DNA from: an uncultured Pelagibacteraceae bacterium
Lineage (GTDB): Bacteria; Pseudomonadota; Alphaproteobacteria; Pelagibacterales; Pelagibacteraceae
Direction: 5' to 3'
DNA: 64,000 bases
Assembly (NCBI GenBank): GCA_902571915.1
Contig: CACGDY010000001.1
Coordinates: forward strand, 248,001-312,000
The position numbers and the translations under genes were made by a program. Of this stretch, positions 1 to 64,000 are shown piece by piece (the first letter of the stretch is position 1; the number at the start of each line of letters is the position of its first letter). The notes under the pieces are model-generated. The model saw only the letters and a list, made by a program, of their open reading frames with translations. It had not been told where the DNA came from and ran no database searches.

Positions 1-319
1 TTTCTTTATCTTTAAGAAGTTTTTTTTCATTTAGATACTCTTTTACATGCCAAGCTATTGCTTCACCCTCACGATCAGGATCGGTAGCTAATATTATTTT
101 GGAAGAATCTTTGGCAGCGTCAGTAATTTCTTTAAGATATTTTTTAGAAAAGCTATCGATTTCCCATTCCATCTTAAAATCTTGATTTGGATCAACAGAA
201 CCATTCTTAGAGGGTAAATCTCTAATATGTCCATAACTAGCTAATACTTTATAATTATCCCCTAAATATTTATTTATAGTTTTGGCTTTAGCCGGACTTT
301 CTACAATGACCAAGTTCAT
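1..319 (-). CDS. topA: DNA topoisomerase I, N-terminal part (cut by window edge)
   Basis: Type IA topoisomerase that relaxes negatively supercoiled DNA. Only the first ~106 codons lie in the window. The translation opens MNLVIVESPAKAKTIN, the typical TopA start, and carries the Toprim motif ATDPDREGEAIAWH, whose acidic residues bind Mg2+. The gene is the last member of a minus-strand run ruvX-pyrB-pyrC'-plsY-topA and starts 36 bases after plsY ends. Many alphaproteobacteria have dprA between plsY and topA; there is no room for it here. The rest of the gene lies off the left edge. Confidence 0.95.
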   Translation of the reverse strand, partial: MNLVIVESPAKAKTINKYLGDNYKVLASYGHIRDLPSKNGSVDPNQDFKMEWEIDSFSKKYLKEITDAAKDSSKIILATDPDREGEAIAWHVKEYLNEKKLLKDKE

Positions 320-355
320 AAATAATAAACTACCTAAAAGAGTTAGATAGTCAAA

Positions 356-934
356 CTAATAAATTTTTGTCTTAGTTTCTTCTTTATTTTTCAATCTTTT
401 AATATTTTCTCGATGGGTAAAAAATATTAATACAAACATGATTATAAAAAAAAATGTTTCTTCTAATCGACTCGTAATTAACAAATATACAGGAATTGAT
501 ATTGATGCTATCAAAGAAGCTAATGATGAAAATTTTGTTATCGCAAAAATCATGAACCAAGATAAAATAAAAATAATTCCATAATAAATGTTTATAGCAA
601 ATAGAATACCAACATATGTTGCAACACCTTTTCCTCCTTTAAATTTTAGCCATATAGGAAATATATGACCTATAAATGCACATAATGATGCATAATATAA
701 AAAATCAGTGTAATAAATCTTAACAAGCATGACAGGGATAACAGCTTTAAAAATATCAAGAAAAAGGGTGATGTAACCAATTGTCTTATTTCCAGTTCTA
801 AGTACATTTGTGGCTCCAATATTTCCAGATCCAATATCTCTTATATCTTTTTTCAAAAAAATTTTTGTTAGTATCAATCCAAATGGAATTGATCCCATTA
901 AATATGAAATCATACCTATAATTAAAATGTCCAT
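356..934 (-). CDS. plsY: Glycerol-3-phosphate acyltransferase PlsY
   Basis: Integral membrane acyltransferase that moves the acyl group from acyl-phosphate (made by PlsX, encoded at 38.5 kb) to glycerol-3-phosphate, giving lysophosphatidic acid. The 192 residues show about five hydrophobic helices and the family motifs GSIPFGLIL near residue 14, DIGSGNIGATNVLR near 33 and KFKGGKGVAT near 98. Length is normal. It begins one base after the stop of the dihydroorotase-like gene, so the two are probably co-transcribed. Confidence 0.95.
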   Translation of the reverse strand: MDILIIGMISYLMGSIPFGLILTKIFLKKDIRDIGSGNIGATNVLRTGNKTIGYITLFLDIFKAVIPVMLVKIYYTDFLYYASLCAFIGHIFPIWLKFKGGKGVATYVGILFAINIYYGIIFILSWFMIFAITKFSSLASLIASISIPVYLLITSRLEETFFFIIMFVLIFFTHRENIKRLKNKEETKTKIY

Positions 935-935
935 A

Positions 936-2222
936 TTATAGCTTAAATAATTCTTTACCCTTTACAAACGTATTTGTGACTTTACCTTGAAGTTTTTTAT
1001 CCTCTATAGAGGTATTTTTTGATTTTGAGATAAGCTTATCTTTTTTTACAATCCAAGGTTTATTAATATCTACAATACAAATATCTGCATCATTTCCGAT
1101 AGATAAATTTCCTTTATCTATTTTTAATATTTTAGCAGGATTTGATGTTAATGCTTTAATTATAGTCTCTAATTTGAGTGATCCATTATGGTACAATTCT
1201 AAACTTAAAGACAGTAGTGTTTCTATCCCTGACGCACCAGTTGCTGCTTGAGCAAATGTTAATCTTTTCGATTCTTCATCTTCAGGTTTATGATCTGAAA
1301 CTATTACATCAATTAAATCGTCCTTTAAAGCTTGTACCAAAGCCATTCTATCTTCTTCTCTTCTTAATGGTGGAGATAATTTCAAAAATGTTTTGAAATT
1401 ACCGATGTCATTTTCATTCAAAGATAAGTTATTAATTGAAACTCCACATGTAAATTTTACAATTTCTTTTCTTAATCTAATTACTTCAACAGATTTTTGT
1501 GATGATAATTGAGAGATATGATATCTACATTTAACCTTTTCCAGTAATGTCAAGTCTCTCTCAATCAGAATACGCTCCGCGATTTCAGGTATACCAGAAA
1601 GACCTAATTTTGAGGCAATTATTCCAGAGTTAATCATACCATTTTTTGCAAGTTCATAATCCTCAGCGTGCTGCATAATTAAACTACCCAAATCTTTAGC
1701 AGAGTTCATTATCCTTGACATCAATCTTGGATTTTGAATAGTTTTAACACCATCGGTGAATGCAATTATTCCTTTATTTTGTAAGAGACCGAATTCAGTC
1801 ATGTTAGTACCCTCAGTATTTTTTGTTAAGGAGGCACATGGAAAAATATTTATCTTTGATTTATCTCTTCCTCTTCTTTTGAGAAAATCGACTATAGAAA
1901 CATTGTCAATGACAGGATCTGTATTAGGCATTGTTACAACTGATGTGACGCCACCTGAAAGTGCTGCGTTACTCAAAGTTCTAAAATTTTCTTTATATTC
2001 GTATCCTGGCTCACCAACAAAAACTCGCATATCAATTAATCCAGGAAATATATACTTACCATTTAAATCAATCGGTTTTTCTCTGCTTGGTAAATTATTA
2101 ACATTTACTTTTTTTCCTATTGCCTCAATTTTTCCATCTTCACTTATAATCAAACCACCATTTTCATTCATAGAGTTATAAGGATCAATTATATTAGCGT
2201 TTATAAAGTATTTTTTCTTCAT
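936..2222 (-). CDS. Dihydroorotase-like protein, probably non-catalytic (PyrC'/PyrX type)
   Basis: A 428-residue amidohydrolase of the class I dihydroorotase family, directly after pyrB with no gap. Active enzymes have DxHxH followed by REPG; here the site reads LIDMRVFVGEPG, so both histidines that bind the first metal are gone. The later metal histidine, normally HxxHxS, is also replaced (YHISQLSS). The HAED segment is kept, and the usual SDHAPH reads SDHKPE. In the family, such inactive PyrC' proteins are structural partners of aspartate carbamoyltransferase, as in Pseudomonas. I infer the same role here; an active dihydroorotase would have to be encoded elsewhere. Confidence 0.85.
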   Translation of the reverse strand: MKKKYFINANIIDPYNSMNENGGLIISEDGKIEAIGKKVNVNNLPSREKPIDLNGKYIFPGLIDMRVFVGEPGYEYKENFRTLSNAALSGGVTSVVTMPNTDPVIDNVSIVDFLKRRGRDKSKINIFPCASLTKNTEGTNMTEFGLLQNKGIIAFTDGVKTIQNPRLMSRIMNSAKDLGSLIMQHAEDYELAKNGMINSGIIASKLGLSGIPEIAERILIERDLTLLEKVKCRYHISQLSSQKSVEVIRLRKEIVKFTCGVSINNLSLNENDIGNFKTFLKLSPPLRREEDRMALVQALKDDLIDVIVSDHKPEDEESKRLTFAQAATGASGIETLLSLSLELYHNGSLKLETIIKALTSNPAKILKIDKGNLSIGNDADICIVDINKPWIVKKDKLISKSKNTSIEDKKLQGKVTNTFVKGKELFKL

Positions 2223-3173
2223 TTATGTACAAAATATTTTAAGACAAGCCATTCTTACTGCAACACCCAATTCAACCTGTTCTTTAATTACACTTTTATT
2301 AATATCATCCGCTAGTATTGTATCTATTTCTATACCTCTGTTCATTGGACCAGGATGCATAATTAAAGCATCAGATTTAGCATGCTCTAATTTGTCTGGA
2401 GTTAATCCATAATATTCATAATACTCTCTATTTGACGACAGATATGAACTTGTCATTCGTTCATTTTGTAGTCTCAACATCATAACAATATCACAATCCC
2501 TTAATCCTTTTTTCATATCTGTGAAAGTATTAACACCGAATTTTTCAATTTCTTTTGGCATAAGATTTGTTGGAGCGATTATGTTTACTTCCGCACCTAA
2601 CATATTAAGTAAATAAATATTTGATCTAGCAACTCTGGAATGAAGTATATCTCCACAGATCGCAATTTTTAATCCTTGTATTTTTTTTTTACGTGTAATA
2701 ATTGTTAATGCATCTAATAAAGCTTGGGTAGGGTGTTCTCTTCTTCCATCACCAGCATTAAGTACTGCACAGTTTACTTTTTGTGAAAGTAGATTACATG
2801 CTCCAGAATCTTGATGTCTAATTACAATAATATCAGGATGCATTGCATTAAGTGTCATTGCTGTATCTATCAATGTTTCACCCTTTTTAATTGCTGAGTT
2901 ACTAATATTCATTGACATAACGTCAGCTCCAAGTCTTTTGCCAGCTAATTCAAAGGAGCTTTGAGTTCTAGTGGAAGGTTCGAAAAATAAATTAATTTGA
3001 GTTTTACCTCTTAAAACATCAACTTTTTTATTTTTGCTTTGATTAACTTTTATAAATGAATTTGCTTCATCAAGAATTAAATTAACATCATTTATTGATA
3101 AATCTTGAATTCCTAACAGGTGTTTTTGAGAAATTTTAACAGCTTGGTTTATTTTAATTGCCATTAAAACCAA
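2223..3173 (-). CDS. pyrB: Aspartate carbamoyltransferase catalytic subunit
   Basis: Condenses carbamoyl phosphate with aspartate in pyrimidine synthesis. The 316 residues contain the carbamoyl-phosphate site [20 protein letters not shown] near residue 63, the [11 protein letters not shown] motif near 147 and the C-terminal [12 protein letters not shown]. Length matches the family. The ORF track starts at MVLMAIKIN; the internal Met at base 3164 (MAIKINQAV) is an equally plausible start. The stop abuts the start of the PyrC-like gene, supporting a PyrB-PyrC' complex. Confidence 0.96.
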
Positions 3174-3206
3174 CTCTATAGCTATAAACCTCTATAATAG
3201 CAAGTA

Positions 3207-3662
3207 TTAATTATTCAGAAAGTCCAAAGCTCCTTGCAATATAAAAGTAGCGGCGTTTTCATCTATCCTTTTTTCTCTTTTGCTCACATTAATATCTAAT
3301 TGGCTAGATAGGTTAAAAGCACCAACAGTTGAGAGTCTTTCATCCCAGAGGCAAATAGGAATATTTAAGTTTTTTTCAATATTTTCAGTTGTATCTTTTA
3401 CTGATTGTGCTGATCTACCTGAGGATCCATCCATATTTAAAGGATTTCCAACAATGATTCCTTTTATGTCATTTTCCTCAATGATAAATCTGAGTTCATC
3501 AATAAGATCTTTAAGTGAATTTTTATTGATTGTTTTTAATGGTGTTGCTATCAATTGTTTTTCATCACAGATTGACACACCGATTCTTTTAGAGCCTAGA
3601 TCTAAACCTATCAATCTACACTTATCTAAGTATTTTTTTTTAAATTCCTCTAAAGTGATCAT
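3207..3662 (-). CDS. ruvX: Putative Holliday junction resolvase / pre-16S rRNA nuclease YqgF
   Basis: RNase H-fold nuclease of the YqgF/RuvX family, linked in other bacteria to 16S rRNA 5' maturation. The 151 residues carry GLDLGSKRIGVSICD near residue 19 (first acidic catalytic residue), IVGNPLNMDGSSG near 70, the ERLST box (LWDERLSTVGA) and the C-terminal RIDENAATFILQ with the last acidic residue. It heads the minus-strand pyrB-plsY-topA run and is divergent from gatC, from which it is separated by only 50 bases that must hold both promoters. Confidence 0.92.
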   Translation of the reverse strand: MITLEEFKKKYLDKCRLIGLDLGSKRIGVSICDEKQLIATPLKTINKNSLKDLIDELRFIIEENDIKGIIVGNPLNMDGSSGRSAQSVKDTTENIEKNLNIPICLWDERLSTVGAFNLSSQLDINVSKREKRIDENAATFILQGALDFLNN

Positions 3663-3712
3663 ATTGTATATTTTAAACTTAAGTGATACTTTGCGTCATA
3701 TTTAAATAGCAT

Positions 3713-4000
3713 ATGAGTATAGATCTTAAAACAATAAAACATATATCTAAATTATCAAGGATTTCTGTTGATGAAAAAAGAGCAGAAAAATTAGTTGGTG
3801 ATTTAAATTCAATCTTTGACTTTATTGAAAAACTTAATGAATTAAAAACTGATAATGTTGAACCGCTAACCTCTGTTGCAGAAACAACATTAAAATTAAG
3901 ATCTGATAAGGTTAAAAGTAAAAATATCAGAGAACAAATTGTTAAAAATTCTCCTCAAAATAATGAGGACTATTTTGTTGTACCAAAGGTTATAGAATAA
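3713..4000 (+). CDS. gatC: Asp-tRNA(Asn)/Glu-tRNA(Gln) amidotransferase subunit C
   Basis: Small subunit of GatCAB, which amidates misacylated Asp-tRNA(Asn) or Glu-tRNA(Gln). The 95 residues show the family pattern: [13 protein letters not shown] at the N-terminus, the middle [22 protein letters not shown], and a C-terminal FVVPKVIE tail. It starts the gatCAB operon, and its last base overlaps the gatA start codon. Length and context agree fully with GatC. Confidence 0.95.
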
Positions 4001-5457
4001 TGTCAGATATTACAAAACAATCTTTAACTGAATTAGTTGAAAATATTAAAAATAAAAAATTATCTTCGGTGGATATAACCAAAGCATTTATTGAAAGATC
4101 TGAAAAGTCTAAAGAATTAAATGCATATATTACTGAGGATTTTACTTCAGCATTAGAAAAAGCAAAAAAATTTGATCAAAAACCCAATTTAGATTTGAAA
4201 TTGCCAGGTATTCCAATGGCGGTAAAAGATTTATTTTGTACTAAAGATGTTAAAACAACTGCTGGTAGTAAAATTCTAAATAATTTTGTACCAACTTATG
4301 AGTCAACAGTAACTGAAAATATTTGGAGAGAAGGTGCTATTCTTTTGGGTAAATTAAATTGTGATGAATTTGCAATGGGTTCATCAAATGAAACTAGTTT
4401 TTTTGGTGATGTGCAAAATCCAATTGATAAAGATTTAGTTCCAGGTGGTTCATCTGGTGGTTCAGCATCTGCAGTAGCTGGACAATTAACGCCAATTACA
4501 ATTGGTACTGATACAGGTGGTTCTATAAGACAACCAGCATCTTTCACAGGTACAGTAGGTTTAAAACCTACTTATGGAAGTTGCTCACGTTATGGAATTG
4601 TCGCTTTTGCATCATCATTAGATCAAGCAGGACCAATGGCACAAAATGTTAAAGATTGTGCTTTACTGCAAGAGGTAATTAGCACTTATGATTCAAAAGA
4701 CTCTACTTCAATAGAATTTGAAAGAAAACAGTACAGCAAAGAATTAACTAAAAATATAAAAGGAAAAAAAATTGGGATACCAAAAGAATATAGAGTTGAT
4801 GGCATGCCCAAAGAAATTGAAGATCTTTGGCAAAAAGGAATTCAATATGTAAAAGAATGTGGTGCAGAAATAATCGATATTTCTCTTCCACACACAAGTT
4901 ATGCTTTACCAACTTATTACATTGTAGCTCCCGCCGAGGCATCTTCCAATTTAGCTAGATATGATGGTGTTAAATATGGTTTTAGAGCTAAAGGCGAAAA
5001 CTTAATTGATATGTATGAAAAAACTAGATCTGAAGGTTTTGGTGTGGAGGTTCAAAGAAGAATTATGATAGGAACTTATGTTTTGTCCTCTGGTTATTAT
5101 GATGCATATTATTTAAAAGCCCAAAAGGTAAGAAAACTCATTAAAAATGATTTTGATGATGTATACAAAAAAGTTGATGCAATTTTAACACCATCTACAC
5201 CTAGCTCAGCTTTTAAAATAGGAGAAAAAACAAATGATCCAGTTTCAATGTATCTAAATGACATATTTACAGTACCTGTCAATTTAGCTGGATTACCAGG
5301 TATCTCTATTCCTGCAGGGCATGATTCAAAAGGCTATCCTTTAGGTTTGCAAATAATTGGCAAAGCTTTTGATGAACAAAACATATTAAATATAGCTTAT
5401 GCCATGGAAGAAAAGATCAATTTTAAAAACAAAATTACTGATTGGTGGATAAAATGA
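4000..5457 (+). CDS. gatA: Asp-tRNA(Asn)/Glu-tRNA(Gln) amidotransferase subunit A
   Basis: Amidase-signature subunit that releases ammonia from glutamine for the GatB reaction. The 485 residues carry the Ser-cisSer-Lys triad: Lys in [15 protein letters not shown] near residue 76, the cis-Ser/Ser region [13 protein letters not shown] near 147-155, and [16 protein letters not shown] near 170. Length is usual. Its TGA overlaps the ATG of gatB (ATGA at 5454-5457), typical of tight translational coupling. Confidence 0.97.
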
Positions 5458-6930
5458 GTAAAAAAGATTCAGAATATTTGATTAATCGTAAAGATAATCA
5501 GTATGAGGTTGTAATAGGTTTAGAAGTTCATGCTCAAGTTTTATCCGAGTCAAAATTATTTTCTACTTCAGCAACCAAATTTGGAGCAGAACCTAATACG
5601 CAAGTTAGTTTAGTTGATGCTGCGTTTCCAGGTATGTTACCAGTAATAAATGAATTTTGTGTTAAACAAGCAATTAAAACTGGTATTGGCCTAAACGCGA
5701 AAATTAATAGACGTTCAGTATTTGATAGAAAAAATTATTTTTATGCTGATTTACCTCAAGGATATCAAATATCACAATTTAAAGATCCAATTGTAGGTGA
5801 GGGCAAGGTCATTTTGGATATGCCTAATGGTCAAAAAGAAGTTGGTATAGAAAGATTGCATTTAGAACAAGATGCTGGAAAAAGTATCCATGATCTTGAC
5901 CCACAAAATACCTTTGTAGATTTAAATAGATCAGGGGTGGCATTAATGGAAATAGTGAGCAAGCCTGATCTAAGATCACCAGATGAGGTTAATGCTTACA
6001 TCAAAAAATTAAGATCTATAATGAGGTATCTAGGAACTTGTGATGGAAATATGCAAGAGGGTTCTTTACGAGCTGATGTTAATGTTTCTGTAAGACCAAA
6101 AGGGTCAAAAAAATTTGGTACTCGATGTGAAATTAAAAACGTAAATTCAATTAAGTTTATGCAAATGGCAATAGAATATGAGGCTAATAGACAAGTTAAT
6201 TTAATAGAAGAGGGTAAAACTATTGATCAAGAAACAAGACTTTTTGATACGAGGAAAAATGAGACAAGATCAATGAGATCAAAGGAAGATGCTCATGATT
6301 ACAGATATTTTCCTGACCCTGATTTATTACCTTTGGAGGTTTCGGAAAAATTTATTGAAGAACTTAAAAATGATATTCCAGAACTTCCAGATGATAAAAA
6401 AAAAAGATTTATAGAGGAATTTAAATTGTCACCATATGAAGCCAATATTTTAGTTTCTGATATTGATACTGCGAATTACTTTGAAGAAGTTTTAGCTAAA
6501 ATGGGTAAAAACAAAGATATTAAATTAGCAGTCAATTGGATTACTGGTGAACTATTTGCTCTTTTAAATACTAAAGGATTGGAAATTTCTCAAAGTCCAG
6601 TGAGTGCTAAGAATTTTGCAATATTAATAAATCTAATTAAGAATGGAACCATTTCAGGAAAAATAGCAAAAACTGTTTTTGAGTTAATGATTGATGGAGA
6701 TAAAGATCCACAAAAGATCGTAGAAGAAAAAGGACTTAAGCAACAGAGTGATCCAAAGGCTTTAGAGGCTTTAATCGATAAAATAATTAATGATAACAGA
6801 GAAAAAGCTATTGAATATAAACAAGGTAAAGAAAAATTATTTGGTTTTTTTTGTTGGTCAAGCAATGAAGGCATCAGGTGGAAAAGCTAATCCTCAATTA
6901 ATCAATGAGATCTTAAAGAAAAAGTTATAA
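5454..6930 (+). CDS. gatB: Asp/Glu-tRNA amidotransferase subunit B, frameshifted near its 3' end
   Basis: GatB binds the misacylated tRNA and carries out the kinase and amide-transfer steps. Conserved segments are [18 protein letters not shown], the [14 protein letters not shown] block, and [20 protein letters not shown]. The start at 5454 (ATGA overlap with gatA) is preferred over the upstream GTG of the ORF track. As given, the frame ends early at 6890 with a non-homologous tail ([12 protein letters not shown]). Removing one T from the T8 run at 6845-6852 restores the typical GatB ending [19 protein letters not shown] and extends the gene to the TAA at 6928-6930. This is either a sequencing error, a real mutation or slippage. 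Confidence 0.93.
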
Positions 6931-6934
6931 GGTT

Positions 6935-7585
6935 ATGGGTTCAGACCTTAATATCACAAAACATTTACAAGATTATATTCTAAAAAATGGTTTAAAATTA
7001 CATCCAATTCAAAAAGAAATAATAGATTATAACTTATCACTTGGTGACAAAAAAAGAATGCAAATTTCTATTTCCCAATGTCAATTTTTACATTTGATTA
7101 TAAAGGTTTCAAAAATTAAAAAAGTCCTAGAGATAGGAACTTTTACGGGTCTGAGTACGTTGTCAATGGCCTTAGCCTTACCAGATGAAGGTGAAATAAT
7201 TGCTTTAGATAAAAATGAGGAAACAAACAAAATTGCTCAAAATTTTTTCAAAAAAGCTAATCAAGATCATAAGATTAAAACAATAATTAAACCAGCATTA
7301 GAAAGTTTGATTAGTATTAGAAATGAAAAATTTGATTTAGTCTTTATTGATGCAGATAAAATGAATTACCAAAAATATTATGAAATTTCACTAGATTTAT
7401 TGAACAAAGAAGGTTTAGTAATTATTGATAATGTATTATGGCACGGAGAAGTTGTTAACAAAAATATAAATGATAAATATACAAAAAATATAAGAGATTT
7501 AAATGATTTTATTTCTATGGATAAAAGAATTGAAAAGGTCATGGTGCCTTTTGGAGATGGAATGACTGTTTGTAGGAAGATTTAA
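6935..7585 (+). CDS. O-methyltransferase, class I SAM-dependent (COG4122 type)
   Basis: A 216-residue member of the catechol/caffeoyl-CoA O-methyltransferase-like family. SAM-binding motif I is KVLEIGTFTGLSTLSMALALP near residue 65; the metal-site segment FDLVFIDADKMNYQKYYE and the later IIDNVLWHGEVV are characteristic. Natural substrate unknown. It begins 4 bases after the restored gatB stop and its own stop overlaps the trhO start, so it sits in the same transcription unit without an obvious functional link. Confidence 0.88.
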   Translation: MGSDLNITKHLQDYILKNGLKLHPIQKEIIDYNLSLGDKKRMQISISQCQFLHLIIKVSKIKKVLEIGTFTGLSTLSMALALPDEGEIIALDKNEETNKIAQNFFKKANQDHKIKTIIKPALESLISIRNEKFDLVFIDADKMNYQKYYEISLDLLNKEGLVIIDNVLWHGEVVNKNINDKYTKNIRDLNDFISMDKRIEKVMVPFGDGMTVCRKI

Positions 7586-8493
7586 TGTTTACTGTGTTTG
7601 GTTTTTATAAATTTCAAAAAATAAATAATTTAAAACAAAATCAAAAAATATTGAATAATCTCTTAGTTAATAAAAACATAAATGGAACACTTATTTTATC
7701 CAAAGAGGGTTTAAATGGATCTATATCTGGAATAAATAAAGATATTAAGACCATAATTACAAGATTAAAAAAAATTTTAAGTATAAAAGAATTTGATAGT
7801 TTTAATAATTCAAAAAGTAAATTTAAACCTTTTCACAAACCAAAAGTAAAAATTAAAAAGGAAGTTGTTCCAATGGATCTTGAAATATTGAGTAGTTTAA
7901 AAAAAAAGAATACTTATATTGATCCGATAAAATGGAATAAATTGATAAAAAATAAGAAAACTCTTTTATTAGATGCAAGAAAACCTTTTGAACATAAAGT
8001 TGGTTCTTTTAAAAAATCGGTAAATCCAAATATAAATAACTTTAGAGATTTCCCAAAATACTTAAAAAAATTAAAAAAAGATCAGCGAATCGCCATGTTT
8101 TGCACAGGTGGAATTAGGTGTGAGAAAGCCTCTATATATTTAGAAAAAAAAGGTTTCAAGAATGTTTATCAATTAAAGGGCGGAATTCTAAATTACTTGA
8201 AAAGAGTTAAACAAAAAAATAGTTTATGGAAAGGTGAATGTTTTGTATTCGATAACAGAGTAAGTTTAAAACATGGATTGGTACAAGGAACTTACTCAAT
8301 TTGCGGTGGATGTAGACTGCCAATTTCAGTTAAAGATAAAAAATCTAAAAGATATGAAGAGGGTGTGACTTGTCCTAATTGTTTTAATAAACTCTCAAAA
8401 AACCAAAAATCTCGTTTTAGAATGAGACAAAGTCAGATATACAAGGCAAAACTAGCAGGAAAAAAATATAATTTTCAGAAAGAATTTAACTAA
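7585..8493 (+). CDS. trhO: tRNA uridine-34 hydroxylase, rhodanese-domain protein
   Basis: YceA/TrhO family: oxygen-dependent hydroxylation of U34 in tRNAs, the first step to 5-(carboxy)methoxyuridine. The 302 residues have the N-terminal ferredoxin-like domain with KEGLNGSISG near residue 41, then a rhodanese domain ending in the active-site loop MFCTGGIRCEKAS (Cys near 174). A C-terminal Cys-containing region (CGGCRLPIS and CPNC) follows. Length is at the short end for the family. It overlaps the end of the O-methyltransferase by one base. Confidence 0.92.
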   Translation: MFTVFGFYKFQKINNLKQNQKILNNLLVNKNINGTLILSKEGLNGSISGINKDIKTIITRLKKILSIKEFDSFNNSKSKFKPFHKPKVKIKKEVVPMDLEILSSLKKKNTYIDPIKWNKLIKNKKTLLLDARKPFEHKVGSFKKSVNPNINNFRDFPKYLKKLKKDQRIAMFCTGGIRCEKASIYLEKKGFKNVYQLKGGILNYLKRVKQKNSLWKGECFVFDNRVSLKHGLVQGTYSICGGCRLPISVKDKKSKRYEEGVTCPNCFNKLSKNQKSRFRMRQSQIYKAKLAGKKYNFQKEFN

Positions 8494-8501
8494 GGATTTA
8501 T

Positions 8502-9872
8502 TTGCCACAATCATTCAAACTTACTAAGGATCCAATATGGTTTTTGTTAAGGAAAGTAACTGTTCCAGCAAGTGTTGGTTCATTATTTCAAACATTTTAT
8601 AATTTAGTAGATACTTGGTTTGCTGGCAAAATATCTGCTGAAGCAATAGCAGCAATTGCAAAATCTTTTCCAATTTACTTTACTATTATTGCTATAGGCG
8701 TGGGATTAACTGCAGGTACTAATACCTTAATTGGTAATAACATAGGTTCAAAAAACAAAAAGAAAGCATCATTGTTTGTTGCACAATCATTAATATTTGC
8801 AATTTTTTTATCTGTTTTAGTAACTTTTTTTGGACTAAATATTTCAGATTTTTTGCTTTCTTTAATGGGATCGGACCAAGAGGGAATTACTTTAACTAGA
8901 AAATATTTAGATATAATTTTTTATGGAACAGTGATTGTTTTGATTCAAATTTCTTTGAATGGAACTTTAAATGCACAAGGAGATACAAAAAGCTATAGGA
9001 ATGTTTTAATTTTTAGTTTTTTTTTAAATATTTTTCTAAACCCGTTATTTATTTTTGGCTATGGTTTTATTCCAGCATTTGGTATTTCTGGAATTGCTAT
9101 AGCAACTGTAGTAGCACAATTTATTGGCCTCCTATATTTGGCTTATAAAGTTTATTGTTGTGAACTAAAGAAATATTTAAAGCCTGAGTGTTTTATACCT
9201 AAATTTAATCTTTTAGCAGAACTTGTTTATCAAACTATCCCAGTAATGTTTAGCATGTTATTGATTGGCGTTGGAATATTTAATATTCTTTATTTCATTG
9301 GACAGTTTGGCGATTTAGCAACAGCTGGCTATGGTGCTGCTTTAAGAATTGAGCAAGTTTTTCTTCTACCAGTAATAGGATTAAATACTGCAGTTTTATC
9401 TATCGGTGGACAAAACTTTGGAGCAAAAAATTATGATCGTTTAAGAGAGTTGTATAAAAAAGCTCTGCTATTTGGTTCTTCATTTATGATTTTTGCAGGA
9501 ATAATAATTTTTTTTGGAGCTGAATTTTTAGTTTCATTATTTACAGACAATTTTGAAGCAATTAAGCATGGCGCTATTTACTTAAAAGTTGCAGCCTTAA
9601 TAGGACCCATTTATCCTATATTTTTTATTACAACTGCAGTTTTTCAAGCAGTCAAAAAACCTCTTTATAGTTTGTATTTAAGTATATTAAGATTAACAGC
9701 TATTCCCTTTATATGTTTATGGTATGTAATCAATATTAAAGGGGGAGAATACGAAGATATATTTTATACTATTTTAGTTACAAACTGGATCATGGGAATT
9801 GCAGTCTTGTTATTTATTGGGTATTTTTTGAATAATGTTTTTAAACAAAATAAAAATTTTTTATCCACTTAA
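8502..9872 (+). CDS. MATE family efflux transporter
   Basis: A 456-residue inner-membrane protein with about 12 hydrophobic helices in two related halves, typical of multidrug and toxin extrusion (MatE) transporters that export organic cations with Na+ or H+ influx. Recognisable pieces are PASVGSLFQTFYNLVDTWFAG in helix 1-2, QGDTKSYRNVL near residue 154, and the second-half GLNTAVLSIGGQNFGAKNYDR. The start is a TTG eight bases after the trhO stop; no ATG lies nearby. The substrate cannot be told. The 3' end overlaps the following nuclease gene by 38 bases. Confidence 0.9.
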   Translation: MPQSFKLTKDPIWFLLRKVTVPASVGSLFQTFYNLVDTWFAGKISAEAIAAIAKSFPIYFTIIAIGVGLTAGTNTLIGNNIGSKNKKKASLFVAQSLIFAIFLSVLVTFFGLNISDFLLSLMGSDQEGITLTRKYLDIIFYGTVIVLIQISLNGTLNAQGDTKSYRNVLIFSFFLNIFLNPLFIFGYGFIPAFGISGIAIATVVAQFIGLLYLAYKVYCCELKKYLKPECFIPKFNLLAELVYQTIPVMFSMLLIGVGIFNILYFIGQFGDLATAGYGAALRIEQVFLLPVIGLNTAVLSIGGQNFGAKNYDRLRELYKKALLFGSSFMIFAGIIIFFGAEFLVSLFTDNFEAIKHGAIYLKVAALIGPIYPIFFITTAVFQAVKKPLYSLYLSILRLTAIPFICLWYVINIKGGEYEDIFYTILVTNWIMGIAVLLFIGYFLNNVFKQNKNFLST

Positions 9873-10362
9873 TATTTTATTAATATTATCTTTTATATTC
9901 TGCACCCATTTAAAGTCACAAGAGATTGAGAATATAACTGGTATAGCCAAGGTAATTGATGGAGATACAATCAAAATAAACTCAAAAAAAATAAGACTTT
10001 TTGGAATAGATGCACCAGAAAAAAAACAATTTTGCAAAAAAATATTTTTGTCAATATCCTTAATCTCATTCAAAAAAGATTATGCTTGTGGTGAAATATC
10101 AACTAATTTTTTAAAAAAAAAAATCGACAATAAAATGATTAACTGTAAATCTATAGGTATGGATCGATATAAAAGATACGTAGCTGAGTGTTTTAAAGAA
10201 AAAAAGAGCATAAATGCCTTTATGGTTCAGAATGGCCAAGCTGTTGCTTATAGAAAATATTCTCCAAAATTTATTTCATATGAAAATATAGCAAAAAAAG
10301 AAAAGCTTGGATTATGGTCTGGAACTTTCGAAATGCCTTGGGATTATAGAAAAAAAAATTAA
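9835..10362 (+). CDS. Secreted thermonuclease-family (SNase-like) nuclease
   Basis: A 175-residue protein with an N-terminal hydrophobic segment of about 20 residues (NILLILSFIFC), probably a signal peptide or anchor, followed by a staphylococcal nuclease fold. Motifs are VIDGDTIKI near residue 42, RLFGIDAPEKKQF near 54 (Arg and Glu positions of the SNase site), and GMDRYKRYVAEC near 109 with a further Arg. Likely acts outside the cytoplasm on nucleic acids, perhaps for phosphorus or nucleoside scavenging (inference). Start overlaps the MATE gene, and the 3' end overlaps the convergent permease gene by 4 bases. Confidence 0.88.
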   Translation: MFLNKIKIFYPLNILLILSFIFCTHLKSQEIENITGIAKVIDGDTIKINSKKIRLFGIDAPEKKQFCKKIFLSISLISFKKDYACGEISTNFLKKKIDNKMINCKSIGMDRYKRYVAECFKEKKSINAFMVQNGQAVAYRKYSPKFISYENIAKKEKLGLWSGTFEMPWDYRKKN

Positions 10363-11090
10363 TCTTTTTGTAATTTTTTTTCTAATTTTCTAACAAGATA
10401 AGAGACAACCAATATTAAGATTAAATATTCAAGAATTAGAAATGTATATATTTCCAGTGGCCGATAAGTTGTCACAACTAATTCGTTTGCTTTTCTAGTC
10501 AAATCTCCAATACCAATTATTGATACAAGAGAGGACATTTTAAGCACATATACAAATTGATTACCAATAGCTGGTAAAATATTCTTTATTGCTTGAGGTA
10601 AAATTACTAATCTTAATTTTCTAAAAAAACTTAATCCTAAGGAGCTTCCAGCCTCCCATTGAGATTTTTTTATTGAATTAATTCCTGCTCTAAATATTTC
10701 TGCTTGGAAGGCACTTTCGCTTATTGATAGAGCTATGATACCAGAAACGAATGGGCTAAAACTTATACCTGTCATGATTGGTAGACCATAATAAATCCAT
10801 AAAATTAAAACTAATAAAGGAATTGCTCGCACAATTTCAACATAACCAATATTAAGGTAGGTTAAAAATTTACTTTTAGCTAGTGATGGAATAGCAACTA
10901 AAAGACCAAGTACAATTGAAATAATGATTGAGACTAAACTAATATAAATAGTAGTTGTTAAACCACTTAATAAAAACTTCAGATTAGTTAATCCTTCAAT
11001 ATTGTTTGGTGATAAGATTAACCAATTTAATTCACTTTTACCGCATGAAGTTAATGGAAGAACTAAGAGTAAAAAAAATAAATTTCTCAC
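10359..11090 (-). CDS. Amino acid ABC transporter permease (His/Glu/Gln family)
   Basis: A 243-residue HisMQ-type inner-membrane permease. Helices begin near residue 43 (GLTTTIYISLVSIIISIVLG), and the EAA loop reads EAGSSLGLSFFRKLRLVILPQA near 141-162, the contact for the ATPase. The first 17 residues (MRNLFFLLLVLPLTSCG) look like a lipoprotein signal with lipobox LTSC, unusual for a permease but without a proven function. It follows the binding protein by 40 bases. No ATP-binding subunit is encoded nearby, so it must borrow one from another locus. Confidence 0.9.
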   Translation of the reverse strand: MRNLFFLLLVLPLTSCGKSELNWLILSPNNIEGLTNLKFLLSGLTTTIYISLVSIIISIVLGLLVAIPSLAKSKFLTYLNIGYVEIVRAIPLLVLILWIYYGLPIMTGISFSPFVSGIIALSISESAFQAEIFRAGINSIKKSQWEAGSSLGLSFFRKLRLVILPQAIKNILPAIGNQFVYVLKMSSLVSIIGIGDLTRKANELVVTTYRPLEIYTFLILEYLILILVVSYLVRKLEKKLQKD

Positions 11091-11130
11091 TCTTAAAGTT
11101 ATAAAGAATTAAAAACTAATTACTAATTTT

Positions 11131-11898
11131 TTATAAACTCTTTAAATTATATTTAGCTAATAACTTGGTGAAGAACCCTGAGGATTTTTTATCTTTAATC
11201 CATTGATTTACAAAATTATTCCACTTAGCATCACCTTTTGGCACCATCATTGCTAAAAAAGCTGGATTTTTTCCACCATCTGGTACAATTGCTAACTGAG
11301 GATATTTGATAACCAATTTATTTGCTTCTGTTGAACTTGTAATATTACCATCAGCTCTACCTGCCAATACCTCTTGGAAGTCTCTAGCTGGAGCCTCAAT
11401 AGAATTTAACTTTGATTTTGGAAAAAATTCTTTCGCCTTTTCTTCTTGAGAAGTACCAAGAGTGGTTGCTATTGTTACATTTTTATTATTTAGGGAATCC
11501 CAAGTTGGAAATTTTTTTAGGTTCTTTTTAAGAACTAGTGGAACAGTAGCATATTTGTAATAAGTATCTGTAAATCCTGCTACTTCAGCTCGTTTTGGAG
11601 TTTTTGTTACACTAGTTGAAATATCATACCTTGCTGATGTTATACCTGACACTATAGTTTTCCATTCTGCTGGTACAAATTCAATTTTTACACCCATATC
11701 CTTTGCAAGTTCATTCATAACATCAATATCAAAACCCTTATATTTATTAGTGGCTGGATCTTTAACTGTCATTGGATCCCAATCTCCAGTAGTTCCAACT
11801 TTTAATACACCTGATGATAGTATCTTATCTAAATTTGAGTCTGCATTAACTGATAATGGTAAAAGGGCAAATAATATTAATAAAAGTATTTTTTTCAT
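11131..11898 (-). CDS. Periplasmic amino-acid-type solute-binding protein
   Basis: A 255-residue family 3 extracellular solute-binding protein. The first 19 residues form a Sec signal peptide ([17 protein letters not shown]). The mature protein shows [18 protein letters not shown] at the start and [19 protein letters not shown], both typical of polar amino acid or cyclohexadienyl-dehydratase-like (PheC) binding folds. The partner permease lies 40 bases downstream. It starts 38 bases after soxG on the same strand, so it may be co-transcribed with the sarcosine oxidase genes; methylated glycines or related amino compounds are possible ligands (inference). Confidence 0.88.
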
Positions 11899-11936
11899 AT
11901 ATTGGAAAATTACATTATTTTTTTTATTATTCAGAT

Positions 11937-12500
11937 CTATAATCTTGACGCACTATCATTCATCCATGAAAATAAGTGATCTGAAAATGATCTTCTCACA
12001 AATAAATTTACATCATTAATGTCCTGATTGTGAACAATTATATCAATTTTTGTCAAAATTGTTTGTGTCACAAGGCCTTTTTTGGATTTAAAATCATTAA
12101 AATTAAATGGAGATCCGGTTTCAAATAAATCAAAAATTTTATCACCTTTAAGATTAATTAATACAAATTGGTCTGTAACATCAGTTACAGCTCCCAAATT
12201 AGTTTTACAAATATTTCTATTGAGTAATTTTTCTACATTGTAGTTATTATCATCTGTTTTTAGAATTTCATTTGAAAAAATCATCCATTCATCTGGGCTT
12301 AACCAAAGAGCTGTTAATTGATCACTTCTTGAGGAAGTATTTGCTTCATTAGGCAAAAGTAGATTTAATGATTTACCAACTGCAGATAAAAACTGTCTTT
12401 TTTTTCCTCTAATAATAAGTTTCATGACAGGTTTAATTTCTCTCATCTGCAAACCTGGATATGATTTATCATTTTGAATTACATTTGAATAATTAAGCAT
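11937..12500 (-). CDS. soxG: Sarcosine oxidase gamma subunit
   Basis: Fourth subunit of heterotetrameric sarcosine oxidase. The 187-residue protein is of normal length, begins with a region matching the YgfZ/GcvT-like gamma fold and contains [13 protein letters not shown], a signature of this subunit. It overlaps the 3' end of soxA by 8 bases. Identification rests on this motif and on position after soxB-soxD-soxA, the standard operon order. Confidence 0.93.
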
Positions 12501-15500
12501 TTAATCTTTTGTTCTCCTTGTCTAGAAATACCGGATCTGTAACAGTTACATTGATTAGTTTTTTTTCCATTGGAATTATTAATTTTTGACCCATCATATT
12601 TTTTCCACCCTTAATTACCCCAAGAGCAATTGATTTATTTAAATTTGGACTAAAATAACTAGAGGTTACATGACCTAACATTTCTATTGGTGTTTTATTT
12701 ATATCTGCAACGATTTGTGCCCCTTCTTCTAGTATTTCTTTAGGATTGTCTGTGATAAGACCTACTAACTGTTTTCTATCTTCCCTAATAGTATCTGATC
12801 TATATAAAGACCTTTTACCTATAAAATCAAATTTCTTTTTACTAACTATCCAATCCATTTGTAAATCAATTGGTGTCATAGTTGCATCAGTGTCTTGACC
12901 AACTATGATAAATCCTTTTTCTGCTCTTAATAGATGCATCGTTTCAGTCCCATAAGGAGTAATATTAAATTCCTTTCCTGCCTCCATGCAATTTTCCCAT
13001 ACAGATTTGGCGTAATTGGCCTGAATATTGATTTCGTAACTTTGTTCACCAGTAAAACTTATTCTCATAACTCGACATTTCATTTTACCAATTTTTGAAT
13101 TCTTAAATGACATATGAGGAAAATCTTTATCTGATAAATCAATTTCAGGTATTACTTTTTGAATTATTTTTTTACTGTTAGGACCACAAATACTTATAGT
13201 TGCGTAATGGTCTGTTACAGATGTCAAATATACATCTAATTCAGGCCATTCTGTTTGAAGATAATCCTCCATTTTATTTAAAACTGTAGCAGCACCACCA
13301 GTTGTCGTTGTCATAATATAATGATTTTCGTCCAATCTGGTAGTAACACCATCGTCATAAACCATGCCATCTTCGTTCAGCATTAAACCATATCGACATT
13401 TCCCAATCTCAAGTTTTGACCAAGCATTGGTGTAAACTCTATTTAAAAATTCAGAGGCATCAGTACCTTGAATATCAATTTTACCTAACGTAGACGCATC
13501 TAATATGCCTGCACTATCTCTTGCTGCTTTGCTCTCTCTTTGAACTGCTTGATGCATGTTTTCACCGTTCTGTGGATAATACCAAGCTCTTTTCCATTGT
13601 CCTACATTCTCAAATTCAGCTTTGTTTTTGACATGCCATTCGTGAATTGGAGTTTTTCTTATTATATCAAAATATTTACCAACATTCCTTCCAACGATTG
13701 TACCAAATGTAAGAGGAGTGTAGGGTGGTCTGAATGTTGTAGTACCAAGTTCACCCATTTTAGATGATGCAGTTTCAGAAATTATTCCTAAGGCATGCAT
13801 ATTTCCTAGTTTACCTTGATCTGTACCCATACCTGTTGTTGTATATCTTTTAACATGTTCAATAGATCTGAAACCTTCTCTTAAAGCTAATTTGATATCT
13901 TTAGCTGTTGCATCATTTTGAAAATCTACAAATGATTTAGTTTTCCCTACAATTTTATTTGAAGGCAATAACCAAATATTTCTTTTTGATTTGTTAAATG
14001 CTGAATATAATTCAATATTTTCGTATTCGGTTTTCTTGATATTCAAAAATTCTTTAAGTAATTTAAGTGCATTCATTAATATTTCATCCAAAGTAAAATC
14101 ACCATTACAACTTCCGATACTTATCTGATTTGATGGATAAGTATTAGGAATAAAGACTTGATCATCATTTCTAAATTTAAGTTTTCCACCAGATTGAGTA
14201 AATAGGTGAACTGCTGGCGTCCAACCACCTGAAATACCCAAACTATCGCATGAAATATTTTCTTTTGATCCTATAACCTTTTGACCATCTTGAGACAATT
14301 TCATTATAGAGACACTATTTATTCTTTTGTATCCAAATGTATCTACAATTGTGTAACCTTTATAAATTTTAATATTATTTTTTTCAGTTTCTTTAATAAG
14401 CTTAGAATCAACTTCTTCTCTATTATCAATTATCGCTTGTACTTTAATCCCTTTTTGAATTAAGCTTATTGCAGTTTCATAAGCGCTATCATTATTGGTA
14501 AATAAAATATTTTTCTCTCCACATGCTACACCAAATAAATCTGCATATTTTTTTACAGCAGATGAGAGTAATATCCCTGGGCGATCGTTATTGTCAAAAA
14601 TTAAAGGTCTTTCTATAGACCCTGTAGCTGTAATAACTTTTTTAGCACGTATTTTGAGTAATTTTTGACGAGTTTTATTTTCTCTTTGTTCAAGTGGTAA
14701 GTGATCAATTAAATTTTCTCTTGCTAATAAAAAATTATAACCATGAAAAGCAGCAACACTTGTTCTGGTTTTAATTTCTAAATTTTCAATTTTTTTTATT
14801 TCATTGATTTCTTTTTCTAACCAAGAAGCTGTACTTTGATTGTTAATTTTAAAAAATTCTGAGTCTTGATAAATTGTAGAACCTCCTAAATATGATTTTT
14901 CCTCAACTAATAGTGTTTTAAAACCATTTTTTGCAGCAGTTTTTGCAGCGATAATTCCTGAAATACCTGCTCCAATAATTAATACATCACAATGAATGTA
15001 TTTGTGTTCATATATGTCAGGGTCTGGAACTTCAGGTGATTTTCCTAAACCAGCAGATTTTCTAATAAAGTATTCATATTTTTCCCAAAAACTTGCTGGC
15101 CACATAAAAGTCTTATAGTAAAAACCAGCCGGTAATAACGGACTTAAGAAATTGTTTATACCTCCAATATCAAACTTAACGCTAGGCCAACAATTTTGAC
15201 TTGAAGCAACAAGACCCTCGTATATTTCTATTTCAGTAGCTCTTACATTTGGTTCTGTTCTTGAAGTTCCATTGTGAAGTTGAACAATAGCATTTGGTTC
15301 CTCTGACCCAGCAGTCATAATTCCTCTAGGCCTGTGGTATTTAAAACTTCTACCTACTAGGTGGATGTTATTGGCCAATAGGGCAGAGGCAAGGGTATCT
15401 CCTTTAAATCCATAATAAGTTGTACCATTAAATTTAAATGAAATTCGATATGTTTCATCGACCAATTTACTACTTTTAACTCTTAAATTCTTTGTCATCA

Positions 15501-15501
15501 A
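12493..15501 (-). CDS. soxA: Sarcosine oxidase alpha subunit
   Basis: Large subunit of sarcosine oxidase, which demethylates N-methylglycine to glycine and passes the methyl group to tetrahydrofolate. The 1002 residues contain an N-terminal ferredoxin-like region (LASALLANNIHLVGRSFKYH), a dinucleotide-binding fold with VLIIGAGISGIIAAKTA near residue 174, and from about residue 610 a folate-binding aminomethyltransferase domain (ASTLGKIDIQGTDASEFLNR). Full length. It abuts soxD and overlaps soxG. Glycine and one-carbon supply would connect with glyA at 28.9 kb. Confidence 0.97.
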   Translation of the reverse strand: MMTKNLRVKSSKLVDETYRISFKFNGTTYYGFKGDTLASALLANNIHLVGRSFKYHRPRGIMTAGSEEPNAIVQLHNGTSRTEPNVRATEIEIYEGLVASSQNCWPSVKFDIGGINNFLSPLLPAGFYYKTFMWPASFWEKYEYFIRKSAGLGKSPEVPDPDIYEHKYIHCDVLIIGAGISGIIAAKTAAKNGFKTLLVEEKSYLGGSTIYQDSEFFKINNQSTASWLEKEINEIKKIENLEIKTRTSVAAFHGYNFLLARENLIDHLPLEQRENKTRQKLLKIRAKKVITATGSIERPLIFDNNDRPGILLSSAVKKYADLFGVACGEKNILFTNNDSAYETAISLIQKGIKVQAIIDNREEVDSKLIKETEKNNIKIYKGYTIVDTFGYKRINSVSIMKLSQDGQKVIGSKENISCDSLGISGGWTPAVHLFTQSGGKLKFRNDDQVFIPNTYPSNQISIGSCNGDFTLDEILMNALKLLKEFLNIKKTEYENIELYSAFNKSKRNIWLLPSNKIVGKTKSFVDFQNDATAKDIKLALREGFRSIEHVKRYTTTGMGTDQGKLGNMHALGIISETASSKMGELGTTTFRPPYTPLTFGTIVGRNVGKYFDIIRKTPIHEWHVKNKAEFENVGQWKRAWYYPQNGENMHQAVQRESKAARDSAGILDASTLGKIDIQGTDASEFLNRVYTNAWSKLEIGKCRYGLMLNEDGMVYDDGVTTRLDENHYIMTTTTGGAATVLNKMEDYLQTEWPELDVYLTSVTDHYATISICGPNSKKIIQKVIPEIDLSDKDFPHMSFKNSKIGKMKCRVMRISFTGEQSYEINIQANYAKSVWENCMEAGKEFNITPYGTETMHLLRAEKGFIIVGQDTDATMTPIDLQMDWIVSKKKFDFIGKRSLYRSDTIREDRKQLVGLITDNPKEILEEGAQIVADINKTPIEMLGHVTSSYFSPNLNKSIALGVIKGGKNMMGQKLIIPMEKKLINVTVTDPVFLDKENKRLNA

Positions 15502-15777
15502 TTATTTAACTGGTGGTTTCTCACCCATTTTGTAAACGGCTTTTATCTCATCATTTGATGTATCTCTCACCATGTTAAACCATTTTCTACAACCATGAAT
15601 GTGGTTCCATCTCTCGAATTGGATGCCTTTAATATTTTTTCTCATAAATAAATATTCTGCCCATTGGTCATCACTTAATTCAGTTGGTTGTTTAGGTCTA
15701 ACAATATGAGCTTCTCCACCAGCTTTAAATTCACTTTGTTCTCGTTCACCACAAAAAGGACAATTGATCAAAAACAT
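15502..15777 (-). CDS. soxD: Sarcosine oxidase delta subunit
   Basis: Small zinc-binding subunit of 91 residues. The N-terminal INCPFCGEREQSEFK supplies two Cys ligands, and HIHGCRKWFNMVRDT supplies a third Cys and His residues, as in characterised SoxD. The segment ELSDDQWAEYLFMRKNIKG is highly typical. It overlaps the soxB stop by one base and abuts soxA. Confidence 0.96.
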   Translation of the reverse strand: MFLINCPFCGEREQSEFKAGGEAHIVRPKQPTELSDDQWAEYLFMRKNIKGIQFERWNHIHGCRKWFNMVRDTSNDEIKAVYKMGEKPPVK

Positions 15778-17030
15778 TAGTGTGCTACAGCTGCTGCACC
15801 ATGTTCATCCACAAGGTCACCACTCACAAATCTATTCAAATTAAATGCAGCATTAAGTTTGTGTGGTTCATCGTTGGCTATTGTATGAGCAAACAAATCT
15901 CCAGAGCCAGGTGTAGCTTTAAATCCTCCTGTTCCCCAACCACAATTAAAATATAAACCTTTGATTGATGTTTTGCTTATAATTGGACTTGCATCTGGAC
16001 AAATATCTACAATTCCACCCCATTGTCTTAACATTCTCATACGACTAAAGATAGGATATAATTCTAAAATTGCATTTAATGTTCCTTCAACAATATCATG
16101 ACTTCCTTTTTGTGAGTAGGATACGTAATCATCAGTCCCTGCTCCGATTACTAATTCACCTTTGTCTGATTGACTGACATATGCATGAACAGCATTTGAC
16201 ATAACAACTGTATCTATGATTGGTTTTACAGGTTCTGAAACTAAAGCTTGGAGCGGTTTACTCTCTAAAGGTAACCTTAATCCAGCCATATTAGCTATCA
16301 CACTAGAATGACCTGCAGCTACAACACCAATCTTATTTGTTTTAATAAATCCTTTTGTAGTTTCAATACCTTCGATGGCATCGCCATTTCTCTTGATACC
16401 CTTAACTTCACAATTTTGAATTATATCAACACCCATTTCATCAGCACCACGCGCATACCCCCATGCTACTGCATCGTGTCTTGCTGTCCCAGCTCTTTTT
16501 TGTAAAGTTCCACCTAATACTGGGTATCTTATATCAGGAGATGTATTTATTATTGGACAAAATTTTTTAACTTCTTCAGTATTTAAATATACTGCATCAA
16601 TACCATTAAGTCTGTTAGCATGAGTTCTTCTTTTTAAATCTCTTACATCTTGAAGATTATGAGCAAGATTCATCACTCCTCTTTGACTAAACATTACATT
16701 GTAATTTAACTCTTGAGAAAGGCCTTCCCATATTTTAAGGGCGTGATCATAAAGACCGGCACTTGCGTCCCATAAATAATTAGATCTTATAATTGTAGTG
16801 TTTCTTCCTGTATTCCCACCACCAATCCAACCTTTCTCAACAACAGCAATTTTTCTCATGTTATGTTTTTTTGCTAGATAGTAAGCTGTTGCTAAACCAT
16901 GGCCACCACCACCAATGATTATAACATCATATTCTTTTTTTGGCTCAGGATCTTTCCATGCCTTTTCCCAATTTTCATGATAAGAAAAAGCATTTTTTAT
17001 AAGAGAAAATATCGAATACTTATTTTTCAT
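15777..17030 (-). CDS. soxB: Sarcosine oxidase beta subunit
   Basis: Catalytic FAD-containing subunit. The 417 residues have the FAD GxGxxG fold [20 protein letters not shown] near residue 34, followed by [19 protein letters not shown], with Arg/His positions used for flavin attachment and substrate binding, and a C-terminal [17 protein letters not shown] segment. First gene of the minus-strand soxBDAG operon, divergent from the tRNA-Ser gene. Length is normal. Confidence 0.97.
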
Positions 17031-17094
17031 AATTAATGAATAATTACTTTATTAATGTTAATTATTCAATACAATCAATGGCGACAAATTTCTT

Positions 17095-17186
17095 GGAAGA
17101 GTGGGTGAGAGGCTTAAACCAGTCGTTTGCTAAATGACCGTGCGAGGAAACTTGTACCGAGGGTTCGAATCCCTCCTCTTCCGCCA
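17095..17186 (+). tRNA. tRNA-Ser (anticodon GCT)
   Basis: A 92-base cloverleaf with acceptor stem GGAAGAG/CTCTTCC, an anticodon arm GTCGT-TTGCTAA-ATGAC whose loop gives anticodon GCT (reads AGC/AGU), a long class II variable arm (GTGCGAGGAAACTTGTAC), T arm GAGGG-TTCGAAT-CCCTC, and encoded GCCA 3' end. It lies alone between divergent soxB and the convergent transglycosylase gene. Confidence 0.97.
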
Positions 17187-17189
17187 TTT

Positions 17190-19400
17190 TTAGAATAAGG
17201 GATTATTCTTAAAAAAATCTTTCATTGAGATTGGTTGTTGTTCAAGCACGTATCTATAAACATTGTAGTTTTCCAATACTCTTTGAACATAATTTCTAGT
17301 TTCTTTAAATTTAATTAATTCAATCCAATCGATATAGTTGATTTGATTTTTTTGAGGATTTTTGTTTATTTTTTTCCAGTATCGAACTCTTTTTGGTCCA
17401 GCATTATAAGCGGCCACTGCAAATGGATAAGCACCATCATATTCTAGAATTAATCCTGCTATATAATGTGATCCTAGGTTAATATTGTATTCTGCATCAG
17501 TAGTTAATCTAGATTTTGAATAAGGAAGCTTTGCCTGTTTAGCAACTAGTTTAGCAGTATAAGGCATTAATTGCATTAACCCTTTTGCACCAGCGTGACT
17601 ATTGGCGCTTAAATCAAATTCACTTTCTTGTCTTATGATTGAAAGAATAAAAGCATTGTCTGGAATTTTTCTTCCGTTAATATATTTAGGGGTACTTATA
17701 ATTGGATAATTATATTTGTTGTGAAATCTTTTTTCATATGATGCTATTTTAGAAATTTGAATTGCAAAATCAAATCGTTCTATATTTGTTGCAAGTTCAG
17801 CTGCTAAAACCTCACTACCACTACTAACATCATCATTTGCTAAATATCTTAGTATATGTTTAGCATATTTATCTTCATCTAATTCATCAAGTAAATATAT
17901 TAATTTGACTAAATCTTTTTTAAAAAAATAATCACGATATTCTTTTTTAACAATCATGTCTTTCGAAAGCTCAAATTTTTCATTTGGGCTAATTTCCATA
18001 AATGCTAATTGACCATAATAAGTGGTCAAATAGTTTGTAGCTTCCTTAAACCATTTATAAGATAAATCTTTATCACCAAGTTTTTTATAAGTTTTACCTA
18101 ACCAATATGCTCCTCTTGATGTACTTATTGGATATCCAACATTATTATAAAAATTTTCAAAATGTTCTTTCGCTAATACTGGATCATCTAAAAAACTTAG
18201 TGCAATCCAGCCACTCATCCACTCAGCAGCAGCAAACTCAGGTCCATCATTCATTCCATGGTTGCTAGTAATTTTATAAGCTAATTCATATTTTTTTTTA
18301 TATATTAATGATCTAGAAATTATTTCTCGTTCTATCCACCATTTATCTGGACGTACCAAGTAATCTTTTGTATTTTTAATTTTTAGAAGAATTTCAACAG
18401 AACTATCAACTCGTCCTCTTTTTCTTCTCCATTTTAATCTGTCATAATTTAAACCAGCATCATTTTTAAGATTTGGAGGAACTTTAGAAATTGCGTTATC
18501 GACACCATAGGATTTACTCATCAATAGTTGTCTGGCTGTATATAATAGTTCATAATCTTTAGGTAAATATCTTAACAATCGTTTTAAGTCCCAGTATTTG
18601 TTATTCCAAGCTAGATATTCTGCTCGTTTAATATAATCATCAGCATTAAGATATTTTTTAAATTTTTTACGAAAAAATCTTAAATCTGTTTTAGACAATT
18701 CAGCTGATATCCAGCCCTCTTTAATAAATCTTATTCCTTTTTCTTTATTACCGTTAAGAATAAGACTTTCGCCCAATATCATTTTACCAAAACCACTTAA
18801 AGGTTCCGCAGGACCAAACCAGTCTATAATTTTTTTTGGACTAATTTTTTCTGTAGAAAGTTTATGCTCAGCTAAATATTTTATTCTTCCAATTCTAGGA
18901 TAATCTTCATTTGAGTCTATAAATGTTTTGTAATCATAATAAGAAGCTTTATTTCCCTTAGTAAGTAAATGTCTCCATTGAATAAAATCATATATAGATT
19001 TATCTTTAGCTCTTTTGGCAGTTTTTATTGCAGATGTCCAACTAGCTTTTTTCATTTCAGAAATTGCTTTTTTTGCTAATGCAAAATCTTTTTTACGATA
19101 ATATTTTGATATTTTTATTTCCGTGGTTTTTTTTGTTCCAGCAATTAAAGGTTTTTTTTTGGGAAGTATTAGTCCACTTATCTTCTTTTTCGTCTTAGTT
19201 TCACCTTTTTTTTCTATCTCTTTTATTACTATTTTTGGTATTGGTTTGGGTAAAGGTTTTAGTACATCTATTAATAATTTTTTTTGTGTTAACTCTTCAG
19301 ATTGGATAGGTTTTTTTAATGGGATTATGTCAGATTGAGCTTTAGTGAGTAGACTGAATAAATTAATTAATACTATCCAAAATAAGATTTTTTTAATCAT
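17190..19400 (-). CDS. Soluble lytic murein transglycosylase (Slt70-like)
   Basis: Periplasmic peptidoglycan-cleaving enzyme of 736 residues. The N-terminus has a signal-like hydrophobic stretch (KILFWIVLINLFSLLTKAQS), then a Lys/Pro-rich linker to about residue 95, a long alpha-helical repeat superhelix, and a C-terminal SLT catalytic domain from about residue 585. That domain holds the catalytic Glu in IIRQESEFDLSA, then SHAGAKGLMQLMP and AVAAYNAGPKRVRYW. Longer than E. coli Slt70 because of the linker. Convergent with tRNA-Ser with only three bases between. Confidence 0.93.
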   Translation of the reverse strand: MIKKILFWIVLINLFSLLTKAQSDIIPLKKPIQSEELTQKKLLIDVLKPLPKPIPKIVIKEIEKKGETKTKKKISGLILPKKKPLIAGTKKTTEIKISKYYRKKDFALAKKAISEMKKASWTSAIKTAKRAKDKSIYDFIQWRHLLTKGNKASYYDYKTFIDSNEDYPRIGRIKYLAEHKLSTEKISPKKIIDWFGPAEPLSGFGKMILGESLILNGNKEKGIRFIKEGWISAELSKTDLRFFRKKFKKYLNADDYIKRAEYLAWNNKYWDLKRLLRYLPKDYELLYTARQLLMSKSYGVDNAISKVPPNLKNDAGLNYDRLKWRRKRGRVDSSVEILLKIKNTKDYLVRPDKWWIEREIISRSLIYKKKYELAYKITSNHGMNDGPEFAAAEWMSGWIALSFLDDPVLAKEHFENFYNNVGYPISTSRGAYWLGKTYKKLGDKDLSYKWFKEATNYLTTYYGQLAFMEISPNEKFELSKDMIVKKEYRDYFFKKDLVKLIYLLDELDEDKYAKHILRYLANDDVSSGSEVLAAELATNIERFDFAIQISKIASYEKRFHNKYNYPIISTPKYINGRKIPDNAFILSIIRQESEFDLSANSHAGAKGLMQLMPYTAKLVAKQAKLPYSKSRLTTDAEYNINLGSHYIAGLILEYDGAYPFAVAAYNAGPKRVRYWKKINKNPQKNQINYIDWIELIKFKETRNYVQRVLENYNVYRYVLEQQPISMKDFFKNNPLF

Positions 19401-19443
19401 AATCTTTTACTATATGAATCTACAATGTATGTTATAAGTATTT

Positions 19444-20325
19444 ATGTTTAAAGGATCAAATGTTGCTTTAGTCACCCCGTTTAAGAATGGTAAGCTTGAT
19501 GATGAGACATATGTTAATTTAATTCATTTTCATATCCAAAATGGGACAAATGGATTAGTTCCAGCAGGAACAACCGGTGAGTCACCAACTCTAAGTCATG
19601 ATGAACATGAAAGAGTGATTGAGCTATGTGTAAAAGAAAGTAATGGAAAATTACCGGTTTTTGCAGGTACAGGATCTAACTCTACTGAGGAGGCCATTTC
19701 ACTAACAACTCATGCAGAAAAAATTGGAGCCACTGGTGCTCTTATTGTAACACCTTATTATAACAAGCCAACACAAGAGGGCTTATACCAACATTATAAA
19801 TCAATTAATGACAAATGTGGAATACCTATAATAATTTATAATATTCCTGGGAGATCGGTTATTGATATGTCAGTTGATACCATGGCTAGATTATTTGAAT
19901 TGAAAAATATTATTGGTGTCAAGGACGCAACTGGAGACTTAAATAGGGTTGAGCAAACTCTAAAAAAAATGGGAAATGAGTTTATTCAATTAACTGGTAA
20001 TGACGATAATGCTTTAGAATTTAATAAAAGAGGTGGGGTGGGAGCTATTAGTGTTACAGCAAATATTGCTCCAAAACTTTGTTCTGATTTTCAAAAATTA
20101 TCAAAGTCCAAAAACAACGATGAAATTAAAGAGGCTGAAAAAATTGATAAAATATTACAACCTCTTCATCATGCAATGTTTGTTGAAAGTAATCCAAGTC
20201 CAGTAAAATATGCAGCAAAATTGTTAAATCTTTGTGATGATAATGTAAGACTGCCTCTTGTAAAAGTGACAGCTGAAACTAAGGATATTGTTAAAAAAGC
20301 ACTTCATTCTGCAAAATTAGTTTAA
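19444..20325 (+). CDS. dapA: 4-hydroxy-tetrahydrodipicolinate synthase
   Basis: Condenses pyruvate and aspartate semialdehyde in lysine/diaminopimelate synthesis. The 293 residues show the [15 protein letters not shown] pyruvate site near residue 40, the catalytic Tyr in [10 protein letters not shown] near 133 and the Schiff-base Lys in [13 protein letters not shown] near 161. First gene of the long plus-strand cluster to recO; its stop overlaps the smpB start by one base. Confidence 0.97.
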
Positions 20326-20795
20326 TGAAAAAAAAAACCAATAGTGGTTTAAAAATAATTTGTCTTAATAAAAAAGCTAGTTTCAATTATTTTTTTGAGG
20401 ATTTGTTTGAAGCAGGTATCGTCTTAAAAGGTTCTGAAATAAAATCAATTCGTAATGGTAAAGTAAACATAGCAGACTCTTACGCAATAGAAAAAAAGGG
20501 AGAAATATTCTTGATAAATTCACATATTGCATCTTATAAGCAAGCTAGTTATTCTAATCATAATCCAACCGATGAAAGAAAATTGTTATTAAATAAGAGA
20601 GAAATCAACAAATTAATTGGGAAAATGCAAAGAGATGGGCTTACAATAGTACCTACAAAAATGTATTTTAAAAAAGGAAAAGCAAAATTAGAGTTAGCTG
20701 TAGCTAAAGGTAAGAAACAATTTGATAAAAGAGCAGTAAAAAAACAAAGAGACTGGGATCGTGATAGAGCAAGATATATTAGAAAATCAAGTTAA
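20325..20795 (+). CDS. smpB: tmRNA-binding protein SmpB
   Basis: Partner of tmRNA in ribosome rescue. The 156 residues contain the OB-fold core [24 protein letters not shown], the [16 protein letters not shown] block and the basic tail [19 protein letters not shown]. Normal length. Downstream folK overlaps by 35 bases. Confidence 0.96.
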
Positions 20796-21273
20796 CTCTG
20801 TCTATTTAGGCATAGGTTCTAATCTTGGAAATAAAATTAATAATATTGAATTAGCTAAATCAAAATTAATTTTTAATGATATCATGATAGTAAAATCATC
20901 AAGCTATTATGAGAGCTTGTCTTGGCCCGATAATAACAATCCTAAATTTTATAATATTGTAGTTAAGGCTCTAACTAAATTATCACTTCTTGAATTAATG
21001 AATATTTGTAAAACCATTGAAACAAACCTGGGACGAAAGAAAAGAATTCGAAATGCTCCTAGAGAGTGCGATATTGATATAATTGATTTCAATAAAAAAA
21101 AATTGAAAGGCAAAATAAATCTACCTCATTCTAGAATGCATAAAAGAAATTTTGTTCTTTTTCCGTTATTTGAGATAGATAAAACTTGGAAACATCCAGT
21201 CTCAAAACATTCCATAAAAAAACTATTATTATCATTAAAAAATAGAGACATTAGGTCTATTAAACAAATATAA
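20761..21273 (+). CDS. folK: 2-amino-4-hydroxy-6-hydroxymethyldihydropteridine pyrophosphokinase
   Basis: HPPK of folate synthesis, transferring pyrophosphate from ATP to the pterin. Motifs are [17 protein letters not shown] near residue 14, the [12 protein letters not shown] loop, and [12 protein letters not shown] with the Mg2+-binding Asp pair near 96. The GTG start at 20761 is the only usual start codon ahead of the conserved core, so the gene overlaps smpB by 35 bases. At 170 residues it is typical. Confidence 0.93.
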
Positions 21274-21293
21274 TTTAGTGATATAGTGTTTGA

Positions 21294-23039
21294 ATGCTTA
21301 ATTCTGAAGATTTAATAAATAAAGTAAAAGATTATAACAAATTTCTAAACCCTGAAAAGCTAAATAAAGCTTATGAATTTGCTGTTAAAGCACATAGCAA
21401 CCAAAAGAGAGCTTCAGGTGACCCATACTCAGTGCATCCAATAGAAGTCGCAAATATTTTGACAGATTTAAAATTGGATAGTGCAACAATCACAACTGGT
21501 TTGTTACATGATACTATTGAAGATACCTATGCTACTTATGAATCCATTAAAGGAGAATTTGGTGAAGAGGTAGCAGATTTAGTTGATGGTGTCACAAAAA
21601 TTTCAGTTTTTGAAAACACCGCGACCACAAATTCAAAAGCAGAAAACTTTAGAAAACTTATTTTAGCTACTTCAAAAGATATAAGAGTTTTGTTAGTTAA
21701 AATTGCAGATCGTTTACATAATATGAGAACAATAAAAGCTATCACAAAAGAGAACAAGAGAAAAAGAATTGCACAAGAGACAATGGAAATTTATGCACCA
21801 TTGGCTGATAGAATGGGAATGCATCGAATTCGTGATGAACTAGAAGATTTATCTTTCGAGGTTTTGAATAATGATGCAAGAACATTAATTCAAAATAGAT
21901 TAGATGAAATCAAATCTGACAAAAAAGATATTTTCGAATCCCTTTCTAATGAAATGAACAATTTATTAAATGACAATAATATAAATTCTAAAATTTATGG
22001 ACGAGGTAAAACACCTTTTTCAATTTGGAGAAAAGTTCAAAAGAAAAGAGTTTCTCTTGAACAGATAACAGATATTATTGGATTTAGAATAATTTTAAGA
22101 AATATTGATGATTGTTACAAAACTTTAGGGATAATACATAAAGAATACAATTGTATACCTGGCAAATTTAAAGATTATATCTCTTCACCTAAAATTAATG
22201 GTTATAAATCAATTCATACCGCAGTTATTGGATCTAATAAAAAACCCGTAGAAATTCAAATTAGAACAACAGAGATGCATGATTTTGCTGAAAGAGGTAT
22301 TGCTTCACACTGGCAATATAAATCTTCTGAAAAATTTAATTCTTTAACTTGGAAAGAGTATGACTGGTTAAAAGATTTGGTAGAGATTATTGAAAAAAAT
22401 GAAAATCCTGAACATTCATATGAATATACAAAATTGCAAATGTTTCAAGAAAATGTATTTTGTTTTACACCAAAAGGATCCGTGATTAAATTACCAAAAG
22501 ATGCTACTCCCATTGATTTTGCATATGCCGTGCATACAAAAATTGGAAATACAGCTGTAGGATGTGAAATTAATGGAAACAAAAGTGAACTTCAAACAAT
22601 TCTAAGAAATGGTGATAGAGTAAAAATTATTACCTCTAAAAATCATTCACCTTCATTACACTGGATACCAACTACCAAAACAGGAAAAGCTAGGGCTGCT
22701 ATTAGACGTTATTGGCATGACAGAGGAGAAGTAAAAGAGAGAAGAACTAAAAAATATAATACTACTTTATGGATTTCTTTACCTGATAAACCAGGTCAAC
22801 TTGGCAATGTCAGTTCTTTAATTGGTAAACATAAATTGAATATTTCAAATCTTGTGATGGCAGGTAAAAATCCTGATTATATAAATTTTAAATTCCAATT
22901 AATAATTAGGGATTTAAAAAATTTTACTAATTTTATTGCAGAGCTTAAACAAAAAGGTATAAAATTTAAAATAATAAGACACGAAGATAAAAGAAATGCT
23001 TTCACACAAAAAATCCTTAGATATTTTAAAAAAAACTGA
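21294..23039 (+). CDS. (p)ppGpp synthetase/hydrolase, compact Rsh lacking the central C-terminal domains
   Basis: RelA/SpoT homologue controlling the stringent alarmone. It has an HD hydrolase domain (HPIEVANIL near residue 46, GLLHDTIEDT near 69), a synthetase domain (DIIGFRII, GYKSIHTAVIG and EIQIRTTEMHDFAE at roughly 245-330), a TGS domain (CFTPKGSVIKLPKDATPIDFAY) and an ACT domain (LPDKPGQLGNVSSLIG). Only 581 residues against about 700-750 for usual Rsh: TGS runs almost straight into ACT, so the helical and zinc-finger/conserved-cysteine segments are missing. An intact HD motif and synthetase motifs suggest a bifunctional enzyme. It overlaps pyrE by 44 bases. Confidence 0.94.
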   Translation: MLNSEDLINKVKDYNKFLNPEKLNKAYEFAVKAHSNQKRASGDPYSVHPIEVANILTDLKLDSATITTGLLHDTIEDTYATYESIKGEFGEEVADLVDGVTKISVFENTATTNSKAENFRKLILATSKDIRVLLVKIADRLHNMRTIKAITKENKRKRIAQETMEIYAPLADRMGMHRIRDELEDLSFEVLNNDARTLIQNRLDEIKSDKKDIFESLSNEMNNLLNDNNINSKIYGRGKTPFSIWRKVQKKRVSLEQITDIIGFRIILRNIDDCYKTLGIIHKEYNCIPGKFKDYISSPKINGYKSIHTAVIGSNKKPVEIQIRTTEMHDFAERGIASHWQYKSSEKFNSLTWKEYDWLKDLVEIIEKNENPEHSYEYTKLQMFQENVFCFTPKGSVIKLPKDATPIDFAYAVHTKIGNTAVGCEINGNKSELQTILRNGDRVKIITSKNHSPSLHWIPTTKTGKARAAIRRYWHDRGEVKERRTKKYNTTLWISLPDKPGQLGNVSSLIGKHKLNISNLVMAGKNPDYINFKFQLIIRDLKNFTNFIAELKQKGIKFKIIRHEDKRNAFTQKILRYFKKN

Positions 23040-23583
23040 TGCATTATTAGAGGGACATTTTGTTTTATCTTCCGGATTACATTCCTCTAAATATATTCAA
23101 TGTGCTAAATTATTAAGTTTTCCTCATAAAGCAGAAAAAATATGTAGATCTTTGGCGTTCAAAATCCGAAAGAATTTTAAAAATTTTGATTTAATTTTAT
23201 CACCTGCTATGGGAGGTATAATAATAGGATATGAAATTGGAAAACTTCTTAAAAAAGAAACTATTTTTTGCGAAAGAATAAATGGGAAATTTAAATTACG
23301 AAGAGGTTTTAATATTAAGAAAAAAGCAAGAGTTTTAATTATTGAGGATGTAATAACTACTGGAAAGTCAAGTATGGAATGCGTAAAGTTAATTACAAAA
23401 TCAAAAGCAAAATTAGTGGGCTTTGCAACTATTATTGATAGATCATCTAAAAAAACCTTAAAGATTAAAAGAAATATAATATCACATCTTAAAATTTCTG
23501 TTCCAACTTATAGAAAAAATCAAATACCAAATAAGTTAAAATTAATTCCAATTTCGAAACCAGGAAGTAGATTTATTAAGTGA
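22996..23583 (+). CDS. pyrE: Orotate phosphoribosyltransferase
   Basis: Converts orotate and PRPP to OMP. The 195 residues carry the PRPP loop VLIIEDVITTGKSSMECV near residue 112 and the N-terminal GHFVLSSGLHSSKYIQC. The start ATG lies inside the last 44 bases of rsh; a later start would remove the conserved N-terminus. Its TGA overlaps the GTG start of pdxJ (GTGA). Pyrimidine genes are thus split between here and 0.9-3.2 kb. Confidence 0.96.
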   Translation: MLSHKKSLDILKKTDALLEGHFVLSSGLHSSKYIQCAKLLSFPHKAEKICRSLAFKIRKNFKNFDLILSPAMGGIIIGYEIGKLLKKETIFCERINGKFKLRRGFNIKKKARVLIIEDVITTGKSSMECVKLITKSKAKLVGFATIIDRSSKKTLKIKRNIISHLKISVPTYRKNQIPNKLKLIPISKPGSRFIK

Positions 23584-24296
23584 AAAATTTAGGTGTTAAT
23601 ATTGATCATATAGCGACTATACGAAATGCTAGAGGAGAAGATCATCCAGATCCTTATTTAGCAGCAAAATTTGTTTCTAAACATGGTGCAGACTCTGTAA
23701 CAATTCATCTTAGAGAAGATAGAAGGCATATAAACGACAATGATACAAAAAAAATTTGTTCACTTAAAAAAATAAAAGTTAATCTAGAAATATCTACAAA
23801 TTTAGAAATTGTTAACAAAGCTCTCAAATTTAAACCAAATTTTATCTGTATTGTTCCAGAAAATAGAAAAGAAATAACCACAGAAGGTGGTTTAAATTTA
23901 AAAAAAAATAAAAAAAAAATTAAAGAAATAATGTTAAAATTTAAAAAGAAAAATATTAGAACAAGTTTATTTATTAATCCATCTATTTCCGATATAAAAA
24001 TATCAAAAAAGCTTAAAACAGATTGTGTTGAAATACATACAGGAAAACTAGCTTCACTAGTTAAAAGCAAGAAAAATTATAAATCCGAATTGAGTAAAAT
24101 CAAAAAATGTTCATTACTAGCAAAAAGATTGAATATTGAGGTTCACGCAGGTCATGGTCTTGATTATAGAACTACAAAAATTTTAAAAAATATTAATGAA
24201 ATCCAAGAATTTAATATTGGTCATTTTATTATTGGTGAGTCTACTTTTATTGGTTTACCCAAAGTAATTAAAAACTTTAAAAAGATCATAAAATAA
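23580..24296 (+). CDS. pdxJ: Pyridoxine 5'-phosphate synthase
   Basis: Makes pyridoxine 5'-phosphate from 3-amino-2-oxopropyl phosphate and deoxyxylulose 5-phosphate. The 238-residue TIM barrel shows GVNIDHIATIRNARGEDHPD at the start, SVTIHLREDRRHI with phosphate-site residues, and the C-terminal VHAGHGLDYRTT and IGHFIIGES. GTG start at 23580 overlaps the pyrE stop. Confidence 0.97.
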   Translation: MKNLGVNIDHIATIRNARGEDHPDPYLAAKFVSKHGADSVTIHLREDRRHINDNDTKKICSLKKIKVNLEISTNLEIVNKALKFKPNFICIVPENRKEITTEGGLNLKKNKKKIKEIMLKFKKKNIRTSLFINPSISDIKISKKLKTDCVEIHTGKLASLVKSKKNYKSELSKIKKCSLLAKRLNIEVHAGHGLDYRTTKILKNINEIQEFNIGHFIIGESTFIGLPKVIKNFKKIIK

Positions 24297-24297
24297 A

Positions 24298-24687
24298 ATG
24301 AAAATTTTGGGTATTGGAGTTGATATAATTAATAATAATAGAATTAAAAATTCTTTAAAAAAAAAAGAATTTATAAATAGAATTTTTAGTAAAAAAGAAA
24401 TTAAGATGACTAAAAATTTATTAGATAAAAAAGCATATTATTCAAAAAGATTTGCCGCTAAAGAGTCTTTTGCAAAAGCTATAGGAACAGGATTTAGAAA
24501 TAATTTAAATTTTTCTGATATCGAAATTTATAATGATTTAAAGGGCAAACCTTATTATTTTAAATCTAAAAAGATTATAGATACTATTTATAAAAATTTT
24601 AAAACAAGAAAATTTGATATTTTTTTATCAATTTCTGATGAAAAAGATCATTCTATTGCTTTCACTATTTTGTATAAGAAAATATGA
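24298..24687 (+). CDS. acpS: Holo-[acyl-carrier-protein] synthase
   Basis: Attaches 4'-phosphopantetheine to acyl carrier protein. The 129-residue protein has the metal-site Asp in GIGVDIINNNRI and the RFAAKESFAKAIGTGF motif with the conserved Glu near residue 58. Follows pdxJ by one base and overlaps lepB by four (ATGA). Confidence 0.96.
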   Translation: MKILGIGVDIINNNRIKNSLKKKEFINRIFSKKEIKMTKNLLDKKAYYSKRFAAKESFAKAIGTGFRNNLNFSDIEIYNDLKGKPYYFKSKKIIDTIYKNFKTRKFDIFLSISDEKDHSIAFTILYKKI

Positions 24688-25418
24688 TAAGTAAAAAAAT
24701 TATATTGGATAATATTAAAACTTTATTTTATGCTTTAATAATAGCTATAATAATAAGATCGCTAATAATACAACCGTTTTATATTCCCTCATCCTCTATG
24801 GAACCCACATTATTAGTTGGTGACAGATTATTCGTAACAAAATATTCCTACGGATATAGCAAACATTCTTTTCCTTTCAGTCCACCAATTTTTAAGGGTA
24901 GGATAATGCCAAATGTACCAAAAAGAGGTGACGTTGTTGTTTTTAAAACACCTGCAGATAATAGGACAGATTATATTAAAAGATTGATTGGACTACCTGG
25001 AGATAGAATACAATTTATTAACGCGAACTTGTATTTAAATAACAGTGAAATTATCAAATCAAGAATTCTAAGTAAAAAAAAGATTTATTGTGGGAGTAAA
25101 GAATTAGAAGTTTTTACATTTGAGGAATTATTACCTAATGGCAAAAAATTTATTACAGTTTATTCTAAAAATTTTACTTTTCAAAATTCAGATATTTTTA
25201 ATGTTCCAAAAAATCACTATTTTTTTTTAGGTGATAATAGAGATTGTTCAAAAGATAGTAGATTTTTATCAAGTGTTGGATATGTCCATGAAGATAACTT
25301 AGTTGGTAAAGCTGTATTCATTTTTTTTTCATCAGATAGAAGAATTGGAAATTTATTAACTTTTTGGAAATGGAATAAATCATTAAGATTTAATAGATTT
25401 TTCAAAAAAATAATATGA
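24684..25418 (+). CDS. lepB: Signal peptidase I
   Basis: Inner-membrane leader peptidase. The 244 residues have one N-terminal membrane segment (FYALIIAIIIRSLIIQPF), the catalytic Ser in IPSSSMEPTLLVGDRLFV near residue 38, the catalytic Lys in DYIKRLIGLPGDRI near 95, and the FLGDNRDCSKDSR box. Overlaps acpS and rnc by four bases on each side. Confidence 0.96.
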   Translation: MISKKIILDNIKTLFYALIIAIIIRSLIIQPFYIPSSSMEPTLLVGDRLFVTKYSYGYSKHSFPFSPPIFKGRIMPNVPKRGDVVVFKTPADNRTDYIKRLIGLPGDRIQFINANLYLNNSEIIKSRILSKKKIYCGSKELEVFTFEELLPNGKKFITVYSKNFTFQNSDIFNVPKNHYFFLGDNRDCSKDSRFLSSVGYVHEDNLVGKAVFIFFSSDRRIGNLLTFWKWNKSLRFNRFFKKII

Positions 25419-26086
25419 CCAGAATACATTTTCAAAAATTAGAAAAAAAACTCAAAATAAATTTTAAAAATAAAGATTTATTAATAAGATCATTAACTCA
25501 TAAAAGTTTTGATAATAAAATGAACAATGAAAAAATAGAATTTCTAGGAGATAGAGTATTAGGATTAGTTATTGCAAAAAAACTTTTAGAAATTTATCCC
25601 AATGAAAAAGAAGGTATTTTAGATAAAAAATTTGCATCTTTAGTAAATAAAAAAACTTGTTTAGAAATAGCCAAAAAAATTGAATTACAAAAATTTATTC
25701 TCACATTAAATTCTAATAAACAAAATAACTCCATAGAAGATAAGGTTTTAGCTGATAGTTGTGAGGCTTTAATTGGTTCTATTTATCTTGATAAAGGATT
25801 TAATACTGTTGAAAAAACTATTTTAAATTTATGGTCGAAACACATCAAGAATAGTATTGTTACCCCAATAGATGCCAAAACAAAATTACAAGAATTTTCA
25901 TTAAAAAAATATAAGAAATTACCGATCTATAAACTTATATCAAATACAGGTCCAAGACATAAACCTTTATTCAAAGTTGGTGTTAAGTTATACAATACAA
26001 AATATTATTTTTCTGAGGGAAAATCTAAAAAAGACGCTGAACAAAATGCAGCTGTATTGTGTTTAAAAAATTTAAACTTGGTATGA
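25415..26086 (+). CDS. rnc: Ribonuclease III
   Basis: Double-strand-specific RNase for rRNA and mRNA processing. The 223 residues contain the catalytic NEKIEFLGDRVLGLVIA motif near residue 38, the second acidic patch LADSCEALIGSIYLDKGF near 112, and a C-terminal dsRNA-binding domain (DAKTKLQEFSLKKYKKLP to the end). In most alphaproteobacteria era follows; here the TGA overlaps the recO ATG directly. Confidence 0.96.
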   Translation: MTRIHFQKLEKKLKINFKNKDLLIRSLTHKSFDNKMNNEKIEFLGDRVLGLVIAKKLLEIYPNEKEGILDKKFASLVNKKTCLEIAKKIELQKFILTLNSNKQNNSIEDKVLADSCEALIGSIYLDKGFNTVEKTILNLWSKHIKNSIVTPIDAKTKLQEFSLKKYKKLPIYKLISNTGPRHKPLFKVGVKLYNTKYYFSEGKSKKDAEQNAAVLCLKNLNLV

Positions 26087-26760
26087 TTTGGGAAGATAAC
26101 GGTTATTTAATATCTAAAAATAGATATAGTGAAAATTCAATTATTTCTGAAATTTTTACACAAAATCATGGAAAAGTATCTGGCATTATTTTTGGTGCTA
26201 CTTCAAAAAAAATTAGAAATTATCTTCAAATAGGAAATAAAATTTATTTAAATTATAGTTCAAAGTCTGAAAATAAAATTGGTAATTTTAAAATTGAAAT
26301 TATTAAAGCATATTCACCAATTTATTTTGACAAACCTCAAAAACTCTCGAGTATTTTATCAGCCATGAGTTTAATAAAGATATTGACTGCTGATTTTCAA
26401 GAAAATAAACAAGTTTATAATCATATTAATGATTTTTTTTTATTAATTGAAAAAAAAAATTGGATAAAAGAATATATATTATGGGAACTTAAACTATTAA
26501 AAATTCTCGGTTATGAATTAGATTTATCTGAATTAGTAAAAAAACGCATTGATGGAAACAAAATAATTTATACTACAATCAATTCAGAAAAAAAAATCAT
26601 TCCAAATTTTATAATTGAAAAAAACGATAATACAGAAAGTTTAGACACATTACTTGATGGATTAAGTTTAGTGGGTGATTATCTAAACAAGTCAGTATTT
26701 AAACCAAATAATATAAGCATACCAATCGGAAGAATAAATTTTATAAATACTTTAAAATAA
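26083..26760 (+). CDS. recO: DNA repair protein RecO
   Basis: Mediator that helps load RecA in the RecFOR pathway. N-terminal OB fold: DNGYLISKNRYSENSIISEIF then HGKVSGIIFGATSKK; a helical middle (WELKLLKILGYELDLS) follows. The zinc-binding cysteines found in many RecO proteins are not visible after this point. The ORF track extends eight codons upstream; the ATG at 26083 overlapping the rnc stop is preferred. Confidence 0.88.
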   Translation: MIWEDNGYLISKNRYSENSIISEIFTQNHGKVSGIIFGATSKKIRNYLQIGNKIYLNYSSKSENKIGNFKIEIIKAYSPIYFDKPQKLSSILSAMSLIKILTADFQENKQVYNHINDFFLLIEKKNWIKEYILWELKLLKILGYELDLSELVKKRIDGNKIIYTTINSEKKIIPNFIIEKNDNTESLDTLLDGLSLVGDYLNKSVFKPNNISIPIGRINFINTLK

Positions 26761-26769
26761 TTTATAATA

Positions 26770-27762
26770 TTAGTCTTTTAAGATTTTATCTAACCTATCA
26801 GCGAAATATGTCACAATGGCATTCGCACCAGCCCTTTTAAATGAAATCAAACTTTCTAATATTATTTCATTATTCGTTATGCCTTTATCAATACTGTTAC
26901 ATAACATGCTGTATTCCCCTGATACTTGATATGCGAAAACTGGAATTTTAAATTTTTTTTTGACCAATTGTATAATGTCAAGATATGGCAAGCCAGGTTT
27001 GACCATAACCATATCAGCACCCTCTTTAATATCCAAAGCAACTTCTCTTAAAGCCTCATCACTATTTCTATAATCCATTTGATAATTTTTTTTGTTTCCT
27101 TTTAATAAATTTTTTGAGCCAACAGCATCTCTGAAAGGTCCATAAAAACTTGATGCATATTTAACAGCATAAGAAAGGATTTGTGTCATTTTAAAATCAT
27201 TTTTATCTAGATATTTTCTAATTTCACCTATTCGACCATCCATCATGTCAGATGGTGCTAGTACATCACACCCCATTTGCGCTTGCAATAATGATTGATC
27301 TAGTAAAATTTTTATAGTCTCATCATTTAACACATATTTATCTTGCAAAAGTCCATCATGCCCGTGTGAAGTATATGGATCTAATGCAACGTCACACATT
27401 ATTCCAATCTCTTTATTGTATTTTCTTTTTATTATTTGAAGGGCTTTACAAACTAGATTATTTTCGTTAAGTGCTTCTGTACCTAAGGCATTCTTTTTAT
27501 TACTTTCAGTATATGGAAACAACGCAATCATAGGTATGTTTTTTTTGATTGCACTATCCACTATATAATTCAATTTATCTATTGTGTATCTGTAAACACC
27601 TGGCATTGATCTAATAGATTGTTTTTTATTTTTTCCATCAATTAGAAAAATAGGTAAAATAAAATCATTAGGAGTAAGATTATTTTCTTCAATTAATCTT
27701 CTCGACCAATCAGTTTTTCTATTGCGTCTAAGTCTCAATGCTGGGAATTTTCCTGTAATCAT
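26770..27762 (-). CDS. hemB: Delta-aminolevulinic acid dehydratase (porphobilinogen synthase)
   Basis: Condenses two 5-aminolevulinate molecules to porphobilinogen in heme synthesis. The 330 residues show LRRNRKTDWSRRLIEEN near the start, the Schiff-base Lys in ADMVMVKPGLPYLDI near residue 252, and the metal region DVALDPYTSHGHDG. The cysteines of zinc-type enzymes are Ala/Asp in that region, the pattern of the Mg2+-dependent alphaproteobacterial type. Convergent with recO. Confidence 0.96.
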   Translation of the reverse strand: MITGKFPALRLRRNRKTDWSRRLIEENNLTPNDFILPIFLIDGKNKKQSIRSMPGVYRYTIDKLNYIVDSAIKKNIPMIALFPYTESNKKNALGTEALNENNLVCKALQIIKRKYNKEIGIMCDVALDPYTSHGHDGLLQDKYVLNDETIKILLDQSLLQAQMGCDVLAPSDMMDGRIGEIRKYLDKNDFKMTQILSYAVKYASSFYGPFRDAVGSKNLLKGNKKNYQMDYRNSDEALREVALDIKEGADMVMVKPGLPYLDIIQLVKKKFKIPVFAYQVSGEYSMLCNSIDKGITNNEIILESLISFKRAGANAIVTYFADRLDKILKD

Positions 27763-27853
27763 GTTTAAACTTATTTAAAATATGCGACAAATGTTATATA
27801 CAAATATATCTTAAAAAAGATATTAAACAACATTAGGAGACAATTAAATACTA

Positions 27854-28444
27854 ATGAATTTAAATTTTAACGATTTTCAAAAACAAGATGTCAAATTTGA
27901 CATTAGTGAACTTAAAAAAGCATATAATGATGTTTTATCTATTAAAGGGTTTACTGGAGTAGAAGGAATTTCAAATTTTGGAGCTATATCACTTACTCAA
28001 ATACCAGGAGATCCTGAATCAATTAAAGGTAACAAAGTTAGAGGAGTTTTTTGGACAAAACCAGACTCGTCAGGTAAGGAGAAAATGAGAGATGTAATGA
28101 TAAATGAGTCAGCTTATTCCGAATTTATCGACGAATACAAAAATACTTACTTCAAAGAAGTATTTGATGTCCTTTCTTCAAAGTATAAATTAGGACGTGT
28201 GAGAATCTTATTAAAGGAGCCAAGGTCAACTTTAAGCTGGCACAGAGATCCAGAGCCAAGACTTCATATTCCAATAATTACTAACCCTGGTTCTATCATG
28301 GTAATTGACAATGTCGCAAAACATATGCCTGCAGATGGATCTGTTTGGATCACTAACAATACTAAATATCACAACGCTTTCAATGGAGGAGAAGAAAATA
28401 GAATCCATTTAGTTGCATGCGTTTTAGATTACAAATTTAACTAA
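27854..28444 (+). CDS. Aspartyl/asparaginyl beta-hydroxylase-like 2OG-Fe(II) oxygenase
   Basis: A 196-residue protein with the double-stranded beta-helix pattern of the Asp/Asn beta-hydroxylase family. The putative iron ligands are the HxD in LSWHRDPEPRLHIPI near residue 127 and a distal His in TKYHNAFNGGEENRIHLV near 174, with the later Arg suited to binding 2-oxoglutarate. Substrate unknown (a small molecule or a protein side chain). Followed after one base by rpiB. Confidence 0.75.
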   Translation: MNLNFNDFQKQDVKFDISELKKAYNDVLSIKGFTGVEGISNFGAISLTQIPGDPESIKGNKVRGVFWTKPDSSGKEKMRDVMINESAYSEFIDEYKNTYFKEVFDVLSSKYKLGRVRILLKEPRSTLSWHRDPEPRLHIPIITNPGSIMVIDNVAKHMPADGSVWITNNTKYHNAFNGGEENRIHLVACVLDYKFN

Positions 28445-28445
28445 T

Positions 28446-28871
28446 TTGAAAAAAATATTTATTTCTTCAGATCACGCCGGATATAATTTGAAAGAACAAA
28501 TTAAAAAAAAGTTTCTTAAAAGATTTAATTTTCATGATCTTGGGACTGATAACTCAAAGATCCCAGTAAATTACCCAGATTATGCTCATAAATTATGTAA
28601 AAAGGTCAGTGCTAACTCAAAAAATATGGGTATTTTAGTTTGTGGTTCGGGAATGGGAATGTCAATGGCGGCCAATAAACACAAAAAAATTCGAGCAGCG
28701 ATGTGTTATTCAATAAAAAACACCAAATTATCAAGATTGCATAACAATGCCAATATTATAACATTAGGATCTAGATTGACAAAAAAAAATACTGCCTTTA
28801 AATGTATTGAAGCATTTATTAATACTAAATTTGAAGGTGGTAGACATAAAAAAAGAGTAAAAAAAATATAA
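28446..28871 (+). CDS. rpiB: Ribose 5-phosphate isomerase B
   Basis: Interconverts ribose 5-phosphate and ribulose 5-phosphate. The 141 residues contain SSDHAGYNLKEQIKK at the N-terminus, the catalytic Cys region GILVCGSGMGMSMAANK near residue 66 and NNANIITLGSR near 100. The start codon is TTG, right after the hydroxylase stop; the conserved FISSDHAG begins four residues later. Often paired with glyA in alphaproteobacteria, as here. Confidence 0.93.
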   Translation: MKKIFISSDHAGYNLKEQIKKKFLKRFNFHDLGTDNSKIPVNYPDYAHKLCKKVSANSKNMGILVCGSGMGMSMAANKHKKIRAAMCYSIKNTKLSRLHNNANIITLGSRLTKKNTAFKCIEAFINTKFEGGRHKKRVKKI

Positions 28872-28877
28872 GAAAAA

Positions 28878-30191
28878 ATGTCAAGTGAAACAAAATATAT
28901 AAATTCTTCTTACCAAGATTTTTTTGAAAAAAGTCTTTCAAAATCTGATCCAGATTTATTTAAGGCAATAAATGATGAGTTAATTAGACAACAAAACCAT
29001 ATTGAGTTAATAGCCTCTGAAAATATAGTTTCACAAGCTGTATTAGAGGCTCAAGGATCAGTTCTAACAAATAAATATGCAGAAGGATATCCAGGTAAAA
29101 GATATTACAATGGTTGTGAACATGTTGATGTAGCAGAACAACTGGCACTTGAGAGAATTAAAAAACTTTTTAATTGTAAGTATGCAAATGTTCAACCTCA
29201 TTCTGGTGCTCAAGCAAATGGTGCTGTTTTTTTGGCTTTGTTAAAACCAAATGATACATTTATGGGTATGAGCTTAAATTCAGGGGGTCACATAACTCAT
29301 GGATTAAAAATTTCAATGTCAGGTAAATGGTTCAATGCGGTAAGTTATGAAGTAGATAAAAAATCTGAATTAATTGATTATGATAATGTTGAAAAACTTG
29401 CTTTGGAAAATAAACCAAAACTAATTATTGCAGGTGGTAGCGCGTATTCAAGGGTAATTGATTTTAAAAGATTTAGAGAAATTGCAGATAAAGTTGGTGC
29501 TTATCTTATGGTAGATATGGCTCATTTTTCAGGTTTAGTTGCAGGTAAGGGGTATCCTAATCCTTGCAACTATGCACATGTTGTAACTTCCACAACACAT
29601 AAAGTTTTCAGAAGTGCACGCGGTGGGATTATTTTATCAAATGATTTAGATCTAGGAAAAAAATTTGATACAGCTGTTTTTCCTGGTTATCAAGGTGGTC
29701 CTCTAATGCATGTTATTGCTGCCAAAGCCGCAGGTTTTTTTGAAGCCTTAAAACCTGAATTTCAAACTTACATAAAGAATGTTCTAGCAAACGCTAAAAT
29801 GTTAGCGGAGACACTAAAAAATAATGGATTTAAAATATACTCAGGTGGGACTGATACACATTTAATGTTAGTTGATTTAAGACCTTTTGGTGTTAAAGGA
29901 AATATCGCATCTGAGAGTTTATGTAGAGCTAATATTACTTGTAATAAAAATGGGATTCCTTTTGATACAGAAAAACCAATGATAACATCAGGTATAAGAC
30001 TTGGCTCACAAGCAGCCACTACAAGAGGATTTGGTTTAAAAGAATTTGAGAAAGTCGGTGAATTAATAACTAAAGTAATAAAAGGATTATCTGAAAATCC
30101 AGAGGATAATAGTAGAGTGGAAAATGAAGTGAGACAAGAAGTTGTAAGTTTATGTTCTAATTTTCCAATTTATAAAAATTTGAATAAATGA
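28878..30191 (+). CDS. glyA: Serine hydroxymethyltransferase
   Basis: PLP enzyme interconverting serine and glycine with tetrahydrofolate. The 437 residues carry [19 protein letters not shown] near residue 42, [21 protein letters not shown], and the PLP-lysine motif [16 protein letters not shown] near 236-252. Full length. Its TGA overlaps the nrdR ATG. Together with sarcosine oxidase it serves glycine and one-carbon supply. Confidence 0.98.
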
Positions 30192-30646
30192 TCTGTCCTT
30201 GTGAGAAAAAAGGGGAAACTTCTGTAGTAGATTCCAGACCTACAGAAGATGGAACTGCGATTCGTAGAAGAAGACTATGTAGTTGTGGCGCAAGATTTAC
30301 TACATTTGAAAGAATTCAGCATCGTGAAGTGATGGTTGTAAAAAAAAATGGAAGGAAATCTTCTTTTGATCGAGATAAATTGGCTAAATCAATTTACATT
30401 GCATTAAAAAAGAGACCTTTAGATACAGAAACTGTCGAAAAATTTATTAGTCGAATTACAAGATCTTTAGAAGAATTAGGGCAGAATGAAATTGCGAGCA
30501 ATACAATTGGAACAATGGTTATGGAGGGTTTAAAGGAACTTGATCCAGTTGCATATGTTAGGTTTGCCTCTGTTTATAGAAACTTTAGAGAAGAACAAGA
30601 TTTCGTACAATTTGTGGACAAGCTAGATGTCTACAAAAAAAGATAA
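30188..30646 (+). CDS. nrdR: Transcriptional repressor NrdR, with variant zinc ribbon
   Basis: ATP/dATP-sensing repressor of ribonucleotide reductase genes. The 152 residues have an N-terminal zinc ribbon and an ATP-cone ([24 protein letters not shown] near residue 50). The ribbon is odd: the first pair reads ICPCEKKG (CxC) and the second [14 protein letters not shown] (CxC), where usual NrdR has CxxC in both. The spacing change is at both knuckles, so a single sequencing error cannot explain it. Overlaps glyA by four bases and ribD by 20. Confidence 0.94.
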
Positions 30647-31730
30647 ATTCTCAGCTCAAGATAAAAATTTCATGAAATTAGCCTTAAATTTAGCTAATTC
30701 GCGAAGAGGTTTAACAGGAAACAATCCTTCGGTTGGATGTGTAATTGTAAAGAATGATAGAATAATATCTATAGGACAAACAGGCTATAATGGCAGACCT
30801 CATGCAGAACATAATGCTATTTTAAATTGTTCAGAAAATTTAAAAGACTCAAAAATGTATGTTACTTTAGAGCCATGTAATCATTATGGGAAAACACCGC
30901 CCTGTACCAAAAATATTATAAAGAATAAAATTGGAGAAGTTTATTATTCAATGGATGACATTGATTTAAAAGTGAAGGGCAAGAGTTATTCAATATTAAG
31001 AAAAAACAAAATTAAAGTTAAAAAGGGGCTTTTAAGAAAAGATGCAGAAAATTTATACAGATCTTATTTTTTTAATAGAAAAAAGAAACTACCCTATGTA
31101 ATTGGAAAAATTGCAGTATCAAAGAATAAGATTATTTACAGCGAAACATCAAAGAGAATTACTGATAAAACATCTGATAAATTGACTCATTATTTAAGAT
31201 TAAAAAGTGATGGTATAATGATTTCTAGCAAAACCTTAAATATAGATAATCCAAAACTAAATTGTAGGTTGGAAGGTTTTAATCAATTCTCACCAAAAAG
31301 AATTATTTTAGACAAAAATTTAGAAATAAATTTAAGAAGTTATATAGTTAAATCGATAAAAAATGAAAATACTATAATTTTCCATAATTCTAACGATAAA
31401 TCAAAAATAAAACTTTTAAAAAGAAGAGGTACTATTCTAATAAAACAATCTACAGATAAATACAAAAATTTAGATCTAAAAAAAATTCTGAAAAACTTAT
31501 ATAAAATGGAAATAAGAAATCTATTAGTAGAGGGCGGAGATATATTGACAAAAAATTTCCTTCAAAAGAAATTATTTAATGAATTTTATATGTTTAGAAG
31601 TTCGAAAAATTTATCTAAAAACAAAAAACATGTTAATTTTACTTCTTTCAACATTTTGAATACCAAATATAATAATCATAAGATAAGCTCTAAATTAGCT
31701 AGCGATAAATTAATTATTTATAAAAATTAA
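30627..31730 (+). CDS. ribD: Bifunctional riboflavin biosynthesis deaminase/reductase
   Basis: Two steps of riboflavin synthesis. The N-terminal deaminase domain has the zinc motif GRPHAEHNAIL near residue 57 and TLEPCNHYGKTPPCTK near 80. The C-terminal reductase domain (LPYVIGKIAVSKN, DGIMISSKTLNIDNPKLNCR and LLVEGGDILTKNF) follows from about residue 150. 367 residues is normal. First rib gene of the ribD-ribE-ribBX-ribH run. Confidence 0.95.
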   Translation: MSTKKDKFSAQDKNFMKLALNLANSRRGLTGNNPSVGCVIVKNDRIISIGQTGYNGRPHAEHNAILNCSENLKDSKMYVTLEPCNHYGKTPPCTKNIIKNKIGEVYYSMDDIDLKVKGKSYSILRKNKIKVKKGLLRKDAENLYRSYFFNRKKKLPYVIGKIAVSKNKIIYSETSKRITDKTSDKLTHYLRLKSDGIMISSKTLNIDNPKLNCRLEGFNQFSPKRIILDKNLEINLRSYIVKSIKNENTIIFHNSNDKSKIKLLKRRGTILIKQSTDKYKNLDLKKILKNLYKMEIRNLLVEGGDILTKNFLQKKLFNEFYMFRSSKNLSKNKKHVNFTSFNILNTKYNNHKISSKLASDKLIIYKN

Positions 31731-31731
31731 A

Positions 31732-32325
31732 ATGTTTAATGGAATTATTTTCAACAAAGGTTTAATAACAAAAATAATTAAAAGACCTAAAGGAATTAAT
31801 ATTTTTGTAAAATCTAATCTAAAATTAGGTTTAAAAGATATAGGTGTTTCTGTAGCTTGTGATGGAGTTTGTCTTACTCTCATTTCAATAAAAAAAAGAA
31901 TTATGGAATTTTATTTATCAAATGAAACTATAAAAAGATCAAAATTTAGATACATAAAGTTAAATGATATAATTAATCTAGAACTTCCTCTTAAATATGG
32001 TCAAAAAATTTCAGGGCATATTTGTCAAGGACATGTTGATACTATTGGAAAAATATTATCAGTAAAAAATATTGATAAATCTTATCTATTTGATTTTGAA
32101 ATTAATAAAAAAGAGAGAAAAAATATAATCGAAAAAGCTTCAATTAGTATAAATGGCATATCATTAACAATTTCTAAAGTGACGAAAAAAGGTTTTCAAA
32201 TTTGGATAATTCCTCATACTTATAAATTAACAAATCTATCATCTCTTAAAAAAGGCAATTTAGTTAACGTAGAAATAGATATTCTTTCAAAATACGTTAG
32301 AAACTATTTTTATGAAAAAAAATAA
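31732..32325 (+). CDS. ribE: Riboflavin synthase, alpha chain
   Basis: Dismutates two lumazines to riboflavin. The 197 residues form two tandem lumazine-binding halves: MFNGIIFNKGLI with VACDGVCLTLIS, and GQKISGHICQGHVDTIG with SINGISLTISKV. Start lies one base after the ribD stop; the end overlaps the following gene by 14 bases. Confidence 0.94.
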   Translation: MFNGIIFNKGLITKIIKRPKGINIFVKSNLKLGLKDIGVSVACDGVCLTLISIKKRIMEFYLSNETIKRSKFRYIKLNDIINLELPLKYGQKISGHICQGHVDTIGKILSVKNIDKSYLFDFEINKKERKNIIEKASISINGISLTISKVTKKGFQIWIIPHTYKLTNLSSLKKGNLVNVEIDILSKYVRNYFYEKK

Positions 32326-33412
32326 TTATTCATCAATAGAAACTATAATAAATGTTGCAAAAAAAGGGGGTATGTACATTTTAGTTGATGATGAAAAAAG
32401 AGAAAATGAAGGTGATTTAGTCATGTCAACCTCGGATACAAATGCAAAGAATATTAATTTCATGGCTAAATATGGAAGAGGTCTAATTTGTTTAGCATTA
32501 GATACTATTCAGGCAAAAAGGTTAAATTTATCTTTAATGTCACCTGTAAATCAATCAAGAAATCAAACAGCATTTACAATTTCAATAGAAGCAAAAAAAG
32601 GTATTACAACGGGTATATCAGCAAAAGATAGAGCTAGAACAATCAAAATAGCTTCAAAGAAAAACGTAAATAAAAAAGACATAGTATCTCCAGGACACGT
32701 CTTTCCCATCATCGCAAAAGATGGCGGCGTTCTCGTTAGAGCAGGTCATACTGAAGCTTCTGTGGATATTTCAAAGTTAGCTAAAAAGAATAATTCTGCG
32801 GTCATTTGCGAAATAATGAATGAGAATGGAACTATGGCAAAGGGTCAAGAGCTTTTTAATTTTGCAAAAAAACATAAGCTTAAAATTGGAAAAATTGAAG
32901 ATCTTATTTCTTACCGATTAAAAAAAGAAAAATTAGTAAAATTAAAAAAATCATCGGACATTAAATTAAAAAATCAACAATATAAAATTAAGATTTATGA
33001 GAATCTTTTAGACGGGTCGGAACATTTTGTTTTAGTTAAAGGATATTTAAAAAAAGGAATTATACCTAGAGTTAGGGTAATATCATCTAATGTTGTCCAC
33101 AATTATTTGATTAACCAAAAACTACCAAACTCATTCAACAAAACTTTAAATTATTTTAAAAAATATAATAACTGTGTTTTGGTATTTATAAATGATACAA
33201 ATTTAAAATCAGTTTCCCAAACTCTCAAAGATTATAAAAAAAACATTATTAATAATAGAAAAAATGATAAACAAATTAGAAATTATGGAATAGGTGCTCA
33301 AATAATCAAAGATCTAAAAATAAAAAAAATGATTTTGATTACAAAATCACCAAAAAGAGTTATTGGATTAGAGGGTTTTGATATAAAGATTACCAAACAA
33401 GAGTTAATTTGA
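32312..33412 (+). CDS. ribB: 3,4-dihydroxy-2-butanone 4-phosphate synthase with degenerate GTP cyclohydrolase II half (RibBX-like)
   Basis: Residues 1-200 are a complete RibB domain: VDDEKRENEGDLVMS near residue 26, SARD-like GISAKDRARTI, and the HTEASVDISKLA motif. Residues ~215-366 align with RibA, but the three zinc cysteines (normally HSECLTGD...RCDCG) are missing (PRVRVISSNVVHNYLI) and the RQEGRGIGL catalytic motif is absent. Only the C-terminal IGAQIIKDLKIKKMILIT remains. I expect RibB activity only; the second half may be regulatory, as proposed for RibBX hybrids. Confidence 0.92.
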   Translation: MKKNNYSSIETIINVAKKGGMYILVDDEKRENEGDLVMSTSDTNAKNINFMAKYGRGLICLALDTIQAKRLNLSLMSPVNQSRNQTAFTISIEAKKGITTGISAKDRARTIKIASKKNVNKKDIVSPGHVFPIIAKDGGVLVRAGHTEASVDISKLAKKNNSAVICEIMNENGTMAKGQELFNFAKKHKLKIGKIEDLISYRLKKEKLVKLKKSSDIKLKNQQYKIKIYENLLDGSEHFVLVKGYLKKGIIPRVRVISSNVVHNYLINQKLPNSFNKTLNYFKKYNNCVLVFINDTNLKSVSQTLKDYKKNIINNRKNDKQIRNYGIGAQIIKDLKIKKMILITKSPKRVIGLEGFDIKITKQELI

Positions 33413-33801
33413 TGAAAAAAAAAATTTTAATAGTCAACGCGAATTATTATAGAGATATTTCTTATGGTTTACTTTCTAGTGCACTTAAATCACTACCAAA
33501 ATCATATAATGTTAAGATTATAAATGTCCCAGGAGTTTTCGAAATACCCGTAACAATTTCCAAAAATTTAAACAAATTTAATGCATTTATAGCTTTAGGC
33601 TGTGTAATAAAAGGACAAACTCCTCATTTCGATTTTATTTCTCAAGCCACTACTGATGCTATCATGAAATTATCAATATATAAAAAAAAACCAATTGGAA
33701 ATGGGATTATAACTTGTTTAAATATGAAACAAGCGAAAGCAAGAAAAAAAAAGGGCACTGAAGCAGCAAAAGCTATTTTGTCAGTATTATTACAAAAATG
33801 A
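33409..33801 (+). CDS. ribH: 6,7-dimethyl-8-ribityllumazine synthase
   Basis: Penultimate riboflavin step. The 130-residue protein has the VPGVFEIPVTISK motif near residue 44, the ALGCVIKGQTPHFDFI motif with the catalytic His near 75, and GIITCLNMKQAKAR. Slightly shorter than typical (140-160). Overlaps the ribB stop and the nusB start by four bases each. Confidence 0.93.
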   Translation: MMKKKILIVNANYYRDISYGLLSSALKSLPKSYNVKIINVPGVFEIPVTISKNLNKFNAFIALGCVIKGQTPHFDFISQATTDAIMKLSIYKKKPIGNGIITCLNMKQAKARKKKGTEAAKAILSVLLQK

Positions 33802-34202
33802 AAGTTTTTTATAGCCCAAAAAATAATCCAAGAGTAATAATAATTCAGAAACTGTATGGAAAATTTTTTAATGACGATGAAAAAATAGATTTTCCCAAAC
33901 ACAGATTCAAAAAATTTATAAAAGATATTGTTTCAGGAACTATTGAGCGAAATGAAATCATACTTGAGACTTTAGATGATAATTTAGGAAAAGAAATTCA
34001 ATTTGATAATTTAGATAAATTGTTTCAAGTCATTTTAAAATCTGCTACTTATGAACTTTTATACAAACCAAATGTCTCTATTAAGATAATAATAAAAGAA
34101 TATCTTAATGCCTCTAATTTTTTTTTAAATAATTCACAAACCAAATATCTAAATGCTTTACTAGATAATATTGCAAAAAAAATAAGAATAGATAATGCAT
34201 GA
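33798..34202 (+). CDS. nusB: Transcription antitermination factor NusB
   Basis: RNA-binding partner of NusE in rRNA antitermination. The 134-residue all-helical protein is divergent, but the LFQVILKSATYELLYKPNVSIKIIIKEYLNASNFF segment and the terminal FLNALLDNIAKKIR-like end match NusB, and the position after ribH is the normal one. The N-terminal ALQALYQ-like helix is weakly conserved. Confidence 0.85.
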   Translation: MKVFYSPKNNPRVIIIQKLYGKFFNDDEKIDFPKHRFKKFIKDIVSGTIERNEIILETLDDNLGKEIQFDNLDKLFQVILKSATYELLYKPNVSIKIIIKEYLNASNFFLNNSQTKYLNALLDNIAKKIRIDNA

Positions 34203-35154
34203 ATTTGATCTTATAAATAGATATTTTTCTAAGTTATCATTGAAAAATAAAAGTTCTTTAAAACTAAATGATGATGTTTTTTTTGATAAATCTAAAAATT
34301 TAGTTGTTTCAGTAGACACTTACGTAGAAGGAACTCATTTTATTAATTTTAAACATCCTAATCTTGTAATAAAAAAGATTCTAAGGTCATCAATTTCTGA
34401 TTTAATATGTAAAGGTGTAAATCCAAAATATTATTTTATATCAGGTTCCGGTAATAAATCCTCGTTTACAAAAAAAAATGTTAGAATAATTTCTAATTCA
34501 TTAAAACAAGAACAAAAAAAATTTTTAATATATTTATCAGGGGGTGATACTGTTTTTTCAAATAAGCTAAGTTTTACAATTATAACACTAGGTTATTCTA
34601 AAAAAATAATATTAAGAAATAATGCTAAAATAAATGATGATATATATGTCACCGGTAACTTGGGAGATAGCTTTATCGGTTTAAAAGTTTTAAAAAAAAA
34701 GATTATTTTAAAAAAAAATTTAAAATCTTATTTTATAAAAAAATACTATCACCCAGACTTATATATAAATATAACCAAAAAATTATTAAAATTTGCGAAT
34801 ACCTCAATTGATATTTCTGATGGTTTAATTTCAGACATAGATAAACTTATTAATAAACAAAACCTATCATACAAACTTTATTTAAAAGATATACCAATTT
34901 CAAATAATCTAAAGAATGTAATAAAATTAAGAAAAATTAAAAAATTATCATGTATTTCACAAGGTGATGATTACCAAATACTATTTACAGCTGCACCATC
35001 AAAATCTAGACTAATTAAAAATGTATTTAAAAATTCTGGCATCAAAATTTCAAAAATAGGAAAAATTTATAATAATAAAAAGAAATCTCAAATTATAAAT
35101 GAAAAAAACATTGAAATAAGGCTTAAAAATAAAGGTTATTTTCATAAATTTTAA
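34195..35154 (+). CDS. thiL: Thiamine-monophosphate kinase
   Basis: Phosphorylates thiamine monophosphate to the active cofactor. The 319 residues show LNDDVFFDKSKNLVVSVDTYVEGTHF near the N-terminus (Mg-ATP binding Asp cluster), SSISDLICKGVNPKYYF, GGDTVFSNKLSF, VTGNLGDSFIGL, and DISDGLISDIDKL near 206. Normal length. Overlaps nusB by eight bases, the classic ribH-nusB-thiL order. Confidence 0.92.
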   Translation: MHEFDLINRYFSKLSLKNKSSLKLNDDVFFDKSKNLVVSVDTYVEGTHFINFKHPNLVIKKILRSSISDLICKGVNPKYYFISGSGNKSSFTKKNVRIISNSLKQEQKKFLIYLSGGDTVFSNKLSFTIITLGYSKKIILRNNAKINDDIYVTGNLGDSFIGLKVLKKKIILKKNLKSYFIKKYYHPDLYINITKKLLKFANTSIDISDGLISDIDKLINKQNLSYKLYLKDIPISNNLKNVIKLRKIKKLSCISQGDDYQILFTAAPSKSRLIKNVFKNSGIKISKIGKIYNNKKKSQIINEKNIEIRLKNKGYFHKF

Positions 35155-35231
35155 GAAGTTAATCATTGCCTTTTATATCCTTTTTTGTATTGTCCGTTTT
35201 TTAATTTAATAAAAAAATTAACCAAAGTAAT

Positions 35232-37337
35232 ATGAGTTCATCGATAGACAACATTCTTTTATACACAATTGCTGCAGGTTTTTTGTCAATAGTGTATGGA
35301 TATTTTACAGGTAAAAATATTTTAAATTCAAGTGCGGGTAATTCCAAAATGCAAGAAATTGCATCTGCTATTCAAATAGGTGCTAAAGCTTACCTAGCAA
35401 GACAATATAAAACTATTGCAATAGTTGGAATAGTTGTATTAGTTATAGTGAGTATAGCATTTAGCCCTCTTGTTGGACTAGGTTACTTAATTGGCGCAGC
35501 TTTATCAGGTATAGCTGGATATGTTGGTATGTTAGTTTCTGTTCAAGCAAATGTAAGAACAGCAGAAGCTTCTCGCAAAGGTTTGGCTAATGGTTTATCC
35601 GTGGCATTTAAATCTGGTGCTGTAACTGGTATGTTGGTTGCAGGTTTAGCTTTGTTAGCTATAGCTCTTTATTATTATCTATTATTAAAATTTGATATTG
35701 AAGAGAGAGAGGTAGTTAATGCTCTTGTAGCTTTAGGTTTTGGTGCTTCCTTGATATCAATATTTGCAAGGCTGGGCGGTGGAATTTTTACTAAAGGTGC
35801 AGATGTTGGAGCAGATTTGGTTGGAAAAGTTGAAGCTGGTATTCCAGAAGATGATCCAAGAAATCCTGCTGTAATTGCTGATAACGTTGGTGATAATGTT
35901 GGTGATTGTGCGGGAATGGCTGCTGATTTATTCGAAACTTATGCAGTTACAATAGTTGCGACTATGGTTTTATCATCTATATTTTTTCCGGGTGATATTT
36001 CAATGATGATTTACCCTTTAACAATAGGTGGAGCTTGCATTCTAACATCAATATTAGGCACTTTTTTTGTAAAACTTGGATCAAGTAAAAATGTCATGAA
36101 TGCTTTATATAAAGGATTTGTTGTATCAGCTATCGCTTCATTAATAATCCTTTATCCAGTAACTGATTATGTTTTAGGTTTAGATACAACTTTTAAATTA
36201 AATAATATTTCTTTTTCAGGTATGAGTTTATATTATTGTGGTGTAATAGGATTAATAATTACTGGACTATTAATTTGGGTTACCGAGTATTATACTGGAA
36301 CAAATTTTAGACCAGTAAGGAGCGTCGCACAATCTTCGACAACAGGCCATGGAACAAATGTAATTCAAGGTTTAGCTATATCTTTAGAAGCTACTGCCAT
36401 TCCTGCCTTAATCATCGTTTCAGGTATATTGCTCACAAATCATATAGCTGGTCTTTATGGAATAGCAATAGCTGTAACCACTATGTTAGCACTAGCTGGA
36501 ATGGTTGTTGCTTTAGATGCGTATGGCCCAGTAACAGATAACGCAGGAGGAATTGCTGAAATGTCAAAACTACCTAACAAAGTTAGAAAAACTACTGATG
36601 CTTTAGACGCTGTAGGGAATACAACTAAAGCTGTAACAAAAGGTTATGCTATAGGATCTGCTGGATTAGGAGCGTTAGTACTTTTTGCAGCTTACACAGA
36701 GGATATTAAACATTTTTCAAAAGTTGCTGGCTCTAAATTAGAAGGAATTGTTGTAACTTTTGATTTGTCTAATCCATATGTGGTCGTTGGTTTATTAATA
36801 GGAGGAATGTTACCTTATTTATTTGGATCGATGGGTATGCAAGCAGTCGGTAGAGCAGGCGGAGCAGTCGTGATTGAAGTAAGAAGACAATTCAAAAAAT
36901 ACCCTGGTATTATGAAAAGAAAACAAAAACCAGATTACGCAAAATTAGTAGATTTACTAACTGTTGCAGCAATTAAAGAGATGATTATTCCATCATTACT
37001 TCCAGTTTTATCACCAATTGTTTTGTACTTTGTAATTTTTGCAATAGGAGGCCAAGTAGCAGCGTTAGCTTCTGTAGGTGCTATGTTATTAGGAGTTATA
37101 ATTACTGGTTTGTTTGTCGCTGTTTCAATGACTGCTGGTGGAGGTGCTTGGGATAACGCCAAAAAATATATTGAAGATGGAAATCATGGAGGAAAAGGAT
37201 CTGAGGCTCATAAAGCAGCAGTTACAGGAGATACTGTTGGCGACCCCTATAAAGATACTGCTGGACCTGCAGTTAATCCAATGATTAAGATAACCAATAT
37301 AGTAGCTTTATTGTTATTAGCAGTAATAGCTAATTGA
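35232..37337 (+). CDS. hppA: Membrane-bound proton-translocating pyrophosphatase
   Basis: Couples PPi hydrolysis to proton export. The 701 residues form about 16 membrane helices. The substrate motif [20 protein letters not shown] lies near residue 196, followed by [21 protein letters not shown] and the C-terminal [18 protein letters not shown]. The helix 12 segment reads [17 protein letters not shown] with Lys after the NTT, the pattern of K+-independent H+-PPases. Preceded by a 77-base AT-rich gap likely holding its own promoter. A PPi-driven pump suits energy-limited oligotrophs. Confidence 0.97.
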
Positions 37338-37347
37338 TAAGATATAT

Positions 37348-37815
37348 TTAATCTTTAATATTTCTTTTTTTTCCTAATGGATCATCAATTTTTTGTCTAA
37401 GAGAATATAAAAAATTATATACAAAAGATTGTTTTGTATAACTTACTTGTGTGATTTCTTTATCAAATTTTATCTTTTGCATATCTGTTTTATCATAAAA
37501 TTTTTTGCTCAATAAAACGCCTTTATTATCTAACTCTAGAATCAAGACATTATTAACTAAAAGTTTTTTTTTACCAAGTTTTGTAACTTTTGATCCAGTA
37601 GTTTTTCTTTCAATATATATAAACACATCGTTATCAAAAGAACTTTTAGTAGATGGGGGTCCAATTAGTTTTATAATATCATTTTTATTTGAATAATTAA
37701 TCTTTAATTTTTCTTGTTTTTTGTTAAGATTATGTACTCCATGATGCTTAACAACTTTATTAAGTCCGCAGCTTGCTATAAGAAATGAAATTAATATAAT
37801 AAAAATTTTTTTCAT
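37348..37815 (-). CDS. Outer membrane assembly lipoprotein, BamE/SmpA family
   Basis: Lipoprotein with signal peptide [17 protein letters not shown] and lipobox (IASC); the mature part begins at the Cys. The region NYSNKNDIIKLIGPPSTKSSFDNDVFIYIER matches the BamE core (helix, then GxP turn, then beta strands), the family that assists beta-barrel assembly. The start at 37815 (MKK) is preferred over the ORF-track start three codons upstream because it gives a clean signal peptide. Its ATG overlaps the divergent downstream gene's ATG (CATG). Confidence 0.82.
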   Translation of the reverse strand: MKKIFIILISFLIASCGLNKVVKHHGVHNLNKKQEKLKINYSNKNDIIKLIGPPSTKSSFDNDVFIYIERKTTGSKVTKLGKKKLLVNNVLILELDNKGVLLSKKFYDKTDMQKIKFDKEITQVSYTKQSFVYNFLYSLRQKIDDPLGKKRNIKD

Positions 37816-38281
37816 GGACAACATATATCTAAAACTTTATAATAAATTTATCAAATTAACTACCAATAAATTACTTTACAAAAATCTTCAACAGCAAGAT
37901 ACCTTTTCTGATAGATTAATTTTATTATTAGTTCACTTTGCTTTTTTTCTTAAGATCTTTAAATCTTCTGAAAATTCAAAAATTTTACAAGAGATTTATG
38001 ATTTTTTTTTTAGACAACTTGAATTGAGCATACGCGAAATAGGATATGGTGATCAATCAATAAACAAGAAAATGAAAGAATATATAAATTTGTTTCATTC
38101 GATAGTTTCAGATATTCATTTCTGGGATGATTTAGAAAAAAAAGATAAAGAGAAAAAAATTTCATTTTTTTTAGAAAATTTCAATAAAACTGATAATTTA
38201 GTTGAGTATTTTGATGAATTTGAACAAAATTTAAAAAAAAAAACTTTGAATTCTTATCTAAAAAGTGTAAGTACATTTTAA
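37814..38281 (+). CDS. Ubiquinol-cytochrome c chaperone family protein
   Basis: A 155-residue protein of the CBP3/UQCC1-like family that assists assembly of cytochrome bc1. Recognisable parts are [21 protein letters not shown] near residue 29 and [24 protein letters not shown] near 71, the equivalent of the RExGVGDLxVxKxMK motif of alphaproteobacterial members. Its ATG overlaps the divergent bamE start codon. Followed by rpmF-plsX, the common alphaproteobacterial order. Confidence 0.78.
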
Positions 38282-38283
38282 TT

Positions 38284-38466
38284 ATGGCAGTACCAAAACG
38301 AAAACAAACACCTTCACGAACTGGAATGAGAAGATCAAAAAACATGAAGTTTTCTACTAAAAATGTTATTGAAGATAAAAAATCTGGAGAATATAGACTT
38401 TCTCATCATCTAGACTTAAAAACTGGTATGTATAAAGGTCGTCAAGTTCTAGATCCAAAAGAATAG
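38284..38466 (+). CDS. rpmF: 50S ribosomal protein L32
   Basis: The 60-residue protein opens [20 protein letters not shown], the invariant L32 N-terminus, and ends [11 protein letters not shown]. The zinc-binding cysteines of some L32 proteins are absent, as in other alphaproteobacteria. Lies two bases after the chaperone gene and directly before plsX, the conserved rpmF-plsX pair. Confidence 0.97.
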
Positions 38467-38475
38467 ATATTACAA

Positions 38476-39474
38476 ATGTCAAACGTTGTCAGAATTGCAG
38501 TTGATGCAATGGGAGGTGATGGATCGCCTAAAAAAGTTATAGATGGTATAATTCACAATCATACTCTAAATAAAGATAATTTTTTTCAAATATTTGGAGA
38601 TGAAGAATTAATAAAGCCACTTATAGAAAAAAAGTTAAATCCAAATTTTTTTAAAATAGTGCATACAAAAAATTCAGTTAAAAGTACTGATAGTCCGTTA
38701 GAAGCTGCAAAAAAAGGTAAAAATACTAGTATGTGGTTATCTATTGAAAGTGTTAAAAAAAAAGAGTCTGATATTGTTATTTCTGCTGGAAATACAGGAG
38801 CTTTATTAGTAATAGCCAAATTGAATCTTAAAATGATCGAATCTATAGACAAACCAGCATTGTCTGCTTTGTGGCCTAATAAAAAAGGAATGAGTGTAGT
38901 TTTAGATTTAGGGGCTAATATTGAATGCAATTCAAAAAATTTGACAGATTTTAGTATTATGGGAGCATCTCTTTATAAATCTCTTTATCCTAATGAGAAT
39001 CCAAAAGTAGCATTATTGAATATTGGTTCAGAAGAATTAAAAGGGAATGAAACTATAAAAGAGACATTTCAAATATTGAGTGATAAAAAATTAGAATTTG
39101 ATTTTAAGGGTTATATAGAGGGCAATGAACTCATGAATGGAGAAGTCAATGTTATAGTATCAGATGGTTTTACAGGAAATGTGGCGCTCAAAACAGCAGA
39201 GGGAACTGCTAACTTTATTACACAAGAATTAAAAAAAACTTTAGGTGGAAACTTTATTGGAAAAATTTCCTCTTTATTAAATTTTTCAAATCTTAGTAAA
39301 TTTAAGAAAAGACTTGATCCTAGATTATATAACGGAGCAATTTTTATTGGGTTAGATAGTCCTGTAGTGAAAAGTCATGGTGGTACTGATTATTTTGGTT
39401 TTTCAAATTCATTAAATGTTTGTAATAGAATAGTAAAAGGAAGTTTAATAGAAAAAATAAAGAATAATATTTAA
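38476..39474 (+). CDS. plsX: Phosphate acyltransferase PlsX
   Basis: Makes acyl-phosphate from acyl-ACP, the donor for PlsY (0.4-0.9 kb). The 332 residues include RIAVDAMGGDGSPKKVIDG at the start, VISAGNTGALLVIAK near residue 98, NIGSEELKGNE near 180 and VSDGFTGNVALKTAEG near 227. Normal length; precedes ihfA by one base. Confidence 0.96.
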   Translation: MSNVVRIAVDAMGGDGSPKKVIDGIIHNHTLNKDNFFQIFGDEELIKPLIEKKLNPNFFKIVHTKNSVKSTDSPLEAAKKGKNTSMWLSIESVKKKESDIVISAGNTGALLVIAKLNLKMIESIDKPALSALWPNKKGMSVVLDLGANIECNSKNLTDFSIMGASLYKSLYPNENPKVALLNIGSEELKGNETIKETFQILSDKKLEFDFKGYIEGNELMNGEVNVIVSDGFTGNVALKTAEGTANFITQELKKTLGGNFIGKISSLLNFSNLSKFKKRLDPRLYNGAIFIGLDSPVVKSHGGTDYFGFSNSLNVCNRIVKGSLIEKIKNNI

Positions 39475-39475
39475 A

Positions 39476-39775
39476 ATGAGAATTAATTTAACTAAAAAAG
39501 ATTTAGTTAACTCTGTATACATGCAATTAGGTTTTTCTAAAAACATAACTGAATATTTGATAAATGATTTTTTTCAATCAATAGAGCAAAATTTAATAAT
39601 TGATAAAAAAATTAAGATCACAAATTTTGGTACTTTTTCATTACGAGAAAAAAAAGATAGAGTTGGAAGAAATCCAAAAACAAAAGAAGAGAAAATAATT
39701 ACCAAAAGAATAGTTGTACTTTTTAAACCCTCTAAAGAATTTAAAAAATTTGTCAATTCAATGGATGATGTATAA
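39476..39775 (+). CDS. ihfA: Integration host factor alpha subunit (HU/IHF family)
   Basis: DNA-bending protein of 99 residues. The DNA-binding arm reads KITNFGTFSLREKKDRVGRNPKTKEEKII, with the IHF-type RxGRNPKT motif, and the N-terminus LTKKDLVNSVYMQLGFSKN is typical of the alpha chain. Position plsX-ihfA-merR is the usual alphaproteobacterial order. The last bases overlap the start of the MerR gene. Confidence 0.92.
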   Translation: MRINLTKKDLVNSVYMQLGFSKNITEYLINDFFQSIEQNLIIDKKIKITNFGTFSLREKKDRVGRNPKTKEEKIITKRIVVLFKPSKEFKKFVNSMDDV

Positions 39776-40133
39776 AATTAATAGCGCATATAAAACTATA
39801 GGTGAGGTGGTTAAGATTCTTAATATTTATTCAAAGGTTAAATCTCCTATATCTGCTCATACTTTAAGGTATTGGGAAAAAGAGTTTAAACAATTAAGAC
39901 CAAAAAATTTGAATAGTAAAAGAAGATATTATAGTGAAAAAGATGTCGAAATATTAAAAAAAATTGTTTTTTTGTTAAAGGATAAAGGAATGACAATAGC
40001 TGGAGCAAGGAAGATATTAAACGAGAATAAAATAATTAAGCTTGACGAATTATCAGATGACTTTATAAGAAAAGCTAATTTTAAAAACAAAATTACAAAA
40101 ATATCTAGTATAATTAAAACATTAAAAGATTAA
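39765..40133 (+). CDS. MerR family transcriptional regulator
   Basis: Helix-turn-helix protein of about 122 residues. The winged helix shows YKTIGEVVKILNIY, then SAHTLRYWEKEFKQLRPKNLNSKRRYYSEKDVEILKKI, the MerR DNA-binding pattern; the rest is a short helical dimerisation tail with no metal-binding cysteines. The ORF track starts 17 codons further upstream inside ihfA; the ATG at 39765 (or 39768) fits the family N-terminus. Effector and target unknown. Confidence 0.88.
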   Translation: MMYKINSAYKTIGEVVKILNIYSKVKSPISAHTLRYWEKEFKQLRPKNLNSKRRYYSEKDVEILKKIVFLLKDKGMTIAGARKILNENKIIKLDELSDDFIRKANFKNKITKISSIIKTLKD

Positions 40134-40138
40134 AAATA

Positions 40139-40330
40139 ATGGCAAAAAAAACACATATAAAAGTAAGGTTAGTTCCAGAGACACAGCCAGATAGTTCATT
40201 TTTTTATTACGTAAAAAAACCTGCCGGTGGAGAAAAAGCAAAAATTAAATTAAAAGTTAAAAAGTATAATCCAGTTACAAGAAAACATGAAACATTTATT
40301 GAAAAAAAATTACCTCCTCACAGTAAATAA
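40139..40330 (+). CDS. rpmG: 50S ribosomal protein L33
   Basis: A 63-residue L33. The VRLVPETQPDSSFFYYVKKP and KLKVKKYNPVTRKHETFIEKKL stretches are diagnostic; it lacks the zinc cysteines (C- form). The stop abuts the stop of the convergent chorismate mutase gene with no gap. Confidence 0.96.
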   Translation: MAKKTHIKVRLVPETQPDSSFFYYVKKPAGGEKAKIKLKVKKYNPVTRKHETFIEKKLPPHSK

Positions 40331-40621
40331 TTATTTTTTCTTAAAATTTCTTTTCTCAAAATCTATATAAGCTAAAATCATATTTTTCCATATATTATGA
40401 GTTATTTTAGGGTCAATTTTATTTTTAATTGACTTAGTTTTTATATTACTTAGTATTTTTCTAATTCTTTTTTGATCAACTATTTGGCTTTTTTTGTCTT
40501 TAAGTTTCAAAACTTTTTTTACTAAATTAGTTCTTTTTTTTATAATCTTTAAAAGTTGTATGTCTAATTTGTCTAATTCCAATCTAATCTTATATAATTT
40601 CTTTTTTTTAAATGGCGACAT
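40331..40621 (-). CDS. Chorismate mutase, monofunctional AroQ type
   Basis: A 96-residue all-helical protein that would convert chorismate to prephenate for Phe/Tyr synthesis. It shows RLELDKLDIQLLKIIKKRTNLVKKVLKLKDKK, the AroQ helix-1 pattern with the active-site Arg/Lys residues, and a C-terminal helix (ITHNIWKNMILAYIDFEKRN). Length fits the free-standing enzyme. Convergent with rpmG and divergent from ctaA. Confidence 0.85.
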   Translation of the reverse strand: MSPFKKKKLYKIRLELDKLDIQLLKIIKKRTNLVKKVLKLKDKKSQIVDQKRIRKILSNIKTKSIKNKIDPKITHNIWKNMILAYIDFEKRNFKKK

Positions 40622-40664
40622 TTATATAATTGGATATTAATAAAATTATTATATTTATCAAAGT

Positions 40665-41672
40665 ATGTATACAACTAATACCAAAATCAATAAACAATTG
40701 TCTAATTGGTTAATCTTTATGTTTATTTCTATTACAATTATGATTATTGTAGGTGGCTTAACTAGACTAACCGACTCAGGTCTTTCAATTACTCAATGGG
40801 AATTTTTTAAGGGTTTTGTTCCCCCTTTAAGCCAAAGTGATTGGGTAAGGTATTTTAATCTATATAAAGAAATACCTGAATATAGATTACAAAATTATAA
40901 TATGACAATGCAAGAATTTAAAATAATTTTTTGGTGGGAATGGGCGCACAGGTTTCTTGGAAGACTGATTGGCGTTAGTTTCTTGATACCTATGATATAT
41001 TTTTCATTCAAAATAAAAATTTCAAAATTATTAAACATATATTTAATTTTCATTTTAATTTGCATTCAAGGTTTTATAGGTTGGTACATGGTAAGTAGTG
41101 GTTTACATACTAGGATAGATGTTAGTCATTTTAGACTATCTGTACATTTACTAATGGCATTTTTAATTTTATCATTAATTTTTTGGAATTTCTTAAAAAC
41201 CAAAGAGATAAAAATCTTTTATAATAAGTTTAATTCAACAATGCCCTTGATTTTTATAATTTTAGTCTTCCTGCAAATTGGGATTGGAGCCTTTGTTTCA
41301 GGAATGGATGCTGGTAAAATTTATAATACATGGCCGTTGATGGGTAAGACATATTTTCCTGACGATAACAATTTTGTAAATCTTTTTAATCTAGCTGCAT
41401 TTAGTGATCCTTCGATAGTTCAATTCATCCACAGAAATTTAGCTTATATTATTGGAATTTTTTATCTTTTTATGTTTTATAAGATTTATAAAGAAAAAAT
41501 TTACGAATTATACAAATCAATAAATTATCTTGGTTTTTTTATGTTACTACAAATTTTATTAGGTATATTAACTCTATTAAATGGTGCGCAAATTTATCTA
41601 GCCGCTATGCACCAGTTGAGCTCAGTTTTCTTAATTAGTTCTTGTATATATCTATTTTATATAAATAAATAA
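40665..41672 (+). CDS. ctaA: Heme A synthase
   Basis: Cox15/CtaA membrane enzyme that oxidises heme O to heme A for cytochrome c oxidase. The 335 residues form eight helices with the heme-ligand histidines in WWEWAHRFLGRLIGV near residue 92, FRLSVHLLMAF, QFIHRNLAYIIG and AAMHQLSSVFL, and the N-terminal GGLTRLTDSGLSITQWE. Normal length. Convergent with metY with no gap. Confidence 0.95.
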   Translation: MYTTNTKINKQLSNWLIFMFISITIMIIVGGLTRLTDSGLSITQWEFFKGFVPPLSQSDWVRYFNLYKEIPEYRLQNYNMTMQEFKIIFWWEWAHRFLGRLIGVSFLIPMIYFSFKIKISKLLNIYLIFILICIQGFIGWYMVSSGLHTRIDVSHFRLSVHLLMAFLILSLIFWNFLKTKEIKIFYNKFNSTMPLIFIILVFLQIGIGAFVSGMDAGKIYNTWPLMGKTYFPDDNNFVNLFNLAAFSDPSIVQFIHRNLAYIIGIFYLFMFYKIYKEKIYELYKSINYLGFFMLLQILLGILTLLNGAQIYLAAMHQLSSVFLISSCIYLFYINK

Positions 41673-43001
41673 TTAACTAACCGCTTTTAATTTTTTTTTA
41701 GAGGATTTGTTAAGAGCTTGATCTAAATCTTCAATAATGTCATCAATGTGCTCTATACCTATACACAATCTTACATAACCTTGTGTAACTCCCGAAGCTG
41801 CAAGTTGTTCTTTATTTAATTGACTATGTGTTGTGCTTGCTGGATGAGTAGCTAAGCTTCTTGCATCACCAATGTTCGCTACATGATAAAACATTTTTAG
41901 TGATTCAATAAATCTTTTACCAGCCTCAATACCACCTTTAAGTTCAATTCCAACCATTGCACCATTTCCTCCATTTAAATATTTTTTTGCTCTATCAGAT
42001 ATTTTCTTTTCATGTTTTGTTGAATAGATTACTTTTGAAACTTTTTCATGTTTAGATAAAAAATCAACCACTTTAGTTGCATTTTCACAGTGTTGTTTCA
42101 TTCTTAATGCGCAAGTCTCTAAACCTTGTATTATTGAAAAAGCATTATCCGGAGCTAAAGATGAGCCTAGATCTCTAAGTAAACAAACTCTAGCTCTTAT
42201 AGCAAAAGGTATATTAGCTCCAGTTAGCTCTGGTACGTCTTTACCCCAAATCGTATCTCCATAGCTAGGATCTGGTTCATTAAACAAAGGTTGTCTTTTA
42301 GGATCAGCAGTCCAATCAAAATTTCCCCCATCTACTATACTGCCCGCAACAGCAGTTCCATGTCCTCCAATATATTTAGTTAGTGAATGAATTGTAATTG
42401 CTGCTCCGTGCTCAATTGGTCTGCAAATTATTGGTGCAGCAGTGTTATCCATAATTAGAGGGATATTATATTTTTTTCCAATATCAGAAACCTCTTGAAT
42501 TGGAAAAACTCTTAAATAAGGATTTGGTAAGGTCTCTCCATAAAAAGCTCGTGTTTTGTCGTCAACTAATTTTTCAAAATTCTTTGGATCGACTGGATCA
42601 GCATATCGAATTTCAATTCCTAGTTTACTCAATGTGTTGGTGAACAAAGATACAGTCCCTCCATATAAATCAGTTGAGCTGACTATATTATCACCTGCTT
42701 GAGCAACATTTAAAATTGCGAATGTTGAAGCAGTTTGACCAGAAGAAACTGTTAAACAAGCTAGACCTCCCTCTAAATCTGCTAACCTTTTTTCTAATAC
42801 ATCATTTGTAGGATTCATAATCCTTGTGTATATGTTTCCAAATTCTTCTAATCTAAAAAGTTTAGCTGCATGTTCTGTGTTATCGAATTGATATGCTGTT
42901 GTCCTATAAATTGGAACAGTCACAGCATTGGTTACAGGATCTTTTCTATATTCACCACCGTGTAAACCAATAGTTTCTGGGTTGTTTCTTTTTTTTTTCA
43001 T
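41673..43001 (-). CDS. metY: O-acetylhomoserine aminocarboxypropyltransferase (sulfhydrylase)
   Basis: PLP enzyme joining O-acetylhomoserine and sulfide (or methanethiol) to homocysteine/methionine. The 442 residues contain ETIGLHGGEYRKDPVTNAVTVPIY at the start, YTRIMNPTNDVLEKRLADLEGG near residue 59, and the PLP-lysine HSLTKYIGGHGTAVAG near 206. Full length. Its 5' leader carries two apparent SAM aptamers, so expression should fall when S-adenosylmethionine is plentiful. The substrate O-acetylhomoserine links it to hom at 45.3 kb. Confidence 0.96.
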   Translation of the reverse strand: MKKKRNNPETIGLHGGEYRKDPVTNAVTVPIYRTTAYQFDNTEHAAKLFRLEEFGNIYTRIMNPTNDVLEKRLADLEGGLACLTVSSGQTASTFAILNVAQAGDNIVSSTDLYGGTVSLFTNTLSKLGIEIRYADPVDPKNFEKLVDDKTRAFYGETLPNPYLRVFPIQEVSDIGKKYNIPLIMDNTAAPIICRPIEHGAAITIHSLTKYIGGHGTAVAGSIVDGGNFDWTADPKRQPLFNEPDPSYGDTIWGKDVPELTGANIPFAIRARVCLLRDLGSSLAPDNAFSIIQGLETCALRMKQHCENATKVVDFLSKHEKVSKVIYSTKHEKKISDRAKKYLNGGNGAMVGIELKGGIEAGKRFIESLKMFYHVANIGDARSLATHPASTTHSQLNKEQLAASGVTQGYVRLCIGIEHIDDIIEDLDQALNKSSKKKLKAVS

Positions 43002-43006
43002 TTTAT

Positions 43007-43064
43007 TCCTTTTTTAGTGCTTTAACTTTATGTAAGGCGCACAATATAGTTCAAATACCTACCG
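43007..43064 (-). promoter_or_regulatory. Predicted SAM-V riboswitch overlapping the metY ribosome-binding site
   Basis: On the minus strand the last ~58 bases before metY read GGTAGGTATTTGAACTATAT, then TGTGCGCCTTACATAAAG, then GCACTAAAAAAGGAAT. GTAGG can pair with CTTAC (one G.U), and GTGC in the loop side with GCAC just before the Shine-Dalgarno, giving an H-type pseudoknot that would bury the AAGGA site seven to eight bases from the ATG. The layout and the TTGAAC..ATATTG and CTAAAAAAGG elements fit the SAM-V class known from marine bacteria. Recognised by eye, not by a covariance model. Confidence 0.8.
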
Positions 43065-43080
43065 ACTATTTAATGAAACT

Positions 43081-43126
43081 TCCTTTTTAGCAGTTTAATG
43101 CCCGCAATAGGATCAAATCGGCAATT
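43081..43126 (-). promoter_or_regulatory. Predicted SAM-II riboswitch, upstream member of a tandem
   Basis: The minus strand reads TTGCCGATTTGATCCTATTG, then CGGGCATTAAACTGCTAAAAAGGA. TGCC pairs with GGCA (P1), and TCCT in the loop can pair with AGGA at the end (P2 pseudoknot). The GATTT..CC.ATTGC and GCTAAAAAGG elements match the SAM-II aptamer typical of alphaproteobacterial met genes. It lies about 17 bases 5' of the SAM-V candidate and 80 bases before the metY start. No obvious U-rich terminator follows it. Confidence 0.75.
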
Positions 43127-43169
43127 AAGTTATAACAAATTAATGTTTTTATTCAAATAAAATATCAAT

Positions 43170-43197
43170 TTGACTTTATATTAATTAATAGTATTAA
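43170..43197 (+). promoter_or_regulatory. Possible sigma-70-like promoter for rplM-rpsI
   Basis: TTGACT and TATTAA are separated by 16 bases just before rplM. The -10 would end only about ten bases before the ATG, implying a very short leader, and no clear Shine-Dalgarno is present. In DNA this AT-rich such matches arise by chance, so confidence is low. Confidence 0.25.
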
Positions 43198-43207
43198 TCC
43201 TGGCACA

Positions 43208-43666
43208 ATGTCAAAATTTTTAAAAAAAGGCGAAATTTCATCATCTTGGTATGAAATAGATGCAAAAAACGCAGTAGTTGGTAGATTGGCAACAGTTATT
43301 TCAAAAATTATTCGAGGAAAAAATAAAACAACTTATACACCTCATATGGATGATGGTGACTTTGTAGTTGTAAAGAATATTGAACAAATTAAATTTACTG
43401 GCAAAAAATTTAATAACAAAAAATATTTCAGACATACTGGCTATCCTGGAGGCATTAAGGAGACAACCCCCGAAAAACTACATAAAAATAAACCAGAGGA
43501 AATCTTGAAACTTGCTGTGAAAAGAATGTTGCCTAGTGGTGTATTGGGAAGAAAGCAATTAACTAAACTTAAAATTTATTCAGGAAGCAATCATCCTCAT
43601 GAAGCGCAAAATCCTAAAATAATTGAATTAAATAATCTAAATAAAAAAAATTTAATTAGAAACTGA
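43208..43666 (+). CDS. rplM: 50S ribosomal protein L13
   Basis: The 152 residues include WYEIDAKNAVVGRLATVISKIIRGKNKTTYTPHMDDGDF near the N-terminus, RHTGYPGGIKETT near residue 76 and KRMLPSGVLGRKQLTKLKIYSG near 112, all diagnostic for L13. Pairs with rpsI one base downstream, the conserved rplM-rpsI operon. Confidence 0.98.
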   Translation: MSKFLKKGEISSSWYEIDAKNAVVGRLATVISKIIRGKNKTTYTPHMDDGDFVVVKNIEQIKFTGKKFNNKKYFRHTGYPGGIKETTPEKLHKNKPEEILKLAVKRMLPSGVLGRKQLTKLKIYSGSNHPHEAQNPKIIELNNLNKKNLIRN

Positions 43667-43667
43667 A

Positions 43668-44105
43668 ATGGAAAATATTCAATTAGATAATAAACAAAAA
43701 AAAATTAAATTAGATTTTAAAGACAGCAAATACGCAACTGGAAGAAGAAAAAAGTCGATTGCTAAAGTTTGGTTAAAGAAAGGATCTGGCAAAATTTATG
43801 TAAATGGAAAATTATATAGTGATTATTTTGTTAGTGAAAATCATAAAATGTTAATTACTAGACCTTTTGATTTAATTGATCAGCCTACAAATTATGATGT
43901 TAGATGCAATGTAAAGGGTGGTGGACCAACTGGTCAAGCTGGAGCAATGGTTCATGGAATTTCAAAAGCTTTAGTTCTATTTGATAAAAATCTCAGATCT
44001 ACTTTAAAAACTGAAAAGTTGATAACTCGTGACTCGAGAGCAGTTGAAAGAAAAAAACCAGGAAGAAAAAAAGCACGTAGAAGTTTTCAATTTTCGAAAA
44101 GATAA
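43668..44105 (+). CDS. rpsI: 30S ribosomal protein S9
   Basis: The 145 residues show YATGRRKKSIAKVWLKKGSG near residue 22, VKGGGPTGQAGAMVHGISKAL near 82 and the basic C-terminal tail RKKPGRKKARRSFQFSKR that reaches the ribosomal P site. A short acidic/basic N-terminal extension precedes the core, as in other alphaproteobacteria. Confidence 0.98.
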   Translation: MENIQLDNKQKKIKLDFKDSKYATGRRKKSIAKVWLKKGSGKIYVNGKLYSDYFVSENHKMLITRPFDLIDQPTNYDVRCNVKGGGPTGQAGAMVHGISKALVLFDKNLRSTLKTEKLITRDSRAVERKKPGRKKARRSFQFSKR

Positions 44106-44138
44106 TATTTTTTTAAATTTAAACAGTTATAATATAAA

Positions 44139-45161
44139 ATGGCAAAGCTTAATATTTTAGTTGCTGGTTCTACAGGTTTTATTGGTATTCAATTAATAAA
44201 ATTATTGATTAAACATAAAAAAATTAAAATTAAATACTTATGTGGAAATAATTCAATAGGTAAAAAGATTTCATTTTTTGATAAATCATTAGAAAAAAAA
44301 AAATTACCTAAAATTATAAGATTCAATAAAAAACTTTTAAAAGAAATAGATGTTGTTTTTACTGCTTTACCAAATGGTGAGGCCCAAAAAATTTCTAATT
44401 ATTTATTACCACGAAATACTTTAATTGATTTATCAGCTGACTTTAGACTAAATAAAATTAAAGAATATGAAAAATATTATAATATAAAACACAAGTCACA
44501 TAAAAATATAGTTAATAGTATTTACGCTTTGCCTGAGATTGTTGGTAAAAAGATAAAAGATTTTAACATTATAGGATGCCCTGGTTGTTATCCAACTTCA
44601 ATTTTGTTACCTTTAATTCCACTTATTAAGAAAAATCTTATTATTAGTAAAACTATTATTATTGACTCAAAATCTGGATATTCTGGTGCGGGGAGAGGTG
44701 TATATAAGAAATACAAAAACAAAAATTTATTTAATTCCTTGAAAGCTTATGGCGTAGGTTTTCATAGACATAACTCAGAAATTTTTCAAGAACTAGGCAA
44801 TATTAAAAAAAAAGGAATTAATTTAATTTTTACTCCTCATATTGTACCAATGTTTAGGGGTATATTGAGTACAATTTATGTAGATTTAAAAAAAAAATCT
44901 TCAATTATGAATATTCAAAATATACTAAAGAAATTTTATAAAAACAAAAGATTTATAAAAATAATGCCTTTAAATACCTCAATAGGAACTAATGATGTAA
45001 TGAATACAAATAATTGTTATATATCAATATGTAAAACAAAATATAAAAATAAAATAGTTTTGTTAAGTGCAATAGATAACTTGATAAAAGGAGGAGCAGG
45101 TCAAGGTGTACAAAATATGAATTTAAAATTTGGATATAAGGAACATGAAGGTTTATTATGA
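44139..45161 (+). CDS. argC: N-acetyl-gamma-glutamyl-phosphate reductase
   Basis: NADPH-dependent arginine synthesis step. The 340 residues have the nucleotide-binding start NILVAGSTGFIGIQLIKLL, the catalytic Cys in IIGCPGCYPTSILLPL near residue 148, DSKSGYSGAGRG near 182 and DNLIKGGAGQGVQNMNL near the C-terminus. Its TGA overlaps the ATG of a tiny lipoprotein gene (ATGA). Confidence 0.95.
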   Translation: MAKLNILVAGSTGFIGIQLIKLLIKHKKIKIKYLCGNNSIGKKISFFDKSLEKKKLPKIIRFNKKLLKEIDVVFTALPNGEAQKISNYLLPRNTLIDLSADFRLNKIKEYEKYYNIKHKSHKNIVNSIYALPEIVGKKIKDFNIIGCPGCYPTSILLPLIPLIKKNLIISKTIIIDSKSGYSGAGRGVYKKYKNKNLFNSLKAYGVGFHRHNSEIFQELGNIKKKGINLIFTPHIVPMFRGILSTIYVDLKKKSSIMNIQNILKKFYKNKRFIKIMPLNTSIGTNDVMNTNNCYISICKTKYKNKIVLLSAIDNLIKGGAGQGVQNMNLKFGYKEHEGLL

Positions 45162-45331
45162 AAAAAAAGTTATTTTTATTAATTGTTTTATTATATTCAT
45201 GTTCAGTAAATCCAAATACGGAAAGTAAAAAAAAGATTAATTTTAATTATTTAGACAATTTGTCATTTGAAGAATTTAAAGTTAAACTTAATGAATATGT
45301 AAATAATACTTCATATCCCAAAATAGATTAA
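45158..45331 (+). CDS. Small predicted lipoprotein, 57 residues, unknown function
   Basis: Too short for the ORF track. The ATG at 45158 overlaps the argC stop in an ATGA arrangement, and the frame runs to TAA at 45329-45331, four bases before hom. It reads MKKKLFLLIVLLYSCSVNPN, a lipoprotein signal with a YSC lipobox, then about 40 polar residues (NYLDNLSFEEFKVKLNEYV) and no known domain. Reality is supported by the stop/start coupling, the clean signal peptide and the lack of any other use for this 174-base stretch. Confidence 0.75.
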   Translation: MKKKLFLLIVLLYSCSVNPNTESKKKINFNYLDNLSFEEFKVKLNEYVNNTSYPKID

Positions 45332-45335
45332 TTTT

Positions 45336-46628
45336 ATGACTGAATCCGTAAATATAGCAATTGTTGGATTGGGACAAATCGGTAATTATTTGTACAATGA
45401 AATAAATTTAAAAAAAAAATCAATAGAAAATAAAACAGGAAAAAAGATAAAAATCGTAGCAATTTCTGCAAAAAACAAAAATAAAAAAAGACGTTATAAA
45501 ATCAACAAAAAAATTTTTTTTGACAACCCTTTTCAAATGATAAAAAAGAATAAAATTAATATTCTTTTTGAATGTATAGGTTTGTCAGATGGAATATCAA
45601 AAAAAATTATAATACATGCATTAAAAAATAAGATACACGTTATAACACCAAATAAAGCTTTAATAGCAAAGCATGGTGATGAATTATCTAAACTTGCAGA
45701 AAGTAACAAAGTAAACCTAGAATTTGAAGCATCAGTAGCAGGTGGAATACCATTATTACAAACTATTAAAAATGGATTGGCGACAAATCAAATTAAAAAA
45801 TTTTATGGAATATTAAATGGAACAACTAATTATATCCTATCAGAGATGGAAAAAACAAATCAGTCATTTGATAAAGTACTATTAAAAGCTCAAAAATTAG
45901 GATACGCCGAACCAGGAAATCCTAAATTAGATTTAAATGGCTTTGATGCTTTTGCTAAAGTAAAAATCTTATCTTCACTTGCATACAAAAATAGAATATC
46001 AAACAATAAATGCATAATGGAAGGTATTCAAAATATTGAATTAAAAGATATTAAGATTGCTAATAAATTAGATATGAGAATCAAACTATTAGGTATATCT
46101 AAGATAATTAAAAATAAGTTATTCGAAACAGTTCATCCATGTTTAGTTAATAAAGACTCTTATATTGGTAATGTTAATGGTGTTATGAATGCAATTATTT
46201 TAGAGGGAAAACCAGTTGGAGAAACTGTTTTACAAGGTGAGGGCGCTGGACCAGGTCCAACCTCATCCTCTTTACTTTCTGATTTGATATCAATTTTACA
46301 GGAAAATACTAAGTATCCTTTTGGTGTTCCTTTTAAAAAAAGAGGATCCATTAAATCATTTCAATTTAATAATTATGTAAATTCACTTTATTTAAGGTTT
46401 GAAGTAAAAGATAAACCAGGTGTTTTATCTTTTATAACTAATAGATTAGCCAAATTTAAAATTTCTATTAAAAGAATCATCCAAACACCTGATAAAATTA
46501 ACAAAAGGGCAACGATTGTAATTATTTCACACAAAACTTCTGAAATTAATTCCAAAAGATGTTTACAAATTTTCAAAAAAAATAAAAATATTATAAAATT
46601 TCCAACTTTAATTAGACTTTTTAATTAA
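45336..46628 (+). CDS. hom: Homoserine dehydrogenase
   Basis: Reduces aspartate semialdehyde to homoserine for threonine and methionine. The 430 residues have the NAD(P) site IAIVGLGQIGNYLYNEI, VITPNKALIAKHG near residue 105, FEASVAGGIPLLQTIKNGL near 130, and the GYAEPGNPKLDLNGFDAFAK catalytic motif near 190. A C-terminal ACT domain (RFEVKDKPGVLSFITNRLAK) follows from about 345. Its last base is the first base of the AEC gene. Confidence 0.96.
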   Translation: MTESVNIAIVGLGQIGNYLYNEINLKKKSIENKTGKKIKIVAISAKNKNKKRRYKINKKIFFDNPFQMIKKNKINILFECIGLSDGISKKIIIHALKNKIHVITPNKALIAKHGDELSKLAESNKVNLEFEASVAGGIPLLQTIKNGLATNQIKKFYGILNGTTNYILSEMEKTNQSFDKVLLKAQKLGYAEPGNPKLDLNGFDAFAKVKILSSLAYKNRISNNKCIMEGIQNIELKDIKIANKLDMRIKLLGISKIIKNKLFETVHPCLVNKDSYIGNVNGVMNAIILEGKPVGETVLQGEGAGPGPTSSSLLSDLISILQENTKYPFGVPFKKRGSIKSFQFNNYVNSLYLRFEVKDKPGVLSFITNRLAKFKISIKRIIQTPDKINKRATIVIISHKTSEINSKRCLQIFKKNKNIIKFPTLIRLFN

Positions 46629-47530
46629 TGGAAATTTATATAAAACTTTTTGAAATTTTATTTCCAGTATATTTTGTTGTTGCTATTGGATATTATCTTG
46701 GAAAAAAAAATCCAAAAATTGATACTACATTTATTACTAATTTTGCAGCAAATGTTGGTACACCAGCGATGATTATATACGCCTTAAATCCTGCAAATAC
46801 TACAATTGAAATTTTTAAAGATTATTTTTGGTACTATTCACTTGCTATAATTGGCTTTTTTATTGTTGGCATAATCTTTTTATCTTTATTGAACACAAAA
46901 GATATAATTAGGGAGTTACCACCCTTTGTTATGCCTAATACAGGTAATATGGGGTTGCCTATATGTTTATTTGCTTATGGAACACAAGGCCTTGGGGTAG
47001 CAGCTGCCATATCCGCACTAATAGTTTTGTGTCATTTTACACTCGGAGTTTTTCTTGCGGATAGAAAATTTAGCCTTAATGTAATTTTAAAAAGTGCACC
47101 TTTTTACGCTATTGTATTTTCTATTTTTCTTCTTTTTTTTGATCTTGAATTGCCTGTGTTTGTTGAAAACACTACTTTTTTACTGATGTATGCCACTATA
47201 TTTCTGATCCTTATGTCATTAGGAATTGCTCTTACGAGGTTGAAAGTTTTCTCATTTAATAAAGCTTTGTTTTCATCTATTGGAAGAGTTTTTTTAGGCC
47301 CAGCTATAGGATATGCATTGATTTATTATTATAATCTTGATGGATATGCGGCTGGAGTTTTACTTATACAATGTTCAATGCCTAGTGCAGTTTTAACATA
47401 TTTAGTTGGATCAATTTATTCACCAAAAAAAATAGTTGATAGTATTGCGAGCATGATAGTTGTATCAACCACAATTTCATTTTTTACTATACCTATAGTA
47501 GTATTTTTTGCCTTAAAGTATTTTAATTAA
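46628..47530 (+). CDS. AEC family transporter (auxin efflux carrier-like permease)
   Basis: A 300-residue membrane protein with about ten helices in the AEC fold: LFEILFPVYFVVAIGYYLGKK at the N-terminus, a broken-helix segment FVMPNTGNMGLPICLFAYG near residue 97, and LLIQCSMPSAVLTYLVG near 240. Family members export or import organic acids and related anions; substrate not inferable. Translationally coupled to hom and overlaps the convergent glycosyltransferase by eight bases. Confidence 0.88.
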   Translation: MEIYIKLFEILFPVYFVVAIGYYLGKKNPKIDTTFITNFAANVGTPAMIIYALNPANTTIEIFKDYFWYYSLAIIGFFIVGIIFLSLLNTKDIIRELPPFVMPNTGNMGLPICLFAYGTQGLGVAAAISALIVLCHFTLGVFLADRKFSLNVILKSAPFYAIVFSIFLLFFDLELPVFVENTTFLLMYATIFLILMSLGIALTRLKVFSFNKALFSSIGRVFLGPAIGYALIYYYNLDGYAAGVLLIQCSMPSAVLTYLVGSIYSPKKIVDSIASMIVVSTTISFFTIPIVVFFALKYFN

Positions 47531-48245
47531 TTTTTTTAAAAAAATGTTTTATTTTAAATTTGATATACTCTAATTTTGCAATTTTTCGTCTATTTATAAA
47601 TCCTTTTGCTATTAAATCTTTTAAAGAATCTTCATTAGAATGTTTTTTATAAACTAAATCCTCATTTGTTAAATATTTAAATTTTTTACTCAAATCTAAA
47701 ATTTGATTTTTTTCAATAAATTGTAAATATAATGATATCCAAAGATCATCGTTTAAAAATAAATTTTTATTTTTATCAACAAAAGAGTAATAAAAATCAT
47801 TTATTCGTTCCAAATTTTTAGTATTAATCAATATACCGTCTGCTCCTTGGCCCATATTAAGCTTAAATACCTTCTGCACATAAAAACTGTAGTTTTTATT
47901 ATGTTTTTTAAATTCATCTACAAAAATTTCAAACATTTTATAATGATAAGAATGATCATCATCTAAAATTATGACTAGATCAAAATTTTTTGTTTGATCT
48001 AATGACCCCATCAATTTTGTACCTGGTCCGTAGTCATCACATCTAATTATTTCAACATTTTTTTTTTTTAATTTTACAATTTGTTCTTCTTTAAATTCGT
48101 AATGTGGAAATCTTTTAAATTTATAAGGTAAATTTAAAAAGATTTTTTTAGGTTTTAAAGACTGATTGTTTATTGAGTCTATGGTTTTTTCTATACTTTT
48201 TAATCTTGACGGCAATGTAGTAAATGAAACACAAAAATTTATCAT
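47523..48245 (-). CDS. Glycosyltransferase-like protein, GT-A fold
   Basis: A 240-residue protein beginning NFCVSFTTLPSRLKSIEKTI, like a GT-A nucleotide-sugar fold, with a DxD-type motif in LVIILDDDHSYHYKMF near residue 94 and a later acidic segment LFLNDDLWISLYLQF that may supply the catalytic base. No signal peptide or membrane helix; the C-terminus is basic. Probably acts on surface polysaccharide. It overlaps the recombinase gene by four bases, suggesting co-transcription. Confidence 0.65.
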   Translation of the reverse strand: MINFCVSFTTLPSRLKSIEKTIDSINNQSLKPKKIFLNLPYKFKRFPHYEFKEEQIVKLKKKNVEIIRCDDYGPGTKLMGSLDQTKNFDLVIILDDDHSYHYKMFEIFVDEFKKHNKNYSFYVQKVFKLNMGQGADGILINTKNLERINDFYYSFVDKNKNLFLNDDLWISLYLQFIEKNQILDLSKKFKYLTNEDLVYKKHSNEDSLKDLIAKGFINRRKIAKLEYIKFKIKHFFKKIN

Positions 48246-49195
48246 ATCTTAATTTTATTTAACGCATTATTTTTAAATATATTTGCCTCTTTAATGTATC
48301 TTCTAACCATTTGTGTTGTTTTGTGACCAGTCATTGCCATAATACTACGTTCATCAGCACCAGACACTGCAGCAACAGTTGCAAAACCTGATCTTAAACT
48401 ATGACCCGCAAAATTTTTATTCTCAATCCCAGCTAAATTTAGATATTCTTTCATTAATAAAACTACTGATTGGTCGGTTAATCTTTTCTCTGTTAGAGAT
48501 AAACCTTTAGAAAATCTTCTAAAAATAGGTCCAGATTTAATTTTAGAAATTTCTAGCCATTTTTTAAGATTGACAATTGGACAATAAGTTTCATTAGTGA
48601 AGTAGGGTAGACCTTTAATCATCCCTTCACCGAATTGATCAGTTTTTGACCTTTTAATAGTGATTTTGAGCCCCTCAGGTACAAATTCTAAATCTTCATG
48701 ATCGATTGAAATTAACTCAGTTCGTCTAAATCCACCTCCAAAGCCAACTAATATTATTGATTTGTCTCTAAACTTCTTAATATCCTCAATTTTTTGTTCA
48801 TTTATTACATTAATTATAGATTTTAAATGATTGATTAATATAGGTTTTTTACCTTTTTGAATACTCCCTTTTACCCTTCTTATTCCCATTAAGTTTTCTA
48901 CAATGATTGGATGTTTTGTATCTAAATAATGCCCTTTTAGTTTATGAAACATGCTAATTGAAACTAATCTTCTTCTTAAAGTGCTGATTTTTGAATTTTT
49001 AGAAAGATGGGTGAGGTATAAAGAAACGATTTTAGGCTCAGATGGTAAAGAATTTAAACCATGCTTAGCACAAAAAGCTCCAAAGTCTTTAAAGTCTGAT
49101 TTATATGCTCTTAAAGTGTTACTTGCTTTAGAGCTTTTGAGGTTATTTAAAGTTGCCTCATGTAGCGATTTTAGGTCTGTAGTTAACTCATTCAT
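48242..49195 (-). CDS. Tyrosine recombinase / phage-type integrase
   Basis: A 317-residue site-specific recombinase. An N-terminal SAM-like core-binding domain (SNTLRAYKSDFKDFGAFCAKHG near residue 24) is followed by the catalytic domain with the first Arg in GFGGGFRRTELISIDHEDL near 156, the HxxR box AGHSLRSGFATVAAVSG, the later His in MAMTGHKTTQMV and the nucleophile Tyr in RRYIKEANIF. All catalytic residues are present. The gene starts four bases from a perfect 14-bp inverted repeat. Resembles XerC/D but is not part of a recognised xer context; more likely a mobile or island integrase. Confidence 0.93.
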   Translation of the reverse strand: MNELTTDLKSLHEATLNNLKSSKASNTLRAYKSDFKDFGAFCAKHGLNSLPSEPKIVSLYLTHLSKNSKISTLRRRLVSISMFHKLKGHYLDTKHPIIVENLMGIRRVKGSIQKGKKPILINHLKSIINVINEQKIEDIKKFRDKSIILVGFGGGFRRTELISIDHEDLEFVPEGLKITIKRSKTDQFGEGMIKGLPYFTNETYCPIVNLKKWLEISKIKSGPIFRRFSKGLSLTEKRLTDQSVVLLMKEYLNLAGIENKNFAGHSLRSGFATVAAVSGADERSIMAMTGHKTTQMVRRYIKEANIFKNNALNKIKI

Positions 49196-49198
49196 ATA

Positions 49199-49233
49199 AT
49201 TACTATTGATAACAATTAATTATCAATAGTAAT
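49199..49233. repeat. Perfect 14-bp inverted repeat with 7-base spacer, candidate recombinase core site
   Basis: ATTACTATTGATAA (49199-49212) and TTATCAATAGTAAT (49220-49233) are exact reverse complements around the spacer CAATTAA. Arm length, 7-base spacer and the inner ..ATAA/TTAT.. ends resemble core sites of tyrosine recombinases (att or dif type). It lies between the recombinase start and a divergent small ORF, so it could instead be an operator for a regulator or for autoregulation. Confidence 0.85.
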
Positions 49234-49274
49234 ATACTAAGTGTATTTTAATGTCAATAGTTTAAATTATTATT

Positions 49275-49451
49275 ATGAGTCCTGTAGATGGAGAAATCCC
49301 AGCAGTATGGTTTTTAATAACTTCGGTTGGTTTTATTTTTTTAAGCTATATTCAGTTTAAAAATCACGGAAAAACCATTGAAACTATATTTCTATCAATA
49401 TTGGCAATTTTATTTTTTATTAGCTATTTTATATTAGTTTTTAAAGCTTGA
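49275..49451 (+). CDS. Small two-helix membrane protein, 58 residues, unknown
   Basis: Too short for the ORF track. It reads MSPVDGEIPAVWFLITSVGF, one hydrophobic helix, a short polar turn (KNHGKTIET) and a second helix of about 20 hydrophobic residues ending at TGA 49449-49451. Divergent from the recombinase; the gap between the two starts holds the inverted repeat. No purine-rich Shine-Dalgarno is obvious. Helix-turn-helix membrane design with a charged loop makes it plausible as a real gene, but a toxin-like or regulatory role would be speculation. Confidence 0.55.
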   Translation: MSPVDGEIPAVWFLITSVGFIFLSYIQFKNHGKTIETIFLSILAILFFISYFILVFKA

Positions 49452-49535
49452 GTTATCCCCACTCTTAACAAGGTTAAAAAAATCAATCAAAAAGTGATAC
49501 GATTTAAAAGTTTTATTTGATAGTATATAAATGAA

Positions 49536-49716
49536 TTAAGAGGCAACTCTTAACTGGCCAATTGGACAAAAGCCGAGAGGTACAATTCCAGGGGGCAGAA
49601 AGCTCTGTAAAGCATCGCTGAACATACAGAGCGGGAGGCATGGCGGTAGCGCATCAACGACGTGCCAAAACAACTGTTCTTTGCACCTTTAAAAGTGCAA
49701 GGAAACAGGGGTTTTT
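49536..49716 (+). ncRNA. Candidate structured RNA of unknown family, upstream of the alkyltransferase gene
   Basis: About 180 bases that are clearly less AT-rich than the surroundings, carry no ORF and fold into successive stems: TTAAGAG-GCAA-CTCTTAA with a GNRA tetraloop; CTGG/CCAG plus AATTG/CAATT (49554-49591) enclosing GCC-GAGA-GGT, a second GNRA loop; an exact 8-bp stem GCTCTGTA/TACAGAGC (49602-49632); GGCATG/CGTGCC (49637-49666); and a terminal hairpin followed by T5. I looked for tmRNA, RNase P, SRP and 6S signatures and saw none. It could be a free small RNA or a leader controlling the gene eight bases downstream. Confidence 0.6.
49674..49716 (+). terminator. Terminator-like hairpin before the alkyltransferase gene
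   Basis: CTGTTCTTTGCAC pairs with GTGCAAGGAAACAG (one bulged A, one G.U) around an eight-base loop, followed by GGG and five T. It ends eight bases before the ATG at 49725, so it either ends the preceding RNA or acts as an attenuator. The GGGG after the stem is not ideal for intrinsic termination. Confidence 0.5.
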
Positions 49717-49724
49717 ATTCTTAG

Positions 49725-50000
49725 ATGATACTCAAAGGGACAAAATTTCAACTAAAAGTTTGGAAATACTTAAAAAGTATACCAAAAGGTCAAGTTAAGA
49801 CCTATAAAGAAGTTGCAATAAGCATAAAAAGCCCAAAATCAGCTCGTGCTGTGGCTAATGCTTGCGCTAAAAACCCATATGCACCAAAAATACCTTGTCA
49901 CAGAGTAATTAAATCTGATGGGACACTTGGAGGCTACTCTGGAAGAGGTGGAATTAAGCAAAAGCTCAAATTACTTAGATCTGAAAAAGTAGTCATTTAG
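49725..50000 (+). CDS. Methylated-DNA-[protein]-cysteine S-methyltransferase, single-domain (MGMT family)
   Basis: A 91-residue protein equal to the C-terminal DNA-binding/active-site domain of O6-alkylguanine transferases: FQLKVWKYLKSIPKGQVKTYKEVA near residue 8, RAVANACAKNP near 36, and IPCHRVIKSDGTLGGYSGR with the acceptor Cys near 57. The whole N-terminal domain of full-length Ogt (about 160-180 residues) is missing. Unlike ATL proteins, which have Trp at the active site, the Cys is kept, so suicide repair of alkylated guanine is plausible. Preceded by the structured RNA region. Confidence 0.88.
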   Translation: MILKGTKFQLKVWKYLKSIPKGQVKTYKEVAISIKSPKSARAVANACAKNPYAPKIPCHRVIKSDGTLGGYSGRGGIKQKLKLLRSEKVVI

Positions 50001-50447
50001 TCCTATTTTGAGGCTTTTTTAAGTTCAAAAAGTTAATAAAATCAACACTTTTTAAACAATTAACTGTTTTTTTCTTAAATAATTTAATTCACGCTTCAGT
50101 TGTACCATATATGAGACTATACCTAAAATAGACCCCTCTATGGACGTTTAAATGGTATATTCGATTAACGCATCGCTCTACTATTCAACTATATCAATGC
50201 TTTTGGCCTACCCTATTTTAAAGGAAATTCTTAGCCAGTATTGCTAAAAAACTCCTATTTGTATGGATTATTTGATGTTTTTGATTATTTAATAAAATTT
50301 TAGACTTTTGTGGATCATATAAATCAATTTTATATTAAATAATAGATATATTACAAAATTAAAATATTAATAAAATTCAATAAATACAATAGTTTATATT
50401 TATTACTTAAAGCGATACTTTAAATAATAGTAAATAAATAATACCTA
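50001..50447. other. 447-base stretch without a recognised gene
   Basis: Unusually long gap for this genome. Very AT-rich at both ends, with a somewhat more balanced middle (about 50110-50230). On the minus strand a short open stretch (50052-50147) reads protein-like (SILGIVSYMVQLKRELNYLRK) but lacks an upstream start and is preceded by a stop; it could be the remnant of a gene end. No clear hairpin, tRNA or repeat was seen. Confidence 0.6.
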
Positions 50448-51299
50448 TTATTTAACTTTTCTCTCTAAGTTCTCTCTTCTTGATATATAGATACCACTTA
50501 ACACAATAATAAATAAACCTATAAAAGTCCAATTATCTGGGAAATCACTAAAGAAATAATAACCTATAATAATGTTTGTAATGATCTCAAAGTAACTAAA
50601 TGGAGCTAATTTAGACGCATCAGCATATTTAAGAGACAAGATTAAAAATAAGTGCCCAATACAAGCAAATATACCTATCGCAGCCATCATAGACCACTGA
50701 TTTAAGCTAGGTTTCACCCACACAAATGGCATTATGATAGATATAATTATAGCCCCTACTACACCGGTTAACAATAAAGTTAATAAAGGATTGTCTGAAG
50801 TACTAAGTTTTCGAGTAATAATTAAATAAAACCCATACATTACACCTGTTCCAAGAGCAGCTATACTTGCTAAATTAATTTCTACAAAACCTGGTCTTAT
50901 AACTACTAAAGAACCTATAAACCCTATAGTTACCGCTGACCATCTTCTAAATCCCACCCTCTCTCCTAAGAAAATTGGGGAAAAAGCTGTAACAATTAAA
51001 GGTGCAACAAAAGCTAAAGTTAATGCTTTTGCTAAGGAAATTACTGATATTGCATAAAAAAAACAAATATTAGCTATTAAAAGTATTAAACCTCTTAAAA
51101 ATTGTAATTTAGGTTTTTCTGTCCAAACTAAATATTTTCGAAACAATAAAAACATTATTGGTAAAGTAAAAACTACAGTAAAAAAATATCTAGCCCAAGT
51201 AATTTGTAAAACTGGTAAATCTTTACTCAAATATTTTGCAAAACCATCCATAATTGGAAGCATTACCCAGGCCAAAAGGTTAAAAAAAATAGCCTTCAT
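50448..51299 (-). CDS. EamA/DMT family transporter
   Basis: A 283-residue inner-membrane protein with ten helices in two EamA repeats. The first has NLLAWVMLPIMDGFAKYLSKDLPVLQITWARYFF and LTLAFVAPLIVTAFSPIFLGERVGFRRW, and the second has KLAPFSYFEIITNIIIGYYFF near residue 232. Family members export amino acids or other metabolites; substrate unknown. It ends the minus-strand gene run, following the glycosyltransferase by four bases. Confidence 0.9.
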   Translation of the reverse strand: MKAIFFNLLAWVMLPIMDGFAKYLSKDLPVLQITWARYFFTVVFTLPIMFLLFRKYLVWTEKPKLQFLRGLILLIANICFFYAISVISLAKALTLAFVAPLIVTAFSPIFLGERVGFRRWSAVTIGFIGSLVVIRPGFVEINLASIAALGTGVMYGFYLIITRKLSTSDNPLLTLLLTGVVGAIIISIIMPFVWVKPSLNQWSMMAAIGIFACIGHLFLILSLKYADASKLAPFSYFEIITNIIIGYYFFSDFPDNWTFIGLFIIVLSGIYISRRENLERKVK

Positions 51300-51303
51300 A
51301 TAA

Positions 51304-52305
51304 TTATCTTAATAAATTTTGCCAACTATTAATGATCTTATTAATCGTATATTTCTTAGAGTGATTGTAACATGTCGATATAAGTCTCTTTTTCTTCTTA
51401 TCATTAAGTTCGATAATTCTTATAATTGTTTTTGCTATTTCATCAAAATTTTTAACAATTATACCATTTTTATTATGAGATATCAGATCTTTTAATGCAG
51501 TTTTTCCAAATGAAATAACTGGTAATCCACAAGCATTAGCCTCAAGAGCATTTAAGCAAAAAGTTTCATCATAACCAAGGCAAATCATGGATAGAGATTT
51601 ATTGTAAATTTTTTTTAATTTATATTTAGATGTTTTTTTGAAAAAAAAAATATTATTCTTTAAATATCTATTTTTATTTCTAATTATATCTTTATCATTA
51701 GCACCAAAAACATAAAATTTTGCATTTTTATATAACGGATTTATTTTATTAATCCAAATATCTAAAAATTCTTTTAAACCTTTAGTCCTTTGAACGGACC
51801 AAACAAAAATAGGTTTTCGATTATAGTTTTTTTTTGAATTTTCAAATATTTTTGATAGAAAATTTGGTATAATATAGCTATTATTAAATAAATACAGTTT
51901 AGAAGTTTTTTCTTTTAAGTATTTACTAACAAAAATAACGTTAATTTTATTTCTTATTAAGGAAAAAAATTTTTTTTTTCGAATTGCTTTCTCAATTGAT
52001 AGTGTATTATGCATCCAAAAAATATTTTTTGAATTAGAAAAATAATTAAAAATTAATGGATCATTTGAACTAATTATAATATCAAAATTAGAAGTCTTAG
52101 CTTTTTCTCGTACATTTTTAATAGGAATATTCAATATTCCAAATTTTCTTACTATTTTAGTAGTTTGTGTGGCCAAAAATACCTTGTAACTTTTTTTTGC
52201 TAACTCACGCGATAATTCAATATTTAAAGTCTCTATACCGCCCAGTGAATTTATATTTTTTGATAAAAGATTAAATTTAAAAGGACAATAAAATAGGATT
52301 CTCAT
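51304..52305 (-). CDS. Glycosyltransferase family 4-like protein
   Basis: A 333-residue GT-B enzyme. N-terminal half: CPFKFNLLSKNINSLGGIETLNIELSRELA, a GT4-like acceptor domain. C-terminal half: VWSVQRTKGLKEFLDIW near residue 180 and the donor-binding ALEANACGLPVISFGKTALKDLI with the EX7E-like acidic positions near 259. Overlaps the upstream GT2 gene by four bases. Part of a four-gene surface-glycan run with two glycosyltransferase neighbours and an FkbM methyltransferase. Confidence 0.87.
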   Translation of the reverse strand: MRILFYCPFKFNLLSKNINSLGGIETLNIELSRELAKKSYKVFLATQTTKIVRKFGILNIPIKNVREKAKTSNFDIIISSNDPLIFNYFSNSKNIFWMHNTLSIEKAIRKKKFFSLIRNKINVIFVSKYLKEKTSKLYLFNNSYIIPNFLSKIFENSKKNYNRKPIFVWSVQRTKGLKEFLDIWINKINPLYKNAKFYVFGANDKDIIRNKNRYLKNNIFFFKKTSKYKLKKIYNKSLSMICLGYDETFCLNALEANACGLPVISFGKTALKDLISHNKNGIIVKNFDEIAKTIIRIIELNDKKKKRLISTCYNHSKKYTINKIINSWQNLLR

Positions 52306-53186
52306 TTTGATTTTATAGATGAAAATAATTTATAATAATAAAATAAAATCTTATCTTTAAACAAATCCAAAAAAAAATTTATGTTTTTTTTTGGGTTATT
52401 TAGAATTTCATTGTGAAAATGAGTACTTTTTAAAAAATGTTTTTTAAAAAATTTTATAGAAAAACCCCATTTAAGTATAAATATTTTATTTGCTATTGAA
52501 CCTTGATTTTTTTTAAAATTAACATCTTTTTTTTTTCTTATAGTTACTGATCCAAAATGATATACTTTTGAATTTCCTAAACACTTAAATATTCTCACCC
52601 CTTCATTCCACAATTTCATATTAAAGTCTGGATCTGAACCAGCTCCAGGCGAAAATTCCTCACTAAAACCACCTACTTTATCCCATATTTCTTTATGAAC
52701 TAAATGTGGGGCCCATGTTGATCCTTGAAAGTCTCTATGATGAAGACTTTTAAAATTATTTAACAAAAATTTTTCATCAAAATTTTCTATTTTATCCCCT
52801 GCATGAAAATTCAGATGACCATTCAGCTTAGGATCACCATTTATCATAATACTAGATAAGTAAAATTTATTAGTGTTTATCCTTTTTACTTCTTCAATTA
52901 GTATTTTATCCCAATCAGGAAGAAAATACATATCATCATGTGAATACAAAATATATTTATGAAAACTCTTTTTTGAAATAATATTACAAGCTTTACATAA
53001 GCCCACATTATTTTGTGAATGTGTAAATTTAATACGATTTTCATTTAAATATTCGACTGTACCATCTGTACCTTCATTGGAGTGAACTAAAATTTCATTA
53101 TCGTAATATGAATTTTTTTTAAGACTATTAATACATAATTTTAAGTATGCTAAATTATTAAAGGTTGGTATGATTATAGATATCAT
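52302..53186 (-). CDS. Glycosyltransferase family 2 protein
   Basis: A 294-residue GT-A enzyme with ISIIIPTFNNLAYLKLCINSL at the N-terminus and the DxD-type ILYSHDDMYFLPDWD near residue 82. Acceptor-site residues include WDKVGGFSEEFSPGAGSDPDFNMKLW near 173-194. No membrane helices. Probably transfers a sugar to lipopolysaccharide, a polysaccharide or a glycoprotein. Overlaps its neighbours by four bases each, so a single operon. Confidence 0.9.
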   Translation of the reverse strand: MISIIIPTFNNLAYLKLCINSLKKNSYYDNEILVHSNEGTDGTVEYLNENRIKFTHSQNNVGLCKACNIISKKSFHKYILYSHDDMYFLPDWDKILIEEVKRINTNKFYLSSIMINGDPKLNGHLNFHAGDKIENFDEKFLLNNFKSLHHRDFQGSTWAPHLVHKEIWDKVGGFSEEFSPGAGSDPDFNMKLWNEGVRIFKCLGNSKVYHFGSVTIRKKKDVNFKKNQGSIANKIFILKWGFSIKFFKKHFLKSTHFHNEILNNPKKNINFFLDLFKDKILFYYYKLFSSIKSK

Positions 53187-53932
53187 TTTATTGATTTAGT
53201 ATTATTTTTTATGAATATTAAATCATCCTGTACCCAGTTTACAAATTTATATTTTTTTCGGATCATAAATTTATAAATTTCAGAATTAGTAATTTGAGAT
53301 ATGCTATTGTTATAAAATTCTTTGCTTTTTGGATTGATAAACTCAATCATTACTACTTTTGGCTTATATTTTTTGAAATTTAAACCTTTTAAAACTTTCA
53401 GTTCATTTCCCTCAACGTCAATTGATAAAAAATCAATTTCATTAATCTTTAAATCTGATTCTTTAATTATATTATCTAATGTGTTGGTTTGAATACTTTT
53501 TATTAACTTTGCACCTTTACTATTTTTTTTTGATATTGTGTTTTTTGCAGCTCTATTGTGAAAGAAATAAAGATTAGCTTTATCTTTTTTGTCTGACAAA
53601 GCCATCTTAATATTATTATCTTTTGGTCTAAAAAAATTAAACATATCTATTGAATTATAATCTAAATCTACATTAATTCCTCTCCATCCTTTTTTGTGAA
53701 GAATATAAGTATTATTATTAATAAATGGATGATGACAACCAACATCTATATAAACACCATCTTTTTTTTTTTTAAAGATATTTAGTACAATCATATCGGC
53801 TCCCCAATTAGAATAAATAATTCTTGGATATAATTTATTTTTTAAATATTGAAAGAAAAAATACAAAAGTTTGAATAAGTTTAAATTTTTAGAATATAAA
53901 AAATTATCTTTAATTTTTTCTTCAATTTTCAT
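53183..53932 (-). CDS. FkbM family methyltransferase
   Basis: A 249-residue SAM-dependent methyltransferase, usually acting on sugar hydroxyls of glycans. Motif I is GVYIDVGCHHPFINNNTYILHKKGWRGINVD near residue 64, and the FkbM core includes INEIDFLSIDVEGNELKVLKGLNFKKYKPKVVMIE near 160-195. Between two glycosyltransferases and sharing stop/start overlaps, so it likely caps or decorates the same glycan. Confidence 0.9.
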   Translation of the reverse strand: MKIEEKIKDNFLYSKNLNLFKLLYFFFQYLKNKLYPRIIYSNWGADMIVLNIFKKKKDGVYIDVGCHHPFINNNTYILHKKGWRGINVDLDYNSIDMFNFFRPKDNNIKMALSDKKDKANLYFFHNRAAKNTISKKNSKGAKLIKSIQTNTLDNIIKESDLKINEIDFLSIDVEGNELKVLKGLNFKKYKPKVVMIEFINPKSKEFYNNSISQITNSEIYKFMIRKKYKFVNWVQDDLIFIKNNTKSIK

Positions 53933-56049
53933 TAATATAGTTTTGTAGAATTTCCTAAAGAAGTGTCGATTAAATATTTTGTTATTTTAAGCTCATTAAA
54001 TAACTTAAAATATTTTTTTTTACCATTAGATGCAATTTTTTTTCTTAATTTTGAATTTTTTTTATAAAACTTTAATTTTTGAGAAAGATCATCAATATTT
54101 TCATACAATATTACCTCACTATTAGTAAAAAAATCATTTAAATGGGTTTTCTTATCTATAAAAGTTAATAAACCATTACCAATCAATGATGCTATTCTAT
54201 TACTTGAGTAATATTTAGTAGGTAAACCTCTGCTCAAATTTAATCCCATTTTAGAATTAACCAATGCTTGATAAAAATTATTTCCCCAAATTGGTTCTTT
54301 ATTTTTAAATCCATAAAAATCATAATTTATATTTATTATCTTCCTTGTTAGTTTATTTAGGAATTTAATTCTGTCGTCAGTCTTGCCTTTTTTTAATGTG
54401 GCTCTATTAACACCATGACTCATTGCATAAAATAAATCCATAGCTGGTTTTAAATTAAATACATCAAAACACTCAATATTTTTATCAACAGGAACAAAGA
54501 AAAAATGTAGATTCTTTATTTTAATATTTTGCTTTTTAATTACACTTGGATCAGTAGTGATAAAGTTGTGATCAACTATATCTGAGTACATAACAATATT
54601 TTCTATATTTTTTTTTGAATAATCTAAACTTGGCATAACTGGATCTTCATTCCACTGTGAAGTAATCAAATTTTTATTTAATGACTTTATTCTATTCAAA
54701 GTTTCTGGACTGATATTATTTGTGTGTCCAAAAATAAAAAAATCTGGATTATAGTTTTTAAATGTTTCAATCAAATATTCTTGAAATCTTAAATTGGTAT
54801 CTCCAAAAACAATTGATCTATTTTGTTTCATAAAATCTCTATCACTTATTTCTAAAACATCATGACCGTTTCTTATAAAACCATTAGTAAACTTTTTTCC
54901 TATAGAAATATTGTATAGTCTATGGTTCAATTTTTGACCGGTATTATATAGATTTATTATTCTTAATTTATTTTTGATAAAATTGAGATTGAAGTTATGT
55001 ATTAATTTTTCTCTAGTACTATCAATTAATTGAGTATTTGCTCTAATAGTATGTTTTACATTCTTAAAACCTTGAGTTTGAAGTTTTTTTCTTAGATTTT
55101 CATTATTTATTAACTTTTTAAGGGCTTCATAAAGTGATTTAGAATTTAAACTATCAAGTACATAACAGTAATCTGTTGTTTCAGACAAACCTCCCCTATT
55201 TGATATAATTGTAGCACAAGCTCTTGAAGAAGATTCTAAAGCTGTTCTTCCAAAAGGTTCTTCCCATCTAGATGGAACAACAGCTATTTCAGATTTATCT
55301 AAAAATTTAAGAACTTTTTTATGTTCTAAAAAACCTAATTCAAAATGTCTCTTATGATTAATATGTGGTCTTTCTCTGCTTTCATCACCAATTGAAAAAG
55401 CTCTCCAATTCTTAAATTCATCTAAAATTTTTAAAATTGCTTCTTTATATATATCATAACCTTTAGAAACATTAAGTTTTCCAACAAATACAATATTTTT
55501 ATTTTTTCTATAAATTTTTTTTTCTTTATTAATACTTGGATAAATAACATCGGTTTTATGAATTAGTTTTCTATCTATACCTTTAAAGAATTGATTTTGT
55601 GTCCACTTACTAACAAAAATTATTTTATCAATTTTATTTAATAGATTAAGTCTTTCTGAAACTGTTTTAGAGCCTTTCATTGAAATTGGGTCATTATGAA
55701 AATATAAAATAAATTTTTGGCTCAAATATTTTTTTAGATAGTTAAAAACTAAAGGTCTATTGTGTATCTCTATTATTTCAAAGTTTTTATCTTTAATTTT
55801 AGATATAAAGTTGTCACAATATTCAATTGTAGTGCTTCTTAGTTTAGATTTTTTAAGTTTTAAAGGAACGTTTATATAATTTTTAGTAAGATAGTCTTTT
55901 TTATCAGTGTTTCCAAAAATAAAATTTTCTTTTTTAAATTTAGATTTTTTAAAAAAGTCACAAACCCATATAGCTGCAGCTTGTGCTTTTGAAAAAGTAT
56001 AATTTTCTTTATATGGAAGAATAGTTGCAATTTTAAGAATTTTTTTCAT
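53932..56049 (-). CDS. Large two-domain glycosyltransferase (GT4-like plus CgeB-like)
   Basis: A 705-residue protein that looks like two GT-B enzymes joined end to end. Residues 1-350 resemble GT4: FVGKLNVSKGYDIYKEAI near 188 and VVPSRWEEPFGRTALESSSRACATIISNRGGLSETT near 258. From ~365 a CgeB-like domain follows: NPDFFIFGHTNNISPETLNRI, SQWNEDPVM near 476, and NSKMGLNLSRGLPTKYYSSNRIASLIGNGLL near 605, the donor-site pattern of that family. Overlaps the GIY-YIG gene by 17 bases. Two activities could add consecutive sugars. Confidence 0.85.
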   Translation of the reverse strand: MKKILKIATILPYKENYTFSKAQAAAIWVCDFFKKSKFKKENFIFGNTDKKDYLTKNYINVPLKLKKSKLRSTTIEYCDNFISKIKDKNFEIIEIHNRPLVFNYLKKYLSQKFILYFHNDPISMKGSKTVSERLNLLNKIDKIIFVSKWTQNQFFKGIDRKLIHKTDVIYPSINKEKKIYRKNKNIVFVGKLNVSKGYDIYKEAILKILDEFKNWRAFSIGDESRERPHINHKRHFELGFLEHKKVLKFLDKSEIAVVPSRWEEPFGRTALESSSRACATIISNRGGLSETTDYCYVLDSLNSKSLYEALKKLINNENLRKKLQTQGFKNVKHTIRANTQLIDSTREKLIHNFNLNFIKNKLRIINLYNTGQKLNHRLYNISIGKKFTNGFIRNGHDVLEISDRDFMKQNRSIVFGDTNLRFQEYLIETFKNYNPDFFIFGHTNNISPETLNRIKSLNKNLITSQWNEDPVMPSLDYSKKNIENIVMYSDIVDHNFITTDPSVIKKQNIKIKNLHFFFVPVDKNIECFDVFNLKPAMDLFYAMSHGVNRATLKKGKTDDRIKFLNKLTRKIININYDFYGFKNKEPIWGNNFYQALVNSKMGLNLSRGLPTKYYSSNRIASLIGNGLLTFIDKKTHLNDFFTNSEVILYENIDDLSQKLKFYKKNSKLRKKIASNGKKKYFKLFNELKITKYLIDTSLGNSTKLY

Positions 56050-56296
56050 TGAATTTATCAGTAATCAATTTCCTTAATTTTCTATTATTTTTGAGTCTAT
56101 ATTCATTTTTCATTGCAACGCTCTTTTTAATATATTTTTTTTTATATATTAATTTCCAATTATAACCTTTTGTTGATTTAGCACCCTTGTTCTCATTATG
56201 AGCTTTTAATCTTTTTTTTAAATCTATAGTGTATCCAACATAAGTTTTTTTTTTATGTTTAGTAGTGCTAAGTAGCATGTACACATAAAATGACAT
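56033..56296 (-). CDS. GIY-YIG domain nuclease-like protein (UPF0213 type)
   Basis: An 87-residue protein that is essentially one GIY-YIG module. It has FYVYMLLSTT for the first motif, KTYVGYTIDLKKRLKAHNENKGAKST for the second with the catalytic Arg, and MKNEYRLKN with the metal-binding Glu. Family function is poorly defined. First gene of the minus-strand glycan run, directly next to tRNA-Glu. Confidence 0.85.
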   Translation of the reverse strand: MSFYVYMLLSTTKHKKKTYVGYTIDLKKRLKAHNENKGAKSTKGYNWKLIYKKKYIKKSVAMKNEYRLKNNRKLRKLITDKFNEKNS

Positions 56297-56301
56297 AATA
56301 A

Positions 56302-56376
56302 TGGCGGTCCCTAGGGGAATCGAACCCCTCTTTCGAGGATGAAAACCACGTGTCCTAACCGATAGACGAAGGGACC
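56302..56376 (-). tRNA. tRNA-Glu (anticodon TTC)
   Basis: Minus-strand cloverleaf of 75 bases including encoded GCCA. Acceptor GGTCCCT/AGGGACC; D arm GTCT-ATCGGTTA-GGAC; anticodon arm CGTGG-TTTTCAT-CCTCG with anticodon TTC; T arm AGGGG-TTCGATT-CCCCT. The anticodon stem has a T-T mismatch at the middle pair (29-41), otherwise all stems pair. It borders the accessory glycan region. Confidence 0.95.
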
Positions 56377-56418
56377 AAATTTCTGCTTTTTATTGTAAAA
56401 TACTGTTTTTATCAAGTG

Positions 56419-57372
56419 TTATTCGGTTGCATTAATCTTTTGTCTAATTTGGATTTTTTTTTTTAAACCAGTTGATTTATGCGTAATTAAGGTTTCAGTA
56501 ATGTAATCACCATCAACTGAATTAATACCTGAAACAAGATCACCTGTTGTAATACCTGTTGCACAAAAGATTGAGTCTCCTTTAATTAATTCATTTAAAA
56601 AATATTTTTTATCAAGATCATTAATACCCATTTTTCTTGCTCTATCTTTGTCTTTTTTATTATCAAATAAAAATCTTCCCTGAAAAAAACAACCATATGC
56701 ATCTAAAGCTGAAGCAGCTAAAATACCTTCTGGACCTCCGCCAACACCCAAAAATATATCTACATTATATTTTTTATCTGTGACTAGTAAGGCTCCTGAA
56801 ACATCTCCATCAGAAATAAACTTTATTTTCACATTAAGATTCTTCAATTCTTCAATAATTTTTTTATGTCTTGGTCGATCTAAAATACAAGCAGTCAAAT
56901 TTTCAGGTTGTGTATTTTTAAAATCTGCGAGATTATTTATATTTTTTTCTATACTATAATCTAGATCGATAATTCCATTTTTAGGAACATTAGCTGAAAT
57001 TTTATTCATGTAAGTTTCTGGAGCACCAAATAAATTTGATTTTTCAGCAACTGAAATGACTGATAAAGCGCCAGGTAAATTATTAGCTGCAAAATTGGTT
57101 CCCTCCAGGGGATCAACTGCAATATCTAACTCCAAACCAGAATTTGTGCCAAGAGTTTCACCAATATAAAGCATTGGAGCTTTGTCAAGTTCTCCTTCTC
57201 CAATTACTATTGTACCTTTTATATTTAGCTTATTTAGTTCTGATCTCATCATGTCTACTGCTGCTTTATCAGCAGCAACCTTATCTTTCTTTCCAACAAA
57301 TTTAAAAGAAGATAGTGCAGCTTGAACAGTTACATTCAAAAATAGTTTTTCATATTTTTTATCTAAAGACAT
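56419..57372 (-). CDS. glpX: Class II fructose-1,6-bisphosphatase
   Basis: Gluconeogenic phosphatase of 317 residues. The metal/substrate motif IAVDPLEGTNFAANNLPGALSVI lies near residue 84, VIGEGELDKAPMLYIGE near 56, and GVGGGPEGILAASALDAYG near 206. Normal length. Overlaps the SbmA-like gene by one base. In many alphaproteobacteria glpX follows hom; here they are separated by the accessory region and on opposite strands. Confidence 0.95.
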   Translation of the reverse strand: MSLDKKYEKLFLNVTVQAALSSFKFVGKKDKVAADKAAVDMMRSELNKLNIKGTIVIGEGELDKAPMLYIGETLGTNSGLELDIAVDPLEGTNFAANNLPGALSVISVAEKSNLFGAPETYMNKISANVPKNGIIDLDYSIEKNINNLADFKNTQPENLTACILDRPRHKKIIEELKNLNVKIKFISDGDVSGALLVTDKKYNVDIFLGVGGGPEGILAASALDAYGCFFQGRFLFDNKKDKDRARKMGINDLDKKYFLNELIKGDSIFCATGITTGDLVSGINSVDGDYITETLITHKSTGLKKKIQIRQKINATE

Positions 57373-58364
57373 TACTTGGCAGTTTCTAAAACAGAATTTT
57401 TTTCAAGCCTAGTTTCAAATTCTCTTAATCTTTTCCAAACAGAGATTAACTCCACAATTATAGGCCAACTTCTAACTAAATATTGAAGAGAAGTTTCAAC
57501 TCTTCCGAATGCTCTGATAATTTGTTGAACAAAACCTAAAGTTATTGCACCAGTTACTATTGTTGGTGCTAATGCTAAGTAAGGAACAATAACCATACCT
57601 TGCAAATAGCTCCATTTAACAGCATTAAAATAAAGGTAATGAAAATACATCTTATAATGAATTTTTCTTACTCCCCCATAAAGATCGGTTATTTTTTCAG
57701 GTTTAGCACTTTCCTTAAAATCTTCACCCAAAACTAGTTCTTTTCTGTATGCAGCTTCCTCTTTTTGAATATCATATTCAATTCCTGGAAGTTTAATTCC
57801 AACACTTGCTAACAACACTGTTCCTCCTAGTGCCGAAATAATCGCTACCCATACTAAAGCATGTTCAACTTCTCCAATCCACGGAAGCACGGTAATACTT
57901 TTCGATAAACCCCACAGAATTGGAGTAAATGCAATTAATGTCATTAAACTCCTTAATAATTCTGCACCTAACCCTTCCATAATTCTCGCAAACTTTAATG
58001 TATCTTCTTGTACTCTTTGTGAAGCCCCTTCTATTGATGAAGCATCATTCCATTTATCATGGTAAAAATCTGCCATAGCTGTTCTCCACCTAAAAGTCCA
58101 ATGACTTGTAAAATAATCACTAAAAATAACGACCAAAATATAAACAGCTGCAATTTTTGCAAAAGTGAAAAGGTATGCAATAAAATCCTTTTCAGATACA
58201 GAATTTGGTTCAGTTAATGCTTTTTGTAAAGTATCATAAAATTCACCAAACCATTCGTTTATTCTAACATCTAATTGAACTTGATACCATGTTGCTAAAA
58301 GAATTAATAAAGTGCCACCTATGCTCCATAGATACCATTTTCTTTGAGTAAAAAATTTAAACAT
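57372..58364 (-). CDS. SbmA/BacA-like inner-membrane transporter
   Basis: A 330-residue membrane protein similar to the transmembrane part of SbmA/BacA peptide transporters. It has several helices, YFTSHWTFRWRTAMADFYHDKWN near residue 85, RVQEDTLKFARIMEGLGAEL near 117, and LYGGVRKIHYKMYFHYLYFNAVKW near 225, all characteristic. No ATP-binding domain follows; SbmA-type proteins use the proton gradient. Shorter than E. coli SbmA (about 400). Substrate unknown, perhaps peptides. Confidence 0.85.
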   Translation of the reverse strand: MFKFFTQRKWYLWSIGGTLLILLATWYQVQLDVRINEWFGEFYDTLQKALTEPNSVSEKDFIAYLFTFAKIAAVYILVVIFSDYFTSHWTFRWRTAMADFYHDKWNDASSIEGASQRVQEDTLKFARIMEGLGAELLRSLMTLIAFTPILWGLSKSITVLPWIGEVEHALVWVAIISALGGTVLLASVGIKLPGIEYDIQKEEAAYRKELVLGEDFKESAKPEKITDLYGGVRKIHYKMYFHYLYFNAVKWSYLQGMVIVPYLALAPTIVTGAITLGFVQQIIRAFGRVETSLQYLVRSWPIIVELISVWKRLREFETRLEKNSVLETAK

Positions 58365-58371
58365 ATATCAA

Positions 58372-58653
58372 TTACTTTAAAAAATTATCAGCGTAAGATT
58401 TTTTTACTATTCTTCTTTTTTTTGGCTCGATAATTTCAAAATCGATTTTTTTCTTTTTCGCATAATTTATAGCTAATTCTTTAGTTGAAAATTTTAATTT
58501 AAGCTCACTATAAGTATCATTTGAACTTTCCCAGCCCATTAAAGGATTTTTAGTTGGATCATTAATCTCATATTCTAAAATCCATTTATTAGATTTGCCT
58601 AAACCTGACTGCATAGAGCTTTTATTGGGTATATAAATTTTAGCTTTTTTCAT
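58372..58653 (-). CDS. NADH dehydrogenase accessory subunit, NDUFS4-like (ETC complex I)
   Basis: A 93-residue protein of the eukaryotic-type complex I 18-kDa subunit family found in alphaproteobacteria. KAKIYIPNKSSMQSG at the start, KNPLMGWESSNDTYSELKLKFSTKELAINYAKKKKIDFEI in the middle and a C-terminal KSYADNFLK are diagnostic. Stabilises the matrix/cytoplasmic arm of complex I. Lies between tRNA-Pro and the SbmA-like gene, all on the minus strand. Confidence 0.92.
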   Translation of the reverse strand: MKKAKIYIPNKSSMQSGLGKSNKWILEYEINDPTKNPLMGWESSNDTYSELKLKFSTKELAINYAKKKKIDFEIIEPKKRRIVKKSYADNFLK

Positions 58654-58658
58654 AATGG

Positions 58659-58735
<77 letters not shown>

Positions 58736-58827
58736 AGTGACTTACTAATACAGCACTTAATGAATATTTCAAAGTATAAAGATACTATAATAAAGCTTAT
58801 TTCTTCAGAATCTGTTATATAAAATAT

Positions 58828-59289
58828 ATGATTATTGAATGTGTAAATTGTCCCAAAAAATTCAATATAGACTCCAATTTAATACCAACACAAGGCCGGA
58901 CATTGCGATGTGGAGTTTGTAATCATGTCTGGTTTTATAAAAAAAATCTGGAAATTAAAGTAGACTCTGCCCACTCAAAAAATGATACCTCTTTAGAAGT
59001 ATTTAAAAGAACAGAAAATTTTAAAAAACAAAATCTAAAATCTCAAAAAAAACAAAAAAATAGAGAATTTGAAGTAGTAGAATATAAAGCTAAAAAGAAA
59101 CTTAATTTCACAAAAATTTTAAATTATATTTTAGTTTTTATAATTTCGTTTATTGCTGTTATTGTCATTATTGATACTTTTAAATCATTTTTCTTTAATT
59201 ATTTTCCGAAACTAGAATTAATTTTATTTCATTTATTTGAAACTCTAAAAGATATAAATTTATTTATAAAAGATTTATTTAAACAATGA
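58828..59289 (+). CDS. Zinc-ribbon (MJ0042-type) membrane protein
   Basis: A 153-residue protein with an N-terminal MJ0042-type zinc ribbon: IIECVNCPKKFNIDSNLIP and LRCGVCNHVWFY, four cysteines as two CxxC knuckles. A basic low-complexity linker follows, then one membrane helix (ILNYILVFIISFIAVIVIIDTF near residue 110). Such proteins are common and uncharacterised in alphaproteobacteria. Overlaps nhaA by four bases. Confidence 0.85.
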   Translation: MIIECVNCPKKFNIDSNLIPTQGRTLRCGVCNHVWFYKKNLEIKVDSAHSKNDTSLEVFKRTENFKKQNLKSQKKQKNREFEVVEYKAKKKLNFTKILNYILVFIISFIAVIVIIDTFKSFFFNYFPKLELILFHLFETLKDINLFIKDLFKQ

Positions 59290-60458
59290 TTAATTATATA
59301 TCTAAGCCTTTTAAGTGGTTTTTTAAACTTGAGTCATCAAGTGGTCTGGTATTACTCTTTGCTGCAATTTTAGCTTTATTTATAAGTAATTCCAATTATG
59401 CTGATATGTATTTTTCAACATTAAATAAATATCTTTTTATTGGAATAAATAATTTTGGATTAAAACTATCTGTTATTCATTGGATAAATGATGCTCTAAT
59501 GGCAATTTTCTTTTTTTTTGTAACATTAGAAATTAAAAGAGAATTTTTACAAGGCGAATTATCTAATATTAAACAAGCATTACTACCAATAATTGGTGCT
59601 ATAGGTGGAATGCTAGTCCCTGCTTTGGTTTATGTCTATATAAATTTTGGTGATGTTGAAACATTAAACGGCTGGGCAATACCATCTGCTACTGATATAG
59701 CTTTTTCACTTGGAGTTCTTTCGCTATTAGGAAAAAGAGTACCATTATCTTTAAAAGTTTTTTTGACAGCTTTAGCTATTATTGACGATTTGGGAGCTAT
59801 TCTTATAATTGCTATATTTTATTCCGGTGATTTAAGTATTAAATATTTATTACTAATGTTTGGAGCATTTATTTTATTAATAATAATAAATAGATTTGAT
59901 ATTAAAAAATTTTTACCATATTTATTAGTTGGTTTATTTTTATGGGACTTCACGCATAATTCAGGAATTCACGCAACGATAGCTGGTGTTTTACTAGCTT
60001 TAACAATTCCACATAGAAAAAAAGAAAAAGACTATTCTTTATTGATTAATATAGAACATAAAATAAGTCCCTATGTTGCATTTGGGATTATGCCTCTATT
60101 TGCTTTTGCAAATGCTGGTGTTTCACTCGAAGGTTTATCATTTAATACTCTATTAGATAAAGTTCCTCTTGGTATAGTTTTAGGTTTATTTTTAGGAAAA
60201 CAATTAGGTGTTTTCATATTTTCATACATATCAATAAAATTAAAGATTGCTCAAATGCCAAATAATTCGAATTGGTATAATTTTTATGGCGTTGGAGTTT
60301 TAACAGGAATAGGTTTTACTATGAGTTTATTTGTTGGAAATTTAGCTTTTGTTGACAATATACAATATATGGACGGTGTAAAAATAGGAGTTTTAACTGG
60401 GTCATTATTATCCACTTTATTTGGATACTTCTTGATATTACTTACTCCAAACAAATAA
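59286..60458 (+). CDS. nhaA: Na+/H+ antiporter NhaA
   Basis: Exports Na+ in exchange for protons. The 390 residues have about 12 helices. FFFVTLEIKREFLQGELSN lies near residue 77, GWAIPSATDIAFSLGVLSLLG near 128 (substrate Asp) and FLTALAIIDDLGAILIIAIFYSG near 158 with the DD pair that binds Na+. LTGIGFTMSLFVGNLAF is near the C-terminus. Length is typical. Expected in a marine bacterium. Confidence 0.97.
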   Translation: MINYISKPFKWFFKLESSSGLVLLFAAILALFISNSNYADMYFSTLNKYLFIGINNFGLKLSVIHWINDALMAIFFFFVTLEIKREFLQGELSNIKQALLPIIGAIGGMLVPALVYVYINFGDVETLNGWAIPSATDIAFSLGVLSLLGKRVPLSLKVFLTALAIIDDLGAILIIAIFYSGDLSIKYLLLMFGAFILLIIINRFDIKKFLPYLLVGLFLWDFTHNSGIHATIAGVLLALTIPHRKKEKDYSLLINIEHKISPYVAFGIMPLFAFANAGVSLEGLSFNTLLDKVPLGIVLGLFLGKQLGVFIFSYISIKLKIAQMPNNSNWYNFYGVGVLTGIGFTMSLFVGNLAFVDNIQYMDGVKIGVLTGSLLSTLFGYFLILLTPNK

Positions 60459-60465
60459 ACCAATA

Positions 60466-61005
60466 ATGAAAAAGTTAATCACTATTTTAATTTTTATGTT
60501 TTTTTTTAACAACTCTGTAAAAGCTAACTACGATAAAGTCTTTTATGACTTTAAGATTAAAAGTATCTCAGGTGAGAGTATAAATCTTTCAAAATACAAA
60601 AATAAAGTAATATTAGTTGTTAATACTGCAAGTTATTGTGGTTTCACAAAACAATACAGTGATTTACAAGACTTATGGCAAAAGTATAAATCTAAAGGTC
60701 TGGTAGTATTAGGGATACCATCAAATTCATTTAATCAAGAAAAAAATCTTGACTCAGAAGTTAAAAAATTTTGTGAAGTAAACTTTGATATAGATTTTCC
60801 GTTAACAACTATTACTGATGTGAAAGGTAAAAATGCTCATGAAATATATAAATGGGCAGAAAAAAACTATGGTAAATCTGCTATACCAAAATGGAATTTT
60901 TATAAAATTTTGATCAATAAAGAAGGTAAAATAGAAGATACTTATTCCTCATTTACAAATCCAAATTCAGATAAAATATTAAAAAAAATAGAAAAAATAC
61001 TATAA
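60466..61005 (+). CDS. Glutathione peroxidase, probably periplasmic
   Basis: A 179-residue thiol peroxidase. A signal-like N-terminus (KKLITILIFMFFFNNSVKANY) precedes the catalytic domain with the peroxidatic Cys in VVNTASYCGFTKQYSDL near residue 58, VLGIPSNSFNQEKNLDSEVKKFC near 82 and the WNF motif in IPKWNFYKILI near 144. The active-site residue is Cys, not selenocysteine. Overlaps the convergent hydrolase by six bases. Confidence 0.93.
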   Translation: MKKLITILIFMFFFNNSVKANYDKVFYDFKIKSISGESINLSKYKNKVILVVNTASYCGFTKQYSDLQDLWQKYKSKGLVVLGIPSNSFNQEKNLDSEVKKFCEVNFDIDFPLTTITDVKGKNAHEIYKWAEKNYGKSAIPKWNFYKILINKEGKIEDTYSSFTNPNSDKILKKIEKIL

Positions 61006-61770
61006 GTTTATTGTCAAACCATCATACGCAGGAATAATATTTTTCGGTAATTGAGCTTTGAGTTCATTATAATCTAAATTATTATGCATATTAGTAAGTA
61101 TCGCCTTTTTTGGAGAAAATTCTTTAATTAGTTTCAATGACTCCTTGAAACCTAAATGAGATGGATGAGTTTCATACCATAAACAATCTATTATGAGATA
61201 TTTAAGATTTCTAAAAAATTTAAAATCTTTTTTATCAATCATGCTCACATCACTAATATAAGCTAAAGATTTGTTAAATATATAGCAAATACTATTAACG
61301 CTACCATGCCTTACTTTTATAGATCTAATATTAACTTTTTGTTTTTTTTTTTTAAAATTAAGTACTTTTTTAACTGAATTGAGTGATAAAATAGCAGGAT
61401 ACTCTTTTGAAATATTTTTAAAACAATAACTAAAAGTTTTTTTTAAATATTTAGAAGTATCTTTATCAGCATATACTTGTATTTTTTTTTGGCTTTTTAT
61501 ATAAAAAATTCTCAAATCGTTAATCCCATGTGTTTGATCAGCATGCATATGTGAATATAAAACCTTGTCAATTTTTTTAATATCATTTTTAATTAATTGT
61601 GTTCTTAATTCTGGAGAGGTATCGATCAAGATATTCATATCATTTAATTTAAGTAATGCAGAACATCTTGATCTATAATTTTTCTTATTATTAGGGTTAC
61701 ATTTTCCAAAAAATCCATCAGCTCTAGGAACTCCCATAGAACTTCCACAACCTAGTATGATAAACTTCAT
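61000..61770 (-). CDS. MBL-fold metallo-hydrolase (PhnP/beta-lactamase-like)
   Basis: A 256-residue metallo-beta-lactamase-fold protein. ILGCGSSMGVPRADGFFGKCNPNN at the start and the metal motif YSHMHADQTHGINDLR near residue 73 are typical of the PhnP-like subfamily. The usual HxHxDH reads HMHADQ, so the last ligand is Gln unless the following His serves. Later ligands are in VRHGSVNSICY and TNMHNNLDY. Overlaps tatD by four bases, the usual metG-tatD-MBL order of alphaproteobacteria. Confidence 0.9.
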   Translation of the reverse strand: MKFIILGCGSSMGVPRADGFFGKCNPNNKKNYRSRCSALLKLNDMNILIDTSPELRTQLIKNDIKKIDKVLYSHMHADQTHGINDLRIFYIKSQKKIQVYADKDTSKYLKKTFSYCFKNISKEYPAILSLNSVKKVLNFKKKKQKVNIRSIKVRHGSVNSICYIFNKSLAYISDVSMIDKKDFKFFRNLKYLIIDCLWYETHPSHLGFKESLKLIKEFSPKKAILTNMHNNLDYNELKAQLPKNIIPAYDGLTINL

Positions 61771-62534
61771 AATCTAAAATTAAAAAGATTATTGAAGTTT
61801 TTAGATGTGTGATCCATTATCTCAGAGACTTGAACATTTCTTATCAACGCTAATTTTTCAGCTGTATATTTTATAAAAGAGGGTTCATTTTTTTTTCCTC
61901 TATTTGGTTCAGGAGATAAAAAAGGACTGTCAGTTTCAATTAAAATTCTCTCTTTATCTATAATCTTAAAAGTTTCTTGAAGATCTGTGCTTTTCTTAAA
62001 GGTGATGATGCCACTTGCAGAGAAATAGGCATCAAATTCCATTAATTTCTTTGCAAATTCTTTTGATCCTGTGAAACAATGCATCAATACTTTAACATTT
62101 GAGTTTTTATAATCTTTTAAAATATTATAAGTCTCAATTTCTGCACTTCTAGAATGAATAATCAAAGGATAATTTAATTTAATAGAGGCCTCTATATGTT
62201 TATTAAAACTATCAATTTGATTTTTTTTTATACTATTCTCATAGTAAAAATCTAAACCTGTCTCTCCTATCCCAATAATCTTTTTATGTTTTTTGACATT
62301 TTCAAAAATATATTCTTTGGTAATTATATCGTTATTTGTTTCATGAGGATGAATACCAATAGTTCCATAAATCATCGGATCTATTTCAACTATCTTTTTT
62401 ATTTTTTCAAAACTTTTAAAGCTAGTTGAAATAGTTAAAATTTTCTTTAATCCTGATTTTTTTGATCTCTTAATAACTTTATCAATATTAGAAAAAAGCG
62501 GTTCATGATCTAAATGGCAATGCGAATCAATCAT
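61767..62534 (-). CDS. TatD family metal-dependent hydrolase
   Basis: TIM-barrel DNase-like hydrolase of 255 residues. Metal ligands appear in MIDSHCHLDHE at the start, IGIGETGLDFYYE near residue 90, LIIHSRSAEIE near 124, MHCFTGSKEFAKKLME near 151 and RILIETDSPFLSPEP near 195. Normal length. The ATG overlaps the metG stop by eight bases. Confidence 0.95.
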   Translation of the reverse strand: MIDSHCHLDHEPLFSNIDKVIKRSKKSGLKKILTISTSFKSFEKIKKIVEIDPMIYGTIGIHPHETNNDIITKEYIFENVKKHKKIIGIGETGLDFYYENSIKKNQIDSFNKHIEASIKLNYPLIIHSRSAEIETYNILKDYKNSNVKVLMHCFTGSKEFAKKLMEFDAYFSASGIITFKKSTDLQETFKIIDKERILIETDSPFLSPEPNRGKKNEPSFIKYTAEKLALIRNVQVSEIMDHTSKNFNNLFNFRL

Positions 62535-64000
62535 TTTCTATTTTTTTAAATAATATATCTAACTTATTTATCTTATCTTTTTCTTTAAAAAAATCATTAT
62601 TTTTTAATGAAGATATATTAATTTGTTTTTCATCAATATTAAATGCACGAAAAACTTTCAGTATTGTTTGTGGCATGACTGGATAAAGTAAGATTGAAAT
62701 TTTTCTGATCAACTCTAATGCTGTATAAACTATCGTTGAAAGTCTTAGTTTGTCATTTTTTCTTTTCCAGGGTTCTTGATCATTAAAATATTTATTAGAA
62801 GCAAAGAGTCTATCAATTATAAAATTCATATATTGATTTATATCTTGATTATCAATCATAGTTCTAATTTTATCTACATTAGATAATGAATTTAAAATTT
62901 TTAAATCATCGTCATTAAAACTGTGATCGGGAATTAAAGAAGAGCAATTTTTTTCTGCAAAAGAAATAACTCTTTGACATAGATTTCCAAAATTATTTGC
63001 TAAATCACTATTAATACAACTTTCTAATTTTGTTTCAGAAATACTACCATCATTTCCAAATGATACTTCTTTCAATAAATAATATCTTAATGGATCAAGT
63101 CCATAAACTTTAATAATTTCTATAGGATCTAAGATATTGCCCTTAGATTTGGACATTTTTTCATCACCTGATAAAATCCATCCATGTCCATAAACTTTTT
63201 TAGGAGGTGTAATATTTGCTGCTAATAAAAATGCTGGCCAATAAACCGCATGAAACCTTAATATATCTTTTCCTATAATGTGCAAATCTGCAGGCCAAAA
63301 ACTTTTATAAAGTTTATTGTTTTCATCTGGATAATTTAAAGAACTTAAATAATTAGTTAGAGCATCCAACCAAACATACACAACATGATTATCATCATTT
63401 GGTACTTTTATTCCCCATGAAAAAGACTTTCTACTAACTGATAAATCTTTTAAACCTCTTTTTACAAAACTGATTACCTCGTTTCTTCTACTTTTTGGTC
63501 TGATAAAATCTTTATTATTTTCATAAAATTCTAACAATGATTTTTCCCATTTTGATAATTTAAAGAAAAAAGACTCCTCTTCAACCCACTCTACTGAGGA
63601 TCCAGAAGATTTAGAAACTTTTAAACCTTCTTTTTCCTCAATTTCATCATCATTATAAAATGCTTCATCTGATACTGAATACCAACCAGAATATTTTGAT
63701 AAATATATTTGTTTATTTTTTTTTAAAATATTCCAGAGATTTTGGACTGAAGTTATATGTCTTTCTTCAGTTGTTCTTATAAAATCTGTGTTTGAAAGAT
63801 TCAGAATTTTTGTTAAATCTTTGAAAGTTTTAGATATTTCATCACAAAAAACTTTTGGATCTTTATTATTTTTTTCAGCTGATCTTTGTATCTTCAAGCC
63901 ATGTTCATCAGTGCCTGTTAAAAAATAAACTTTAAAACCATCTATACTTTTAAAACGCGCAAAAAAATCTGCTACTATACTAGAATATGCATGACCCATA
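62527..64000 (-). CDS. metG: Methionyl-tRNA synthetase, N-terminus outside the window
   Basis: Charges tRNA-Met. The visible part begins at MGHAYSSIVADFFARF, which in full MetRS is the HxGHAY-type nucleotide motif preceded by about 15 residues that lie beyond the right edge; the ORF-track Met is therefore not the true start. Further marks are YFLTGTDEHGLKIQRSA, HIIGKDILRFHAVYWPAFL, and the KMSKS loop in GDEKMSKSKGNILDP near residue 278. The two-cysteine zinc knuckle region is absent, as in the short (MetG2-like) type. The stop overlaps tatD. Confidence 0.95.
   Translation of the reverse strand, partial: MGHAYSSIVADFFARFKSIDGFKVYFLTGTDEHGLKIQRSAEKNNKDPKVFCDEISKTFKDLTKILNLSNTDFIRTTEERHITSVQNLWNILKKNKQIYLSKYSGWYSVSDEAFYNDDEIEEKEGLKVSKSSGSSVEWVEEESFFFKLSKWEKSLLEFYENNKDFIRPKSRRNEVISFVKRGLKDLSVSRKSFSWGIKVPNDDNHVVYVWLDALTNYLSSLNYPDENNKLYKSFWPADLHIIGKDILRFHAVYWPAFLLAANITPPKKVYGHGWILSGDEKMSKSKGNILDPIEIIKVYGLDPLRYYLLKEVSFGNDGSISETKLESCINSDLANNFGNLCQRVISFAEKNCSSLIPDHSFNDDDLKILNSLSNVDKIRTMIDNQDINQYMNFIIDRLFASNKYFNDQEPWKRKNDKLRLSTIVYTALELIRKISILLYPVMPQTILKVFRAFNIDEKQINISSLKNNDFFKEKDKINKLDILFKKIEND

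Follow-up and report, generated by a model that had tools for sequence, protein, structure and literature searches.

A tyrosine recombinase gene and a 35-bp palindrome, separated by three bases, were found on one side of a polysaccharide gene island in the window (the whole 64-kb stretch of DNA analyzed). The recombinase gene (48242-49195, minus strand) starts with ATG and encodes a single Xer-like protein of 317 amino acids, which was matched in Pfam to Phage_integrase (PF00589; E 2.6e-17) and to an N-terminal SAM-like domain (PF02899), in agreement with a first-pass annotation that had read the gene as complete. R157, K184, H265, R268, H291, and Y300 were invariant across 19 orthologues, and from this residue conservation the protein is predicted to be a catalytically intact, conserved tyrosine recombinase. 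Orthologues from named Pelagibacteraceae assemblies were 92-98% identical to it.

The palindrome, ATTACTATTGATAA-CAATTAA-TTATCAATAGTAAT (49199-49233), is a perfect 14-7-14 inverted repeat, as previously noted, although the distance to the start codon had been given as four bases rather than three. It consists of a gene-side arm next to the recombinase start (49199-49212; TTATCAATAGTAAT on the gene strand), a 7-bp central spacer (49213-49219; TTAATTG on the gene strand), and an outer arm away from the gene (49220-49233; ATTACTANNGATAA on the gene strand). Because the spacer is asymmetric, the site has a direction. It was the sole perfect inverted repeat with arms of at least 14 bases (spacer 3-15) in the window, and none was detected in 12 Markov-shuffled windows, in line with the earlier remarks that such symmetry is far beyond chance and that no second copy was noticed in the window by eye. 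When the genome was searched for further arm copies, as had been proposed, the left arm occurred three times, namely as both arms of the palindrome and at C3:780; the latter, located inside an ABC-type ATPase gene, was rejected as a chance match. The site is AT-rich, intergenic, palindromic, and present once per chromosome.

A conserved recombinase promoter was identified at 49229-49257 (minus strand), composed of TTGACA (49257-49252), a 17-nt gap, and TATTAC (49234-49229). Since TATTAC runs into the outer arm, binding of the recombinase would cover its own promoter. This TTGACA-17-TATTAC element was missing from the output of the default promoter scan, and the promoter call is therefore based on conservation: TTGAC was 97-100% conserved in 77 aligned loci.

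The recombinase scored far below the NCBIfam cut-offs for XerC (63.6 of 335 bits), XerD (72.6 of 329.6 bits), XerA, and XerS (NF003462; 41.9 bits against 267), and thus is not an orthologue of any proven Xer protein. A PDB sequence search with the protein gave no match to XerH at E <= 0.001, and XerH was recovered by fold match alone with the predicted structure. The best structural match of the AlphaFold model was Cre, with approximately 17% identity, but the model itself was of low confidence (pLDDT 63), so this Cre-like fold match is only supportive. Tree placement against E. coli XerC/XerD was discarded as a long-branch artefact (XerC/D nested, branch length 7.45), and a statement on origin therefore goes no further than "not a close Xer orthologue." Elsewhere in the same genome, outside the window, a 553-aa open frame (G000 contig C1, 196572-197126) encodes another Phage_integrase protein, which is unrelated to the recombinase and possibly a mobile element.

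The recombinase gene lies at the boundary of a surface-polysaccharide island of hypervariable content (46600-56100 in the window; in 102 related loci, the downstream side). The upstream side was conserved and included an ATL-type gene (94/102 loci), IMES-2 RNA (62/102), and a gene for a 58-aa membrane protein (58/102). A glycosyltransferase gene overlapping the 3' end of the recombinase gene was present in only four of the 102 loci. IMES-2, a marine RNA known from metagenomes, was found in the window at 49529-49668 (plus strand, 144 bits), and its position near the terminus site is conserved. A SAM-V riboswitch was also detected (43003-43069, minus strand, 78.7 bits).

Joint conservation of the arms and the recombinase in relatives had been named as a test of the site, and in all 80 named Pelagibacteraceae loci the site was kept, 1-3 nt from the recombinase start codon. 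The spacer TTAATTG was identical in 76 and the gene-side arm in 69 of these loci, and the outer arm was free to vary at two inner positions only; many other Pelagibacteraceae carried the spacer TTAATGG. Among 61 genomes of the order searched, the recombinase was found in 27 of 37 from the same genus (62-98% identity), the remainder of which were incomplete drafts. In each of the 27, one palindrome core adjoined the gene (26 exact, one with one mismatch). All 11 single-contig genomes of the family encoded the recombinase, and eight of these 11 complete genomes had no other tyrosine recombinase. Across the order, 131 of 150 near-complete genomes matched, a count that includes weak matches from sister family f2, and the search gave no match in the other 19 (gaps or loss). 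Members of the sister family mostly encoded a pair of proteins that scored far higher for Phage_integrase, as would be expected of XerC plus XerD.

The sites fell into two types. Type A has arms TTACTA..TAGTAA, and type B, found in some genomes as TTTCCGATAA-TTAATGG-TTATCGGAAA, has arms TTTCC..GGAAA, with both arms altered jointly. The protein differed correspondingly: a 12-residue segment (approximately aa 226-237 in the window recombinase), typical of recombinases with type A sites, was present in 12/12 type A recombinases and absent from 13/13 type B ones (25/25 concordant). Within a single genus, L305 was of type A and L306 of type B, and in the recombinase tree type A was not monophyletic. 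Because site and protein change as a unit, these comparisons provide strong indirect evidence that a recombinase of the window type would recognize its adjacent site. Further, the two types provide naturally occurring, matched variants of site and protein with which recombinase specificity can be studied.

The location of the site was compared with cumulative GC skew in four genomes from three genera. The skew maximum was at 615,774 and the site at 617,610 in a complete genome (G012), and the corresponding positions were 295,462 and 297,208 (1.7 kb apart) in the 347-kb contig that contains the window. In 400-kb stretches from two other genera, the skew peaked at 493,446 with the site at 492,372 (G065), and at 1,015,742 with the site at 1,013,359 (G178). 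The site was thus 1.1-2.4 kb from the maximum, which marks the replication terminus opposite the origin, in every case. By block bootstrap the maximum in G012 is located to about -70 to +55 kb only; a single peak is therefore imprecise, and the weight rests on the agreement of all four genomes, which are not independent tests because they are partly syntenic. In 11/11 complete genomes, dnaA was 41-50% of the genome away from the recombinase gene, with genome lengths partly rounded.

An FtsK gamma domain was found in all eight near-complete genomes tested; in E. coli, this domain makes contact with XerD and recognizes KOPS. KOPS-like G-rich motifs were polar and pointed to the site: GGNAGGG occurred 44 times on the leading and 10 times on the lagging strand, and for GGGNAGGG, with up to one mismatch allowed, the counts within 200 kb of the site were 88 and 26, respectively. 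GC skew accounts for part of this polarity.

The linkage to the recombinase, the single copy per genome, the location where GC skew turns in four genomes, and the presence of FtsK gamma strongly support a dif-like site, one of the readings offered in the first-pass annotation. On this genomic evidence, Pelagibacteraceae (SAR11) very probably possess a compact, single-recombinase Xer/dif system for chromosome dimer resolution. In the proposed mechanism, RecA-dependent crossing-over would leave two chromosomes fused, and FtsK at the closing septum would translocate DNA, guided by the polar G-rich motifs, and so bring the two terminus sites together. One tyrosine recombinase would bind both arms of the single palindromic terminus site and exchange strands across the 7-bp spacer, giving two monomers again. 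As the site overlaps the recombinase's own promoter, binding would probably also limit expression. For the SAR11 recombinase, we infer binding, cleavage, dimer resolution, FtsK dependence, and autoregulation alike. SAR11 bacteria rank among the most abundant cells on Earth, and their replication terminus can now be located by sequence.

Pelagibacter ubique has been described as lacking a dif/Xer system in a published survey, which held that Pelagibacter lost chromosome dimer resolution via genome streamlining (Carnoy and Roten, 2009; PMC2731167). Our literature search found no report of a SAR11 dif. The evidence from the genomes says instead that dimer resolution would have been replaced, not lost, with a streamlined module of one gene and one site. 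In P. ubique, mRNA of xerD (SAR11_1019), which is presumably the counterpart of the window recombinase gene, increased 8.5- and 7.6-fold alongside recA under sulphur limitation or in stationary phase (PMC5069961), and its expression also rises with recA in light (PMC3090418). The increase with recA fits a role after RecA-made crossovers.

The proposed module resembles known single-recombinase systems. XerS/difSL of streptococci and lactococci likewise links one recombinase to a palindromic near-terminus site, and one Xer gene stands in for XerC and XerD, as proposed in SAR11 (PMC2731167); however, it belongs to a different phylum, the 14-7-14 arms of SAR11 have another sequence, and the SAR11 protein is not of the XerS family. 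XerH/difH of Helicobacter and Campylobacter is also a single recombinase, with a site that lies close to the peak of GC skew and is linked to the gene in most species (PMC2731167, PMC5241119), but the centre of difH is 6 nt in place of the 7-bp spacer, and similarity to XerH is by fold only. With XerC/XerD-dif, the SAR11 module shares the proposed function, the terminus position, the FtsK gamma domain, the inner ATAA/TTAT, and polar G-rich motifs, whereas it has one recombinase rather than two and a 14-7-14 rather than 11-6-11 site, the dif spacer being 6 bp and that of SAR11 7. Cre/loxP of phage P1, in which one recombinase acts on a palindrome and resolves dimers, is close to the arrangement proposed for SAR11 but differs in its 8-bp spacer, in being phage or plasmid borne, and in sequence (approximately 17% identity).

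Copies of the site were also found in viral sequences. In an IMG/VR scan, type A arms with a free 5-8 bp spacer matched 80 stretches, compared with three for a reversed-arm control, and type B arms matched at least 120, compared with 12; an initial scan, in which the spacer was held constant, had included chance matches and was set aside. All but one of the 80 type A stretches were AT-rich, and 49 reached the full outer ATT..AAT, which is absent from the search pattern. High-GC matches to type B arms (about 20%) are probably unrelated hairpins. A TerL motif accompanied 48/80 type A and 53/115 type B stretches, but 0/15 control stretches. Spacers in the phage contigs were 6, 7, or 8 bp and mostly unlike that of the host, which was present in only three type A stretches, and type A and type B sites were often in tandem. 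The variation argues against simple homologous integration for most of these phages. Dif motifs of gokushoviruses also vary in their spacer (PMC7062461).

Among isolates, type A and type B sites lay together near terL in HTVC100P (34319-34378; one mismatch of 25 in type A), HTVC035P (35829-35887; two mismatches), and HTVC106P (35375-35436; four mismatches), and Greip carried type A only, also near terL (22464; one mismatch). Dif-like sites were absent from HTVC011P and HTVC019P, which are annotated with integrases; in HTVC028P, which itself encodes a tyrosine recombinase, no site was found in the terminase region examined, and HTVC010P had no convincing dif-like site. PF00589 tyrosine recombinases were missing from 10 of 11 pelagiphage isolates checked, the exception being HTVC028P, which suggests that site-bearing pelagiphages may hijack the host recombinase. 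The 80 named loci (±1.5 kb), G012, and G000 contig C1 contained no second site indicative of an integrated phage copy. Phage multimer resolution, of the kind known for plasmid cer and P1 loxP, would be at least as likely as integration. Pelagiphages of HTVC010P relationship are treated as lytic. We tentatively propose, at somewhat less than even probability, that integrase-free tailed members of this relationship use the SAR11 recombinase at their own dif-like sites, either resolving multimers or integrating at the host terminus, with tandem A and B sites serving hosts of either specificity. This would give abundant phages thought to lack one a possible route to lysogeny or multimer resolution. 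The integrase-free phages of the IMEX type, including gokushoviruses, similarly carry dif-like sites with variable spacers (PMC7062461), but the pelagiphages differ in being tailed dsDNA phages with sites beside terminase, often with two arm types in tandem; no integrated copy was seen in the host loci and genomes named above.

Other roles of the palindrome were weighed against dimer resolution. It might serve only as an autoregulatory operator, at which the recombinase or another dimeric regulator represses the promoter while recombination takes place elsewhere or not at all, and its overlap with the -10 element of a conserved promoter, 1-3 nt from the start codon in 80/80 named loci, is what such an operator would show. 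An operator, however, has no need of a position at the GC-skew turning point or of an asymmetric 7-bp spacer that is nearly invariant in hosts, and the phage sites, which keep the arms with spacers of 6, 7, or 8 bp, suit a recombinase site better than a rigid dimeric regulator; we regard this explanation as unlikely. The regulated promoter suggested in the first-pass annotation may nevertheless hold in the form of autoregulation, given that TTGACA-17-TATTAC meets the arm, but not as a switch. If the promoter were invertible and governed both the recombinase and the 58-aa membrane gene that diverges from it, a palindrome between two divergent genes would be accounted for, yet inversion requires two inverted sites and only one is present: G012, G000 contig C1, and the 80 named loci all lacked a second inverted copy. 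Moreover, the site persists while the 58-aa gene is found in only 58/102 loci, leaving the switch with a negligible probability.

The remaining earlier proposal was an attachment site for gene capture; in this reading the recombinase would be a mobile-element integrase that captures genes into the neighbouring glycosyltransferase island at the palindrome. The downstream content is indeed hypervariable: alignment covered more than half in 9% of pairs downstream compared with 65% upstream, and sporadic, distant alphaproteobacterial relatives also have GATAA-N6/7-TTATC palindromes near the gene. Against this, the recombinase occurs almost throughout the family as a single copy, the site occupies a terminus position, and a further site bordering the island was absent from G012, from G000 contig C1, and from all 80 named loci. 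Gene capture is accordingly judged very improbable, even though the gene borders the island.

The SAR11 recombinase gene may derive from a mobile recombinase that was domesticated. In other Alphaproteobacteria, distant relatives (E 1e-25 to 1e-60) were sporadic, and 10 of 138 near-complete alphaproteobacterial genomes, SAR11 included, matched at E 1e-20. The module probably had an independent origin. The GATAA-N6/7-TTATC palindromes were located near the start of distant recombinase relatives in three alphaproteobacterial loci (L546, L547, and L548), and a viral contig (L288) carried another distant relative with a similar palindrome; together these form a wider family of self-linked recombinase/site modules.
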